64,000 nt of DNA from Phlyctochytrium arcticum (lineage: Eukaryota; Chytridiomycota; Chytridiomycetes; Chytridiales; Chytridiaceae): the NCBI GenBank assembly GCA_025602905.1, contig JAHLKI010000018.1, positions 1 to 64,000 of the forward strand, in the 5' to 3' direction. Below the pieces are notes generated by a model. That model saw nothing but the letters and a program-made list of their open reading frames with translations, was not told the DNA's origin and ran no database searches. Both the position numbers and the translations under genes were made by a program. Of the stretch, positions 1-64,000 are shown in pieces. Numbering within the stretch: the first letter of the stretch is position 1; each line of letters begins with the position of its first letter.

Positions 1-237
1 CACCTGGACATTGTGAAGTATTTGGTCTCACTTGGGGCAGATATACGAGCATGTGATGATGCGGCTCTGCGCCGTGCAAGCAGACAAGGTCACCTGGACG
101 TAGTAAAATATTTGGTCTCGCTTGATTGTTATCTGCTCGGATATCCGCTCCAATGTCCAGGTGACCGTTCCCGCTTGCTCCTTATACAGCCTCGGCTGTA
201 CAATCTCCTGACCACGGAGTCAGAGTGGACATTATGA
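1..237 (+). pseudogene. Ankyrin-repeat gene fragment, truncated by window start
   Basis: The open frame enters from the left edge and shows two ankyrin-type units: [15 protein letters not shown] near bases 1-45 and [12 protein letters not shown] near bases 88-123. After about base 119 the frame loses ankyrin character, and the same DNA reads as ankyrin on the opposite strand. The frame ends at a TGA at 235-237. A further plus-strand remnant (MKYFFFSLGADI) follows at about 235-268 in a broken context. Ankyrin repeats mediate protein-protein contacts, but this copy looks scrambled rather than functional. What lies left of base 1 is unknown, so an intact N-terminal part cannot be excluded. Confidence 0.65.
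119..200 (-). pseudogene. Inverted ankyrin-repeat fragment inside the plus-strand ankyrin tract
   Basis: Read on the minus strand this stretch gives [18 protein letters not shown]. That is an ankyrin unit lacking the middle helix (the VVKYLVSL part is missing), followed by the start of the next unit. It is embedded between plus-strand ankyrin remnants, so a small inversion with an internal deletion is the simplest reading. Confidence 0.55.
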
Positions 238-339
238 AATACTTTTTTTTTCACTTGGAGCGGATATATGGGAATTTAAAGACGATGATGATGCTTTAGT
301 AAGTTCTTGCTGAAGTGACGGAAAAACGGAGCCTTGGAC

Positions 340-525
340 GGTGCTGAAGACGGTGAATGTGGGATCCGAGAAACGAAACGTCGAGCCGAAGAAAAGATCC
401 AAAAGTAACCGAGAACGAGAGAGGGGAAGCCGGTGATGAAGACAATGGATGTGGGGTCCGAGGAACGAAACATTGAGACGAAAAAAAACACGAAAGTGAC
501 CGAGAACGAGATAGGGGGGAAACGG
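340..525. repeat. Two-copy imperfect tandem repeat, unit about 88 bp
   Basis: Two adjacent copies share the order: GAAGAC, ATGTGGGRTCCGAG, AACGAAAC, GACCGAGAACGAGA-like block, GGGGAA. They begin near 347 and 435. A further shared block (ACGGAGCCTTGGACGGT) flanks the pair at about 325 and 530. The minus-strand open frames over this stretch come from the repeat and resemble no protein I know. It fills the gap between the ankyrin remnant and the next gene. Confidence 0.6.
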
Positions 526-565
526 AAACGGAGCCTTGGACGGTGGGTTGGACTTTGACATTCAA

Positions 566-2380
566 CTAATCATGTGTGGTGCGTTGTTTGAGAGGTGTGA
601 AGTTGTCTTTGGTGGAAGCTCTCCCTTTTGCGACCGAGTCTGGGAGTGAGGGCACCAGGTGGGCATATACAGGGACAGTACGGCCAGCCGATGTCAGTAG
701 AGTGGACAAGGCTCTACCAGCTTCCAAAATTGGGCCGCGGATGAATGCAATTAGGCGAAGAGCGTCCAACAGACTGTCGCCAAGGTTGGGTTGGGCAAGA
801 CGGAATGGCCGATCACAATCTGTTTCGCGGTAGTATATGCGTCCAGAGCCAGTGTCAATTTCCGGAGATAACATTCGGAAATAAATCGTTGCGTCCGACG
901 CCAAACCGACGAAACAGCGGACCTTTTCAAGGTCGGCTGGGCGTTCACAGAACCGGGCGACCACAGAGTTCATCTGCAGAGTGGCCTCCGCTGCTGCCAC
1001 GACGTGGTCTTTGTGCACCCTGACCCCGTTAGCCTCAAATTCGGTAATGAGGAAGGGTAATGGCTCATCATCGAAGGCAATTTTTAGAGCCGCGAAGTCG
1101 GAGCGCGATGAGCCAGCTCCGGCAGTCTGTGGGAAGAGGTGGTCCATTTCCCACAAGGGCGCGAACTCGTGTCGCGGGGCGAGTTTCACGGCGTTAGATA
1201 AAATTGGTCCCCACAACTCGCCTTTGATGTGATTTTCCGAGGGATGGCTTCCCGGCCCTCGTGTGCCCCTAGGAAAATAGGTTGCCACGGCTGATATAGC
1301 TGCCGCCACAGTCAAAGTCTCCACAAACGGCCCGCGCGCAAGGTCCTGATCCAACGGACCATCCTTGGCCAGAAGGATCTGCAGGCTGTTCAATGCCAGA
1401 TTGTGGCAGGCGCATTCTTTCAGCACCCCCTCCACCATCTGCGTGTTGAACTTCACTACAGTGGTAGTTGGCAGCAGGACCTCATGCGGGGCAGCGTAAC
1501 CTAGGCTTTGCAATGTGGCGGCCTGAAAAATTGACCAGGGAACCTTTTCCATTGCGTGACGGCCAAGCTGTTGCACTTCGGCGGTTGGCGATGTTAATAG
1601 TGCCATTTGCAAGCTGCGGTAGGAGCTGGCGAATGCATACTCAACTGCAGGCTGTGTTGCCGGAATGATGGCTGGGCTTGGCAATGCTGTCGTCGACGGG
1701 TCAGGGGTTGCGGAGCCTTCCAGGGCTTCATCTTCGGTCATGTTGTCCTGTGAGTCTTCGAAGTCGGGGAACTCGTCCTCCTCTTCTTCCTCCTCCTCCA
1801 CTTGCATGGGGGCCACGCTTGCAGCTTGCGCATCCCGCCACTCCAACGCCTGCTTGGTGGCCATGTATCCAACACCCTCTTTCACTGCCAGTAGTCGCTG
1901 CTGGGCAAGTTCAGCCATGGTTTTGAATGTGGGCGTGTTGATATGATCGCTCAAAGTTTGCCGCCCGGCTGCTTTTGGCTAAAAGGGTTCGATGAGATCA
2001 AATATACACCGTTCACATTCGGTTAATGAAATACCGCCAGATTTTTGGCCATGAGAATGGCCGCCTTTCGACCAGACTTGGCAGCATTGCCGGTGGAAAG
2101 CACTTTTAGGTCCTGAATTAGCATGCGCACGATGTGCCGCATGTAGTTGCCGTCATCTATTTTCAACACTGCGACTTCCGCGATGAAGTCGGCAAATGAT
2201 GTTGGATCCCAGTTCCGGTACAATCGGTGCGTCCAATACCCTGGAAGAACATTAAGTAAAATTATTCCGACAAAGTAGTACTGTACGCGATATCTAACCT
2301 GGCGCGTTGAGTTGAGTTAGCACTGCTGGAGCAAGTGGTGTTGCTGGTCTGCGTCGATCCGCTGGTCTCTTGCGGCCCAT
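566..2380 (-). CDS. Unknown 566-aa protein with possible PD-(D/E)XK-like core
   Basis: Three exons by my model: 2299-2380, 2035-2240 and 566-1978. Both introns are short (58 and 56 nt), with GTTAGA/GTATTT donors and TTCCAG/TTTTAG acceptors, and the phases agree. The start is an ATG at 2380 (MGRKRPADRRRP). Residues 1-30 are basic and proline-rich. Residues about 30-96 form a predicted helical region (YWTHRLYRNWDPTSFADFI). An acidic tract follows near 155-175. The C-terminal half contains D-x(15-20)-FLITEFEAN near residues 390-413, then a predicted helix. That resembles the D...ExE/K strand pair of PD-(D/E)XK nucleases, including those of Crinkler-type proteins, but there is no clear lysine. 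No N-terminal Crinkler LxLFLAK motif is visible. The assignment is weak; treat as unknown. A fragment related to its intron 1 region lies at about 4.13 kb. Confidence 0.6.
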
Positions 2381-2704
2381 ATTTGACACTTTGAGGGTGG
2401 TGGATTCGAATAAGTATCGAGAGAGCGCGGTAGCACGGTGGGACTGAGGTAAGATGAGAAGATGAGAGACGCGTCAAGTATGGGGGGTGTACTCTGTGTC
2501 GCTGCCGGTCGCTGTAAAGCTGAAACGCATCGGGGCCAAACGTAGAGTCTTGTCCACGCGTGTCCGATCTGCAGTTGCCATGGCAATTGACTCAGGATAT
2601 TATTCAGACTGGGCCTGCCCCGCAATCTCGCGTTTGTCTCGCTCAACTCATCTGCAGAATGGCAGCACGATAACAGAGTCGTTGTGCCTCCTCGCTGTGA
2701 GGCA

Positions 2705-3015
2705 TCCACATCCCCGCCTTGGCCCTTTTTGCCTTCGCGTACTGGCAGCGCCTCCAAGTCCCTTGGCCCCGCTGCCTAATGGGAGAGGTGATCCTGGACA
2801 ACAGCGCAGCTTTCGAAGCTCCAGTCCAGGAGAGCCGCGGTGATTCTGGTATCACTGCTGACGTTCTGTGCTGCTTGCTACATCTCCGCCCTGGCCCTCC
2901 TTGCCTCCGCGTACTGGTAGCGCCTCCAATTACATTGGCCCCGCTTCCTAATGAGAGAGGGAACCTGGTGTCAGCGCAGCTTTCGAAGCTCCAAATCCAG
3001 GCTTCCCGCAGCAAG
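2705..3015. repeat. Imperfect tandem duplication, unit about 172 bp
   Basis: The first copy starts near 2715 (CGCCTTGGCCC) and the second near 2887 (CGCCCTGGCCC). Both contain GCGTACTGG.AGCGCCTCCAA and later GCGCAGCTTTCGAAGCTCCA (2803-2822 and 2973-2992). Divergence is moderate. No coding signal is convincing in any frame. Confidence 0.7.
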
Positions 3016-3146
3016 CAGCGTGATGAGTTTGCGAGTTATCATTATTTTTTTGTGATGATGGATACTGATTTTCCCTTTTCTTTTTTCTTGGCCTTGTATT
3101 ATGTAGGAGCTATCTGATTCTTCTAGGGGCCGGTACACGTTTTGGT

Positions 3147-3690
3147 AAGTCATATACCTCTACTTCAGATGTTTCTGCCCCGTACTCACAATCGAGCACA
3201 ATTTAGTGAATGAAGCCAGTTCCGAATAACCTTGGTCATATCGTGCTACTTGTCAAGATGTTCCCAAATAATGGTATCCGTCGCTCGTTTACGTCTTTCT
3301 TCAAGCCCAAGCCTCCTGATTAAATGACAAGGGTCAGCGCCGATGGTCAAGGAAGACATACACGCCGTCTACCATGCGCTACATGGAGGCGCCCGGTTCG
3401 GCGTAGTCACCAGTATGCCATGTTTAGGTCAGTTATATACCTCCCTTCAGGGCCTTCACCTGTTTCTGCCCTTGTACTCACAATCAAGCATAATTTAGTG
3501 AATGAAGCAAGCTCCGAATTCCATTGGTCACATCGTGCTACTTGTCAAGATGTTCCCAAACAATGATATCCGTCTCCGTCCCTCGTAGCTTTTTGATCGA
3601 CCGCTAAAAATCGGCGGACGCGGACAAGAAATCGTTCAAGACATGCGCGGCCGTTAGCCGTCTACCATTCGCTACATTACAGTGGGGAGT
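3147..3690. repeat. Imperfect tandem duplication, unit about 280-290 bp
   Basis: Copy one (about 3147-3390) and copy two (about 3426-3690) share ATATACCTC, GTACTCACAATC, AATTTAGTGAATGAAGC, TCGTGCTACTTGTCAAGATG, and a GCCGTCTACCATKCGCTACAT block. The spacing is close to 280-290 bp. No open frame spans both units, so the copies look non-coding. Confidence 0.7.
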
Positions 3691-4124
3691 ATTTCGCATT
3701 TGATGGGTTTTAGTGCTCGTAAATTTATCTTGGATACGATGGGTTTTACATTTGGAAAAGTACTTTTGATGTCTGCTGCAATGAAAAGTATAATGCCATG
3801 TAATATCGCCAACACAGTCACACAAAATTATATCGTTTCCGCAGACCGAGTGAAATCCATCAGGAAATTGTCGAATTGTGATGCTTCAAAAGTGTTCAAT
3901 CATGGTTGTCCCCATACTCATACCCGAGTCTTCCGCAAGAAAATTGTTGGACGCCGCAAGACACAACTTTTGTGTTGAAGTCCACACTGGGCTTGCTTTT
4001 GACAAATGGGCCTCCCGTCCATCATGTTGGCAGCGCTGCAAGTTGGAGCTTATCTCGGATCCGAGAAATATACAAATGCCGCATTGCTGATCCCAGGTTT
4101 TATGGAGTTGCGTCGTCCTGTAGG

Positions 4125-4205
4125 CTTGGAGAACAATAAGTAAAATCATTCGGACGAAGTACGACTGTACGCGATATCTAACCTGGTTCGTTTAGCTAGG
4201 ACAGT
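4125..4205 (-). pseudogene. Duplicated fragment of the 566-2380 gene (intron 1 region)
   Basis: On the plus strand the block AATAAGTAAAATCATTC...GTACGCGATATCTAACCTGG at about 4134-4193 closely matches 2251-2301, the first intron and exon junction of the unknown gene at 566-2380. The homology fades on both sides, so only a fragment of that gene, or of a relative, is present. Confidence 0.55.
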
Positions 4206-6122
4206 ACTGATGGGGCAGTGATGCCCTTATTGTTGTTCGTGGCGCTTTCTCGGGTAGCATAACCGGCAGTTTGCTGTATGGATCCAATATCTCGAAATTT
4301 GTCAAGAAAAGCTCAGGGGCGCCATTATGATCTCTACCACAATCGTAAGATTCAAGTGCCACGAGAGCAAATGATGTTTAAATACCGAATCGTGAATTAA
4401 CAAAGCTCGCCAGCAAGCACATACATTCAGCTACGGAATAGAATCAGCTCCTATGATACAACAAAATATGATGATGGGGTAGGTAGAAAGAGAACGAGTG
4501 TAAAGTATAGGTAAAAGGACGGGGTTGAGGACTGTGTCGCAAAGCAATGCTGGAAAGAAAGGAAAGGCCAACCAAGCGAGCGGAGTTTGGCGGAGTTGAA
4601 AGTATCAGTGCGCGCCGCTCACAGGTCATGTGTTCTTTAATGAGCGCGTCCTGGACACTTTTTAGGTTTCTTCTGTCCCGGTTCTTGGTCCTTCCTTTTC
4701 AACTACTTCCCGCCTAGTCCCTACATTTTAAATTTGATGCTGGATTTTGACCGGTACTCTTGCTTCCTGTCTTTTCAACGAGTCCTTTGCCAGATTTTTC
4801 CTGTCCTTCTGTCTTTTTCTATTCTCAAAATATTACGCCCTCTTTCACTGTTTTTCAAATGTCGCCCACGGTCCTCTCATGACCCAACAGTCTTTCTGCC
4901 TGCCACGACCTCGTTTTTTCTCCCACCCTCCCCTTTTCTCCTCTTCTTGTTGCCTCCCTTCCTGTCCTGTTCTTTCCGATTATATAGCCAAGATATTTCC
5001 TGACTGTCTTTTTCGGTAAGACGAGGATTTTTCATACTATTTCTTCTTTTTTTTGGCTTTGAAGATTCTCCTACTCTTACTGATCTTCTCATGACTGCTT
5101 CTTTACTTTCCTCAATACGTTGATCTACTTTCTCCCCTACTTAATTGTTCATTCCGTATAAAGTCTGTCGGATCTGTCTATTGGCATGCTTCCTGCTGAT
5201 TCCTTCTTTCTTACTTGGGGGCTCTTCTGTCACTCTGACTGATCGATAGTTAAACTCATTGGTCGGATGTTGCTGTCCTTGAATTGCACTATTTCGCAGA
5301 TCATAGCAAGTTCTTTTCGTTTTCGCCTGGGGTCCTGTAGAAAATTGATGGTCCAACATAGGGGGTAATGGCTTGCTGTCTGCGATTGTTTCCCTTTTAA
5401 CCTCGTCGTTCCATTCCTCGTCTGGAGAATCTGACATTCATCTCTTTTATTCAGGCTCATACCGATTGGCCGTCTGATCATTCCCAAACTTCCTTTCATA
5501 TCTTTTGCTGTTCGCTTTAGTGTATGGTCAACTTCATTCGCCTGATGTTTCCTTATATGTTGCTTCATTCCTGTTGGGCTCTCCTGTCTATCTGCCTGAT
5601 TCATTTCTCGTATTTTTCTAGCCTTTGAGCCTGCATGCATCACCTACTTCCCACTCTTCAATTATTGAGTGCTACGTTTTTGATGGATACGTCGGTAAAC
5701 AAATAACAGGAATAATAATAGTTGTACCGTGGATATGACCCGTACTCGGGCTATTTACGCTTGGGCGGTGTAAGCGTGTAAATGACAGGGTGGTGGGTAA
5801 ATTGACATGCGGCAAGCTATCATGAATACGATTTTACGATTGTTTTTTTTTCCTTCCGCGGTTTAGAATGCAGATTAGAATGAGGAATGAGGACAAAATA
5901 TAAAGTATAGGGTCGGAATGTCAACCATTACTTGAGATTTTCATCCGCTTCCGTAGTTTTGTATTTACGCTCAAAGTGCTTGCTCAGCGTGAGCACATCT
6001 CGCTATTTCCGGTTGAACGCATATGGCCAAGTAGAGCATAAATACTCTGCAATAACAAGCTTAGAGTTTTTGGATAGGGCCGGATGGGTGGCGGCATAAA
6101 AAAATGTTGCAGAAAATACAAA
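4206..6122. other. No gene seen; contains a 1-kb polypyrimidine-skewed block
   Basis: From about 4640 to 5650 the plus strand is unusually rich in T and C (long TTTTCTTCC-type runs), so the minus strand is purine-rich. Minus-strand open frames at 5141-5437 and 5230-5643 overlap in different frames. They have no initiator context, introns or recognisable domain, and are best explained by the base skew. 4206-4640 and 5650-6122 show nothing I can assign. Confidence 0.5.
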
Positions 6123-6222
6123 ATGGGTGGGGTGGGTTTGATTCCCCCATCGGTGGGAATTTTCCGTTTTATCCTCCTACTGATTAAGTATGGCAAGCCA
6201 TTTCGTCGTCGCCAAACATTAG

Positions 6223-7269
6223 CTGTTGGTCCTTTTGCTCGTCCTGCCCATCCTCCTCGGATTAGCCCTGAGCAACAATGTCGTGGTCGATAGCGCATGC
6301 ACCTGCCACCCAGACGCACCATCCTCGTTTACAGGGTACATAGACCGCGGCCCAGCTTCACCCTCCAACAACTTCCATTTTTCGCGAGTGTCCTGCACTT
6401 ACGATGTAGCCGTCTACATGAGCGACTACCTCAAAGCTTTCCCGAAAAAAACAACGGATTGGATCGTCCCGTTTTATAATAAAGTTTGGAAGCATTTGAA
6501 GAAGAATTACGGCGGGTGTAGTATTGATCGTCAAGTTCCGGCACCCATAGGCCCCAGCTGTACAGATTTTGGCGCCCCAAAACCTCTGGTGATCGAACTC
6601 GACGTCTACGTTGGCGGCAGCGCATACAAATGGGAACACCGCTTCGACTCCAGTCAGAGAGTGAATCACCGGTCGTTCCTCGCCGCGGCGTATCATGACT
6701 GGTCCGACACCAATTTTAACTACAAACAACAGACCATCTTGGCGCTGTGTCTTGGTGTCGAGGCTGCCTCGCAGGGGACGCGATATCCAGCTATAGTCCC
6801 TAATCCCTACAGACCCATGCTCCCTGGCACCTACAAAAAGGAATCCTTTGCCAATATGTGCGTGTACGATTTTTTCAACAAGACGGGGTACACGGCTGAA
6901 GCTGCGACATGGTATAATACTCTCATGCAGACAACCCAAGACAATGTCCCGGCCGGCGCGAAGGGTGTTAACTGGTTCAAGAACTGGTTTTTGCCCTTGT
7001 ACCAACAACATAACAACACCATGTCGTTTCAATCCACTTATTTCGGGCTTTTGGCTCAGCACTTTCCGACCGTTTTGGACGGGGCGGGAGTTACAAGCTA
7101 CGTGCGACGAGCGAGTGTGGGAGAATATGTGCATTTTATGAGTGCGGCGGTTGGGCGTAGTTTGGAGGGGATGGCGCGTGTTTTGTTTAATACTGGATGG
7201 AAACCAGAGGAGCTTACTGCGGCCCGGACAAACTTTCCCGTTCTTAATACCATGTACGCTTACCCTTAA
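6223..7269 (+). CDS. Predicted secreted protein of unknown family, about 348 aa
   Basis: The open frame begins after a TAG at 6220-6222 and has no internal ATG near its start. The first residues form a signal peptide (LLVLLLVLPILLGLALS, then probable cleavage before the ACTCHPD segment). The missing ATG probably sits in an upstream mini-exon; one candidate is 6123-6131 with an intron 6132-6222 (GTGGGT donor, CTGAT branch, CATTAG acceptor), but this is speculative. The mature part has several cysteines (CTC, GGC, SC, MC), the motif NWFKNWFLPLYQQH near residue 260 and GLLAQHFP near 285. There is no HExxH or other catalytic signature I recognise. No transmembrane segment follows the signal peptide, so extracellular or cell-wall location is likely. 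Confidence 0.65.
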   Translation: MLVLLLVLPILLGLALSNNVVVDSACTCHPDAPSSFTGYIDRGPASPSNNFHFSRVSCTYDVAVYMSDYLKAFPKKTTDWIVPFYNKVWKHLKKNYGGCSIDRQVPAPIGPSCTDFGAPKPLVIELDVYVGGSAYKWEHRFDSSQRVNHRSFLAAAYHDWSDTNFNYKQQTILALCLGVEAASQGTRYPAIVPNPYRPMLPGTYKKESFANMCVYDFFNKTGYTAEAATWYNTLMQTTQDNVPAGAKGVNWFKNWFLPLYQQHNNTMSFQSTYFGLLAQHFPTVLDGAGVTSYVRRASVGEYVHFMSAAVGRSLEGMARVLFNTGWKPEELTAARTNFPVLNTMYAYP

Positions 7270-8280
7270 ATTCCATTCTAGTGCCTTTCGGGATAAGTTT
7301 CAAATATTACTATACCTTTTTTTTGTATAACCAACCCAACCTGAATTCAATTTTCGGATTCTGGTAGATAAACCCAGTCGGTGTGCTTCGAGCCTGCGGG
7401 AGTGAGCTCTGTTTAATTTCTGAATACTAAAATACAAGAGGTTAATGTGTTGTAGTCTCCAAGATACGATAATCAGAACGAGGGATCGTGAAACAAGTAG
7501 AGAAAGAAGTGTATCTGCCTGCGAGCGGGAATAGTAGCTGCATGACGCGTGGGAATTTTGGATGAGTGGTTGTAGAAAGCAAGTCATAAGGAAGAATAAG
7601 CTGGAGAGAGGTAGCAAGAGGAGAACGAAACATTACGAAAGCTCGACCCAGAAAGTTGGTTTTTGAACGGGCGAGCAAATGTTTCATCCTTCTTTGAGAA
7701 ACATGAGCGCAAAGTCAATGGCAGTGAGCAGAGTTACTGGAGCGGTTGACTTGAAAGGTCGGAACGGCAAGCACAGAATGGGCGACAAGCCAAAAATCGA
7801 GACATGCACTTTGTTACATACAGGCATGGCGGATGAAGGAAGGAAATGGGAAATCGACGATACGCGAGGCCTGTCGCAACCTTTATAGTGTGTAGAAACT
7901 CAAGGCGCACCAAAATAACGGATTCTCGGACTGCGCGTGTCCTGGGCTGTGTGTTAGCGGGTAGCGAGGCCCTGCCTTCCCAGTATGGATTGATTCAGAT
8001 AGGAATGATAAGGAGAGGGTGGGTGGGGAAAGCATCGATTGAAAGAGTTTGTGATCAGAGTCAACGGTTGAACATCCCAGGGAGATGCCGGCCTTGCCAA
8101 GTTATGCAGTATGTCCGGTACGCCCGGAACCGTTCACTCGTTTGAGACTGAGAGTACAGGCTATGGATGGATCGTTGTGCCTCCGACTCTTTACTGGTGT
8201 TGAAATTTACTCGAGGGACACATTAATACACCATACAACCGCAAATGAGTTAAATTAGCTACAATAGCTATCTACAATAA
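7270..8280. other. Intergenic, no gene seen
   Basis: Open frames here are short, overlap on both strands, and lack splice-compatible continuation or domain character. This is the space between the ends of the secreted-protein gene and the EI24-like gene, so it should contain both 3' UTRs. Confidence 0.5.
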
Positions 8281-9741
8281 CTACATAACTTTCTTCGGGG
8301 AAGCCTTGGAAGCTAGTCTCAAGACATTTTCTTTGCTAGAGCGTAAATCACGTTCTGCAAAAATTTCGATACATAAACTTGCCGTAGCGGCCTGAGCTAT
8401 GCCAAACGAAAGCGGACCAACCCAAGGAATAGATAATAACAGATAGAAGGGAATAGTAAAACCCGCTATGATGGGCTCATTATCTCGGAACCATGCTCGC
8501 CGCTGCAAAAGCATAGATGAATCAGGATCATGATTACGATGACACAATGTTGGGAAACAAACCTCAAATACATTCATCTCTGACCGACATAAATATGGCT
8601 CGACAAGCTCCCTTTCAAGGGCACGGAAGCTCCAGATTCCTCTCAAGAGTGGTCCCCGCACAAATCGCCACCATGGCGGTGAGACCAGCCCAGCCGCGTA
8701 AAAGTAGACTGCCCTCTGATACCCAATCGACATGCCCAAGTAGGAGAATGTCGCGAGTGGCCACGTTAATCCTCCAATTATCGGAGTGAGAGAAATAAGG
8801 TATAATCCTGCCAGAAGTAAGAGCCGCTTGACGTAACGCTTGACATAAGCCAACATCCGCACGCTCCACGCCTTGCGTCCACCTGGGAACAGGATTCCGG
8901 ACAGGCGCGATTGCTCATGGGTCCCTTCTGCTGTATCTGCCTTTGAATCTACTTCTTTGGTTCCTGATGATCCTGGGATGCCCGGCGGTACTGGCGCCGG
9001 CACAGGAGGTGGAGGAGGTATAAATAGTGAAGGGGATGTGATGGAGGGGGTTGCCGTAGATTCCAGGCGCCCTGCGGAAGACGAAGAAGAAGATTTGGTA
9101 GATTGTGGTGCACTAACGTTGGGAGCATCATCAAGAGAACGTGAGAATTTCAAGATGAACCGCGATTTGTTGGTTGGTAACGCAGATTGCAATGCAAGTG
9201 ATCGAAGTGCTTCAAAGAACAGCCGGTCCAGAGGTTCTGGCCAGGCATATCGTATAAGATAGAGTCCAGCGTCGGGCGTCACCAAAAGAAACCAGGAAAT
9301 CAGATAATCCACTCGATCCATTGTCCAGTCTAGCATAGATGTGAAAGTGGTGCCCAAAATCGGCCGAACGAATGCGTTAGACCCCCAGTGGATGAGGCGC
9401 AATGGAAGAAAGATGATGTGGGTCAGAGTAAACAGTGCTGCCGCGACGGCTGCGAGGTATATGAACGCTTTGACCAGCCTTGACCGGGTTCGCTGGGAGC
9501 GTAACGCGGCAAGCGTACCCCGGCCGGCCAACTTTGTGCCCAAAAGGATAGTTTCGACAGACCATGTCTTGACTTCCGGAGGGCGCAACAGGGGTATAGG
9601 AGAGTCTGTTGAGAAGAGTTGCTGGACATGGGCGATAACGTCGTCCAAAAGCGTTGGAGAAGACGGAGATGACTGTCCACCAGCAACCCCCGTACTTTCC
9701 AGCGCGCCCTGAGATCTCTCGAGTTTTTCACCGGAATCCAT
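8281..9741 (-). CDS. EI24/Lds-like multi-pass membrane protein
   Basis: Two exons: 8563-9741 and 8281-8502. The 60-nt intron 8503-8562 (GTTTGT...TTTTGCAG, CTGAT branch) has no stop in frame and would be read through by naive ORF callers. The product is about 466 aa. It has a hydrophilic N-terminus, hydrophobic segments near residues 92-115 and 140-160, and a low-complexity Ser/Pro linker near 205-260. The C-terminal half has paired hydrophobic segments, including LISLTPIIGGLTWPLATF and FTIPFYLLLSIPWVGPLSF. This arrangement fits the EI24 family, which includes the yeast Lds1/Lds2/Rrt8 lipid-droplet or spore-wall proteins. Known members act in ER or lipid-droplet membranes; function here is inferred from family only. 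It is divergent from the zinc transporter across 366 bp. Confidence 0.7.
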   Translation of the reverse strand: MDSGEKLERSQGALESTGVAGGQSSPSSPTLLDDVIAHVQQLFSTDSPIPLLRPPEVKTWSVETILLGTKLAGRGTLAALRSQRTRSRLVKAFIYLAAVAAALFTLTHIIFLPLRLIHWGSNAFVRPILGTTFTSMLDWTMDRVDYLISWFLLVTPDAGLYLIRYAWPEPLDRLFFEALRSLALQSALPTNKSRFILKFSRSLDDAPNVSAPQSTKSSSSSSAGRLESTATPSITSPSLFIPPPPPVPAPVPPGIPGSSGTKEVDSKADTAEGTHEQSRLSGILFPGGRKAWSVRMLAYVKRYVKRLLLLAGLYLISLTPIIGGLTWPLATFSYLGMSIGYQRAVYFYAAGLVSPPWWRFVRGPLLRGIWSFRALERELVEPYLCRSEMNVFEVCFPTLCHRNHDPDSSMLLQRRAWFRDNEPIIAGFTIPFYLLLSIPWVGPLSFGIAQAATASLCIEIFAERDLRSSKENVLRLASKASPKKVM

Positions 9742-10107
9742 TGCAGCCGAGCATTCCTCGTTCTTGATTTAATAAACTTGGATGGAGAAACTGCCGAGAA
9801 AGTTGACGATCTCTTGCGTGGAAAACAACAAGGCCGCGTTGAACGGTTGAATGGTTGGTCACAACTCTGGCTGCTGCGCATTCGATGGCTTAGTAGATTG
9901 GAAGCACGTCGGAGACGACTGGGAGACGATTAACAAATTCCGGCATTTGCAGATCCGGCAAAACATCCGGAAAAGAAGCACGTTGAGCAAAGAAGGAAAC
10001 ACTTATCCAGCAACAAAAGCGTCTTGCTGGAATCCGTCCGCGGAATATCAAGTCACGCCAAGAGTCTTCTTACAGCAAAGTTAACCCGGAGTCGTCCTGA
10101 GACAAAC
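9742..10107. promoter_or_regulatory. Shared divergent promoter region (EI24-like / zinc transporter)
   Basis: 366 bp separate the two start codons, which point away from each other. The minus gene starts at ATG 9741 and the plus gene at ATG 10108. I see no clear TATA box or binding site. Both promoters and 5' UTRs must lie here. Confidence 0.5.
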
Positions 10108-11947
10108 ATGTCGCACCACGAGCAGAGTCCTCTTTTGGCTCCCTCTGGTTCGCCGCGCCGACCAGCGAGCAACCCTATATCCAACAATGCTAGTCGTCCA
10201 CGCTCACGCTCAATATCAATGTCTGGTAGTCTGTCCAACGCTGCAAACTCTACCATTGCGACTCAAACCCTCATGGGCGCGTTGGAGGCAGCCAACCCGT
10301 TCCATAACCGGGGCAGTCACAATGTGCTGGATGTAGAAAATGGAGGACACTCAGAATACTCAAGGAGGACGCCCGCTGTGCATGAAAGCTACGGCAGCGC
10401 AGGTGACCCAGCTGGCATTGTTGATGAGCGGTCGGTATCCCCACAACGAAATGACATCGCACCAGGCCCTGGGGCTTGTCCTGATCTCGGGGGAACTGAA
10501 GACCCAAATGTTGCGCATAATCGTAGGAAGCTGCTGATTGCCACAGGACTCTGTTTCGTATTTTTCCTGGTCGAGTTGATCGCTGGATACATTGCCGGTA
10601 TGTTGATTGAACATGTTTTGACTTGCCATCACTCTTGTTCAATTTTTTCTTCGGATTTGCCAACTTCAAGGTTCTCTTGCAATTCTGAGTGATAGTTTTC
10701 ATTTGCTGTCCGATATCGCCGGATTCGCCATCTCCCTTGCTGCATTGTATTTGTCCCAGCAGCCTGCGACAAAACGTGAGTTGGCTGTCACCATTCAGTC
10801 ACAGTAATGGAAACTAACCAACAGAGTGTAGGGCACTCATACGGCTTTCATCGGGCCGAAATTATTGGCGCAATTTTGTCGACTTTCTTAATCTGGGTCT
10901 TGACCGCGTTCTTGGTGTATGAAGCCATCAACCGAGTTCGTAATCCTCAACCAATCAACGGGAAAATCATGTTCTTTACCGCCCTTATGGGGGTATGCGT
11001 CAACATTGTTTTGGGATTCACACTACATGGAGAGCACGACCATGGGCACGGAGGGCACTCTCATGGTCATGGTCACTCACACGGGCATAGCCACTCCCAC
11101 TCACATAGCGAGGATGACCATGATCATGATCACGACCATGAGCATTCCCCAGAGAAAAAGAAATCGGTAGGCAGGCCCAGTTTAGTTTGCGGAAGCGTTT
11201 GACTAAATGGTCTTGAAGCATATGAACATCAACGTGCAGTCGGCAGCAATCCATGTTATTGGCGACCTACTCAGCTCAATCGGGGTCCTGATTGCGGCAG
11301 CAATGATTTGGATCAACCCGAAATGGACTGTTGTTGACCCCATCTGTACCTTTGTCTTTTCCATCTTTGTGCTGGCTACCACTGTGAAACTCATGTCAAA
11401 CAGTCTGACTGTACTCATGGAAGGTTTGTGCATTTTCTGATTGCATTCTTGTTTCTTCACTTATTCTGACATCTGGTGTAGCTACTCCAAACGATATTGA
11501 TCCTCATCGAGTTGCCTCAGACCTACGCCGCATCCCTGGTGTGGCAGATATTCATGACCTTCACATTTGGAATTTGACCCTTGGGAAGGTAGGAACATGT
11601 ACATCGATTTCGTTAGTTTGACCAATATAAACACCACTTCTTAGGTTTCTCTGTCAGCCCATTTGCAAATGTGTGAGCGTTTCCCGGATTCGGGTACTGA
11701 ACTTGTTCTTGCGGATTATCACGCAATTCTGGAGGAGGCTCAGACAATGCTTTGTAACAAGTACGGTATCCACCACGCCACGGTACAATTGGAGGGCGCC
11801 CATCTGGATCCCGATTCTGGCATCCAAGTGGAAGAGGATGGCTCAGACATGTCCTCATCGCAACATTCGGCTATTAACGGCATCAATAACGTTGGCGCCT
11901 TGCGTGTGCACTGCAACCCTGCCATGTGCAGGACCAACAGTAATTGA
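10108..11947 (+). CDS. CDF-family zinc transporter (ZRC1/COT1/ZnT type)
   Basis: Six exons: 10108-10597, 10671-10775, 10832-11166, 11219-11423, 11482-11588 and 11645-11947. Phases agree throughout and give 514 aa. The cation diffusion facilitator signature is complete. In the second TM region HLLSD carries H174 and D178; in the fifth TM region HVIGD carries H322 and D326. These form the HxxxD/HxxxD transport site for Zn2+. Between TM4 and TM5 is a long His-rich loop (GHSHGHGHSHGHSHSHSH, about residues 267-305), typical of vacuolar and Golgi zinc carriers. The N-terminal 130 residues are Ser/Asn/Pro-rich and cytosolic. The C-terminal domain holds the family motif DIHDLHIWNLT. It probably exports cytosolic zinc into the vacuole or secretory pathway by proton antiport. 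Confidence 0.93.
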
Positions 11948-12109
11948 TTCTATGAGAAAGGTGCTCTGTCAGCCGTTTCGACCCTCTGGAGCCTCTGAAT
12001 CGAGCTTTGTAACATATTTTAGCGTATTTTATTCGTCTTTTGTCTGAGAGTACTATTTAATGTTTCCAGCAAATGATTATTCAGTTCAAGTAGTCCAACT
12101 ACTGTTTGC

Positions 12110-13180
12110 TCAAGGCATGATGGGAAAGGCCACTTCTTTGAGCAGCTGTATAGGTCCCGCATCCCGTATCACATCAAGGTCGGGCTCTGATTTGGCCAAC
12201 ATCAAGCCAGCAAAGGCAACCGAGTTGATGGCTATGGTACGTGCAACAGGAGCACGCCTGGGTACAATCATCATAAAGTCTGATGTCATGACAAAGTTGT
12301 ACGATGTGTGCTTGGCCTCTGGATCGGGTATGCCTGAAGCCAGCAATGCGCTCGGCTGCAAGCAAGGTTGTGGATCAAGCCTGGCCATTTCGAATGATGA
12401 CGTGATGAGAGCACGATATGTGGACTCTAAAAGTCCGGCAGTTGGAGCAGTGGATGTAGATGACTTTGTCGGAAGTAGAGCGATGCTATGTGCAAAGGCC
12501 AAGTCCGTGAGAACAAATGGCTGGTAAATCTCGTGGGATGATCGGTACTGCTCGATAACGGACTGGATTGGGGGAAATGTGCCATCTGGCGAATCTGTTG
12601 ATGGTGGAATCAATTGTACATGTTTGTGAGGAACGCTAATACGGTACGTTAAGTTTCATTGTATCTCTAATTCAGTCATTCCAAAACAAACCTTGCTCCA
12701 GAGTTTTCCCCACAGTTGTAAAATACCAAGTAATTTGAAGTATCTGGTTCAGAGAGTACTTTCCAGGCTGCAGCGAAATCCGACTCATTTAATGGATCGA
12801 ATTGACTGGCAAACTCTGCAGGAGCATTAATGCACGATCATCAACAGAGGTAGAAGTCGTCAATCACCTTTGGTAGTAAGCAAAACATGTCCCTCAACAA
12901 GACTAAACTTGTTCAGAAGCAGGTTGTGGGATTCAAAGTTAGTGATGTATAGTGTGGGATCATACGGTAAGAATGGATTGGCCTTTTTCTCAGATTTTTG
13001 TTTAGATCCACCATATTCTGATGGTTTTGATGCTAGGGATGGTGCGAGACGGATTTCGAAAGGGATTCCTTCGAGGGTTCGTATTGAGCTAGTCACCGAT
13101 TTGGAAAACACCAGCGAGCCATGTTGCTGAGCGGATTCAAAGGTCGAGCGTATCAGTTTGGAGAGATTTTGAGCGGCCAT
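12110..13180 (-). CDS. Ap4A phosphorylase / ATP adenylyltransferase
   Basis: Three exons: 12868-13180, 12692-12815 and 12110-12635, giving 320 aa with agreeing phases. The N-terminal part carries NPFLPYDPTLYI followed by LLLNKFSLVEGHVLLTTKE, the APA1/APA2 family signature. The active-site segment NSGASVPHKHVQLIP (about residues 142-156) contains the HIT-like HxHxQ motif with the nucleophilic histidine at 151. The C-terminal block SYNFVMTSDFMMIVPRR and NSVAFAGLML matches the family end. Members cleave diadenosine tetraphosphate with phosphate, giving ATP and ADP, and control dinucleoside polyphosphate levels. It is divergent from the PPR-like gene across 147 bp and convergent with the zinc transporter. 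Confidence 0.93.
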
Positions 13181-13327
13181 CTTGAGAATAAATGTTGGCC
13201 GGAATCAGCAAGCGTCAATTCAAGGCGGTCATCGTCGCTTTCATGACTGCGCCGTTTGCGCGGATCTTGGGATTCTTGGCCTTGGAGGAAGTGCTCATTG
13301 CCAAAATTTAGTAAAAGAGAAGGACAA

Positions 13328-15040
13328 ATGTCATGGACAGCCCCAACGATCCCCCGATACCCACCCAAAGCAACAGCACTGTTTACCTTCTTTCAGCGCT
13401 ATGTCCTGGGGACACCACATACCCGAGCAAGATCAGCAACCAGTGCCCAAAGTAACCAGACTTGTTGCAGGTCAAGAAAATCCTACTGCACCACAACAAC
13501 AAAGGCAAATCCTCAACTATCAAGAGTAACCCTTATCAATGTTGAAGAACCATTGCATGCGAACCGTACACCCAATCAAGCTATACTTGACTGGATGCAC
13601 CGTAGACTTCAAAGGAAAGGTAGCTCCAAAGGCAGCGTTGGGACCTTGAATAGTGCAATAGAGGAGCTACTCCAGTCAATCGATTATCACTCGAAACTTA
13701 ACAAGGATGTGCTTTCCCCGCCTCCAGATCCTTGGGCTTTATATACTGCGCTTGCGGACTCACAACTCAACCTGGAGTCTTGTCCGCGTGATGTTTACTC
13801 GGCTTTAATGACCTATGTGATTCGGACAGCCGGATCTCCACAATCGTGTCTAGATCGCATCACTGCGATGATCACTGATATGGGATATCATCGCATTGTT
13901 CCATTACGCTCACATTGGGACTTGGTCCTGGAGGCTTATGAGCAATGGGGAAAGCTGTGGGACGTCGAGGCCATGCTGCCGGAAGTGGAACGACTATCGG
14001 ACCTGGCAAACAGAGGCTTCGTTCCCAAAAAGGCGGGTATTTCAGGCAAACTGTATCCGAGGGAAACTCGATTGTATTTCACCCTATTGGCCAAATATGC
14101 CAAGCGAGGCAACTTATTGGCGGTTAAGCGTTGCGCAGAGACAATTATGGAACGATTTGGGCCGCATCCTGAAACCTATGAACAAGTTATAGCTGCTTAC
14201 AGTGTCCTGGATCAGCCAGGCATCGTATACCTGAACTTTCAATCGCTCATCGAACAGGGCATTGCACCAACCGAAAAGACCATTATTTGGACACTCAACA
14301 GCCTTGCCCGCCATCGTACTATATCTGTCTCACAAAAAATCAACCACACGGCGGGTCAAACTGGTGAACGGAGCGACTCTCAGACGTCACCAGTCCTCCC
14401 TTTCCTCAATACATTGAAGCTGGTCAATCACATCCTTGCATCTCAACCCCGGGCACGCATCAACACCTTGGCAGCAGCATTTCGCGTTCACACCAAACAC
14501 GGTGATCGAAAGGGCGCAGACGAGCTACTGAGTAAAGTGACCACCCAGATACCCGATTTGCGTCCCGATCAGCGCATTTGCCTTAGTTTCTTCTCCTTAT
14601 ACCTACGGACCCACAACCTGGATGCAGCTCATAAATTACTGGAGGCAATGATGACAGATTGCGATATTGTCCCGGACACCCGTGATGCGTACTTGCACAA
14701 AGTCATTCTACAGGCATATATTATTAGCGGGCACCCAATTTTGGCATATAAACATGCTCTCAAGATGCGCAGTTTGAGCGTGCGATTCAACTTTGCAATG
14801 TACTCGATGCTCATTACGCAACTGACAAAGCGGCACCCGGATCATGCGCTAAAAGTATGGAAGTGGATGGAGCGGGACGGAGTGAAGCCTGACGTCCACG
14901 TTCGGTCACGGATGGCTGCTTTGCTTGCCCCTAAACAGGGCGATCCGAATTTGCGTAGTGTCGCAACATACCGCGATGCTGAACTGGAAAGCTACATTCA
15001 ACCTTGCTACTCCCTCTCAATCATGGCCGATCACAAGTAA
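13328..15040 (+). CDS. Pentatricopeptide-repeat-like protein, probably mitochondrial
   Basis: Single exon, ATG at 13328, 570 aa. The frame is open further upstream (to 13256), but the first ATG gives MSWTAPTIPRYPPKATALF, whose first 60 residues are rich in S, T, R and K and lack acidic residues, as in a mitochondrial presequence. Downstream are repeated helix-pair units in the PPR style, for example TRLYFTLLAKYAKRGNLLAV, HPETYEQVIAAYSVL, FNFAMYSMLITQLTKRHPD and ALKVWKWMERDGVKPDVHV. PPR proteins bind organellar RNA and act in its processing, stability or translation. The exact target cannot be read from the sequence. Confidence 0.82.
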   Translation: MSWTAPTIPRYPPKATALFTFFQRYVLGTPHTRARSATSAQSNQTCCRSRKSYCTTTTKANPQLSRVTLINVEEPLHANRTPNQAILDWMHRRLQRKGSSKGSVGTLNSAIEELLQSIDYHSKLNKDVLSPPPDPWALYTALADSQLNLESCPRDVYSALMTYVIRTAGSPQSCLDRITAMITDMGYHRIVPLRSHWDLVLEAYEQWGKLWDVEAMLPEVERLSDLANRGFVPKKAGISGKLYPRETRLYFTLLAKYAKRGNLLAVKRCAETIMERFGPHPETYEQVIAAYSVLDQPGIVYLNFQSLIEQGIAPTEKTIIWTLNSLARHRTISVSQKINHTAGQTGERSDSQTSPVLPFLNTLKLVNHILASQPRARINTLAAAFRVHTKHGDRKGADELLSKVTTQIPDLRPDQRICLSFFSLYLRTHNLDAAHKLLEAMMTDCDIVPDTRDAYLHKVILQAYIISGHPILAYKHALKMRSLSVRFNFAMYSMLITQLTKRHPDHALKVWKWMERDGVKPDVHVRSRMAALLAPKQGDPNLRSVATYRDAELESYIQPCYSLSIMADHK

Positions 15041-15393
15041 ATAACCCAGAAATTTGTATTTATACTATGTACATATTGCCGAAAACGGTCAAGATAAGAG
15101 AAAAAACAATCCTCTTATGGATTTTTTTGCCACCTATATCGAGCTCTCCAAAGTTTGCGGCCAACCCATCTCCTCGGCAATATGTGCACGGCAACTGATG
15201 TTTCCATAAGGCCCATATTGTCTGCGTACATTTCTCACTCACTAATTAGCGGAAGAATGTCCAAATGATGTTGCTGGAAACCTTTCAATGATACATAGCA
15301 CAAACAGATTTTGAAGCCAAATGCGAATGTTCAATGCGTATATCCATGTTGAAAATTGTGACAAGTCCAGCCAGAATTCTTAATGCCCCAAAA
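15041..15393. other. Convergent 3' intergenic space, nothing seen
   Basis: AT-rich stretch between two convergent stop codons. It should hold both 3' UTRs and poly(A) sites. No further feature can be supported. Confidence 0.5.
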
Positions 15394-16462
15394 CTACCAC
15401 AGATACGGAAAGAGCTTGTACCGCGTTGACGACGTATAATTTTCCCACTGGTGGTCGTGGTAAGTCATTATTGAATGGATTCAAAGGAAGCGGGCGCCCA
15501 ACGTGGTAATTACCTGTCCTTTGTACTTGCGACTCATGTGAGTTTCCAACATTGGAATGCCACGAGCAGCAAAATCCCATGTGTGGAGAAAAGGATTCCA
15601 TAGGGCATATAAGTTTCCGGTCGATATGGCGTACCCACTTCGCCACAAAATGTGTCCCTGGCGATTTCCGTAAGTGCCTGCCAGTCAATTTAACTTCTGT
15701 GTAAGTGGCATCATACCCCATAGTTGATGTGTCGCGCGGTACGCCACAGCCCTGTCGCCAAAAGTTTATCTTCGTTCTCGGGCCTACGCTTGAATTGCTG
15801 GCGGTGCCATTCGGACGCGCTTTCAATCACGGAGCCCAAACAGAATAGGCACGACCCAATATATTGACTCGTGGACAGGTACCAGCTTGGAACCGACAAA
15901 GAAAAGAGTGTGTTGCATGTGTCCGAAATCATGTTGAAGACGGACATTCGTAGAGACTCTGCCATGGTAATATCTGCGATAACGTTATCAGCTCAACGGA
16001 CCGTACTCAGAGCATGTTATCCACTAACCATGGTCCGTAACATACAAGCTCCAGAAAATCTACAAGCGGGGGTATATCATTTACCCTTTTGTATTAGGTA
16101 TGGGCTACAACCACATTGCTTACCTGTCGTGCAGCCCCCACGGCCGCAAAGCCAACCAGAAGTTTTTGCCGCGGTGAAAGCAGACCAATCACGGGTGTAC
16201 TAGCCGACAGGCCAACAAGTCTGAGAAGGGCATTCCCCCATCCTGATGAAGCTCTCAGATGTTGCTCAGGATGGTATACTGTGACGACAAGGTTACCTTG
16301 GGTATATATCAGGTATTGTAGTAAAGGGTCTGCTGATCGCAATACAACGTATAGGGCCTTGGACCGGCTCAGCACGGTTTTCGACGGAGATGAACGGGAA
16401 ACTACTCCCGGGGAGCTCTTTCCTAGCTGATCTGGGACTACATAAGGCTGCGGCTCTGGCAT
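15394..16462 (-). CDS. DUF1295 / steroid 5-alpha-reductase-like membrane enzyme
   Basis: Five exons: 16124-16462, 16029-16059 (a 31-nt microexon), 15717-15973, 15514-15657 and 15394-15447. Phases agree and give 274 aa. Family features are strong: QIFWSLYVTDHDI; a hydrophobic SQYIGSCLFCLGSVIE segment followed by WHRQQFKRRPENEDKLL; the NADPH-side motif GLWRTARHINYGGHILWRSG; and C-terminal GIPMLETHMSRKYKGQWENY. These match DUF1295 oxidoreductases, related to 3-oxo-5-alpha-steroid 4-dehydrogenase and ICMT folds. They are multi-pass ER or mitochondrial membrane proteins that probably reduce a lipid or sterol double bond. The substrate is unknown. It is divergent from the RNPS1-like gene across 209 bp. 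Confidence 0.85.
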
Positions 16463-16671
16463 TTTGGCTTTGATTTGAGCAAAACTCCGACTTTTTGACA
16501 GCTGTCTTCAAGTTGTGCTGTCATCAGTGTTACCATAGCAACAAGACGGTTGAACGGTTCAGCTCTCCCAGGCCTCCTGTCGCCATTTGGAAATTTGGCC
16601 AACGTTGCTTTGACAGGCATTGTCGACCAACCACCACTCAAAAGTTCTCTGCTCTTGAGAGAGGCAACCCG

Positions 16672-17583
16672 ATGACCGTCGCAGAATCTGCCCGCGGTCG
16701 CTCTCGCGAACGCTCCATGTCTCGAAGTGTGTCCCGCTCGCGAAGCTACTCGCGCAGCGTTTCCGGCTCTCGCTCCCGTTCCCGATCTCGTTCCTCCTCC
16801 CGCTCTTCCCGTTCATATTCCCGAAGCTCTCGAAGCTCCCGTTCCTCCCGCTCTCGCTCATCCTACACCGGGTCTTCTTACAGTCGCTCCCGCTCTCGAT
16901 CAACCGGATACTCCCGCTCCCGCTCTCGTTCTCGTAGCTACAGCCGAAGTCCCAGGAGAACAAGGGCCGAACCAAGAATCAAAAGTGCAAATGATCCAAA
17001 TAATACAAGGTATTGCTTGGCACAATCTTGGGATTACACTTACAATAAATATTAATTGGTTTGTCCTTTGCCGCAAAGACTTTATATCTCAAATTTGACC
17101 AGAAATGTTGCAACAAACCACATTCGTGAGATATTCTCCCATTTTGGAAAAATCGTTGATCTTCACTACCCAGCCGAAGCTGGAAAGTTGACTTTGGATG
17201 GGCACCCGGCTCCTAAGGGAGTGGCATATGTGGAATACGAGACGCGGAAGGAAGCTGAACAGGGCATCCAAGCTATGAATCATGGCTTTATTGATGGAAA
17301 TGAAATTCGCATCTCGTACGCAGATCCAAAACCGGTCAAACGAGCCTACAACAGAAGTCGAAGTCCGGTCAGAGGTAATCGCGGTCGCCCGCAGTACAAC
17401 CATCGCGATGATCGAGGCGGAGGAATCAGGGATCGATACGCAGATGCTCGCCGGTATGACGATCGTGACCGACGGAATCGCGCTCCTGGAGCAGGATATG
17501 GTGGGAGGCCAGACTACCGTCGGCGCGATCCACCGCCGTACCGCCGCAATAGCCGGAGCCGAAGTCCTGTCAGGCGTCGATAG
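16672..17583 (+). CDS. RNPS1: RNPS1-like SR/RRM splicing factor
   Basis: Two exons: 16672-17009 and 17079-17583 (intron GTATTG...GCAAAG, phase 2), giving 280 aa. Residues 1-100 are an RS domain made almost only of Arg-Ser/Ser-Arg dipeptides. Residues about 112-195 form one RRM with RNP2 LYISNLTRNV and RNP1-like KGVAYVEYE. The tail is Arg/Gly/Asp/Tyr-rich with RSRSPVRR at the end. RS-RRM-RS order with this RRM fits RNPS1, a peripheral exon junction and ASAP/PSAP complex protein in the nucleus that influences splicing and nonsense-mediated decay. The stop codon follows a conserved-looking SRSRSPVRRR end, so the protein is complete. Confidence 0.88.
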
Positions 17584-17820
17584 TCATTTATTTAGAACAA
17601 TTGTACAGTCATAGCGTAGCAAGGAAAAGGGGATTGGGAGCACCGGGGTATTGGCGAGTCAGCCATAGATCTGCTTAAGATCACGCATCAAGTAAATACC
17701 ATTTTTTTTCTGAGTTGATATTGGATCGACCCTTCGGGCCTTTGTTCATTGGTGTGGCTTGCATCTAAGACTTCCAACTCGAGGCCGAGTCGACAGGGCA
17801 AGTATAAGGTTATCAAAGTA

Positions 17821-18105
17821 TTATACTTGCGCCGACCGAGAAAGTTTAGTGCATAAAGAGACTACGAGACGAGTGTTGGTGGTAAGGCGCAAGAGGAGCT
17901 TCCCACGGATCGCGACAATACGCCTGAGCTCCTGAAATTGCATCCGAAGGTATTCATAGTGTATATCTTGGCTAACTTGTGCGAACACCTCAATCCACTG
18001 CGTTGCTTCCTCCACCTCAAATACACCATGCGTCTTCTGACCTGGGGTGTCGAATGTAATTAACTTTCGAAGGACATCTTCTTTTCTCCTGGCAAAGACT
18101 ATCTC
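17821..18105 (-). pseudogene. Orphan last exon of an unidentified gene
   Basis: An open 95-codon stretch begins directly after an acceptor-like ATTGACAG (18106-18113) and reads EIVFARRKEDVLRKLITFD, then GVFEVEEATQWIEVFAQVSQ, with a helical, charged, soluble character up to the stop at 17821. The upstream codon in the same frame is a stop, so it can only be an internal or terminal exon. I find no donor or upstream exon before the repeat-rich DNA that starts soon after 18.1 kb. It is probably the surviving 3' exon of a gene cut by repeat expansion. I do not recognise the family. Confidence 0.45.
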
Positions 18106-19800
18106 CTGTCAATAGTCCTTTGCTGACACTGAGAGTAACAAACGTCGATTAAGTAAATTTCCTATGTTCGTGAAAAAGCAAACATCTGTTTGAGTTTTAA
18201 TGTGCCCAAGGTTTTCCAAGGTTGGCAGACGCTACGCAGTTCACCGTAATGTCGTCCACCGTCCAATAGTTTAGCGAAATTGGCTAGCTATCCACATCTT
18301 ACCATGACCGATCGGCGTTCTTGTTTACGGTTCATGGGATTTCACCTCCCGGCCGTATCCAACAACTCGTCTTGTATGATTTGTGTTGCAAGATATATGC
18401 ACGCTGTTGGAGAATCCATCAAAAAAAGGCACGGCGTTTGCTGTGCAAGTGCGTGTTTTTGGTGCCCTAGGGTATGGCACATCCTAGAGTACTTAAAGAC
18501 AAGTCCAGTATGTTGAAATCTCGATGGATAACCATCAGTTGCGTCAGAAAATATACTGCTCGACTCATCAACTGCATCATAAGCAATGAGCACAAAACTG
18601 CCTAGTAACCTCTGTGTCAGTACTCATACTCATTACCAACCTTCCCACGTTCAGGTCTGCTGCGCATTGCGCCGTTGGTCGATGTTTAATATTGTCTATT
18701 GTCATTGTTTCAGGGGTCGTGGACCATGGTACAACCTGTTTTTACCATTGACGAGTTGAATGCCTCCAATTACTGTTGTATATGCATGCAACTCATTCCT
18801 TGTTGTATATCTGTTCATCAATATGACCGTTCGCGGTTCTATACGCGATCTTTTGGCTGGTCGGCACGGAAATGTCCACTGCGCTCCACGTTTACATACT
18901 ATCTTCATTCACAGTGCTGACGTAGAGATAATATTTTGCTGCTTTGAAACCCCTTTGATTGGCTTTCGAGTTCCTTCCCAAACTGTTGCGGAGCGGAAAG
19001 TCATCTAACAATATGACGTTCCCATGCACCGTGACCAACCCAATTCCTCAAAATTTTACTCGGTGGATTATCTGTGCCTACCAATGGAACATGTTACTAT
19101 CTTGATCAGTAACAAAACGCACCAACCTTTCCAAGTTGACTACCGCTGCGCAATCAGGTATTAATTTGGTGATGTCCATTTTTCCATTTTTCCTTGAGTG
19201 AAACTGATGACTTCATCGAATTGTCCCTTTCATTTCTGCAAGCCTCAGGCTGAATCTGCGTCGTCCAGGGACGTCTTCTCTTTTGTTGTGCAATCATCCA
19301 ATGCCAGTCAATTTCCACTGTGATATGCAACGCAGCACCGACAGCAGTCCACCAACTGTAGGTAGAAAATTTTAGTTCCGTAGTTTCCGCATCTTGAAGT
19401 ATCCGCTGTTTGGAGAGTTTAGGAGGAGCAGCTACTGTTGAAGGTTTGATATTGGCCGTGCATGAGTGTCAATCATATTCCGCCATGGTCCAAGTTTTAG
19501 ATTTGTTTGTAAAAGTACCCGTCCGTTGTATAGGTGCTCAATTTAGTTGAAGAAAGGATGGTCAGGGCCGGAAATCCGGTGATTTTTGTGTTGAAGTTTT
19601 GAAGTTTGGATCGTCCTCCAAACTCTGGCTCTCTCCATTTCTTGATATTTCTTGTTAGCTTATGCATCCTATAATATCCTTTGATGTGAATTTGAAACCA
19701 TCCCCAATCTGTTGCCGATACTGTCAACCGAGCACGAAGATATATCTGCGTCTATACTATGATTCCTAATGTCAACGATGATATCTTCATTTTCCGCACC
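18106..19800. other. Gene-free stretch, no assignable feature
   Basis: Only short overlapping open frames occur, none with splice-supported extension or domain character. The right part grades into the degenerate repeat array that becomes clear from about 19.8 kb. Confidence 0.45.
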
Positions 19801-22183
19801 TGACAACCTGGTTATCTACAGCGGTTCCGTGTTCAATGACGTCCATTTTGTCTGTCCGTCCATCCCGTTATCATTCCAATGGCAGCCGTTCACTCCGTGA
19901 TGTCGTCGTTTTGATGTCTTCAAGCCGAAGCCTGTCGAGAGTCCGTCCGTTGACCCTCCGTCCAAAAGCTCGATCTCCACTGCGCAGTCATCCACTCAAG
20001 AAGGTGCCTTCCACATGCCAATAAGATAGCACCATCCACTCCATGTTTCCTAGCCGTACTTTAAATCCTCTCCGTCTTCGCCAAACCTGTTTGTCGATGT
20101 GGCCGTCTTTCGTCAAAATGTCGATGTCCACTCCGCATTCTGTCAAATGTGTGGCGCTACCGGGCATATTCCACAGTCCAAAGCATGATAATATCATCTG
20201 CTCCATGTCTGAGCCTCGTCCGTCGAAGATTCTCTGTATATAATGTTTGTAAGTAAAAGTAAAGCCGCTCATCGTTCAAAATAGCGGCTACTACGCAAAT
20301 GTAAGCTCGAATGTGCCATACTACAGGTTGATTTTCCATCTAGTAGATCAGATCGCCTCCATCTCATCCGCACACCTAAATTTGGCGTCCAGAGTGTCTA
20401 TTTGCCTCTACAATCTTCCATCGTTCAAATCCGCGATGTCCACTGTGCAATGACACGCTCCAATGAGTTGTACCTGAAGTCGATATCCACAATCCAATTG
20501 ATCGTCCATGTTCAAAACCGCAATTTGAATTCTGTCGTTCCAAAGTGACCCTTCCTCAAAAGTCGCGCATCGCTCGCTTCCGGAATTCGATGAACCGTCT
20601 CACTGAGGTACACATCCGATATCCTCATCTTCGGTAATCTACGCTCTGGTACGTCCATGGATATCTACTGCCAATACAGACCGAAAGTACTTGTTTAAGC
20701 CGTTCCTGGATGTCATCCAAGTCCCTATCTAGTCGTTTCCTTTCTAAAGTTACTGCTTGTATTGACTGTCCAATGCGTCCGTCCGCCTTACGTCGCCTAG
20801 GCCCTCGATCTGTATACAAGTGGTGTGAGTGATGGTGCCAATTGCGAAAGTCAAACTTAACCGGATATCTATCCGCAGCTCTAGCAAGTCATCCTCGAGA
20901 GGCATGGTGCTGTGGTCTCTCCTCTCGGGACTTTTGGGCGAGACTGCGCTTGGTGCGTCGAGCAACAGGTGTTCCGACAATTTTTAAAACTGTGAAGACG
21001 GAACACTAATCCACGTAGGGTACAATGATGCGGACTAGCACCTGAAGAAACATTAAAAAATTGAGCGGATATCGCATCTCTGGCTTAAAGTCGCTTCAGG
21101 AATGGGGTGTGGGAATTAAGGTTCCAATGCTGACAAAGTTCAAGCCGAGAAGCTGATTTTCACATTATTTTAGGATAGTACCGTTCGCTCCAGGTTCGAA
21201 AGCCATAATTCGACTCCTTTCCGTATCCACTAAGACTCGATCGATGTGGCCGTCGTCCGTTCAAAATCTCGATGTCCACTCTGCGCTCATCTACTGTTGA
21301 TTCCCAAAGTCCAAAAGATGGTATCGTCTACTTCATATCTGCAAACCATCCGTCGATAATGTCCATAAGTTAAGCAAGTCGTCCATCGTTCAGAACCGCG
21401 GCCAATCGGAGTTATACGCCTGCTCCTTGTCCGCACATCCGAAGTTGGATCGTTTCCGTCAACACTTCTGTCGTTCATTGCTGGCGTCCACCGTTCCAAG
21501 TCCGCGACCTCCACTGCGCAATTGTACATTTCAACGTCTTGAAATTGGAGTCGATTTCCACAGTCCAGTAATCGTTCATGTCCAAAACCGTAACTTGAAT
21601 CGTTTCCGTGCAGCACCGTGATATCCTCAGGTTTCCACTCCGCGATCCTCATCTTCAGGAAAATCTACGCTTTGGGATGTCCGTGAATATGCACTGCCAA
21701 TGAAGGACTGAAATACTTGTTGAGCCGATCCTGAATACTGTTCGAGTTTCATGGTAGTTTCCGTAATCTTCGAAGATACCGATTGAACGGGTATTGATTG
21801 TCCGTTTTATTCATAAAATGGCCGCTTAGCCCCAGATCTGTAATGCGAGTGGTGTGAGTGATGGCGCCAAGGGTGAAGATCCAACTTAACAGGAATTCTA
21901 TTCGCGACGATAGCAAGGCATCTTTGCAATCGATGAGGGATAACTGGTATCATTTCTCGGTACTTGTGGGTGAAATGCGCTGGGTACTTGGCCGAGCTTG
22001 TCCAAAGAAAACAATCCTACGGTCCTTAGAACTGTAAAGGAGGAAATCGGCTGAATCCATACATGGTCCAATGATGCACGGTAGCATCTACCAAAACTTC
22101 ATACAATCCGGCGGATATTTTATCGCGTCTCTGGTTAATTTTCAAGGTCGTTCCAATGGCATTGGGTGTAGAGATGAAGGTTT
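19800..22183. repeat. Left inverted arm: degenerate ~1-kb tandem units
   Basis: Two units are easy to align: about 20.62-20.99 kb with 21.63-21.99 kb. Shared blocks are CCTCATCTTC..., ATCTACGCT, ACTTGTT.AAGCCG, GTATTGACTGTCC / GTATTGATTGTCC, and GTGGTGTGAGTGATGG. Shorter motifs such as TCCACTGCGCA and CGTTCAAAACCGC recur throughout. The block is present in inverted orientation at 42.6-45 kb; coordinates of matching points sum to about 64.7-64.8 kb. No long open frame survives. The array lies just 3' of the small gene at 22184-22590. Confidence 0.7.
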
Positions 22184-22590
22184 TCATTGCTGAAAAAGGT
22201 CATGGGATGTCGAAGACCATGGCGCTTCCGTCGCAACAAAGGGGTGTGATGTTGTCAAGTTGGCCATGGTTCGCCGGCGATGAGTGGCCCCTAGGAGCTC
22301 ATATGTGACACTAAACTGTACCAGGAATTTTGCCCAATGGCCTTGTTCTTGGTTATTTGGAGATAGATCTGGTGCATTTTCGGTGCGGTGAGGTGCCTGG
22401 AATGATCGTTGGGGAGAGATGGGGTGCTGAAAGCCGGCGTGGAAGGATGAGGTCCGGCTTGAAGCCTTGGTAAGTGTATCGATGGGCAAGTCGTAAGTGC
22501 TGCGGCCAGCGGGAAGATGATCCTATAGTATTGAAAGTGGAGTTAGTATTTTCAGCGAGCGCACTGGGTAGAACTTACAGTGAGCATCAT
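22184..22590 (-). CDS. Repeat-borne small gene, 116 aa, 12-nt first coding exon
   Basis: The start codon lies in a four-codon exon (MMLT, 22579-22590), followed by an intron 22523-22578 with GTAAGT donor, a perfect TACTAAC branch site and TATAG acceptor. Exon 2 (22184-22522) continues DHLPAGRSTYDLPIDTLTKA and ends after TSHDLFQQ. A TATA box lies about 570 bp upstream (23158-23165), implying a long leader. The product is Ser/His/Pro-rich and hydrophilic, with no signal peptide, TM segment or known domain. The inverted copy at 42213-42470 has the same intron and start but stops after 66 residues. The leader is as conserved between copies as the coding part, so it could equally be a spliced non-coding transcript. 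Confidence 0.4.
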
Positions 22591-23157
22591 CTGGGAGAGG
22601 TTGTGTCAGGTTGATTGTATAAATGAAACAACTTGCGGGCGATGTGGACGCGTTGGTCAGTGTACAAAGTACATGGTTGACTATGCCTCGTATGCACAGA
22701 AGATGTAAGAAGCAAACGATGTGTGGGCGTTGGCTACGATGGGTGAGAGAGTGCCTAATCGAAAGTCTGAATTGTCGCGTGAAAGCAGCAGGAGTTGTAG
22801 CGCGGAGAAAGACTTGAACGTGAACTGGGTCTTGGTGGAGATGATCGGCTTTTGCGGTGTAGAGGGCAAAGTTGTTGCACGTTGCTTCCCTGTGGCAGTC
22901 GTCGATTCGTCGTGACTCTAGGTTGGTGATCCGGGACGTATGGGAGGTTCTGGTGATAGCTCAAGTTGTAATGGGCGGTGACGAGGCAGCGCCAAGAGGG
23001 AGGGTTTCCAGCACGGTAGCAAGTCAGAGTGGACGGTGAGTATTGGCCTTTAGCAGTGATATGTGAAGATTTCCAGTGCAGGTTGTTGTTTGACTGGCCA
23101 GGTTGTCAGGAATATCCGTAAGAAAATCAGAGTGGGGGGAAGGGAGGGCAGGGTGCC

Positions 23158-23165
23158 TTTTTATA
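23158..23165 (-). promoter_or_regulatory. TATA box, left arm copy
   Basis: TATAAAAA on the minus strand in the context CCTTATAAAAAGGCACC, identical in the inverted copy at 41644-41651. It points towards the small gene at 22184-22590. A second gene-like frame starts about 60 bp away in the opposite direction, so this is probably a bidirectional promoter. Confidence 0.55.
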
Positions 23166-23227
23166 AGGATTCAGGCCCGCTCCGCACCCGCTCATCGGGG
23201 AATGTTTAACCCTCAAAAGGTGCCGTA

Positions 23228-23672
23228 ATGTTCTGTTTGCGTCCCGCGCGCGTCGCGTCTCTAGACGAAACGCGTCGACTGCAGGATCACATAGTGCTGG
23301 CGTTGGGGAATAACGAGGGTCAGAATGAATTCTTGCAAGGATGGTTCACCGCCTTATTGAAGTGGAAATAATATGCTGATCCCCAAGGGAAAAAAAAAGA
23401 TGTGGATCGACTTTTCCCCCCTGGCGCAGGCGGCTTGGCGATGGAGTAAGCAAGGATTCGAAGATCTTGCGGAAGGGCTTTCAACCACCGACAACGACGA
23501 TTTAATGGTGGTGCTCTGGGTAGTTGCTGATAGACACCATTGGGATTTGGGGATCGGTCATTTATGGTGGGGGTGCAAAAAAATTTATTTTGGCGGATTG
23601 TTTCCCTCGGAGACTGGATTCTGCCCCAAGCTCATTGAGTACTTCTGGCAAAGCAGTACCGACGGGTAGTCC
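23228..23672 (+). pseudogene. Degenerate copy of a divergent gene in the left arm
   Basis: ATG at 23228 opens MFCLRPARVASLDETRR and stays open to a TAA at 23369-23371. A second frame (MLIPKGKKKMWIDF) follows at once. In the inverted copy the corresponding sequence reads through a plausible short intron (GTACAG...CCCCAAG) into EKKKMWIDFSP. The left copy carries a deletion in that intron and a frame change after DFSP. Homology to the right copy continues to about 23.66 kb (FLQGW, ETGF segments). I do not recognise the protein. The break pattern says non-functional. Confidence 0.5.
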
Positions 23673-24159
23673 CTATTCGACCCTTAAGAAATGAAGACTT
23701 ATTCATTAACATTCTGACCAAACCAGGGTTCTCCAAATGGAGCCCCCGTTTGGCAAGTACAGTAGCTAATTATATCTATAATTGGTCCAACTTTCCCGAC
23801 TACTCACTACATATGGACAGCGCAGAAAAGCACTATTTGACAAAGACGCTTCGTTTCGATGCTTCGTTTCGATGATTCAATTGTCGTAACAAGGTCTCTG
23901 ATGGCACCTCCTGGTCACGATAGTCATATACTGGTCGCAGAGCGATTAGTTGGTTGTTGCGATGAAGAAATGTATTGAGAAGAAACCGGTTGTAGTTCTA
24001 AGCTGCCAAGCAGTCTGCTATCTAACGACGCCAACGGTACGCGTAGAGACGCGTTCCCATGCTCACGTGTACTAATAATCTATCTAAAATTGGCTACATG
24101 ACTTAAGACTCCCAGCTTCCCACACTTGCTCCAGTTCACATCTCAACACAATCGCTATA
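23673..24159. other. No gene seen
   Basis: This is the transition from the inner end of the left repeat arm to unique sequence. No open frame, repeat or RNA gene can be supported. Confidence 0.45.
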
Positions 24160-24365
24160 GTACATTCCAAATTTGATAGGAATAGCGATGTGCTGGAATA
24201 TATGGGATAGCCTAAGCATCAAACATTGTCACATCCGTAAACCTATGCCGGAGATACTTAATCTTTGGAAACGACGTATAGAGTTCTTGGCGGGGAGGTA
24301 TCTGCATAACATACTCTGCATTGTAGGCAGGATGTATTATTTGGAAAGCCTTATTGGGGACGCTT
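24160..24365 (+). pseudogene. Broken copy of the 3' end of the F-box/LRR gene
   Basis: The frame reads LSIKHCHIRKPMPEILNLWK, then RIEFLAGRYL and GRMYYLESLIG. The C-terminus of the intact gene at 27714-29275 reads LNIEHCHIREATPEIRNLWK, then CKEFLAGKDL and MMYYSEGIFG. Only about the last 65 residues are copied. There is no start codon or upstream exon in phase, and the tail differs. It lies in the same orientation, about 4.9 kb upstream of its source. Confidence 0.75.
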
Positions 24366-24896
24366 GTCGAGGGCTATCTTCGCGTATAATGCAATGCATG
24401 ACAATTGTCGACATGTAATTTACCTTAGTTTGGCTTGCGATCCCATCGGCTAGTGAAAGGCCTAGGGCATTCGCAAGATGCTGTTGCTCGTCGCAAGTTA
24501 CCGCTGCTCGATATCACTCTTTTGAATGTGAAAAAAGTTTATTATTTCTCTGAACACAGGCCTGTATGAAATGACTGAGATACGTCCAACATGTTCTGCA
24601 TCAAACGCACCAGAAAGAACGTTCTTCTGGTCAACGCGGCATTCCCTAGGGCCGACCGGAGCGCTGAGTATCACCACGAAGGAAATGAAAATAGCTGTCG
24701 ATGCTCTCGCGTTCGAAATCAGCAAAGAGGCTTCCAAACTTGCCCAAAAGACAACAGAGGTTTCTGAAGGAGGTTTCCGCAATATTTAGTCAAGATGCTG
24801 TAGCAGACTTTCCCACCCTGGGCTCGAAAACTTTGCCACCAATCATGTCAAAGGCTCCGCGAAGACTCCGATTTTGAAGCAGAGATCAAATTGGAA
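24366..24896. other. Upstream region of TOE1 gene; no supported gene
   Basis: Short open frames exist on both strands (24498-24782 minus, 24571-24789 plus), but they overlap each other and show no domain or splice support. The promoter and 5' UTR of the TOE1-like gene should lie at the right end. Confidence 0.4.
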
Positions 24897-26558
24897 ATGG
24901 CCAAAGTGCTTCCTCCCAAACCTTCAGTTGTCGTGCCTTCCTTCAACGATGTGACTCGACACAACTTATCCAGCATGCAGCTGGTGATTCGTTCCATAAT
25001 CGATCGTGCGCACCATATTGCTTTGGATACTGAATTCACAGGATTGGGGGACCGGCGACAGAGTAAAGTTCAGTGAGTTTCATATATCCGTTGGTTTGCA
25101 GGCAGTAATACTTAGCAATGTAACTTCTTCCAGAGATATAGCTCAAAGATACAATGTTTTGGCGGATGTAGTTCGTCGCCATGCCGTCGTTGCCTTTGGC
25201 CTGGCCATTTTCGAACGCAAGCCAGACAGTCCTGATGGCTCTTTGGAGGACACATACATTGTCCACAACTTCAATTTCTTGATGTTGAAGAAGGGAGAGT
25301 TCACCGTAAGCCCGGACAGCATGACGTTTTTGGTGGATAATGGGTTCGACTTTAACCGGCTATGTCGGGATGGCATTTGGTATCAGGCCGGAAACGTGTC
25401 GGTAGGCAAATAACAGTTGACCAAGGTTGAATAATAGCTTATCCGTTTTAACAGGAGAGTCCTTATATTTCACCTGAAGATACCAATCTCATAATGAGGA
25501 GTGTATTTGCGCACATTCTCTCCCGCAGAGTCCCAGTTATCGTGCACAACGGCCTGCTCGATCTCCTATTTATTTATTACTCGTTCCATGCAGAACTTCC
25601 CAAAAAGCTGGACACCTTTGTAGTGGACTTGTCTGAAATGTTTCCTGGAGGAGTCTACGACACAAAATACATCGCCGACTACGTCACCCGAGAGAAAGCA
25701 AGTTATTTGGCATACCTTTATCGGAAATAGTATGATTACTTCGTCAATAACACATATTGCGATATCGGCTAATCCTTCTTCTCATGACAGTGAGCGACTG
25801 CAATCCCAGCGATCTTTGTCGGGTACAACAACTTTCGTTCGTTGTGAGATTAGGGACCGGATGCCGGTTCCATCTAAGAGATGGGAGCCTCCAGCACCGC
25901 TTACCGGCAAGCGAGCGTTTCCTGAAACTGGGAAACCGTTTTGTGAACAGTATGCGGTATGTTTTGAGGGACAGACTGGAGTCCAATGATCAAAAACACT
26001 CAATCGGCACTCTCCCACTAGGCACATGGCGTATGCCATAGCGGAAGATACTGCACGAAATCCCATGATTTAGATGTTATTTTGGATGAGGAACTTGGAA
26101 CTCTATCACGAGAAGAATCTCGCAAACGCCGTAAACACGAAAGACGCAAAGGAAAGTCGATAGAACCGTCCTCATCCCCTAGCACATCTTCCCATATGGA
26201 CACTCAGAAGACGTCCCCTGGGACAGAGGAGACTCCTGATGCGGGAAATCCAGACGTTCCCGTAAATATCTCCAATCATTCTCCTTCCGAAAGCCATCCT
26301 TCACCGTCACCGCAAGCGGTCAACGTCACGCAGGAAGGTGTATCTCGTCCAACGGATGGGACATTGTTTGAGAAATATCACTCGGCTTGCTTCGACGCCT
26401 ACATGACAGGATTTATATATACCCATCAAGTCATGATGCATACGACTGACGAGCCCAACTTTAGAAACAAGATATATTTAATGAGCAAAACCATTCCTTT
26501 GCTCATTCACAAGAGTGCATTCGGTAAAACTAGTGCAGAACTCGTAGGGAAGAAATAG
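24897..26558 (+). CDS. TOE1: TOE1/CAF1-family deadenylase with CCCH zinc finger
   Basis: Five exons: 24897-25072, 25134-25401, 25455-25729, 25791-25956 and 26022-26558, in agreeing phases, giving 473 aa. The DEDD nuclease start is HHIALDTEFTGL, with D44 and E46. Further family blocks are RRHAVVAFGLAIFE, VPVIVHNGLLDLLFIYYSF and KLDTFVVDLSEMFPGGVYDT. A clean CCCH finger (C291-x8-C300-x5-C306-x3-H310) is assembled only after splicing exons 4 and 5. The final DEDD segment is HSACFDAYMTGFIY near the C-terminus. PARN/TOE1 enzymes trim poly(A) or 3' tails, TOE1 notably on snRNAs in Cajal bodies. A basic RKRRKHERRK segment is a likely nuclear signal. Confidence 0.92.
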
Positions 26559-26639
26559 ATTTCGATAACCTATCCCTCGGTGTAGACGTAAATATACATA
26601 CTCTAGAACCTTTACCCTTGTTCGGACGGGAGAACACAT

Positions 26640-27440
26640 GGGAGTTCAAGGGAGAACGAATACCATTTGAGGTTCCGCAGCCATACGTTCGCCGTTCAGT
26701 GGAGACTTCACGGCATTGAACCGTCCGTCCAAAGCAGGCTCATCTCCGTTAGTCATTTCATAAATTTCTATTTCCTTGAAAACGGCCTTCTCTTCTACGG
26801 TCAGATCTGCGGGTATCATTGACGAAGCCACGATGCCCTATTTGGTGAAAGGCGGCCGGAGGTCCTTCGCGGCTTCTTCATAACCCAGTTGCCAGAGGTG
26901 CCAAATTTCCGCCGAGATTTCCTGATTATTGATAATCTCGTCCTCTCCGTCTTAAACCACAGTGCATGATTTCTCGTCCAAGCTTCTGCGTCAGCGCATC
27001 TGTTTAGATTCTGATTCCCGCGAGGACTAGATGCCGCAGGGAAACTACGCCATACCATGAACAACAAACTCTGACCTGCTCCACGCCGCATGAGGGCTAA
27101 TTCCCATTCGTTGAACTCTCCATTTATACCTTTATATGTCATGTCCATCTAGATCTCTCTGACGTTGAGCAACCGGGCTACCCTCTGAGTTGTCTTTGCA
27201 ACGCGCAGGCAATGATGGTTTTATTCAAAGCCGTAATTTCTAGCAAGGCCACGGAATCAGAGTTCCGCATGAGACGAAATACTGCTGTTTCACGAATTAC
27301 CGACCGACTTTCCGTATGTAGCCAGCGTGCTCTGAAGCAGGATACTTAGCAGACAGGACGGTCCGCGCGTTCTTTCAGATCCAGTGATCTTGTCCACGCT
27401 CGACTCTCGCACAACGCATGCCTCCAAAATCCATATACAT
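26640..27440 (-). pseudogene. Degenerate unidentified gene
   Basis: On the minus strand several protein-like segments follow one another in different frames: RETAVFRLMRNSDSVALLEI at about 27.20-27.28 kb, ALTQKLGREIMHCG at about 26.96-27.0 kb, then DGEDEIINNQEISAEIWHLW and QLGYEEAAKDLRPPFTK ending at a stop near 26.84 kb. A one-base frame change separates the last two. No consistent splice model joins them. The composition looks genuinely coding, so a decayed gene is likelier than chance. I do not recognise the family. Confidence 0.4.
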
Positions 27441-27713
27441 GGAGTCAAGGGCCTGATACAGCAGGCCTCCCAATCACAGGCAGTAACTTGAGTAAGGGAA
27501 ATCGCTCATGATGCTCCTCTGATCTGCCGGTCGTGGGAAAGGTGGGAAAGGCCGGCTCAGATCGCTTACGAAACGGCGCAGTCGCAAAACAGCGCCCAAG
27601 TGGTCGACGTTGCCGACTCTTCGGCAATTTCGAAAGGCCATTATCCACCTTCAACAGGCCAGAACTTTACTCAAATGATACCCTTATTACATTATTGACG
27701 ACCCTCCCCAACC

Positions 27714-29275
27714 ATGTCCTCCTCAGCGGGAGCTCGACGAAAACACCGACTTAGTATCGGTGCGGAAGCTGCTCCCAAAGTTGCTGGTTCAGGTGTCAAC
27801 AGCAAGCGTCGTAAAACAAAGTCTGACACGACACAAGTGACTACAAAGGCTACTGATGGTGTTTGGGGACGGGCAGGATTCCTAGCTCCAGAGCTGCTAG
27901 TGCATATCTTTGAATTTATGGTTCTGTATGGCTCAGAACAGTCCCTTCTGAGCGTCGTGAGAGTAAACAAAGCCTGGTTTCACACGGCCGTTAGGATCTT
28001 ATGGGTTAGTAGACATACTTTTCTCGAACCGTTGATATTCTTGGTACTGATGCTACTTTTGATTCGGCAGCGCAAACCCCCACTGCGGCCAAGCACATGG
28101 CAAGATTTCTTTTACATTTTGAGACGCGGGGGCAGTGCTGTCAACTTTGGAGCTTCATCTGAATCCCCCCAGCGCAGCCGCCGGATTCTCCGTAGCGTAC
28201 CCTGCCCCATTGTGTACGGGTCATATATACGGACACTCAACCTTTCGGAGATTTGCGATTTTGTCACCGACCGCTTCATGCGCAGTGTGGCAGAATCATG
28301 CTCCAATTTGAGGATAGTAAACGTTGAGCGATGCCAACGAGCCACGGCTGCGGGAATCGGGTCTGTCGTGTCGCAGTGTCGGGCCTTGGAACAGATGGAT
28401 CTGACTGGAATCTCTGCATCCAATGACGCTGCACTTCTCCAAATGTTTCCAGTTCTACGATCCAACATCAAAAACATTGCCCTGACACTGTCGCCTGAGG
28501 TAACGGGCCCAGGTTTGATTGCCGCCTTGGAAAACCTACCAAATCTGGAGCGCCTATGGCTGCAGCACTGCGACATGCTTCGTGATGAGACTATCTCAAA
28601 GCTTCTTAAAACTTGCCTCCAGTTGACTGATTTGTCGCTACTTGATTGCCGACAGGTATGTTCTTTACTGAATCACACCTTTTGCTGATCGGATGCTTAA
28701 CCTGTTGACTCCCTGTGCAGTGTACAAATGTTACGGTCGAGTATATTGCCCATAATGTTGGCCCTCGACTTTCTCAACTTACGATCGGTTTAAGCGACCA
28801 CATTCGCGATCCGTCCATTCAGATGCTCGCCACTCATTGCCGCAACTTGACCGGACTTACACTGGCGCTCCTTCGCCACATCACAGATGAATCCCTCATT
28901 TCAATTGCCAAATACCTTCCTAATTTAAATGAGCTTGGCATCTTCTCGTCACCTCATATCACGAATACTGGAGTGGCCCGTGTCGCGACGAGTTGCCGAA
29001 AATTGGAAAGGCTTTGCTTGTACGATTGCCAAGCTTTAACGCCAGAGGCACTGGTACCGGTTGAAATGTGCTTGGATAAATTGGATTATCTGAACATCGA
29101 ACACTGTCATATCCGTGAAGCTACACCAGAGATACGCAATCTTTGGAAACGGTGTAAAGAGTTCTTAGCGGGGAAAGACCTGCTCAATGCACTCCACATT
29201 GCCGACATGATGTATTATTCAGAGGGAATCTTTGGAGTGAGGAGCCCTGTTCAGTTAGCCTTTGAAATTGTTTGA
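27714..29275 (+). CDS. F-box / leucine-rich-repeat protein (FBXL type)
   Basis: Three exons: 27714-28004, 28071-28655 and 28721-29275, giving 476 aa. The first intron (66 nt) is open in frame. Residues 1-45 are basic and disordered (SKRRKTKS is a likely nuclear signal). An F-box follows near 52-96 (LAPELLVHIFEFM...VRVNKAWFHTAVRILW). From about residue 150 come ten or so cysteine-containing LRRs, such as CSNLRIVNVERCQRAT, LPNLERLWLQHCD, CRNLTGLTLALLRHIT and CRKLERLCLYDCQALT. FBXL proteins are substrate receptors of SCF ubiquitin ligases. The substrate is unknown. A copy of its last 65 residues lies at 24160-24365. Confidence 0.85.
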
Positions 29276-29535
29276 CGGTTCAAACCTTTACTTTGTACAT
29301 AGATTTTGTGGCCATAGCCGTTTTACATCCCCGTTGTACATACTTTCATTCATTGTACCTTATTGGATAATTTTAAATAAAACTTTAGCCCTTAGAAAGA
29401 CAAGAAAGACGAAAGCTCTTCCTGGACGAGAAGACACGATAACATCTGAATGTTCAGATAATACGAAGGGGGCGGACATACACAATCGGAAGCGAGTGGG
29501 AAGGAAGACTAGATACACTTTGAGGCGGTAAGCAC

Positions 29536-32155
29536 TCAAGCAGCGGCTTGTTCCGCAGGGCCGGCAAAGTTGTAAAGATTTTGCACACCAGCCAGTGTTG
29601 TCAATTCCTGCAACTTCCCAACTACTTCTGGGGCGCTGGCCAAAGTGGGAACAAGTGCCGGGAAGCAAGATGGGAAATGCTGAAAGGGTTGCATCAGTCT
29701 CGTGCAGCATTTTTTGGGAAGGGTAAATGAAACAGAAAAGTACCTGTGGGTCCTTGAAACTGGTGTGCGCATGCAACATGGCATCGCACAAAACATAGCG
29801 TACCAAAAACTGTCGAAGGAAGTCATCCTGCAAAAATCGTCGATACGTGTTGTCTAAAATTACATGTGGGATGAGTGATTGAGGTAATCATATACAAAGA
29901 CCATAACGCACCAAGGGCAGGCTCCTTGTCGAAAAGCTCGCCGATCGTTGCTTCGAGAGATGCTATCTGCGCAATGCACTTTTCCCAAACATCTTTTGGT
30001 ATTTCGGTCCGATCTGAGATGAATGCAAAAGCCTTAACCGGCGCATGTAGGAACAAGGTAAACAAGCTGCCAATTTGAGCATTATCTATCAACAGACCAT
30101 AATTAGATTTAAAACTTGACTCTGGTTCGTGTCCAGTTACCTTTGATAGAAGCCGGATATTCCGAGGGACTCATCAAGAAGACAAGTAACTGACCAAATA
30201 TTCGTGGGTATTCCTGTAAAACTATAAGTAACGCCGAGGTTGAAACTTGTGAAAAGTGAGTGTACCTTGAAAGCGACACTATTCGTACTGTCCACGATCA
30301 CGAAGAGGGGCTTACGCGTGAACGGAATCAAATCATACGGATGCAAACAGTGTGTTAATGGTGTCATGTCCGATTCTGCTTTTTCGGAAATTTTCTTGGC
30401 ACTGTTAGCGTTGACAGCAGTAGCTACACCGCCAGAGTATCCTGCCGAAAAAGCTGCCGAATCTTCGTCAGTGCGCGCTCATCAACGCAAAATAATCAAA
30501 TGAGACCAACCTGCAGAATCGGCTTGATCCGACTTGACAGCTCGCTTGGCGCCATCGGCTGATAAAAACAACAGCATTGCGGCATTCTCGGATATATCCT
30601 AAGAGTAGACTCATAAGATTGTGAAAGGCAGTCATATCCATTCTTAGATCTACCTTGAACGTGGTCGCAATATAGTACATCAATTGCGCAAAGGTCGGTC
30701 GATATAATAGGTATTTGTGTGGGTTCGTGCGCCGTGTCGTTGATTTCTCGGTAGTGGCAGCGCCACCTGCAGACTCGTCCAATCCTCCCTCGTCTTTTTT
30801 GTCAAAGGTTTGCCCATCCTCCGGAGCATCAGGCTTGGCGATTCCACTATGGGGAAGTGTCGGCTCGCGCTCCAAAGATTGCAACAGACGGTACATATCC
30901 AATGTCAACTCTGAAAATTTGATCTATGGGGAGATCGTGAGCTGTCACATTACTCGTATCAGGGCAGAGGGGCCTAACCTGATTTTGATAGTTCCCGACC
31001 AGAATTGCCTCTTGTAGCTTCAACCTAGGCGTGCCATCTTTCTCGTACTTTGGGGTACGTTCAACCATAAGTCTACTTGGCGCCAAAAGTTGATTTCCTT
31101 CCAGGTCCACGGGAGTCGTCTTCTTCTGTGCCTATGGTCTTGCACGTTAACAAAAAAAATGGCGAGCGAAAACAGCATGCACCATGTATATCGCACCTCG
31201 AGAAATGTAGATATTTCTGATAAAACCACATTCCATTCTGCGGAATCGCTGGGATTGAACATCTTGGTGTAGTCATCAACAAGAGCAGTCAGTTCTTCCA
31301 TTAACTTCCTGATCATATCGTAACGGTTGAGGAACAGGCACACAACGATGAACCGAGCATAGTAGCGTAGTTTCTTGATAACAAGAGCCGGACTGCCATT
31401 CCGCCAGTCAGAATCCGCGCTCTCAACGTCAGCACCGGGCATACGTGCACTTACTTGTTTGCCTCAAGAACATCCTTAAAGTACTGACGTACCCGAATGG
31501 CCTCATAAAAGACATACGACTCATGAAGGTAATTCGTTTCGCTTGTCCGGAGGTAGTAATGATAGTACAGTTCTGGAAATTGCATTATGAATAGTTACTC
31601 CATGTCGTTACGCACAATTGCATTCTTACGTCCAATTTTCGATGCGACCTCTCCAATATCCCACCGTTTCAAGCCGTGGTATTCTTTGTTCTCGAGGATA
31701 GGTCTGTAAACGCAAATTTAGCCGCTGTGATCCAAATGAAGTCAAAATCATATCCCGACCTGTGAAGCTGTTGAAATTTCCAGAGCTTGGTGTAGACCTG
31801 CAATGCCGTCAATTAGAGAATATTTCTGGCATGAGTACGTGGGGACATACCTCGAATGTGCGTTGAAAGTAAGGCTGCCAGTTGCGACCTGTTGGAGGCA
31901 AGTCTCTGTTCTTTGTGAGCACGCGCGTCAAGTCGTCCGCCATTGGAAACCACCATACCGTAATCCGGCAAACAGTTGCTGAGACTTCTCGAGGAGATAT
32001 TGAAACTCTGCGGACCAGTTAGATTTTACCAAAGGTAGAATCGTTTGAGAAATACCTTGTGCGATAATCACGTTGGGATCCCCAGCAGCCGCCGGCGAAA
32101 AGCCGCCGTTCCCGTCGGCCTCCGGTGCCGGTAAAGTGTCGTGTCCTTCTGCCAT
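29536..32155 (-). CDS. SCAI: SCAI family protein
   Basis: Fourteen exons by my model: 31959-32155, 31851-31905, 31760-31797, 31630-31703, 31455-31572, 31197-31392, 30979-31131, 30654-30923, 30511-30598, 30266-30453, 30141-30213, 29912-30085, 29744-29853 and 29536-29679, giving about 625 aa. Every phase agrees. The exon 10 acceptor could be 12 nt downstream. Family blocks run end to end: EFQYLLEKSQQLFAGLRDLP, GRNWQPYFQRTFEVY, ALVIKKLRYYARFIVVCLFL, LLYRPTFAQLMYYIA, PLFVIVDSTNSVAFK and RRFLQDDFLRQFLVRYVL. SCAI is a nuclear cofactor known in animals for repressing MRTF/SRF transcription and for DNA-break repair with 53BP1. The fungal role is not established. It is divergent from RED and convergent with the F-box gene. 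Confidence 0.92.
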
Positions 32156-32549
32156 GTTTCTGCCAGTGTCGATCTTGGGCTCTCCTTTATCGAATGTTTG
32201 CAGATGATCTTGCCCAATATGAGAATATGGCAACCCTGTCAAGCGGAATCCTGGCCGCGCTGAGCCACCAGCTCGAACTCGTTTCACGCGTCCTGCTCAC
32301 GGACCCCCCAACTTTGAAGCAAAACAAAGACCCCTCAGAATAAGTTTATGGGGATTAAGCTTCGCGCGAATCGCCCGGCGCATGGGAAATTAACCAAGTT
32401 TATTGCTTCGCGGGAACGTGGCCGCCCCAGGATTGAGGGATTGTCACGGAATTGTCAGACTGTCAATCTGTCAAGGATAACCCTAGCCAACTGTATATCA
32501 AAATCAGTCGTCGAACGTTTTTGAAAGTCGCTAAATTGTGGGAAAAGAA
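32156..32549. promoter_or_regulatory. Shared divergent promoter region (SCAI / RED)
   Basis: 394 bp lie between the ATG of the SCAI gene (minus) and the ATG of the RED gene (plus). No TATA box or recognisable operator is visible. Both frames are partly open upstream of their ATGs, but there is no alternative ATG in them. Confidence 0.45.
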
Positions 32550-34337
32550 ATGTCGAACCACGCCAACCCTCCCCCACCAGCAGGACATCGCTCAGGGTCG
32601 GCGAGTACCTCTAGTGGATTGCAACAGGATGATTTCCGAAAGCTTCTTGCCACCCCCCGAGCAGTTACGCAAAAGACCCCAAGAGTTCCCAGCACTCCAA
32701 AACCTAGAGTTGCAGCAACTCCGGGCGGCAAAGATGCGGACGGCTTTGCAAGACCCATGCCCACAAAAGCAAAGAAACCATTCAAGCCAAAGAAGGAAAA
32801 GGATGAAGATGAACTTGAAGAATCAGCTTCGCTATACCGAGATCGGGCAAAGGAGCGCCGAGAAGGTGCTAATCCAGACTATTTAGAGACGGATGAGATG
32901 CTCGCCGTCCTTAAGACGAGTGAGACGGAGAAGGGAAGTGCCATTGGACCGGTGAAGGAGTTCTCCCAGTCCACGGTATCATACGAGCAAAGTAAATATC
33001 TAGGTGGTGATATGCAGCATACGCATTTAGTGAAGGGACTGGACTTTGCACTGCTGGACAGAGTCAAAAAGCAGTTGAAGGAGGAAGTAGACGTAGGTCA
33101 GGAAGAAGAGATAGCCAAATCATATATAGACAGGGTGCACGGCGCAGGCCCTACCAAATTCAACTCGACGTTTGCCGCGAACATTTGCGACATTGCTATC
33201 AAAAAAGCTAAGCCAACGTATCCTCCACGTAATGAGCTATTCATACCAGGGCGGTTGATATTCTCTTACGATTTGGGTTCGCGGATTGGCGATACAGATC
33301 AATATTCCATCACGACCGACATACCCACTTCCATTGTTCGCAGTAAGGCTGAAAGCCGAAACTCTGACGGAGCCATGGGAGATACAACGGGTGACTTGGT
33401 TATCGAAAAGATTATCAGCGTTGTCTCTGCGTTGCGGGAAGCTGCAGAACCAGCAACCTTGGAGAAGAAGCGAATAAAACGAAAGGACAAAATAAAGCAG
33501 CAAGCAAAAGCTGCTGCTGCCATCAAAACTCCAATCGCGCCTGCTCCAGAGGAGAGTACTGCCATGGTCGTTGAGGATGACGGGGATGACATTTTTGCCG
33601 ACGCCGGCCGAGACTACAAATTGGATGTTTCCGAGCGTCAAGAAAGGAGCGGTAAACTTCCTGCACTGCCAGCGGGCTTTTTAGAAGTGCCGAACGACGA
33701 GGCTCAGTTGAAAGATGCCATTTCGGATTCGGGGACCGAGGCCGATCGCTTTCTTTCCAATTTAATCAAGGAAGGCGCAGGAATGCTGGATCAATTACAG
33801 GGGACCGGAGCGGCCAAAAAGCTTGTTGGCTCACTTGAAACCGAATCAGATAAACCTTCTGCAGAGGATGTCGCCGAAAGCTCCCTGAATGCCGCTGCGG
33901 AAGTCAAGAAACGACGGCGCGAGGTGGCTCTGCTTCCGGAGCCTGTCGTGCAGGCAGCTGCTGAAGTTTCTTATGGCGTGGACCTGGCAGACTTGGATGA
34001 CTCGGCCAGCGATAGCGAAGAGCCGGATCTCAATCAGATGGACATGGGGGTCAGACAGAATAAGCAGCGGCAGCTTACAAGGTTCAGTTTTGACACCGAG
34101 GAAGAGTGGCACAAGTACAAGGAGAGCCAGGTCCATATGCCGAAAGCTGCGTTCCAGTTTGGAGTAAAGTCGGCCGATGGCCGTAAAAAGGCAGGCGGAA
34201 AGGCCGATAAACCTAAATCAAAAGACCAAAAACAAAAGATGAACCGGGAGTTCCAGCAATTGAATAAGGTCTACAGTAATAAGTACGGCCAAGCATTGGA
34301 GGAAGAAGGCAGCAAGAAGAAGAAGCAAAAGAAGTGA
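32550..34337 (+). CDS. IK: RED / IK spliceosome protein
   Basis: Single exon, ATG at 32550, 595 aa. The frame is open 12 nt further upstream without an ATG. The RED N-terminal domain is clear: QQDDFRKLLATPR, YRDRAKERREGANPDY, SKYLGGDMQHTHLVKGLDF, and the GRLIFSYDL segment. The middle is Lys/Ala/Glu-rich (charged instead of the animal Arg-Glu-Asp repeats). The C-terminal RED domain ends with DYDYG-like acidic and Lys-rich tracts, including SKDQKQKMNREFQQLNKVY and a KKKKQKK tail. RED with SMU1 is a B-complex spliceosome component needed for activation and for efficient splicing of short introns, which dominate this window. Confidence 0.9.
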   Translation: MSNHANPPPPAGHRSGSASTSSGLQQDDFRKLLATPRAVTQKTPRVPSTPKPRVAATPGGKDADGFARPMPTKAKKPFKPKKEKDEDELEESASLYRDRAKERREGANPDYLETDEMLAVLKTSETEKGSAIGPVKEFSQSTVSYEQSKYLGGDMQHTHLVKGLDFALLDRVKKQLKEEVDVGQEEEIAKSYIDRVHGAGPTKFNSTFAANICDIAIKKAKPTYPPRNELFIPGRLIFSYDLGSRIGDTDQYSITTDIPTSIVRSKAESRNSDGAMGDTTGDLVIEKIISVVSALREAAEPATLEKKRIKRKDKIKQQAKAAAAIKTPIAPAPEESTAMVVEDDGDDIFADAGRDYKLDVSERQERSGKLPALPAGFLEVPNDEAQLKDAISDSGTEADRFLSNLIKEGAGMLDQLQGTGAAKKLVGSLETESDKPSAEDVAESSLNAAAEVKKRRREVALLPEPVVQAAAEVSYGVDLADLDDSASDSEEPDLNQMDMGVRQNKQRQLTRFSFDTEEEWHKYKESQVHMPKAAFQFGVKSADGRKKAGGKADKPKSKDQKQKMNREFQQLNKVYSNKYGQALEEEGSKKKKQKK

Positions 34338-34446
34338 ACATCCACGATGCCATTGATCTCTGGAATTCTCCAAGTGTATTTAATTCATGTAAATATGTAC
34401 AATAGGTGATCCAATTGGGGGGAACGATGCACCATCGCATCCAAAA

Positions 34447-35507
34447 CTATACCAAGAACTCGTCAAAGTCGAGGTCCTTACCCAGCTCTGCGGTTGGCGC
34501 TTGTTCAGCATCTGCAGGCTTGGCTTCGCCAGCAATATCCCACGTGTCCACGAGACCACCGCCAAGACCCGAAGAGTCTTCTGGTACAGGTTGCGTTGCA
34601 GGATTTGGCGTACTGAGTGCCGGGACAGTGGTGAATCCTGAATTATCCAGTCCGCTCATGCCAAAGTCACCACCCATTTGCAGGCTCGACGAACCAAGAG
34701 CGCCAATAGAGTCTCCAAACATGTCATAAAGACCCTGTGCCTGACCGGATAGATCTACTCCACCACCGGGCATAGCTGGGGCGTTCATATCCGTCATACC
34801 CAAGACATCCCCTCCCAAACCCGCATCTACCATTAGATCATCCAGGACGCTATCCAACTTCATTGGTGCCTGCATTCCCCCGGAACCAGGTAGATCCATT
34901 GTACCGGTCAAGTCCAAGCGAATCACGCCATCGCCATCAACACCCTCCCCTGGACTTTGCACTGGCGACAAGTTGGGTATTCCATCAGGCCCGCTCCGAT
35001 ACGGGTTGTCGGTAACGTTATCCTGATCCACAAAGTCTTCTTCTCGCGGCAACGGAGGGAGAACTCGCCGAGGATGTTTGTTTACTAATGCTTCATCGCG
35101 GTAAGACCGGTTCATGGCCTCTCGAGTGTGCTTGTCAACCCGGGAGAGAGTCTCCCGCCATGTATTGAGAAATGACTTGTATTCTTGAATAGCATCCTGC
35201 TTTTGTTGGATACCTTTCCGCAACTTGATGATATCCTATTGGCAAATTTCAAGTATTCCGCAGATCGGCTAATCGAAATTCAGCCATACATATTGAGCTG
35301 CAACCCGCTCGTCTGCCAGCAGACGCAAGCGTTTCTCGAGAAAGCTTAGGCGTAACGCTCTCAACTCTGCCAGAACGTCAGAGTTGATATCTATAGTTTA
35401 AGTTAGACCCTGATATTTGCCTCGCCGAAGACAGTGACCTTACCTATTGGTGAGCTAAGTGAGTGCGGGGCAGTGGTAACTTGGTGCAAGGCTGCCGCAA
35501 AGCTCAT
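34447..35507 (-). CDS. Coiled-coil protein with acidic disordered tail, unknown
   Basis: Three exons: 35444-35507, 35290-35390 and 34447-35235, in agreeing phases, giving 317 aa. The short first exon starts MSFAAALHQVTTAP. Residues about 22-115 are a long amphipathic helix (VLAELRALRLSFLEKRLRLL, then QQKQDAIQEYKSFLNTW). The rest is low-complexity, rich in P, G, D and M, and ends in the acidic hydrophobic motif DLDFDEFLV. This layout is seen in small transcription or Mediator-type subunits and in acidic activation tails. No family signature is certain, so no function is assigned. Its start lies only 61 bp after the stop of the small gene upstream on the same strand. Confidence 0.72.
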
Positions 35508-35568
35508 GGATACACAATGGAGACGCTCGTCAGGATCAGAAAGGATGATTAAGCGATCTTTCTATGTG

Positions 35569-35849
35569 TCAAGCGTTTGAACGTTCAGGTTTGGGCTGGG
35601 GTTTGGACTGGGGTTTGGAGACTTTCGCCAAGTGGCTGTGAATTTGACTTTGAGCGGACGCAACTTCACGCAAGGAGCGACGGAGTCGAGCGATCTCTGT
35701 GAAATTGTGCCAAAAATGCTGAAGCTACTTACATGAAGCCCGCAAATACAATCATGACCATCGGGCTCGTCGGGTCTCATCCAAAAGTCCTGCTCGAGTG
35801 TCGTGAATTTGGAGGATGCATGTTTCTTGACTTCGACATGTCTTGCCAT
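35569..35849 (-). CDS. Small unknown protein, about 80 aa
   Basis: Two exons: 35733-35849 and 35569-35694. The intron starts GTAAGT at 35732. The acceptor region reads CACAGAG: using the second AG gives IARLRRSLREVASAQSQIHS, a good coiled coil; using the first AG shifts the frame to a less helical tail. I prefer the second. The N-terminus reads MARHVEVKKHASSKFTTLEQ and contains DFWMRPDEPDGHDCICGLH with two cysteines. The tail is Lys/Pro/Gln-rich. No family is recognised. It is divergent from the thioesterase gene across only 92 bp. Confidence 0.55.
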
Positions 35850-35941
35850 TGTCCACGGCCGCGGCTAAAAAGCTGCCGACACCCGTCCGCCACAACACCT
35901 CGCAATTAATCTCCACAACAATTCAAGATTTAAGCAAGACG

Positions 35942-36683
35942 ATGTTGACAATAGCAAGGACAACAGCAAGGTTTCTGACCAGGCCGACAGCCTACTCCTG
36001 CCGCCTCAGTTCAACGGATGCAACTGCCAAATCCCGGGTGCCAGTAGGAGGGTGGTCCTCAGGTGCAAACACTCGGGCGGCGCTACCTCCCGCTGTTGCT
36101 GCTCTTCTCCAAGACTATCCCGCTGTCATTACAATACCTGTCCAATGGGGAGAACAAGATGTGAGTATTAGTAGACCCATGTCGCCACCAATTTAGTTAT
36201 CCTGAAACCATTGGACGTCTAGGTATTCCAACATCTGAACAATGTAACCTATCTACGCTATGCAGAATCAGGCCGTAAGATACTTGAGATGCTTTTCGTC
36301 ACCAATCTTGTTTCTCATCTGCTATATGATTGATAGGTATCGCCTACTTTGACCAAGTCTTGAAGCCACATCTGTCCGCGAAGGACTTTCGTTCATTCAT
36401 GGGCAACTCTGCCATCGGTCCCATTGCCAAATCCCTTTCGTGCACTTACCGTGCACAAGTCACATACCCAGACACCATCACCATCGGTATGAGTATCCGA
36501 CCCGAGCACGTTTTGAAGGATCGCTTCACTCAAACCTGCATAATGGTTTCACACAAGCAAGAACGGCTTGTAGCAGAGAGCGAATGTCTGGTTGTCACGT
36601 TTGATTACCGGACACAGAAAAAAGCTCCTATACCTGAAGCGATCTTGGCTGCCTGGAAGTTGGGAGAGGGAATAGAAGAGTGA
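35942..36683 (+). CDS. Mitochondrial hotdog-fold acyl-CoA thioesterase
   Basis: Three exons: 35942-36160, 36223-36274 and 36337-36683, giving 205 aa. The first 30 residues (MLTIARTTARFLTRPTAYS) lack acidic residues and are Arg/Thr-rich, like a mitochondrial presequence. The 4HBT signature is VQWGEQDVFQHLNNVTYLRY, with the catalytic aspartate in EQD (about residue 73) followed by HxNN. It is followed by YFDQVLKPHL and the central strand block CTYRAQVTYPDTITIGMSI. Members hydrolyse acyl-CoA or aryl-CoA. Chain specificity cannot be read here. LysRS follows in the same orientation after 118 bp. Confidence 0.85.
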
Positions 36684-36801
36684 ATCTTGATTTATTTTCT
36701 GTAATTTGAACAATCATTCAATTCATAAAAGACCTCTGTGTAACCGAAACAAGTTTTGACAGTCGGTCGGAGCTTTGCTGGTGCGGTGGGCAACGACCAA
36801 A

Positions 36802-38845
36802 ATGGCTAGCAAATTTCGACCAAGGTTCAAACTTCAAAGTGCGAGTAGCATAGTAGCCTGCCGTAAAGCACATACCAAACCTCGTCTCGCCGCCCCCACC
36901 GCTGAGGAGTACCGTTCGTTCCGCTTAGAATCCCTGAAATCTTCCTCCCTACCATCTTATCCTCGCTACTCCCCGTCCGACTACCTTATACAACCCTCAG
37001 AGTTCTCTAATCGTTTCGACAAGAAGTTTGAGAGTGGAGAATGGGGAAAGGATCTCAATTGTGCCCTTGCTGGTAGGTTTTACACGTTTGGGCAAAATTC
37101 GTTTGTTTATACTGAACATCATCCTCAGGTCGTATCATCTCTAGACGGGACGCTTCTAAGAAACTGGTGTTTTTGGACGTGCAGCGAGATGGACAAAGGA
37201 CGCAAATCATTCTCAAGAGAGATGATTTCTCCTCCAAGGAAGAGTTTGCCCATCTTTTGGCGCTGGTAAAGGAAGGGGACCACATTGGTATCGTCTGGCA
37301 AACTTGATGAACTGACCGACCAACGTCCCTAATGCAATCGAAACAGAATGCGTTGGTTATCCTGGGAGATCTCCAGCAGGCGAACTGAGTTTGGTCGCAC
37401 GATCACTTGTTCTATTGGCTCCATGTCTTCATAGAGTTCCCAAATCTCAAGGCTTGGCGGATACCGTATGTTGTGCTGAATACGTTCACATCAGAGAGGC
37501 CTCAGTCTGACCTTGTATCTACTATCAGGACACCCGGTTCCGTGCACGCTACCTTGATCTCATGGCGAATAAGAAGCCATTAGAAATCTTTAGGAAGAGG
37601 GCAAAGGTAAACTTGTAACGGAGAGAATTATCCTCCTCGCAGATCGCTGATCCACGTTTTCTAAATCAGGCTATACAATACATCCGAGAATACTTGACAA
37701 GGAAGGGATTTCTTGAAGTTGAAACCCCTATTCTTGGAATTCAAGCGGGGGGTGCCAACGCTCGACCATTTATCACGTCAAGTAACACCTTGGGATCTAA
37801 CATGTTCCTGAGGATTGCGCCTGAACTATACTTGAAGGTGGGTCTTGGCGATGTATTTCTGCAAGGTTGTGTGATTAATCTCGAGTACCAGCAACTGGTC
37901 ATTGGTGGAGTACAGAAAGTTTTCGAAATCGGCAAGCAGTTCCGGAATGAAGGTTCGAGTTTTCGACAGACAAGTATAAATGAACCCTGTTACTCAATGA
38001 CATCGTTTTTCTCAGGAATTGATACAACTCATAATCCAGAGTTTACAACTTGTGAACTCTACGAAGCATATCAGGATCTGGAGAATGTCATGAACATGAC
38101 TGAAGACCTAATCAGCGGTAAGTACATGCCCGCCAACAGGTTATCCTCAGAGCTGAACATGTTTCTTTTACTGCTAGGCCTAGTCACTAGTGTGCAAGGA
38201 AAGCCACAGTTACTCTATACCATCCATGACGCTGAAGGCCAAGCGCAAACCGTTGAGCTGGACTTTTCGCCGCCGTTTGCGCGTCTTGATGTTATCACCG
38301 CTTTGCAATCCGTTTTCGGTCAACTCCCCAACCTTGCCGACACCTCTTCCATTCCGGAACTCCTCGCTTTGTGCAAAACGCATGATATATACGTTACAAC
38401 ACCACACACACTTCCCCGCATACTTGACAAGATGATATCTACTGTTGTCGAGCCACTATGTGAACAACCTACATTTCTGACCAATCACCCAGTCGCGCTC
38501 TCCCCTCTGGCCAAGCGACTTACTCCCACGAGCGACACAGTGTCAAGATTTGAGCTGTTCGTCATGGGTAAAGAGTTGGCCAATGCTTATGAAGAGTTGA
38601 ATGATCCTGCGGAGCAATTGGAACGATTTCAAACACAGGCTGCTGACAAGGCCCTGGGTGATGATGAGGCTCAAGATATCGACAAGAGTTTTGTGGAGGC
38701 ATTGGAATACGGACTGCCACCCACAACGGGATGGGGACTGGGTATAGACAGGTTGTGCATGCTTTTGGCGGGTGAAAAGCGTATCAGGGAAGTCATTACG
38801 TTTCCTCTGCTTGCACCGAAAGCAAGCGATAAGCAGTCAGAGTAA
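36802..38845 (+). CDS. MSK1: Mitochondrial-type lysyl-tRNA synthetase (class II)
   Basis: Eight exons: 36802-37072, 37129-37287, 37347-37465, 37529-37606, 37670-37837, 37892-37952, 38016-38117 and 38178-38845, giving 541 aa with agreeing phases. Three introns have no in-frame stop, so an unspliced frame overstates the protein. The N-terminus is basic and acid-poor (MASKFRPRFKLQSASS), consistent with mitochondrial import. An OB-fold with GRIISRRDASKKLVFLDV follows. The catalytic core has motif 1 RARYLDLMAN...EVETPIL, motif 2 [20 protein letters not shown] (formed only after splicing) and motif 3 GWGLGIDRLCMLL. The EFTTCELYEAY stretch is typical of LysRS. It charges mitochondrial tRNA-Lys. Confidence 0.92.
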
Positions 38846-38948
38846 GATCCGTGGACGGGCGCTCTGTTGATAAATTAATAATGTATAGCCCGACACGTCA
38901 CAGTGTATTTACAAGAGTAAAAGGCTAAATATATCTACCCATCAAGTC

Positions 38949-39977
38949 CTAGCCCTTCAGCACTCGATCCAATTTCTTGGTTGTGCCCTTCATCCTACCC
39001 TGCACATTAGTAACTTGTTCATCCACTTCGCCCAGCAATTGATTTTGCAAGTCAAGCTCGTCTCCAATCTGGCGTCCAATCTGTGTCTGTCGCCGTATAA
39101 TTTCACCAAGTGTATCCAACGCTTGATCTTGTGATGACATTACGATGCGCTGGTGTTGAAGTAACGACTGCGGGGAAGTATCAGAGGGAAGGTCGAGGGT
39201 AAGACTTGAGGCTGCAACTCCGAATTTGCGGGATGATTGGCCCAGTAGTGCGTTTCTATCTGCATTACTTGTGTTGGTCGAGCGAGCACTACTCAGTGAT
39301 GACGCTGCGGATGGTGTTTGTGATTTGCTCGATGGTGGGCCAGTACGTATTCGTTCAAGCTCGCCGTAGAGTCCAGACACCAGGTCCTCTCGTCGCCTCT
39401 TTTCGCCCACCCCTTCTTTAGCGCCGACTTTAGGCATCGCTTCTTCCAAGTCCTTGACCTTTCTTTCAACAATTCGCATTTCTCTTCGAAATTCGGCTTG
39501 TGTTTGTGCGTCCGACGGGGAAGGACGGGACAGGCTTTTTAGGTGCTGGACATCTACTTGAATACTACGAAATACATCCATCCATTCTGCGCCAGTTGCA
39601 TCAGCACTAATGATGGGTCCATCGACCCCTGCTTCGATTTGTTTGACTAATTGAGACGGAACTTGGCAAAAGTCCAAAAACAACTTTGTTTTGCGGCACT
39701 TGGTATCCGACAAGAGCCCGACCAGGAAAGCTTCCAGCCCCTTTCGACGTACTTCAACGGCTGGCTTGAGAAAGGTTTTTGGTGGAAGCGGGACCGGGGG
39801 AGTGTAACCTTCCAAGTGGAATGCCGCGTTCAACTTGTCAAAGTCCGAGTAACGATGCCAGACTGTCCACGACTTGACGGGGCCTCTAACGACAATCTGG
39901 TACGCCGTGTGCGCATTTGGCGAGGTGCGCTCTTCAATTAAAGGAACAGTTATGGCAATGAGAGGAAACGCTGCCAT
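38949..39977 (-). CDS. VAM7: VAM7-like PX-domain SNARE
   Basis: Single exon, ATG at 39977 (MAAFPLIAITVPLIE), 342 aa. The frame is open 36 nt upstream but with no ATG. Residues about 5-115 form a PX domain with WTVWHRYSDFDKLNAAF, the Pro-loop PPVPLPPKTFL, and the following RRKGLEAFLVGLL helix. That architecture binds PI3P. The C-terminal 65 residues form a Qc-SNARE coiled coil (QDQALDTLGEIIRRQTQIGR and ELDLQNQLLGEVDEQV). There is no TM anchor, as in yeast Vam7, which acts in vacuole homotypic fusion with HOPS. It is convergent with LysRS, 103 bp apart. Confidence 0.88.
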   Translation of the reverse strand: MAAFPLIAITVPLIEERTSPNAHTAYQIVVRGPVKSWTVWHRYSDFDKLNAAFHLEGYTPPVPLPPKTFLKPAVEVRRKGLEAFLVGLLSDTKCRKTKLFLDFCQVPSQLVKQIEAGVDGPIISADATGAEWMDVFRSIQVDVQHLKSLSRPSPSDAQTQAEFRREMRIVERKVKDLEEAMPKVGAKEGVGEKRRREDLVSGLYGELERIRTGPPSSKSQTPSAASSLSSARSTNTSNADRNALLGQSSRKFGVAASSLTLDLPSDTSPQSLLQHQRIVMSSQDQALDTLGEIIRRQTQIGRQIGDELDLQNQLLGEVDEQVTNVQGRMKGTTKKLDRVLKG

Positions 39978-40343
39978 TTTGTGGTAGGAATCACCGCCCA
40001 GGCCGTTTGTCACAAGTTGATGTCACTAGTTGTGGGTGGCAAAGTTTCATAACGCGTCGGACCCCAGGCCTGTCAGAATTAAGAACTTCAGGGACTTGTC
40101 TCGGTCCTCACCCGCCACTGTCAAAGGCTATTGATTGTTCAGGACGTGCAGCATCATTTAAGCGTTCATTCTGATATGTATGTGAACAAGTAACTCATCC
40201 GGGACAGAGGTCGGTTCTGTCTGGGAGAGCTGGGGGAGGGAGAAGGTGCCTGGACAATTTATGACCATCACAATCGGATTAGGATGGATATCGGAAGTGC
40301 ATTCACAATGCATGGGGGCATTCGTGGGAGTTTTCCGGAGAGC
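39978..40343. other. 5' flank of the VAM7-like gene, nothing else seen
   Basis: This should hold the promoter of the minus-strand SNARE gene. No other open frame or repeat is supported. Confidence 0.4.
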
Positions 40344-40860
40344 TTATTGCACAGTTTGCAATCGTTTTTTTTTGTTTCGTTGGAAGAAATGAGGGTACCA
40401 GGGACATCTGTCGGTCAAGAGTAAGGCGCCTTCGCATACTTTTGCAGTGGGATCAACACATCGTTCTGCCAAAATGCAGTTACACCAATCGCTGTTGATT
40501 TTAGATGTAAAGGTGAATCCGACTCTTTGAACGATGTAGAAACTATCCAATGTCATTTTGGCAAAGCGAGGGCGTCGGCAATAGCTGGTTCGGCAGTTGA
40601 AGGGCACGAAGGCGCTGGACTGTTGCTCTTCGGAAGGCCTCAACCGGATCTAGGATCCCTCGAATGGGCTGGGCATTTAAATAGACTTTCAGAAGCACTA
40701 CTGACAAGTTAAAGCATTGTGGATCATAAGAGAGCCTACGTGAGAAAAATAGTATTAGCAGAAGGATCCCTGGAAGACGACTACCATAGGGATTTACCAA
40801 GATGAAGTTCGCGCGTTCAGCGTCAACCAAAGCTTTTGAGGGTTGCCAGTGTCCTCAAGC
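40344..40860 (-). other. Possible gene remnant with an intron-like segment
   Basis: Two overlapping minus-strand frames read LVDAERANFIL and TLDSFYIVQRVGFTFTSKIN. Between 40.73 and 40.80 kb the minus strand has GTAAATCCC, TGCTAATAC and CACGTAG, the donor, branch and acceptor of a plausible 60-nt intron. I could not build a consistent protein. It lies between the SNARE gene and the right repeat arm and may be a decayed gene. Confidence 0.3.
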
Positions 40861-40970
40861 AGATAACTCGCCCGATCTTCCAAAGAATGCAATACTACCC
40901 CAATGCCCCCTATAATCAGTAACTGAGGTGTAACTTAGCGAGAATCTGAGCCAGTCCCCCTCCACGACTC

Positions 40971-41581
40971 TCAAGATGTCGCCAATAATTGACCGTTCCT
41001 AAGTTTGGATTTCAAGCAACATCTATTGTTGCCAATCGGGTCAGAGCTTCCGCTTATAGATGACCTATGAAAATGACTCCCTTTCGCTGGAAAACCAATT
41101 ATCGGGCTCCTTTGCCAGAATGACCCAATGATCTCGGGCTCAAATCCAGTCTCCTGGTGAAAATCCTCCGCCGAAATCGAATATTGGGACCTCACCGCCA
41201 ATGTCTGTTGCCCAGTCGACGCTTTTGACGGACCTTCAAGTCCCAATGGTGTCGACCCAGAGCACCACCATAAATCGTCGCTGTCGGTGGTTAAAAGCCC
41301 TTCCGCGCCATCTTCGAATCCTTGCTTACTCCATCGCCAAGCCGCCTGCGCCTGGGGGAAAAGTCGATCCACATCTTTTTTTTTTCCCTTGGGGATCAGC
41401 ATATTATTTCCACTTCAACAAGGCGGTGTGTTTGCCTGTACCATCCCTGCAACAATTCATTCTGAGGCTCATTATTCTCCAATGCGCCAGCACTATGTGA
41501 TCCTGCAGTCGACGCGTTTCGTCTAGAAGCTGTTGCTGACGCGACGTGTGCGGGTCTGAATAATCTGCGCAAACAAACCAT
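40971..41581 (-). pseudogene. Better-preserved copy of the divergent gene in the right arm
   Basis: ATG at 41581 opens MVCLRRLFRPAHVASATASR, an acid-free, Arg/Ala/Ser-rich start like a mitochondrial presequence, then ENNEPQNELLQGW. A 53-nt intron (GTACAG donor, CTGAT, CCCCAAG acceptor, about 41.37-41.43 kb) joins into EKKKMWIDFSPRRRR in phase. The spliced frame then stops within about 25 residues (after SKDSKMARKGF). Homology to the left copy continues in another frame to about 41.0 kb, where SFWQRSP matches the left copy's YFWQSST. The encoded protein is unidentified. The gene may be shorter than the homology, or decayed. Confidence 0.45.
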
Positions 41582-41643
41582 TACGGCACATTTTGAGGGT
41601 TAGATATTCCCCGATGAGCGGGTGCGTAGCGGGCCTGAATCCT

Positions 41644-41651
41644 TATAAAAA
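41644..41651 (+). promoter_or_regulatory. TATA box, right arm copy
   Basis: TATAAAAA in the context CCTTATAAAAAGGCACC, the inverted equivalent of 23158-23165. It points right, towards the small spliced gene at 42213-42470, and sits about 60 bp from the start of the divergent gene at 41581. Confidence 0.55.
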
Positions 41652-42212
41652 GGCACCCTGCCCTCCCTTCCCCCGGTCTGATTTTGTTACGGATATTCCT
41701 GACAACCTGGCCAGTCAAGCAACAACCTGCACTGAAAATCTTCACAAAGGCCAGTACTCACCATCCACTCTGACTTGCTACCGTGCTGGAAACCCTCCCT
41801 CTTGGCGCTTTCTCGTCAACGTCCCATACAACTTGAGCAATCACCGGAACCTCCCATACGTCCCGGATCACCAACCTAGAGTCACGACGAATCGACAACC
41901 CCTACACGGAAGCAACTTGCAACAACTTTGCCCTCTACACCGCAAAAGCCGATCATCTCCACCAAGACCCAGTTCACGTTCAAGTCTTCCTCCGCGCTAC
42001 AACGCCTGCTGCTTTCACGCGACATTTCAGACTTTGGATTATGGACTCTCTCACCCATCGTAGCCAACGCCCACACATCGTTTGCTTCTTACATCTTCTG
42101 TACAAACGAGGCATAGTCAACCATGTACTATGTACATTCACCAACGTGTTCACATCGCCCGCAAGTTGTTTAATTTCAGCGCATACAATCAACCCGACAC
42201 AAGCTCTCCCAG

Positions 42213-42470
42213 ATGATGCTCACTGTAAGTTCTACCCAGTGCGCTCGCTGATAAATACTAACTTCACTTTCAATACTGTAGGATCATTTTCCCGCAGGCC
42301 GCAGCACTTATGACTTGCCCATCGATACACTTACCAAGGCTTCAAGCCGGACCTTATCCTTCCACGCCGGCTTTCAGCACCCTATTTCTCCCCGACGATC
42401 ATTCCAGGCACCTCACCGCACCGAAAACGCACCAGATCTATCTCCAAACAAACAAGAACAAGGCCATTAA
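42213..42470 (+). pseudogene. Truncated right-arm copy of the repeat-borne small gene
   Basis: ATG at 42213 gives the same four-codon exon (MMLT, 42213-42224). The intron 42225-42281 keeps the GTAAGT donor, TACTAAC branch and TGTAG acceptor. Exon 2 reads DHFPAGRSTYDLPIDTLTKA as in the left copy but meets a TAA at 42468-42470 where the left copy continues (QGHWAKF). The product would be 66 aa instead of 116. The leader back to the TATA box is well conserved between the two copies. Confidence 0.45.
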
Positions 42471-42599
42471 GCGGATTCTCGGTACAGTTTAGATTCGCAT
42501 ATGAGCTTCCAGGGGCCACTTTTCGCCGGCCGACAATGTTCAACTTGACAACATCACACCCCTTTGTTGCGACGGAAACGCCATGGTCTTCGACATCCC

Positions 42600-45000
42600 T
42601 TGACCGTTTTCAGCAATGAAAACCTTTATCTCCACACCAAATGCCACTGGAACGACCTTGAAAACTAGCCAGAGACACGATATCCGCTCCATTGAACGAA
42701 GTTTTGGTAGATGCTACCATGCATCATTGGACCATGCATGTGAATTCAGCCGATTTCCTCCTTCAGAGTTCTAAGGACCGTAGGATGGTTTTTTTTGGAC
42801 AAGCTCGGCCAAGTACCCAGCGCATTTCACCCCCAAGTACCGAGAAATGATACCAGTTATCCCTCATCGATTGCAAAGATGCCTTGCTATCGTCGCGAAT
42901 AGAATTCCTGTTAAGTTGGATCTTCACCCTTGACGCCATCACTCACACCACTCGCATTACAGATCTGGGGCTAAGCGGCCATTTTATTAATAAAACGGAC
43001 AATCAATACCCGTTCAATCGGTATCTTCGAAGATTACGGAAATTAGTATGAAACTCGAACAGTATTCAGGATCGGCTCAACAAGTATTTCAGTCCTTCAT
43101 TGGCAATGCATATTCACGGACATCCCAGAGCGTAGATTTTCCTGAAGATGAGGATCGCGGAGTGGCGACCTGGGAATATCAATGTGCCTTACAGAAACGA
43201 TTCAAGTTACGGTTCTGGATATGAACGATAACTGGATTGTGGAAATCGACCCTAATTTCAAGACGTTGAAATGTAAAATTGCGCAGTGGACGTCGCGGAC
43301 TTGGAACGGCGGACGACTGCAATGAACAATAGAAGCGTTGACGGAAACGATCCAACTTTGGATGTGCGGACAAGGAGCAGGCGTATAATTGCGTATCGGC
43401 TGCGCTTCTGAACGATGGACGACCTTATAAACTACGGACATTATTGACGGAGAAGGTTCAATGGACGGATTGCAAATATGAAGTAGATGATACCCTCTTT
43501 TGGACTTTGGAATCAACATTCAATGAGCGCGGAGGCAATCTCGACACATTGGACGGACGACGGCTTCGTCGACCAACGCGCAGTCGTAGCGAAGACCGAA
43601 AGGATTCATATTTCAGATTCCGAACAGTGAGCGCATGGCACTATCCTATTAAAACGTGCAACTCAACTTTGTAGTGTGATCTTATTTCCACACGCCATTC
43701 TTGTGACATTGACGCTATATCCGCTCAACGTTTCAGTGTACCTTCAAGTGCTGGCCCGCATCATTGTGCCATGCGTGATTATACCGACAGGCGATACTAC
43801 TCATCCTCATCATTGACTTCGAGTATGAATTGCAAGCGTTTGCAGATACAATTCGGGTTAAGTTAGACTTTCACAATTCGCGCCATCACTCACACCACTT
43901 GTATTACAGCTGGGGAGCCCAGGCAACTTATGTCAGCCGCAGTGAGCAATTAGTGCTCCGACACGCAGTACCGTCCGAGATGAGGAGACCCGCATCGGAC
44001 TTGAATTATATCCTGCAATAACCCAAGAAGTACGTCAGCCATCAACGGGAGTGGACCCAAAAAGTGGATGTTTTAGGAACCAAAATGCCGTACAGCCCAT
44101 CAAATCTCGGATGCGAGCGATGCATGACTATCTGACGAATCTGGAGAAGGAACACTCTGGGAGGAAAGCACTCAAGTCCCGGTTTTGGCCATGAACGATG
44201 CATTGGATAGTGGAGATCGACTTCAACAGATACATGACCTTGGGATATATAGTTGCGCAATAGACACCGCGGATTTTGTACGGTGGACGGTGACGAACAC
44301 GCCCTCTGGACGGGAAGAATCCAGCTTTTGATGTGCGGACAGGAAGCAGGAGATATGATTCATCATACAATTGGAAGATCTCCTTACAGCATGACGCACT
44401 GGACCGTATATTTGCGCAGTGGCGGTGATTGGAGCAATGGGCAGTTTTATTAACGAACGGTCATTCTAGACGGAGAACATTTGACAAACGGGCTTCAGAT
44501 GTGAAGCAGATGACACCATCTTTTGGACTGTGGAAAACAACTAGAGCGGCTGTTTAGATGGGCGTGGAGTGGAATTCGAGGTATCGAACGGGCGACGTCA
44601 ACATGGACCAACCAACAGCCTTGGCGGGGGCAAAACGGAACGAACGTGGAGTGGACAGTGTTACAGTATTATCTCACTGGAATGTGGAAGTTAAACTTTG
44701 TGGAGTGGATGATTGCGCAGGGAGACTTCGGAGTTGAGCGGTGGATCAACGAATGGACTCTCAAAAATTTTCAGCTTGCAAACCTGAAGTCGACAAGATG
44801 ACAGATTGGCCGATTGTCGTTGCATTTATAGTACAATGGGTTGACAGCAAAACTTAATGTCAGTAAACGACGGGCTGTTGCCAAACATTTGTGAAGGTAT
44901 CATCGTTGATATTGAGAATCAAGTATTGAAGAATTTGTAGTTAAGGCGTAGCGACACACCAGTGCTCGCTTGAAAATATCGGCAATAGAGTGGAGATGAC
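42600..45000. repeat. Right inverted arm: degenerate ~1-kb tandem units
   Basis: This is the inverted counterpart of 19.8-22.2 kb. Matching points such as the GTTCTAAGGACCGTA block (42.77 kb against 22.02 kb), CGGTATCTTCGAAGATTACG (43.02 kb) and ATCGACTTCAA (44.21 kb against 20.5 kb) keep a constant coordinate sum near 64.7-64.8 kb. Inside the arm, 43.2-43.6 kb and 44.18-44.57 kb are repeats of each other about 970 bp apart (ATGAACGAT.A.TGGAT, GGATGTGCGGACA, GATGATACCATCTTTTGGACT-like blocks). Frames are full of stops. Confidence 0.68.
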
Positions 45001-47245
45001 TTCGGGTGCTGAGGGATGGATAAAATCACCACAAGAAATTCGCAGAAATAGAGAGAACAGGAATTTTGAGGACTGTCCAGACTTCGACATTGCATGTCAC
45101 CAAACAGTTGAGGAACATCAAATATACTGCGTCGGACTGAATGGCATGGACCGGCTATAGCACGGCGCCCGGAAATTGTCGCTCATCGGAGCAACGCGCA
45201 GCAGTTATGAAGATGGGAAGTGTTTGTGCGATGGGTATTGAGGTGGATATTGATTTATGACGGAGAAGATTCGACGGACCTATAGCGCGACAAAATGAAT
45301 GAATACGGAGCAGAATTCCAGGTATTGGATGGGCGACGGCTATATCGAAAATGGGGAGTCGTAGCGGAGACGGAAAGGAGTAACAGTATGACTTGCAAAC
45401 ATGGAGGGGACTGTACTATCCTATTGGAAGATGAAAGTCAAATTCTTGGTGTTAATAGCTGCACAGAGGCGAATACAGATTTGACCGGTGAATTGACGAA
45501 CGAACTCTTGACGACGTTTCCACTGGAGATATGAAGACGCCATTGAACGCTTGCCGTTCGACTTATAGCACGATGGATTGACCATAAAAATGAACGTCAA
45601 AAAAAACGACGGGATCGCTATAGGCAACCAGCTTGTTGTGAGCAGGAGATATGGTCTAATAAGTAAGAGTATCAACATATAGCACAGTGCACTGGAGCGT
45701 ATGATTATGTAGTGGCGGCAGATTTGAACGATAGACTGCTTTATTAACTTACGGACGTTATAGACGGAGACGGTTCGACGGACGGTTTGCAGATATGAAA
45801 CACATGATACCTGGATAACGATCTATGACACGAGACTTTAAATAAATAGATGTGGAGTGGGCATTGAGATTTTGAATGGAAGATGGCTACATTGATAAAC
45901 GGGCAGTCTTGGTGGTGATAGAGAGGATATACAGTACAGCTTCTATCGAACATGGAGTGGACGGTACTATCTTATTGGAATATCGGAGATAACTTCTTGG
46001 AATGGATGACTGCGCAGTGGAGATCGCGCATTTTACGGACGGACTCTCGAACAGGTTTCGGCTTGCAGACCTGAAGATGCCGGCACGACAGATTGGACGG
46101 TTGCTGTTGGACTGATCACGCAACAGGCTGAAAGAAGACATAGAGATCATTGAACGCGGAGTGGCAGTAGATAACCAGCTCGAAAACGTTGACATATATG
46201 GACAATGAAGGTATCGTCGTTGAAACTAGGATTGGTTGTTCAAGGCTTTATGGTATAGAGTAGAGACACCTAGGTGCTCGCTTAACAATATCTGCAACAG
46301 ATTGGGGATGAATTCAAATTGATATCGAGGGATAATGTAGGGTTGATCAAGCAACAAGAAATACCAATGACTGGAGAGAGTCTGCGTTTAAAGGAAATTT
46401 CAAACTTTAACTTGACGAACAAGGGAGATTTTTGACACCGGCAACTCGTTCTTCAGATCGAGTTCTTGAACAGCAGACGGTAATTTAACAAACGGATCTG
46501 GAACTGGAAGTTAACTGCGTTGGACCCGCGGGACAAGCGCACTTGATAGCACGACGCCAGGATAACGACGATCTAAGGTGCGACGCGCAGTTGAAGTCCG
46601 AATGGGGAAGGTTGGTGCTAAGAGTGCCGATGTAGACATTAAATACATTTTTGTGGACACTGGGTACAGAACAGTCAAGGTTTACGGGCAAAATGTAATT
46701 GCATTTGCCTTTCGACCCATCGAACTCCGATGTGTAGTAGGGAGCCACTTTCAGATACAGACATGAATCATGGGTTTATGGGAGCGAAGGCACGCACGAC
46801 ATCATGAGCAACACCGATAAATGAATATCTGTACAAAAATGATAACAAGACTTGAACTACCGATCGTAAAATACGCCGGCCGGCATCACTGGACGATACG
46901 AGTTCATTATCCAGACATGAAAGACAGATGTGGATGAGCAACAAGAAACCAATGAAACGCTAACTGGATGTCAAGATATTTCGACGCAAGTACGTAGTGT
47001 GGAATGAATGATGATGTCGAAGCACAGCATAAACACCACTACCGAAAAAGTGGATGAACAGACTCAAAGATCCAAAACTATACTCAGAAGACGCATTGCA
47101 TATTTCCATTATGGAAGCAGGGGGTTCTTGGGCAGCAGGTACCAGAATCATATAGCCATCTGATCATGCCACCATCAAATTTATATAAGCTAGCTACCCT
47201 ATTTTTAATTCTAGGGAAACAATAGAATCGGAAACATAACAGTGG
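45000..47245. other. Outer, more degenerate repeat sequence; no gene seen
   Basis: Short motifs of the arm repeat (GCGCAGTGGAG, CGGACTCTC, GCTTGCAGACCTGAAG) recur at about 44.75 and 46.05 kb and between, with much divergence. The open frames are short and lack splice support. I see no gene. Confidence 0.45.
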
Positions 47246-47460
47246 CCATTAACCGTATTTCTTTGGTACCAACTTTAGTGGATTCGCCGGCAAGGTAAGT
47301 CGATCACAACTCCCGGGCACTGAGATGGCGTGGGAATCTACTACGAGCGCGACGCTCCGTGGAGCGGATAGTTGGCCAGCACGACCCAGCAGGCGGGCAG
47401 TCTCACTGACCCAGAACAGGGAGGCCTCATCCATTGGTCTTGATTCTGTTGGCTTTTGTT
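47246..47460 (-). other. Protein-like open frame fragment, unidentified
   Basis: The minus strand reads MDEASLFWVSETARLLGRAG, then PRSVALVVDSHAISVPGSCD and ends LVPKKYG at a stop at 47249-47251. Composition looks coding, but there is no flanking exon, and the segment borders the repeat arm. It may be the remnant of a mobile element or of a host gene. Confidence 0.3.
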
Positions 47461-47919
47461 TCTAGCTGGTACGGGTTCGAAAGGGAGGTAAACCCGCTAC
47501 GCGTCGCTGGATATTAGTCTAGCGAGCCTTGATGCTTTTATGTATACGACTGAATGCTATATCTGCCGCGGTATGCTACTTGCGCCCTTCACCCAAATTA
47601 TACGTTCAGGCTGGGATGGCTGCACCTTAGTTTCGCGTTCAGGCTTGGATGGTTGGGGAAAGTCTCAAAGACACGAGGACATCCCAATATCAGACAAGGA
47701 AATGTGAAAGAACGTTAGATCAAAAATAGTCCTAAAATGTTCTATAAAACCGGATTACAAATGTCTATGTAGCAAGAAGAAAAAAAAGGGAAAATAAAAG
47801 GGGAAAAGTACGTAACGCCAAAAACACTAAAACAACAAAAATCTAATAGAGTGACAGCGCATAAAAGGAAACACCGACTAATGGTGTGTACGGTGAATTA
47901 AAGGAGAGGCTATTTGTTT
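47461..47919. other. AT-rich 3' flank of the 1087-aa gene; nothing else seen
   Basis: A-rich stretches (47.75-47.90 kb) follow the stop of the large minus-strand gene. A GGTTCGAA at about 47.47 kb is not part of a tRNA-like fold. Confidence 0.4.
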
Positions 47920-50900
47920 CTACTTTACTGATTTGCGGCGCATGACTTCTGAGCTGACCTTTTTCCAAACACGTTTTAAGCCTCCACCAGCTTTTTTCTG
48001 CTCGTGGTGCCTTTCCATGACACCGTCGGCCATTGTGACGCGACGTCGGACGTGGGTGTCGGGTATAGCTGCAGGATTGTCGCTGCCTGATGCAGAGTTG
48101 GACACTTTACCCGGCGATGATGCCATACGGTTGGCCACATCCGAGCTGGCCCGCAACTGCTGAGAAATTTTCATTTGAATGGCCTGCTGCCCCGACTTTG
48201 CGCGTCGGACTTCCGACTGGTGGTGAGCTTGTGCCGCGATATTATAGCTTTCTTGGACGAGTGGAGAAGGAGAGTGGGCGCGGGACTGGTGGGGAAGGAT
48301 TAGCGGTGATATTCCGCCTGAGGTAGACGATGTTGGGGTTGGCGAGGAGGACAGGGATGGGAGGGACGCTTGAGGGGATGCGTGTCGGAAGGCTGTAACA
48401 TACTCGTAAGAGGAAGGGGGGAGTTGTGCCGGGGGAAGGGCAAATGGTTGTGCCGGGGAGTCAAGCATTGGTTGTTGATTCTGATTCAGAGAATATTGCT
48501 GCTGCTGCTGCTGTTGGGGTGTAGAATATTGCTGCGGGACAATTGCTTGTTGCGCTCCCAACATAGGCGACGTATTTGTTCCCATCTCGCTTGTTGTCAT
48601 AGTTCCTACAGATGACATGGTGGCTTTGCGCACTGGTGCTGGTGCAGTGGAAAGTGCAACGGCAGGTGCAACGGGAGGTAGTAGGGGCGAAAACTGGGTC
48701 GCGGCAAAAACGCTATTTGTAGCGGGCTGGGTAGGCGAAGGTTGGAGCTCTATCGGTGCAGGCGATATAGAAACAGGTTCTGACGCAGTTTGGGTTGTCA
48801 CACCCTCGCGCACTTGAGTTGTAGGTGTCTCCGCGGGAACAATGTCAGTAATCTTCAAAGCGTCGGGAGTGGTAGAAGTCGAGGTGCTGATAGCTTTTAC
48901 CGGAACATTCTCCTTCAGGGCAGTCTGATCGTCCGTTGTCGACTCGCCAACAACTTCCTTCTCTGGGGCGATTGAGGCGGAGGGAGTAGGTAAAATCTCT
49001 TTCTGGCCTTCAATATCGGCAGCCGCCGGAATTCTGACATTCTCTTTCGATACCGGGGCCGTCAAAGGCGAATGTACTTCCCGTGGGGCGCCTAGTGCTG
49101 GCGCAGAGTTGCCATCACCTTCCGCCAGACCAGGTGGCGGGGTCGACGGCGGTGTCGCCTCCATCAGTAGATTGGATGCGACGCGGGTCGTGATCACAGA
49201 CGGTAAGACTTTCACGTCCTTGGCACTATTTGGCTTCAGTGTGGGAGATCTAGATCCTGTAATGGCAACGACGGCCTCGTCCAATGTGGCCGAAAGAGGT
49301 CGGGGCCGACGGCGTCGACCGGACGCAATTAGAACGGGCGGTGTGCTTTCCTTGCTTGTGGGAGAGGTTGGCGAGGCTGAACGAGTAGAGTTCGAATCAC
49401 TTGATGAAGTGTAAGGAGGGCTGTCTCGTGACGACGTCGTAATAGATGATAAATTTGGAGGAGCAAGGTTTACGGAATCCGCTGCTAGTGCGACATCAGG
49501 AGCCGATGCGGTTTGAGTAGTACTTGCGACGATAATAGGAGGTTGAACAACATCTACGATCACCTCAGATGAATCGGGCGCATTGGTTGCAGCCACTGCC
49601 GACTCGATTTGTTCTGCCTCGGCATCCTTGGTGTTGGGTGAGATAGGTGGGTCTTCTACATCAGAATCAACTTCGGTATCATCATCCTGTACAGAAGATG
49701 AGGTTTCACTGCTGCTTGGGGAACGATGGAAAGAGGTCCCGACCATGTTGGCAGAATCGTCTTCCACTGTGGATGAAGGACTGATGCGAGGAGACGGTGT
49801 GCCAGATGTCACTGACGAGAAATCATCCCCGATGTGCTCCGGTTGCCTATCCTTTCTTGCAGGATGAATTATCAGATCATCTTCTTCGTCAGACAAGTAC
49901 AATCGGTCCTCAGCTTCTTCCTCATCGTGGAAGTTCATCTCATTCTCCTCTTCGATATCGTGAGGATGATGCCGTCTCCAAGATTCCACAGACTCTTCTT
50001 CGCCAACCCTTCCAGGCCCACTGCGACCTGCCCTGACGAGCGCCAGAATGTCTTGCGTGGAGAACCCCATGTGATCAGATCTTCCCCCCGCATTTTCGAC
50101 TTGTTGTCCTTGCTCATGCTGTTGCCGCAAAACTTCTTCTTGCTTGGCTAGCTCGCGCAGCCACTCGGCTTGTCTCCAGTCCAAGGCATCGGCATCGGAG
50201 AGAGGCAAAGACCACTGCGCAGAGCTTTCCTTGATTACTTCGCGCTTTAAAACCAATTCGTCCCATCGTACGGATTTGGATCGAGGAGGGGGGATGAGTT
50301 CTGAGGTGGGAGAAGGATTGAGGGATGAGAGGCGGTCCGTAAGAGTTCCAACCAACGTCCGGATTTGATCTCCTGATGCCCAGAGGGCGGCGTGAAGTGA
50401 CGCGCGCTCCTCCTGCCATTGTCGTTCACGAGTAGCGAGTGTGGTGGCGAGCATGATGGTGGTAGCATTTTGTTTTTGCTCATATTGGTGTTGCTGGTCG
50501 AGATGTTGCTGTTGTTGCCCTTGAGAGTCAGTTTGCCACGTTTGAACATCCGTTGATGGTCTAGGCGGGTTGACCCCATTGGCCGCTGGTGCCTTGAGGT
50601 CATCTGATTGTGATGATGGTCTGGGCGCAACAGTAGGAACATGGCCACCATGTCGACGTAGTAATAAACGGAACGAGTCCCAATCGCGGAGATCAGAGAG
50701 AAAAGCGGGCAATACGTTGGGATGGCGAACTAGTTTCTCCGAGAGAGGGTCTACCAAATCCATTTCCTGGACATCGGCTGACTGTGCGGGGTTGGTTTCA
50801 GACGCATTTAATTCATCCTCGTCCTCTTCGTCCTCATCGTCACTCAGGTCCGCATGCTTGTTTCGGCGCTTCCGGGCCCGTTGTGCGGATGGTTGTTCCT

Positions 50901-51183
50901 GCTGAGGCTTCTCGCTCTGTGTGGGTCCGTGTTGTTCACTACCGCCCGCTCCACCTTCATCCAGGACAGTCTTGGCAAACTCCCCAAACCGCAGGCCGCG
51001 GGGTGCCCCGTCTTCCCAAAATGCTCGTAATACCCGTAAGGCATCCCTTGTTCTCCGCTGGGCCTCGCCAACGCTCCCTGCGTCCTCAGCAATACTCCAC
51101 TCGACCCTTCGATCACCATCATATCCGGGTAATGAGCCTTCCCGGTGGGGGGTGACGGTAATTCTGAGATACGTTGCGGGCAT
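47920..51183 (-). CDS. Large low-complexity protein, 1087 aa, unknown
   Basis: Single exon, ATG at 51183. The first 75 residues are the only ordered-looking part: YLRITVTPHREGSLPGYDGD, then VGEAQRRTRDALRVLRAFWE and GLRFGEFAKTVLDEGG, a mixed beta/alpha module I do not recognise. A Lys/Arg patch (RARKRRNKHADL) precedes an acidic run (DDEDEEDEDE). The middle is Ser/Thr/Pro-rich with a Gln-rich stretch (CAG-type codons near 48.5 kb). The C-terminus is basic (GGGLKRVWKKVSSEVMRRKS). A short coiled coil near 345-375 (WRQAEWLRELAKQEEVL) is possible. It could be a cytoskeletal or polarity scaffold, but that is a guess. Confidence 0.7.
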   Translation of the reverse strand: MPATYLRITVTPHREGSLPGYDGDRRVEWSIAEDAGSVGEAQRRTRDALRVLRAFWEDGAPRGLRFGEFAKTVLDEGGAGGSEQHGPTQSEKPQQEQPSAQRARKRRNKHADLSDDEDEEDEDELNASETNPAQSADVQEMDLVDPLSEKLVRHPNVLPAFLSDLRDWDSFRLLLRRHGGHVPTVAPRPSSQSDDLKAPAANGVNPPRPSTDVQTWQTDSQGQQQQHLDQQHQYEQKQNATTIMLATTLATRERQWQEERASLHAALWASGDQIRTLVGTLTDRLSSLNPSPTSELIPPPRSKSVRWDELVLKREVIKESSAQWSLPLSDADALDWRQAEWLRELAKQEEVLRQQHEQGQQVENAGGRSDHMGFSTQDILALVRAGRSGPGRVGEEESVESWRRHHPHDIEEENEMNFHDEEEAEDRLYLSDEEDDLIIHPARKDRQPEHIGDDFSSVTSGTPSPRISPSSTVEDDSANMVGTSFHRSPSSSETSSSVQDDDTEVDSDVEDPPISPNTKDAEAEQIESAVAATNAPDSSEVIVDVVQPPIIVASTTQTASAPDVALAADSVNLAPPNLSSITTSSRDSPPYTSSSDSNSTRSASPTSPTSKESTPPVLIASGRRRRPRPLSATLDEAVVAITGSRSPTLKPNSAKDVKVLPSVITTRVASNLLMEATPPSTPPPGLAEGDGNSAPALGAPREVHSPLTAPVSKENVRIPAAADIEGQKEILPTPSASIAPEKEVVGESTTDDQTALKENVPVKAISTSTSTTPDALKITDIVPAETPTTQVREGVTTQTASEPVSISPAPIELQPSPTQPATNSVFAATQFSPLLPPVAPAVALSTAPAPVRKATMSSVGTMTTSEMGTNTSPMLGAQQAIVPQQYSTPQQQQQQQYSLNQNQQPMLDSPAQPFALPPAQLPPSSYEYVTAFRHASPQASLPSLSSSPTPTSSTSGGISPLILPHQSRAHSPSPLVQESYNIAAQAHHQSEVRRAKSGQQAIQMKISQQLRASSDVANRMASSPGKVSNSASGSDNPAAIPDTHVRRRVTMADGVMERHHEQKKAGGGLKRVWKKVSSEVMRRKSVK

Positions 51184-52028
51184 CTCAGCACTGTTTCTCT
51201 CTGGTAATTTCCTCTACCGGTCTGGGCTGTTCTCGTTCCTTGGAGTATAAACAAAAGAGCGATCGCTACAGTGTTCGAAATGTTGACACCAATTCCAAAC
51301 TTGACCCCAAAAATTCAAACAAACTCAAGGACGCTCTTCAGTTGTTCGTTGACACTACCACGAATGTCTTGGTTGCTTGCTGTCAATTAAACTTGCACAA
51401 CAAAGTTCTGGTGGCGGGCTCACGCTGTGCTTGCTTTGATGTGCTTTGGATCTATCAAATCAGTGGGCGTGTCAGATTGATAAAGCTGCTGCGGGCCCGA
51501 TGCTAGATTCCTACCTTTACTCCAAGAACCGCTTTATGGTCGGGAATGGCGGATCGGCAAGGCTCATTGGGAGCTTTAAAAAAAGACGGAGTGTTCGTTT
51601 CTGCTGCTTCTCCTGGTTGCGCAGCAGGCCGAACGCTGGGTCTTGAGGCCGACGGCGGCACAGTCGCGCAAGCAAAAAGGCAGCGGCGATTCAGCGCATT
51701 TTGCGCGTTCCAAAATCCCGAGCGGAGGACAACACGCCCCATGCGGCCTACATCAAGATTTAGCCCTTCTATATATATAGTCTTGGAAACCGATAATCAT
51801 CAACCTGATCATCAACGGCCCGCACAAGTATCGGCAAGCGACATATGGATCTGTCTACAGAAAGTCTATTGATAAAATATCGCGGAGAAAACATCACACT
51901 TTTTCTTTGTACAAAACGAGAACAAAGGACACGGTGGATGTCGGAGGAGCGAGATGCACGCCGCATGCGTTTGTGTGGGTGGGATGTTGAAGTGCGGCAT
52001 GTCGGAAGAAACGAAAACGTCAACACAT
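51184..52028. other. Intergenic, no gene seen
   Basis: This is the upstream region of the 1087-aa gene and the 3' flank of the TMEM41-like gene. Open frames on both strands are short and not splice-supported. Confidence 0.45.
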
Positions 52029-53286
52029 TCAGGCTTGCTGAATCTTGACTTCCTCTGAATCACTCAAATCAACGCCTCGCCCGTTACCCAGCCGTCTTAT
52101 CCACCCAGCTATCCGATGGCCATACACGGCAGGTATCAGGGCCAAGACAGAAATGCTAATCAGCTTCAGCAACACGCCTATACTGAGAATGTCACTGAAC
52201 GAGTCTAGCTGGCTCAGTGTAGCAGCGGCTTGAACACATATATAGTTGTACGGCATCAAACCTGGACAATGGCATGAGTGTCAAAATAGAGGTGAAAGCG
52301 TAACTGACGTAGAACTTACCAAAGAATATGGACATGAAGAAGGGAAATATGGGCACGCCAACAAATGGGCTAGACATGTTCAGAAACCTTCACAAACCCC
52401 ATGTCAGCAAAGCAAATTCCCTCGCATACGCATTGAAAACAAACATTACCAATTGGGTGAGAATGGGAACAGGCGCAAAAACAAGAGATAATAGAATAAG
52501 TTGCCCTTTTCCCGGTTCGACTCGACTTTTCGACGCAGGGACAATAGATTTGATCGAGCGAAACGTTCCAGAACGAGCTCGCCAAGAAAAAGTTGCGATA
52601 GAATGTAGGAGAATGTCGAGCCCACGGCTGTTAGAAGTGACACCAAGGGAAAGGCCCAAAAACCGTATAAAACTCCGCCCAGTATATTCTAAGGTGAGTA
52701 AAGTCGATGCGTTTAGGAAAAGAAGTCTTCGTGTGAAGATGCTTAAACATACCATTAATGCGGATCCCGGAATCGCAAACGCTTGTTTAAATACAAACAC
52801 GACGGTAAATAAAATGAAGACGGGGGTAAAGTGCGCATCCGAGTATTGTTGTCTGCCAAAAGTTATATAAAATTTCAAGAATGTAAACGATGCAAGTAGA
52901 AATACGTACAATACAAGCGATTGGCTCTTGAGATCGTCAAAATTTCTTGGAAAATGAATGTCGGTGTCTGATGGTGGAAGGTTGACTGCCATCCGCCAAA
53001 TCATCAAGATGCCACCCAGGAAAATCAGCGCCGCGCCTCCGAGCCGGGCCGACCAGACCAAATGTCCCTTTTGCCGACGGATCGCAATTCGTGGATCTGC
53101 TGGTCCGGGTAAGAGCATGTCCTCGGATCGGGGACTGTCGGGAGACTCGGCGGATGGCGCGTAAGGGGATGGGGCCGAAAGAGGGCGGGTCTCGGGGGTA
53201 AAGGGAGGGATGAGTAGGGTGGTGTCGAGGGGTGCGTCTTTGAGAAATGTGTAGGATGCACGTCTGGCCAGTTTCACGCCGGTCAT
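52029..53286 (-). CDS. TMEM41 / VTT-domain membrane protein
   Basis: Five exons: 52910-53286, 52753-52852, 52450-52688, 52320-52387 and 52029-52261, giving 338 aa in agreeing phases. The N-terminal 95 residues are Pro/Ser-rich and cytosolic, followed by a TM segment (ARLGGAALIFLGGILMIW). The VTT (DedA/SNARE-associated) core is assembled across exons: FKQAFAIPGSALMNILGGVL, a re-entrant FPLVSLLTAVGSTFSYILSQ, the conserved RLFPFSPNWFLNMSSPFVGV, and GLMPYNYICVQAAATLSQLD. A final TM precedes a charged tail. TMEM41B/VMP1 relatives are ER lipid scramblases involved in autophagosome and lipoprotein formation. Yeast Tvp38 is a distant Golgi relative. Confidence 0.88.
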
Positions 53287-54209
53287 TGTTTGCTGGGAGG
53301 GGAAAACGGGCGGAAAAGTGCTCTTTCCGTCTAGTGCTTTTGCTCTATTGTCTATTGGGATTGCCCGTTGGGACCTGTGTGGCGACCGATGGGAGGTAGT
53401 GGATGCCGGCTACAAGGGTATGCAGCCCTCAGGAAGCCCCCTCACTAATGGTCGATGTACAGTGAAAAAGAGGTGGAGGCCAACTCGTTGCGCGCATTCA
53501 CGAAATCACAAGGTGCAGTTTGCAGCAATGCGTGTTTTTCCGACCTCTCTGAACAGTTGATGTTCTCCCACTCCTGCCAAGAGATTCTAATCGTCGCCTC
53601 AGGCCTTTTGCCCCACCAACTCGAAATCAAGCGCAATTATAAATCTGTCACGCGCCCAATAGCAGTCCTGAACGGATAAACCCAAATAACTGTGATCCAA
53701 ACGCACGCTCGTCCCTGACGGCTCCAGTAAAGTCGACCGAGATTGATTCCAAATTGTACGTATGGATGTGCTGGCTGAACGACGACGGCGAGAAGGGATG
53801 TTGCGAGCTTTTTGTTGGAGAACGTCTAGAAACTCGGACTCCGATTTCGCGCTCAAGTGATTGTGTGCACAGTCACCTTATCACGGACTTCGGCGCGCTG
53901 AAATTTGCCGGGCTTTGCACTTGAGGTAGGGTTCAGCCCTATGTCCAAAGGTGACATCAACTCGAATCCAGGAATCCATACTATATTCGCAAAGATTCGA
54001 ACCATTATTACATAATCACGATTACAGTGAAGCAGTGAAGGCAAGAGAGAGAGAGAAGAGAGAGATCGAGACAACCAGGGAGACGGACAGGGAGAGAGAG
54101 GGTTACGATGTTTAGTGCGTGCAACGACAAGTGACTTGTAAAAGATTGAGCAACTTACCATATCTGTATATTGATGGATGCACACCGTTCAGTGTGCCAT
54201 CACTGTGAA
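53287..54209. other. 3' flank of the Fanzor gene; possible location of its guide RNA
   Basis: No supported gene. It contains a GA-rich microsatellite (54036-54105) and, on the minus strand, a spliceable-looking GTAAGT just after the Fanzor stop (near 54.15 kb). In characterised Fanzor and TnpB loci the omega-RNA is encoded at or beyond the 3' end of the gene. I cannot see a defined structure by eye. Confidence 0.35.
54036..54105. repeat. GA-rich microsatellite
   Basis: A purine-rich tract of GA/GAGA units on the plus strand (AGAGAGAGAGAAGAGAGAGA and GGGAGAGAGAGGG), interrupted by short non-repeat bases. It lies just 3' of the Fanzor coding region. Confidence 0.75.
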
Positions 54210-57200
54210 CTAGTGCCACAGGTTGGGCGGTGGGGGTTGGTACGCAAATCCAGTAGGAACGTTCCAAGCTACTCGGGCCCCGCCATCGTGACAATACTTC
54301 CACAAAAGATGGCGCATGTCGCTCCCGGCGTTGATGTCTCTGTCGACAATAACACGCGCTGGTGGTGCTTGTGGTTGTTCATCGTTAGCACACGTAACAA
54401 AATACATCCATCATCAGTAACATAATTACCTTGCGCGGGCTGGTGCAGGATAATGGGGGTGGTGCGGCTCCGGCGGAGTCGGTGCAGGAGTACGCCTGGC
54501 TGAGGCGGGAGAGGGGGTAGATTGGTGGGGCAGGTGGACGTGAGGTGAAGGGGCATCCCCGGGTTCTGAGGGTCGTTGTCGGGGAGTGTGCAGTGGAGGC
54601 GAAGGCGATGGCCAGCAGGGGGTTGATGGCTACGACGCAGCCGCTTCTTGGGATGTTGGGTGCATCGCGGGACCTGCAGCCTGACGTCGTTGGTGAGTGG
54701 GAGGTTGGGAGAAGGCTGGCCCAACACAGTGTGCTCTTCAAAGTGGGAGAGGCCGGTTGAGTCGCGTTCGGTCGTCCCTTTCTCGGACATCATCACAACA
54801 GTGGCACCTTGGACCGCGAGCTCCCTGGCCAGGCTCTTGGTGGGTACAGAGCCGTGGCCCTTGGCCCATTTGAAATTCGCCCACCCACAAGCGATGAGAG
54901 GGGCTGGGGAAATCACTAATAGAGTCAAATTGAGTTAGTGCAATGAAGGAAATCATCGGAACTCAAAAGATTGACTTTACCTTGCGCATTGCCTGGCTGC
55001 AAATTGGCCGCGCGTCGTCGACTTTGGCGATCTTGCATGGCGTGGGACTTGCCAATGCGTCGCATCTGGTTGAGGAGGGGGACACCTTGCGCGTTGATGA
55101 AGGTGGGGTTGATGATGAAGCGGGCGGTGGTGGTTAACGCGCTCTGTCGAGCCGTCTCCCGTGTCAGGGTGCAGCGTTGGTAAAAGCCGCCCCGGAAATG
55201 CGTTCGCATTTAAACTAGTGTAGACCGTTTGAAGGTACGAAAGGGTATTTCTCAACCCCAATCCGTTCATCTCGTCACCTCTGCCGCGCAGCAGTTCAAT
55301 GGAGCCTGATATAGGAGGAAAGAAAAGAGTCAAGGCAAATCATGTAGTGGCCGAAACTACGGTCTTGAAGGATACGACTGACTGTGTAAAGTAGTCTTAT
55401 TCAAGAATATATGTATAGAGGGTTCTATACAAGCGACCTGCCCTTCCACCCTCTGAATCTCCGACGGTTCTTGATCCCGCCAAAAAACTAAGGTAACACA
55501 ACCTTCCCTAATCTATCTAAATTATGAAATCGAACAAACGCTAGAACAAACGCCCAACGCGTCTCCTACAAATCAGTATCAAGTATGGATTCGAAAACGG
55601 AACGCAAGTGAACGACCAACCTTGCACCCCATCTGCTGTCTGCCGACGAGCATCCTTCCTCTCAAACCATGCTGTGAGGCACTTTTCCCGATAGTGCCTG
55701 CCCCTCACGCGTGCGATTGCTTGGGAGCGCTGGTGGCGATGGCCTTGCCGTATGGTGGCGTCGGCAGCATTGGGCTGCTGGAGACGTTGTCGCGCACGGT
55801 CAGCCATAGAGCTCAGGTTGTCGGACACCGCGACTATCTGGAATTTTTGACCAAAGTCAATACCCAGAACACGTCTTGTGGCTGGCACCTGCACGGTTGG
55901 ATCAAATGGGCTGGGTGACGGTGGAAGTGGGAGGTGGATGACCCGTCCAGCGGGAGCAATCGGGCGTCGGTTGATGGCGAAAAGACCGCCTCCACTGACA
56001 TCCGGATTGTCAATGCGACGAAATTCCGCGTGGGCGCGTTCACCAAAGTCAGACAGTTCGGCAATCATCGGGATTCGCCCTAGGCAAAGACTTGTTTCAG
56101 AAAAGATGAGGAATACAACGTATGTCCAAGCTACTTACGTTCTCGTAGAACACCCCGACCCAGCACCTCAAAAGTGAGTTTTGCGATGTACCCATTCGTG
56201 ATCAGGCTCAGACGGGTGATTGGGATGAGGTGTCCTCCGCGCCGCAAGCAGTTCCGGCCTGCATGGTCAAGCGTCAGAAAGCGGGCTTTTCCCCGGTTGA
56301 AGATTTGGAAAAAGACATCCATTCGGGAGTTGTTGTCGTTGGGGAAATCTTTTCCATTCTTGGATAGGGCCCTAACCAATGCCGCCGCCGGATCCGTAAT
56401 CATGATGGGGGGATTAGCCCGACGACCCAGAATATTGCACAAGGCACGATAGTCAAACTGTACGTAACGCACTCCTCGTTTTGTCGCGCCGGGGCAGAGG
56501 GCAACATGCTCAAGGGAACGTCGCACCGGAGCTTGCACCGGACCTTGGACTTGTCCGGGCGGAGGGCGATGACTGGCCTCATACTGGGATAGCCATTCCA
56601 GCAGAGGAAGTAGATAATGGGCCCGGTTGTGCTTGCTACCCACAAACCGTTTCCACTTCCAAGCCGGGTTGGCATGTAGGTCGTCCTGCGCTGCCGCTTC
56701 AGACGTCGCCGCACTCCTGGGGTGGTTCGCCATCAAAATCTTCAACTGAGATCAACGTTGCGGCCCAAGTACTGAGTTCAATTATTGGTCTGTAATAAAT
56801 GCAGTAAGCATACATTCCAGGTCGCGTCGCAGCTGGAACACTTACTCCAAGAACTTGATGTAATTATCCTGTCGCGCGGTCGTCAAATGTAACCCAGCAA
56901 AAAGAATAACATTTCCTGACGTGATGGTATGCTCATCCACAGCGTAGTGAGTTGAGGTGCACAGGAAAAGCGGCTGCAGTAGAAGCAGCGTTCTTGCCAC
57001 TAGCGTTGAAAAGGTTAATTGATGAAACTGCATGGGAGAATAATGATTCTCAAATTCATACCAAGTCGGTCCCGTTCTCCAGCGGCAAGTCCCAAGTTAC
57101 CGTGATGCCTCAGCCAGTGGTTGATCGTTTGCTCGATATGATCTTCCGCGCTGTATGCCACATACGTGGTGAACGCTACCCTCATCTTTTTGGACTCAAT

Positions 57201-57751
57201 GGCAAACAGTTGTTCATGCTGAGTGAGCACATAATTTGGTTTTGTGTGCAGCGGCGCAGTGCCTTGGGCTGGACGATTGGGCACAACTGCATTAGCTGGC
57301 CAGGTGAAGTTGGCATGTTGCGCAGCGCCGAGAAAGTGATTGTTGGATGTAACGAGAGACGCAGGAACAGGGTTGGCGAGTGTACCGGGAGTGGGGATCC
57401 CTGCCGCGATCCGTAAGAGGTTGTTGAAGAAAATGTGACTGGACCCGCAACCGTCCAATGTCAGATTATCAGGCACCTTGAAATCTGCAGCACAAGCGAC
57501 AATTACTGATTGCTCTCCGACTCAACCGAATGACAAGACTTACCTCCGGGGTGTTGATCATCCGTGCAAGCTGATATAAACGCACCGGCTTGACGTTGAA
57601 AATGGACATGGGCCAAGTTCCAAGCATCGAAAATCGCGGCATCAACCTCCTCGACCGCATTGCAAAGAAGTGTTTCGACCTCGGGATGCCCGGTTTGGCA
57701 AAGACCCCTGAGTCGTCCCACGGGCCGAGTGATGTGATAACCGGTCGCCAT
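54210..57751 (-). CDS. Fanzor (eukaryotic TnpB-like RNA-guided nuclease), one frame break
   Basis: Eight exons by my model: 57544-57751, 57062-57484, 56846-56999, 56139-56716, 55621-56079, 54981-55305, 54430-54915 and 54210-54358, about 926 aa. All phases agree except one extra base inside exon 6 near 55.21 kb. The RuvC catalytic set is present: RuvC-I RRVLGIDFGQKFQIVAVSDN (D529); the ANFKWAKGHGSVPTKSLARE block before RuvC-II VVMMSEKGTT (E760); and RuvC-III VIVDRDINAGSDM (D885), the DRDxNA signature of TnpB/Fanzor. The N-terminal helical part has VEEVDAAIFDAWNLAHVHF, and later KWKRFVGSKHNRAHYLLPLL. No CxxC...CxxC ribbon separates RuvC-II and RuvC-III. Family members use an omega-RNA to cut DNA. 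Intron 5 (315 nt) is unusually long, and a possible 5' UTR intron is at 57819-57883. No flanking transposon ends were recognised. Confidence 0.85.
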
Positions 57752-58527
57752 GGTCGATGCAGATGGAGGGTTTGTGCAATCAGATCATGATGGTCGGGCA
57801 ACAGCAGCAGATGACGAGCTGCATAAATAAACCATTGAGAGGTCAATCATTGGAGAATTTGGTAGGATGCAAGACAAACTTACATAAAAAGTTCCGGAGA
57901 GGGGGTGGGCGCGATGAGCTCCGGGTCGCAAAGACGTAGGGAAGGGCGCAAGCCAAAAGCGGGGTCAGAAAACGGTCTTGTTGACTGAGAGCCGTCAAAT
58001 TTTATGAGCAAGTTCTCTAAATGCTTTAAAAAAAGTTAGTGATCCATCCGGTAAGCGTGGAAAAGCTACGTTAACCTACATGTTCAGAGGAAACTGGAAA
58101 GTTTCGAACGACAATGATGATTATCGGCAAATGTGTTCAAGGTTTCGACCGAACAAGGAAAACGACCGTTTTGCGGAGAAACGAGAGATCAGAGTTCGGA
58201 AATATTCTCCTGCAAAAAAGATCAGTTATGTGTTCGAAGAACTCGCAAAGACATTGTCAACCTACGTCGTCAAAACGAATGGGATATCCGGAGCAACAAA
58301 TTAAGATTCCGACGTGTTGTAAAGTGAACTCTGCTATAGATATACGGATTGGGCGTGAGGACTGCAACGGTTATCGAGGTTGTTCTTTTTGGTGAAAACC
58401 GTAAAGTATTCCAAAGGGAGCGTGAGGGAGGCCTCAACATATATACGTGTCGTTCTCCCCACAAACGTCTCCACAAGTAAAAAGACAGTGGGAAATTAAG
58501 GGAAACTAAGATCGCGCTTATTTCATA
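57752..58527. other. 5' flank of the Fanzor gene with a probable UTR intron
   Basis: On the minus strand 57819-57883 has GTAAGT at its start and TTTATGCAG at its end, a clean 65-nt intron just upstream of the ATG at 57751. The adjoining sequence is open (RHLLLLPDHHDLIAQTLHLH) but in another frame from the nuclease. It is therefore either a 5' UTR exon or an N-terminal exon displaced by another frame break. Nothing else is supported to 58.5 kb. Confidence 0.4.
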
Positions 58528-58680
58528 ACAGATTTCAGGTAATAGAAGGTCTTGCGCGTCGGAATGTTGCTGAGGTAAGTGACGCGTGCTGTCAGTTTTC
58601 TCAGCAATTTATTTTATTGACAGATTTCAGGTAATAGAAGGTCTTACGCGTCGGAATTTTGCTGTCAGTTTTCTCCTTGA
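58528..58680. repeat. Tandem repeat, unit about 92 bp, two copies
   Basis: CAGATTTCAGGTAATAGAAG followed by GTCTTRCGCGTCGGAATKTT occurs at about 58528 and 58621. Both copies end in GCTGTCAGTTTTCTC. The first copy has an extra segment (GAGGTAAGTGACGCGT). It is surrounded by AT-rich, gene-free sequence to 59.5 kb. Confidence 0.75.
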
Positions 58681-59558
58681 GGAGTACCGTAGTACCGTAT
58701 TGTATTATAACCATAGTTTATTTTTTTGGGGCGGAGATGCGGGCAACGAACCAATCCAGTAAGTACCATTCATGTTGCGTAAGAGAATTCGCACTATCTT
58801 GAAGATGTCAGTGGTACTCTTTTCGTCTGGGGCAGGCAAATCTCAGGCAGTACCAATTTCATTATGATATATAGGGAGGGAGGTAAGGGACTAAAGGGAG
58901 GGAGGTACCTCCGATAAACTTGGAGGCGTTGAAGCGTTACCATGATGCACCTTTCCTCGCAGACTTCCTTAACATGATGAAATCTGTTCGAAAAACTTCA
59001 CTTGCAGCAAACCGACGTTCTCTATACCGGTTTCTGCTAGTATTTGGAATGTCAAAATGCATGCTCTCCGGTGCTCTCCCATTTGGTAACGAGTGTAGTC
59101 TATGTATGTATATGTGTGAGTATGGTCAGACTTTTGGGGTTGATATATCTGGGAGCGGTATATGCTGCTCTATAGTGTCTGGCGCTGCGGGCGTCTGGAA
59201 CTGATAGACTAGAAGTTATGTGCTGCTCAAGTTGTTTGGAAATGCCTGGCAGTGATCTTAGGATCTCACGAGCTCGTGAGCTGGTGAATCTCAAGTTCTT
59301 AGGGTTCACGAGGTCATTTTACATAAGCTCCCACAAGTTTTTAGTTTTTAGCACAAAATTTCTTTGAGCAAGTCAGCTGACGCCTGATGAAACGCGAGCA
59401 GTAATGACTGGAATGACTGTTGCGGAGCGCTTGCCCGGAGCGCGATTATGTGGCCGGCACAGCATAATCAATTAAATCCATTGAAAAAATTCACAAATGC
59501 CCAAACATAATCAGGCCATATCAGAAAGGGACTCTGAGACTGACTGCTATCCTACAAG
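58681..59558. other. Gene-free stretch
   Basis: AT-rich sequence with short purine-rich direct repeats (GGGAGGGAGG at 58.87-58.91 kb, twice) and a palindromic CACGAGCTCGTG at about 59.27 kb. Open frames are short. No gene is supported. Confidence 0.4.
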
Positions 59559-59873
59559 GTACCTCTTAAGGACTGGTGTGAGGCGGATCGGATCAATGAT
59601 CACGCACTTTACAGCAAGCGGAAGTTGGTTGCGATGGAGGTCGAGTATTACAACGGTATGGAGCGGTTCAACAACATTTACTCTGCGGGTTTACCAGACC
59701 GCAACGGTAAACCTGTCAAAGGAGTAAAGTATTTGCCTACTCGGGAACTTCTTACGGCGATCAGGCAGCGTCGCACAGCTGAGGACCGGGAGGGTCAGAA
59801 GACCGATGAGAGGGTCAAGCAATTGCGACGCGAGAGGAGGAGCGGACCAGGTAACCCAGGTCCATCCCAGTAG
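59559..59873 (+). pseudogene. Terminal exon of an unidentified, possibly mobile-element gene
   Basis: After an acceptor-like ATCCTACAAG (59549-59558) the frame stays open for 105 codons to a TAG. It reads VPLKDWCEADRINDHALYSK, KLVAMEVEYYNGMERFNNIY and LTAIRQRRTAEDREGQK, and ends GPGNPGPSQ. The Trp-containing start, the Tyr-Lys-Arg-Lys helix and the charged tail recall the C-terminal DNA-binding (GCR1_C-like) domain found in fungal Crypton recombinases and their domesticated relatives, but the match is loose. I find no upstream exon, so this is a fragment. Confidence 0.35.
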
Positions 59874-60653
59874 TTGTCCGCCCATACCTTGGTAAGGTTG
59901 TAAGGTTGCTTGGTAAGTTGGTCATTTTGTTGCTTGGTGAGTTGGTTTTTGTCGGTTCTTAACCCGTTCGTCGTCTGCTACATGACGGCGGGTCTTTATT
60001 TTCTTTTCCCTTAGGGGACCCTCAGTTAGACTTGCTTCATGGCAGACGAGCAATTTAACTGTCAAGCTCAACAGCGGGGTAATGCACCGATGCCTAGTCA
60101 CAAGTCTGGGAGACCTTTCGAGGGGAAGTCAGAGTGATCCGCCCATCATTGTTTAACCTTGTCTGTCATTTGTATAATACATCAAACTTTTAACCCTGTC
60201 TGTCTTTTGTATAATACATCAAACTTTTGCTGCTCAAATTTTGTCGTTGTTGTCTCAATTATACCGTCTTGTCGTAGTTGTCTTAATTATACCATCTCTA
60301 TCCTTCGGCATCAAACAACAACCTTCAGATGAGCGGCGGTCATTGGGCCACTATGCACGTACAGATGATCCTTTCAATTTTTTTTGTTGCAAACAACAGT
60401 AAAGTTAAAGAGAGGATTTTTTTTTGTTCAAATCATTCAAACTATACAGCATATGGTTGATGTATTTGCATGTCCAGTCCGCCCTTGGGATGTCTGGCCA
60501 GCGATTAATCGTGGCCTATTTAACCCTAGCTTCGTTTGCCCAGTCCCGTTTATGTACTACAAAAAAGCCACACGCTATTGGAGCCACGCGGACCCCCAAA
60601 GCTCAGATTTGACATTTCAGCACTGGAAACGGTGAGGGAAGAAGGACATTGCC
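59874..60653. other. Gene-free stretch with short tandem repeats
   Basis: Contains TTGGTAAG/GTTGGT-type short repeats (59.89-59.95 kb) and the 37-bp tandem pair at 60154-60228. The right end should hold the promoter of the zinc-finger gene starting at 60654. Confidence 0.45.
60154..60228. repeat. Tandem repeat, unit about 37 bp, two copies
   Basis: CCTTGTCTGTCATTTGTATA and CCCTGTCTGTCTTTTGTATA each continue with ATACATCAAACTTTT. A second small pair follows directly (GTCGTTGTTGTCTCAATTAT and GTCGTAGTTGTCTTAATTAT, about 28 bp apart). Confidence 0.8.
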
Positions 60654-61985
60654 ATGGCCCAAGCCGACTATCGGGCGCTGGCCGACATGAACAGCCGGGC
60701 AGCCTGCCCTCGCTGTGAAGGATTCGGGTATGCCCATCTCTCTACCGAAAAGCACGACAAGGCTCCCAAACTCCGGTGCAAGAAGTGCGCAACGTGTAAA
60801 GGTAATGCGGATATATGAGCTCTATTCTGTTGGAACTGATTACTGATGCACTGTGGATAGTGTGTGATGGGTCGGGCGTGACGATGGGAAAGATTCCGTG
60901 TGGAACTTGTCAAGGTCGGTTTGTCGAAGAAACATGGAAAGGAAAAGCAGGACCTGATTGATGCAACTAGTGAGAGGATTTGTACACAAGGCAAAGGAGG
61001 GGGGACGACCGCATAACACGTCTAAAGATTTGAGATGTATGGACTGTATAGATTGCAAAGGTGCGTTCCTGGGCGGAATTGGGCGCATCAAATGTCTTGA
61101 CTGACGGTGATGGGGACAGCATGCGAGGGCATGGGCGTGCTGGATCTCAAGAAACTAAAGGAAGAAGAAGACCAGCGTAAAGCCGAGGCCAAAAAACGGC
61201 TACTGGATCGCCAAAAAGCCGAACACCTCGCCGAGGCCCAACGCAACATGATTCAAGCCCCACAATACCCACCCCCACCCCCCATCTTTTGGAATCCTTC
61301 TCTCGGGCCACCCCCTCCACCCCCGCAACCACCCATCATGATGCCTCACCACTTTGCCCCGGGCGCCGCCGGCGCTGGGTACGGCCCTCACGGCGGCGGC
61401 ATGATTGGAACCCCGTATGGGCCAATGCCGGCCTATCCCGGACAGCCTGTACCGGGTCCATCACCGTTTGGAGACCAGCCAGCAGCACCTCGACCCCACC
61501 GGGTTCGACATCGACCACCTGGGGACCCGCAAGCGGACGTATCACCGCCCCCGAAAACGGAAATGAATGCTCGGTCGAAATGTCCTTGCTGCGACGGAAA
61601 TGGGTTTCGGCATACCTCGAGTGCCAAGCACGACAAGAAAAAGACGGAACGGTGCAAATCTTGTATTCCGTGTAAAGGTAATATCTCGTTTTGTCCCATG
61701 GTCCGCTGGACCCAATCCTAACCCTCATCACGCAGCCTGCCAATCCAGTGGATATGTTCAAAACAAGCGGGCCTGTACCAGCTGTAACAGTAAGTTTTTG
61801 CCCACACCCTTCATCTATCCACAACATGCTTTTAATTCAGTCTGTTTTCCCAAACAGCTCGAGGATTCGTACATCCATCCACTAGCGAACGGAACCATGA
61901 TGTGCCCCAAAACTTGCGGTGTTTCTTTTGCAAAGATTGTTCTGTTTGTAAAGGGATTGGCGTGGAGGATATTCCTACTTCATGA
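60654..61985 (+). CDS. Cysteine-rich DnaJ-like zinc-finger repeat protein
   Basis: Six exons: 60654-60801, 60861-60914, 60971-61060, 61120-61677, 61736-61789 and 61858-61985, giving 343 aa in agreeing phases. Nearly every intron sits next to a CK codon, so each exon is about one zinc module. Modules read CPRCEGFGYAHLSTEKHDK, CKKCATCK, VCDGSGV, PCGTCQ, RGFVHKAKEGGRPH, CMDCIDCK, then CPCCDGNGFRHTSSAKHDKK, CKSCIPCK, CQSSGYV, ACTSCN and CFFCKDCSVCK. Two such arrays flank a coiled-coil (KKLKEEEDQRKAEAKKRL) plus Pro/Gly-rich linker (exon 4). CxxCxGxG spacing resembles the DnaJ central zinc domain, but no J domain is present. It is probably a zinc-binding adaptor; function unknown. Confidence 0.75.
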
Positions 61986-62329
61986 CCTGTGTGTTGAGTG
62001 AGTGCATCACATCCCTACTTTCATGGCCTGCACGTTAAACGATTGCCTCTCATCTCCTCTTTGTACATGTACTACCTATCGTAATTTATGCCTCAATCTA
62101 AACTTGACTGATGGGTAATTAGTGGGCGAATCAAACAGGCACATTGAGTGTGGCAGAAACAAAAAGAGATAGTCTATAAATGTCATGCATGTACAAAGAA
62201 AGAAGGGATGCCAGTGGAATTCCCAACTCTTGCTCTCGCCTACCGGCTATGCACAAATAACGCCCAAGTCTATATAAGGGAAGGGGCAAAACTACGATAT
62301 AATATAATAAAGTGAAAAAATGGGGGGAA
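61986..62329. other. Convergent 3' intergenic space, nothing seen
   Basis: Holds the 3' ends of the zinc-finger gene and the mucin-like gene. AATATAATAAAG near 62.30 kb is AT-rich, but no poly(A) signal can be assigned with certainty. Confidence 0.4.
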
Positions 62330-63817
62330 CTAACGAGGACTGATTTTGGAATCGTTGGGGTAAGCTGCGGAATAGGCTCCTTGGGGTTGAGGGGGTGGTG
62401 AGATGGGTGTCGCGTCGGGGATATCTTGGGCATAAGAGGGTTGACCGTAGTGGTACCCACTAGACGCTGCTCCTCCAATGGCCGCGCCGTACTGATCGTA
62501 CTGCTGCGAATCATGTCCGTAATCGTAAGAAGAGGATGGGGAATGCGCGGACGACGCATTGTGATTGTAGGTTGCGTAGGCGGGTGGAGCGGCGAGGGTT
62601 GCCGCCGAGGGTGCGATGGAAGTCGATGAGGAAGGGTAGGGGCCGGCGGGGTATGGGTTCATGTGGGAGTAGGAGGGATAAGAGCTGAGCTGTGAATGAG
62701 TAGCAGCAGGGGTGGTGGAAGGGAGTGGAGAGGTTGAGGGATGGTAATCCACGTCTTCATAGAAGCGTTTGTCGATGGGGGATGCTGCGTACATGGGGCC
62801 AGCACCGCTACCCATGGCGCTGCCCATGGACGGATGAGGGGAGGGAGCAAGAAGCGAGTGACGGTTATGAGCAGCAGCCGCAGCTCCGATTCCGGCTCCA
62901 GCCAACGGATACATGTGGGCCGCATTAGACGGCAATGGACTAGGGGATGAAGCGTGGCCCAACGAACTCTGCGACATGGGCGATGCCAGCGAATTGGTGT
63001 GGTAGTCAGTGTTGATGTCACTATGGTTGGATGCACCACCCGATCCTGGACCCGCGGCATCATCCTCTCCGAGTCGGCCACGGAACTTGTTGGATGGGCG
63101 TAATCCAAGTTTCCTAAAAGCGAAAATGCCCAAACCTGACAGGACGATGGCAGCAGCAGCGACCGACAAGCCTATAGTGATTGTTTTTTGCTTTTTTTCC
63201 AGGGCTTCTTTCGTAGCGGGATCGTTATCGACGTTGCCTGCACCATTGGTATTTGTAGCAACAGGAGCAGAGCGGAAGATGGTGCTTGTCACAACGACAT
63301 CTTTGCCGTCAGCGCCTTTGGAAGTAGACAAGACATGCGATGGGGATGGGGCGACTTGGGTGTTTGAAGGAGCGGGAGTCGTTGCGTCGCCTCCATTGGT
63401 TGGAGATGGGCCCCCACCACCAGTTGTCTGACCACTACCACCACCACCCGTGGGATTTGTGGGGGTTCTGGTTGGGGGATCATTGGTAGGAGCTGGAGTG
63501 GGGGATGTGGGGGGGTCAGATGAGCGAGGGGGGTCATTTGTTGGACTGGGGGCCGGTGTTGTGACGGGAGGGGGTGTGCTTGGAGCTCCTCCGCCGCCCC
63601 CCGACGTCTCTTGTCGCCGACCCACTCGAATGGAGGGCAGATCTACCAAGTATTCCAAATTGATGGGCGAAGGATTGGGAAACAGCGTAGTGGTGGTAGG
63701 GATAGTTGGCGTAGGCTCGGCGAGTGCGGTAGTGACGGAAAAAGAAGACGAGGCCAACAAGGCCAACAACGCTGTTAGGCCGATCGTGGCTGAGGTGCTG
63801 CCATTGCCGACCCGCAT
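62330..63817 (-). CDS. Mucin-like single-pass membrane protein, wall-sensor type
   Basis: Single exon, ATG at 63817, 495 aa. A signal peptide (GLTALLALLASSSFSVTTAL) is followed by a Ser/Thr/Pro/Gly-rich ectodomain with repeats such as PAPSPTNDPP and SPTPAPTNDPP, likely O-glycosylated. One TM helix (ITIGLSVAAAAIVLSGLGIF) lies near residues 210-232. It is bounded by KKQK outside and RKLGLRPSNKFRGR inside. The long cytosolic tail is Ser/Pro/Tyr/His-rich and disordered, with YDYGHDSQQYDQYG near the end. This layout matches fungal cell-wall stress sensors (Mid2/Wsc style) without a cysteine-rich WSC head. No conserved ligand domain is seen. Confidence 0.75.
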   Translation of the reverse strand: MRVGNGSTSATIGLTALLALLASSSFSVTTALAEPTPTIPTTTTLFPNPSPINLEYLVDLPSIRVGRRQETSGGGGGAPSTPPPVTTPAPSPTNDPPRSSDPPTSPTPAPTNDPPTRTPTNPTGGGGSGQTTGGGGPSPTNGGDATTPAPSNTQVAPSPSHVLSTSKGADGKDVVVTSTIFRSAPVATNTNGAGNVDNDPATKEALEKKQKTITIGLSVAAAAIVLSGLGIFAFRKLGLRPSNKFRGRLGEDDAAGPGSGGASNHSDINTDYHTNSLASPMSQSSLGHASSPSPLPSNAAHMYPLAGAGIGAAAAAHNRHSLLAPSPHPSMGSAMGSGAGPMYAASPIDKRFYEDVDYHPSTSPLPSTTPAATHSQLSSYPSYSHMNPYPAGPYPSSSTSIAPSAATLAAPPAYATYNHNASSAHSPSSSYDYGHDSQQYDQYGAAIGGAASSGYHYGQPSYAQDIPDATPISPPPQPQGAYSAAYPNDSKISPR

Positions 63818-64000
63818 AATGCAAATCTCTGCTCTTGGGGAATGCGGGATCTATGTGTTCTTGACGGGGATCCACAGCAGATATCTAACGTTGCCAGTTC
63901 AAATCGCCCCGTATGTAATGGAAATGTCTTGGAAAATGCAACCGGCAAAAGACGAGCCGAGAAGATTTGAATTTGACCGCACGGTTGCGCAGCAGGGCGG
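63818..64000. other. Upstream flank of the mucin-like gene to window end
   Basis: 183 bp of 5' flank. No feature beyond the presumed promoter. Confidence 0.4.

Follow-up and report, generated by a model that had tools for sequence, protein, structure and literature searches.

The systems closest to the gene described here are the Fanzors, which have been delimited in the literature by a small set of sequence motifs. According to the relevant part of PMC10711439, Fanzors nearly always carry DPG in RuvC-I, and their fingerprint combines this DPG with an alternative glutamate placed six residues before the zinc finger; the Fanzor survey described there uses DPG and a CxxC zinc finger as its search motifs. 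The 2013 definition of Fanzor and TnpB, as worded in the corresponding section of PMC3627910, requires a C4 zinc finger, and the long motif given there reads D-X(125,275)-[TS]-[TS]-X-X-[C4 zinc finger]-X(5,50)-RD.

We compared with these systems a minus-strand gene at positions 54210 to 57751 of a 64-kb window of the Phlyctochytrium arcticum genome (31.48 Mb, 91 contigs), the window being the whole stretch of DNA analysed, bases 1 to 64000 of contig C18. Our preferred reading, to which we assign a probability of about 0.8, is that the window holds a recently inactivated copy of a mobile, intron-containing family whose intact 955-aa members carry a highly diverged Fanzor1-type RuvC domain and may be RNA-guided. 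The features on which the comparison draws are the following, in window coordinates.

60567..60589, minus strand: 5'-end motif of the element, a 23-mer with five exact places genome-wide (control, 0)
57752..59344, minus strand: 5' non-coding part of the element, common to copies on C43, C49, C5, and C1
57544..57751, minus strand: exon 1, with the start codon at 57751; homologous exon in copies L029 and L030
57062..57484, minus strand: exon 2
56846..56999, minus strand: exon 3
56139..56789, minus strand: exon 4, recognised by homology to the intact copies, the frame being broken near 56.72 kb by a private one-base difference
55621..56079, minus strand: exon 5, with the RuvC-I motif GIDFGQ (codons from 55864)
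55343..55575, minus strand: insertion of 233 bp in intron 5 that the closest copies, L029 and L030, lack
54981..55305, minus strand: exon 6, the frame being broken near 55.21 kb by a private five-base difference
54430..54915, minus strand: exon 7, with the RuvC-II motif SEKGTT (from 54787) and a C-x2-H...C...C set (from about 54667)
54210..54367, minus strand: exon 8, with the RuvC-III motif DRDINA (from 54344) and the stop codon
54177..54201, minus strand: hairpin GATGGCACAC-TGAACG-GTGTGCATC just after the stop codon, kept across subfamilies as judged by eye
53981..54158, minus strand: candidate terminal intron, with a donor-like GTAAGT, a branch-like CACTAAAC, a pyrimidine tract, and an AG-free run, its AG lying at the element end
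53979..54041, minus strand: fixed 3' end of the element; its last 44 bases do not differ among five gene copies and two solo ends

Read on the minus strand, the window has a start codon at 57751, a stop codon at 54212-54210, exons bounded by GT-AG introns, and the three RuvC motifs in order; the start, stop, exons, and motifs are those of the earlier sequence-only reading. The eight exons and seven introns that it drew are borne out by two near-identical intact copies on contig C1, L029 and L030, which encode complete 955-aa proteins through eight exons; the seven introns of L029 are all GT-AG and 56 to 82 nt long, and those of L030 have identical lengths. Exon-wise models of six other copies (L032, L035, L036, L037, L039, and L043) yielded no in-frame junctions. 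The public gene model at the window locus, P0006 (DFS34DRAFT_625702), has identical junctions into exons 7 and 8, starts downstream of RuvC-I, and omits part of exon 6; a structure model of this partial protein, built from a two-row alignment, had a mean pLDDT of 37 and was uninformative. The sequence-only reading had joined the motifs into one ordered protein, of which the motif order stands; the continuous frame does not, as the window copy carries frame breaks in exons 4 and 6.

This damage is visible in a three-way alignment of the window copy, L029, and L030 over 53979-57835, in which 3593 columns are identical in all three copies and private differences occupy 20 columns in the window copy, 8 in L029, and 2 in L030. 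The private changes of the window copy include one base in exon 4 and five bases in exon 6, both of which shift the frame, and its intron 1 is short by two bases relative to both siblings; at the two frame breaks and at the 233-bp insertion, L029 and L030 agree with each other. Read with the exon structure of its siblings, the window copy reaches a stop at residue 291 because of the private one-base difference in exon 4; an alternative splice acceptor bypasses this break, and the frame change in exon 6 remains. The exon-4 difference could be an assembly error, and the larger private differences are less likely to be so. Because its frame ends well upstream of RuvC-I, the window copy should be inactive. 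The 233-bp repeat in intron 5 has 40 matched stretches genome-wide, the window one included, and looks like a small non-autonomous transposon. Eight other places match it over approximately its full length at 94 to 100% identity.

Direct searches linked the gene to no described family. Neither the window exons nor the intact 955-aa copy matched TnpB or Fanzor in Pfam or NCBIfam, where other families were insignificant, and PDB searches by sequence and by profile returned unrelated proteins at best E-values of 0.43 and 0.25. A set of 5.8 billion proteins held no TnpB or Fanzor match among the 7,989 candidates scored (short models being excluded by length), and the only relatives of the family in this large set were three P. 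arcticum models (7,992 candidates scored). Short patterns matched 79 viral and 72 prokaryote stretches, none of which encoded a relative. The direct TnpB/Fanzor match anticipated for the spliced protein thus failed in Pfam, NCBIfam, PDB, and the large protein set alike. The genome has 15 matches to the zinc-ribbon family PF07282 (TNB), 13 of them above the cut-off; the window copy is not among them, and neither the window exons nor the intact copy gave such a match. By their domain matches, P. arcticum also carries ordinary Fanzor-type genes. One of these, L004 (C2:593041-596202), is of Fanzor1 type with a C-x2-C zinc finger and is 65% identical over the compared region to P0001, a bridge protein that matches the solved SpuFz1 (8gkh) at 2.1e-6; its relatives P0001 to P0005 show 55 to 65% identity.

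Profile comparison revealed what these searches did not. A profile of seven family rows matched that of a six-row chytrid Fanzor1 group with an E-value of 6.6e-5 (E-values here are one-against-one) and a score of 46.4, where the best of 100 shuffles reached 32.0. The RuvC region alone aligned collinearly from RuvC-I to RuvC-II (E = 1.1e-5; probability, 81.5; score, 45.9), pairing GIDFGQ of the family with GIDPGR of Fanzor1 and EKGTT with EYNTS; none of 200 column shuffles scored as high (best, 23.4), and the reversed control reached 15.3. When exons 7 and 8 were compared alone, the match covered RuvC-III together with the tail (score, 30.8; E = 3.2e-4; probability, 38.9; best of 100 shuffles, 24.7). 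With an alternative six-row alignment the score was 29.0 (E = 0.014; probability, 3%), a value surpassed by 1 of the 100 shuffles run for the seven-row profile. Two MULE controls and a TnpB/Fanzor2-like set, the latter consisting of three short sequences from the same genome, scored 15.0 to 16.5 against the family and thus gave no match; Fanzor1 scored 34.6 against the same TnpB/Fanzor2-like set. Together these comparisons support the family as a distant homologue of Fanzor1, by a link that we call good and not overwhelming because the alternative alignment gives only E = 0.014 and 3%. The proposed Fanzor relationship is in this way supported as distant Fanzor1 homology. We consider it quite unlikely that the family has nothing to do with Fanzors and encodes some other RNase H-fold transposase, or an unrelated protein with a chance likeness of motifs: the missing family matches in Pfam, NCBIfam, PDB, and the large protein set, the missing DPG and usual C4 zinc finger, and the low score with one alignment would all fit such a protein, but two separate Fanzor1 profile matches beat all shuffles and agree with the motifs of the triad (D, E, and D); the MULE controls were negative.

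The catalytic residues are conserved across the family even where the Fanzor hallmarks are not. In a search of 22 loci, broken copies included, the first catalytic D is present in 16 of the 17 loci that cover the motif (L031 has N), the catalytic E in 12 of 12, and the D of RD in 9 of 9; the full RuvC acidic triad claimed from the window alone is confirmed, with D-E-D kept in three ordered motifs. RuvC-I reads DFG in 15 of the 17 covered loci, DLG in L042, NFG in L031, and DPG in none. The glutamate stands in an E-x-x-T-T context, with an Asp and not a zinc-finger Cys at the six-residue distance: where the first zinc-finger Cys would stand, an Asp is invariant in 6 of 6 rows (D497 by first-row numbering). 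In the six-row alignment no C4 zinc finger occurs at the usual Fanzor place, and a C-x2-H...C...C set whose residues are kept in all six rows starts 33 residues further on (first row). Tested against the long motif, the D257-T493 spacing (first row) and the RD fit, and the C4 zinc finger finds no counterpart. Because RuvC-I is DFG and no C4 zinc finger lies at the Fanzor position, these residues mark the family as divergent Fanzor1-like and not as a textbook Fanzor; and since the published long motif is not matched in full, we file it as Fanzor1-like, not as a strict member. The DFG and the Fanzor-type place of the glutamate would also fit a second alternative-glutamate clade, set out in part of PMC10711439, and so a descent from the TnpB lineage with the alternative glutamate and D-hydrophobic-G instead of from Fanzor1. 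We hold this to be unlikely, if somewhat less so than a protein unrelated to Fanzors, given that the match to chytrid Fanzor1 extends over the C-terminal tail and that the TnpB/Fanzor2-like set from the same genome, though of three short sequences, was not matched.

The gene occurs in many copies with defined ends. A genome search with the RuvC-I exon found at least 26 matched stretches at 19 loci, the window included (loci grouped by us), and the RuvC-II exon has at least 15 matched stretches, both stretch counts being lower bounds; two of the RuvC-I matches, L029 and L030, are at 99% amino acid identity. Five gene copies, these two among them, stop at the base equivalent to window position 53979, beyond which the flanks diverge. 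A 22-mer of the 3' end occurs exactly seven times in the genome (five in gene copies, two solo beside MULE-type frames) and once more with three mismatches (control, 0). At the 5' end of the window copy, about 1.2 kb of other sequence (59345-60557) separates the 5'-end motif from the remaining element sequence, which picks up again at 59344; this is probably a nested insertion. The part of it that was searched has counterparts in repeats on C14 and C3. In L051 and L052 the left ends start with TACACGCC, and right ends close with ATAGTA; no single copy has both ends clean. The 5' ends in L051 (C3:1140250-1140700) and L052 (C4:1035200-1035650) start TACACGCCCAACATGG after differing flanks, and this shared start hints at a TA target. 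The 8 to 12 bp of 3' flank had no exact upstream repeat in the window copy, L029, L030, or L032, the search for target duplications in L036 gave one internal 8-bp match, none of eight pattern matches was an inverted 3' end, and terminal inverted repeats were not found; in several copies the true 5' end is missing or lies outside the fetched stretch. As judged from its copies and their ends, the feature belongs to a mobile, dispersed multi-copy family.

Pairwise comparisons of the coding sequence gave dN/dS of 0.27 (L029/L032), 0.29 (L034/L037), and, at a dS of 2.4, 0.11 (L029/L035); for the two youngest pairs, with 8 and 9 changes, the ratios were 0.55 and 0.84. Saturation affected two deeper pairs, and some of the copies compared are broken. 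This pattern suggests past purifying selection on the family and fits a functional protein through much of its history. Selection of this kind, together with the many exons and with other open frames flanking the gene on both sides, would also fit a host gene domesticated from a Fanzor and kept for a cellular role, at which the sequence-only reading had hinted. Domestication was nevertheless not borne out: the gene lies at 19 dispersed loci, two copies at 99% identity differ in their 3' flanks, and the window copy has two private frame breaks and a stop at residue 291. These findings describe a dispersed multi-copy element with a broken member at this site, and because of the copy number and the frame breaks we reject domestication as highly improbable.

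MULE-type transposase frames lie near Fanzor-like 3' ends at three loci (L040:6201-8459, minus strand; L049:617-1813, plus strand; L050, minus strand). The L040 frame is above the Pfam cut-off (PF10551), that of L049 is just below it, and L050 was recognised through DNA likeness to L040; in L040 the MULE transposase is downstream of the Fanzor-like element. L049 and L050 carry solo 63- to 73-bp copies of the element 3' end. A Fanzor1-carrying MULE/MuDR element is recognised by terminal inverted repeats and 9-bp target duplications. Mobilisation by MULEs was considered and not adopted, because the MULEs appear by eye to be bounded by separate ends and the searches turned up no target duplication.

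The element's conserved 3' end invites two readings. In the first, it would act, like that of SPu-1, as the scaffold of an omega-RNA whose guide lies in the flanking DNA; in favour of this are the fixed 3' end and the identity of its last 44 bases among five differently flanked copies and two solo ends. Folding did not support the omega-RNA that had been placed at 53.3-54.2 kb: the last 60 to 235 nt of the element have z between -1.63 and +1.56 against shuffles in five copies, with no excess structure, and Rfam gave no match in 53000-60000 up to an E-value of 1, which leaves a scaffold of this kind doubtful. The 64-kb window contains no tRNA. The hairpin after the stop codon has stems GCACAC/GTGTGC in six copies and GCACAG/CTGTGC in L040 and L043, and is shortened in L037; its inner pair has been altered on both sides, perhaps in a single event.

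The second reading takes the 3' end as a spliceosomal intron whose acceptor AG would be the element's last AG. A block ACAGA[AT]ATGGTA[AC]GTTG recurs across two subfamilies, in 8 of 9 rows (L043 lacks it), and is conserved although synonymous sites between the subfamilies are saturated; it contains, about 54 nt past the stop, a donor-like ATG/GTAAGT, whose counterpart in the second subfamily is GTACGT, and is accompanied by a branch-like CACTAA[AC]. The AG-free run before the last AG is 152 nt in the window copy and 109 to 154 nt in four others, and the chance of no AG by block shuffle is 0.0058 to 0.108 in the seven ends tested, which counts for a terminal intron; the run is short in L032 (58 nt) and L036 (46 nt), which counts against it. 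In the coding introns of L029, CTAAC occurs in 2 of 7, 17 and 19 nt before the end and not over 100 nt, and by eye the left end of the element has no clear donor. These distances are unlike those of the gene's other introns, and we rate a terminal intron very low. A second-subfamily solo 3' end, L055 (C6, around 1098911), shows likeness that begins, by eye, near the donor-like ATG/GTACGT. If the reading were true, splicing would excise the unstructured end, so that the post-stop hairpin came to abut the flanking DNA, and a guide RNA assembled by splicing would be the eukaryotic counterpart of the IStron idea. Among the 15 papers listed in a literature search on Fanzor and spliceosomal introns, two contain the word Fanzor and neither has a title on introns in Fanzor, which is no proof of absence in print.

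Returning to the preferred reading, of a mobile family related to Fanzor1, intact members encode a protein of 955 aa, in whose C-terminal half a RuvC nuclease domain of Fanzor1 type, highly diverged, keeps D-E-D. By analogy, this protein would bind RNA made from its own element, and its RuvC site would cut DNA matching the guide, on the model of the Fanzors characterised in part of PMC10432273; the cutting may serve the spread or retention of the element, as in other Fanzors. RNA-guided nuclease activity of the family is inferred from those Fanzors. A family in which the triad is kept and both hallmarks are changed would escape sequence rules that rely on DPG and the C4 zinc finger, and structure-based mining of the kind presented in PMC10432273 might detect it. 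It would also show to what extent a domain of Fanzor1 type may diverge without losing its nuclease site. Intact, near-identical copies in one genome make guidance and cleavage testable, and P. arcticum is a harmless, culturable saprobe.

With IStrons, which combine a group I intron with an IS element (as introduced in PMC4227781), the likeness is confined to the speculative splice signals at the element end; here those signals would be spliceosomal, and the reading concerns the right end alone, with a 3' splice site there. With the TnpB proteins that have the alternative glutamate and D-hydrophobic-G (the clade outlined in PMC10711439), the family has DFG and the glutamate context in common, and it differs in being eukaryotic, large, and intron-containing, with no direct TnpB match found. 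The chytrid Fanzor1 proteins have DPG where the family has DFG, and the usual C4 zinc finger is absent from the family; relative to SPu-1 and chytrid Fanzor1, terminal inverted repeats were not found and the 3' end is unstructured. In size, 955 aa over eight exons contrasts with the 633 aa and single open reading frame listed for SPu-1-1p in PMC3627910. The family nevertheless resembles SpuFz1/SPu-1 (8gkh) and P0001 to P0005 in its ordered D-E-D RuvC motifs, its E-x-x-[TS]-[TS], the RD before the last segment, and a similar C-terminal tail, and it resembles SPu-1, as portrayed in part of PMC10432273, in that one genome contains numerous copies, some full, some partial, and some reduced to an end.
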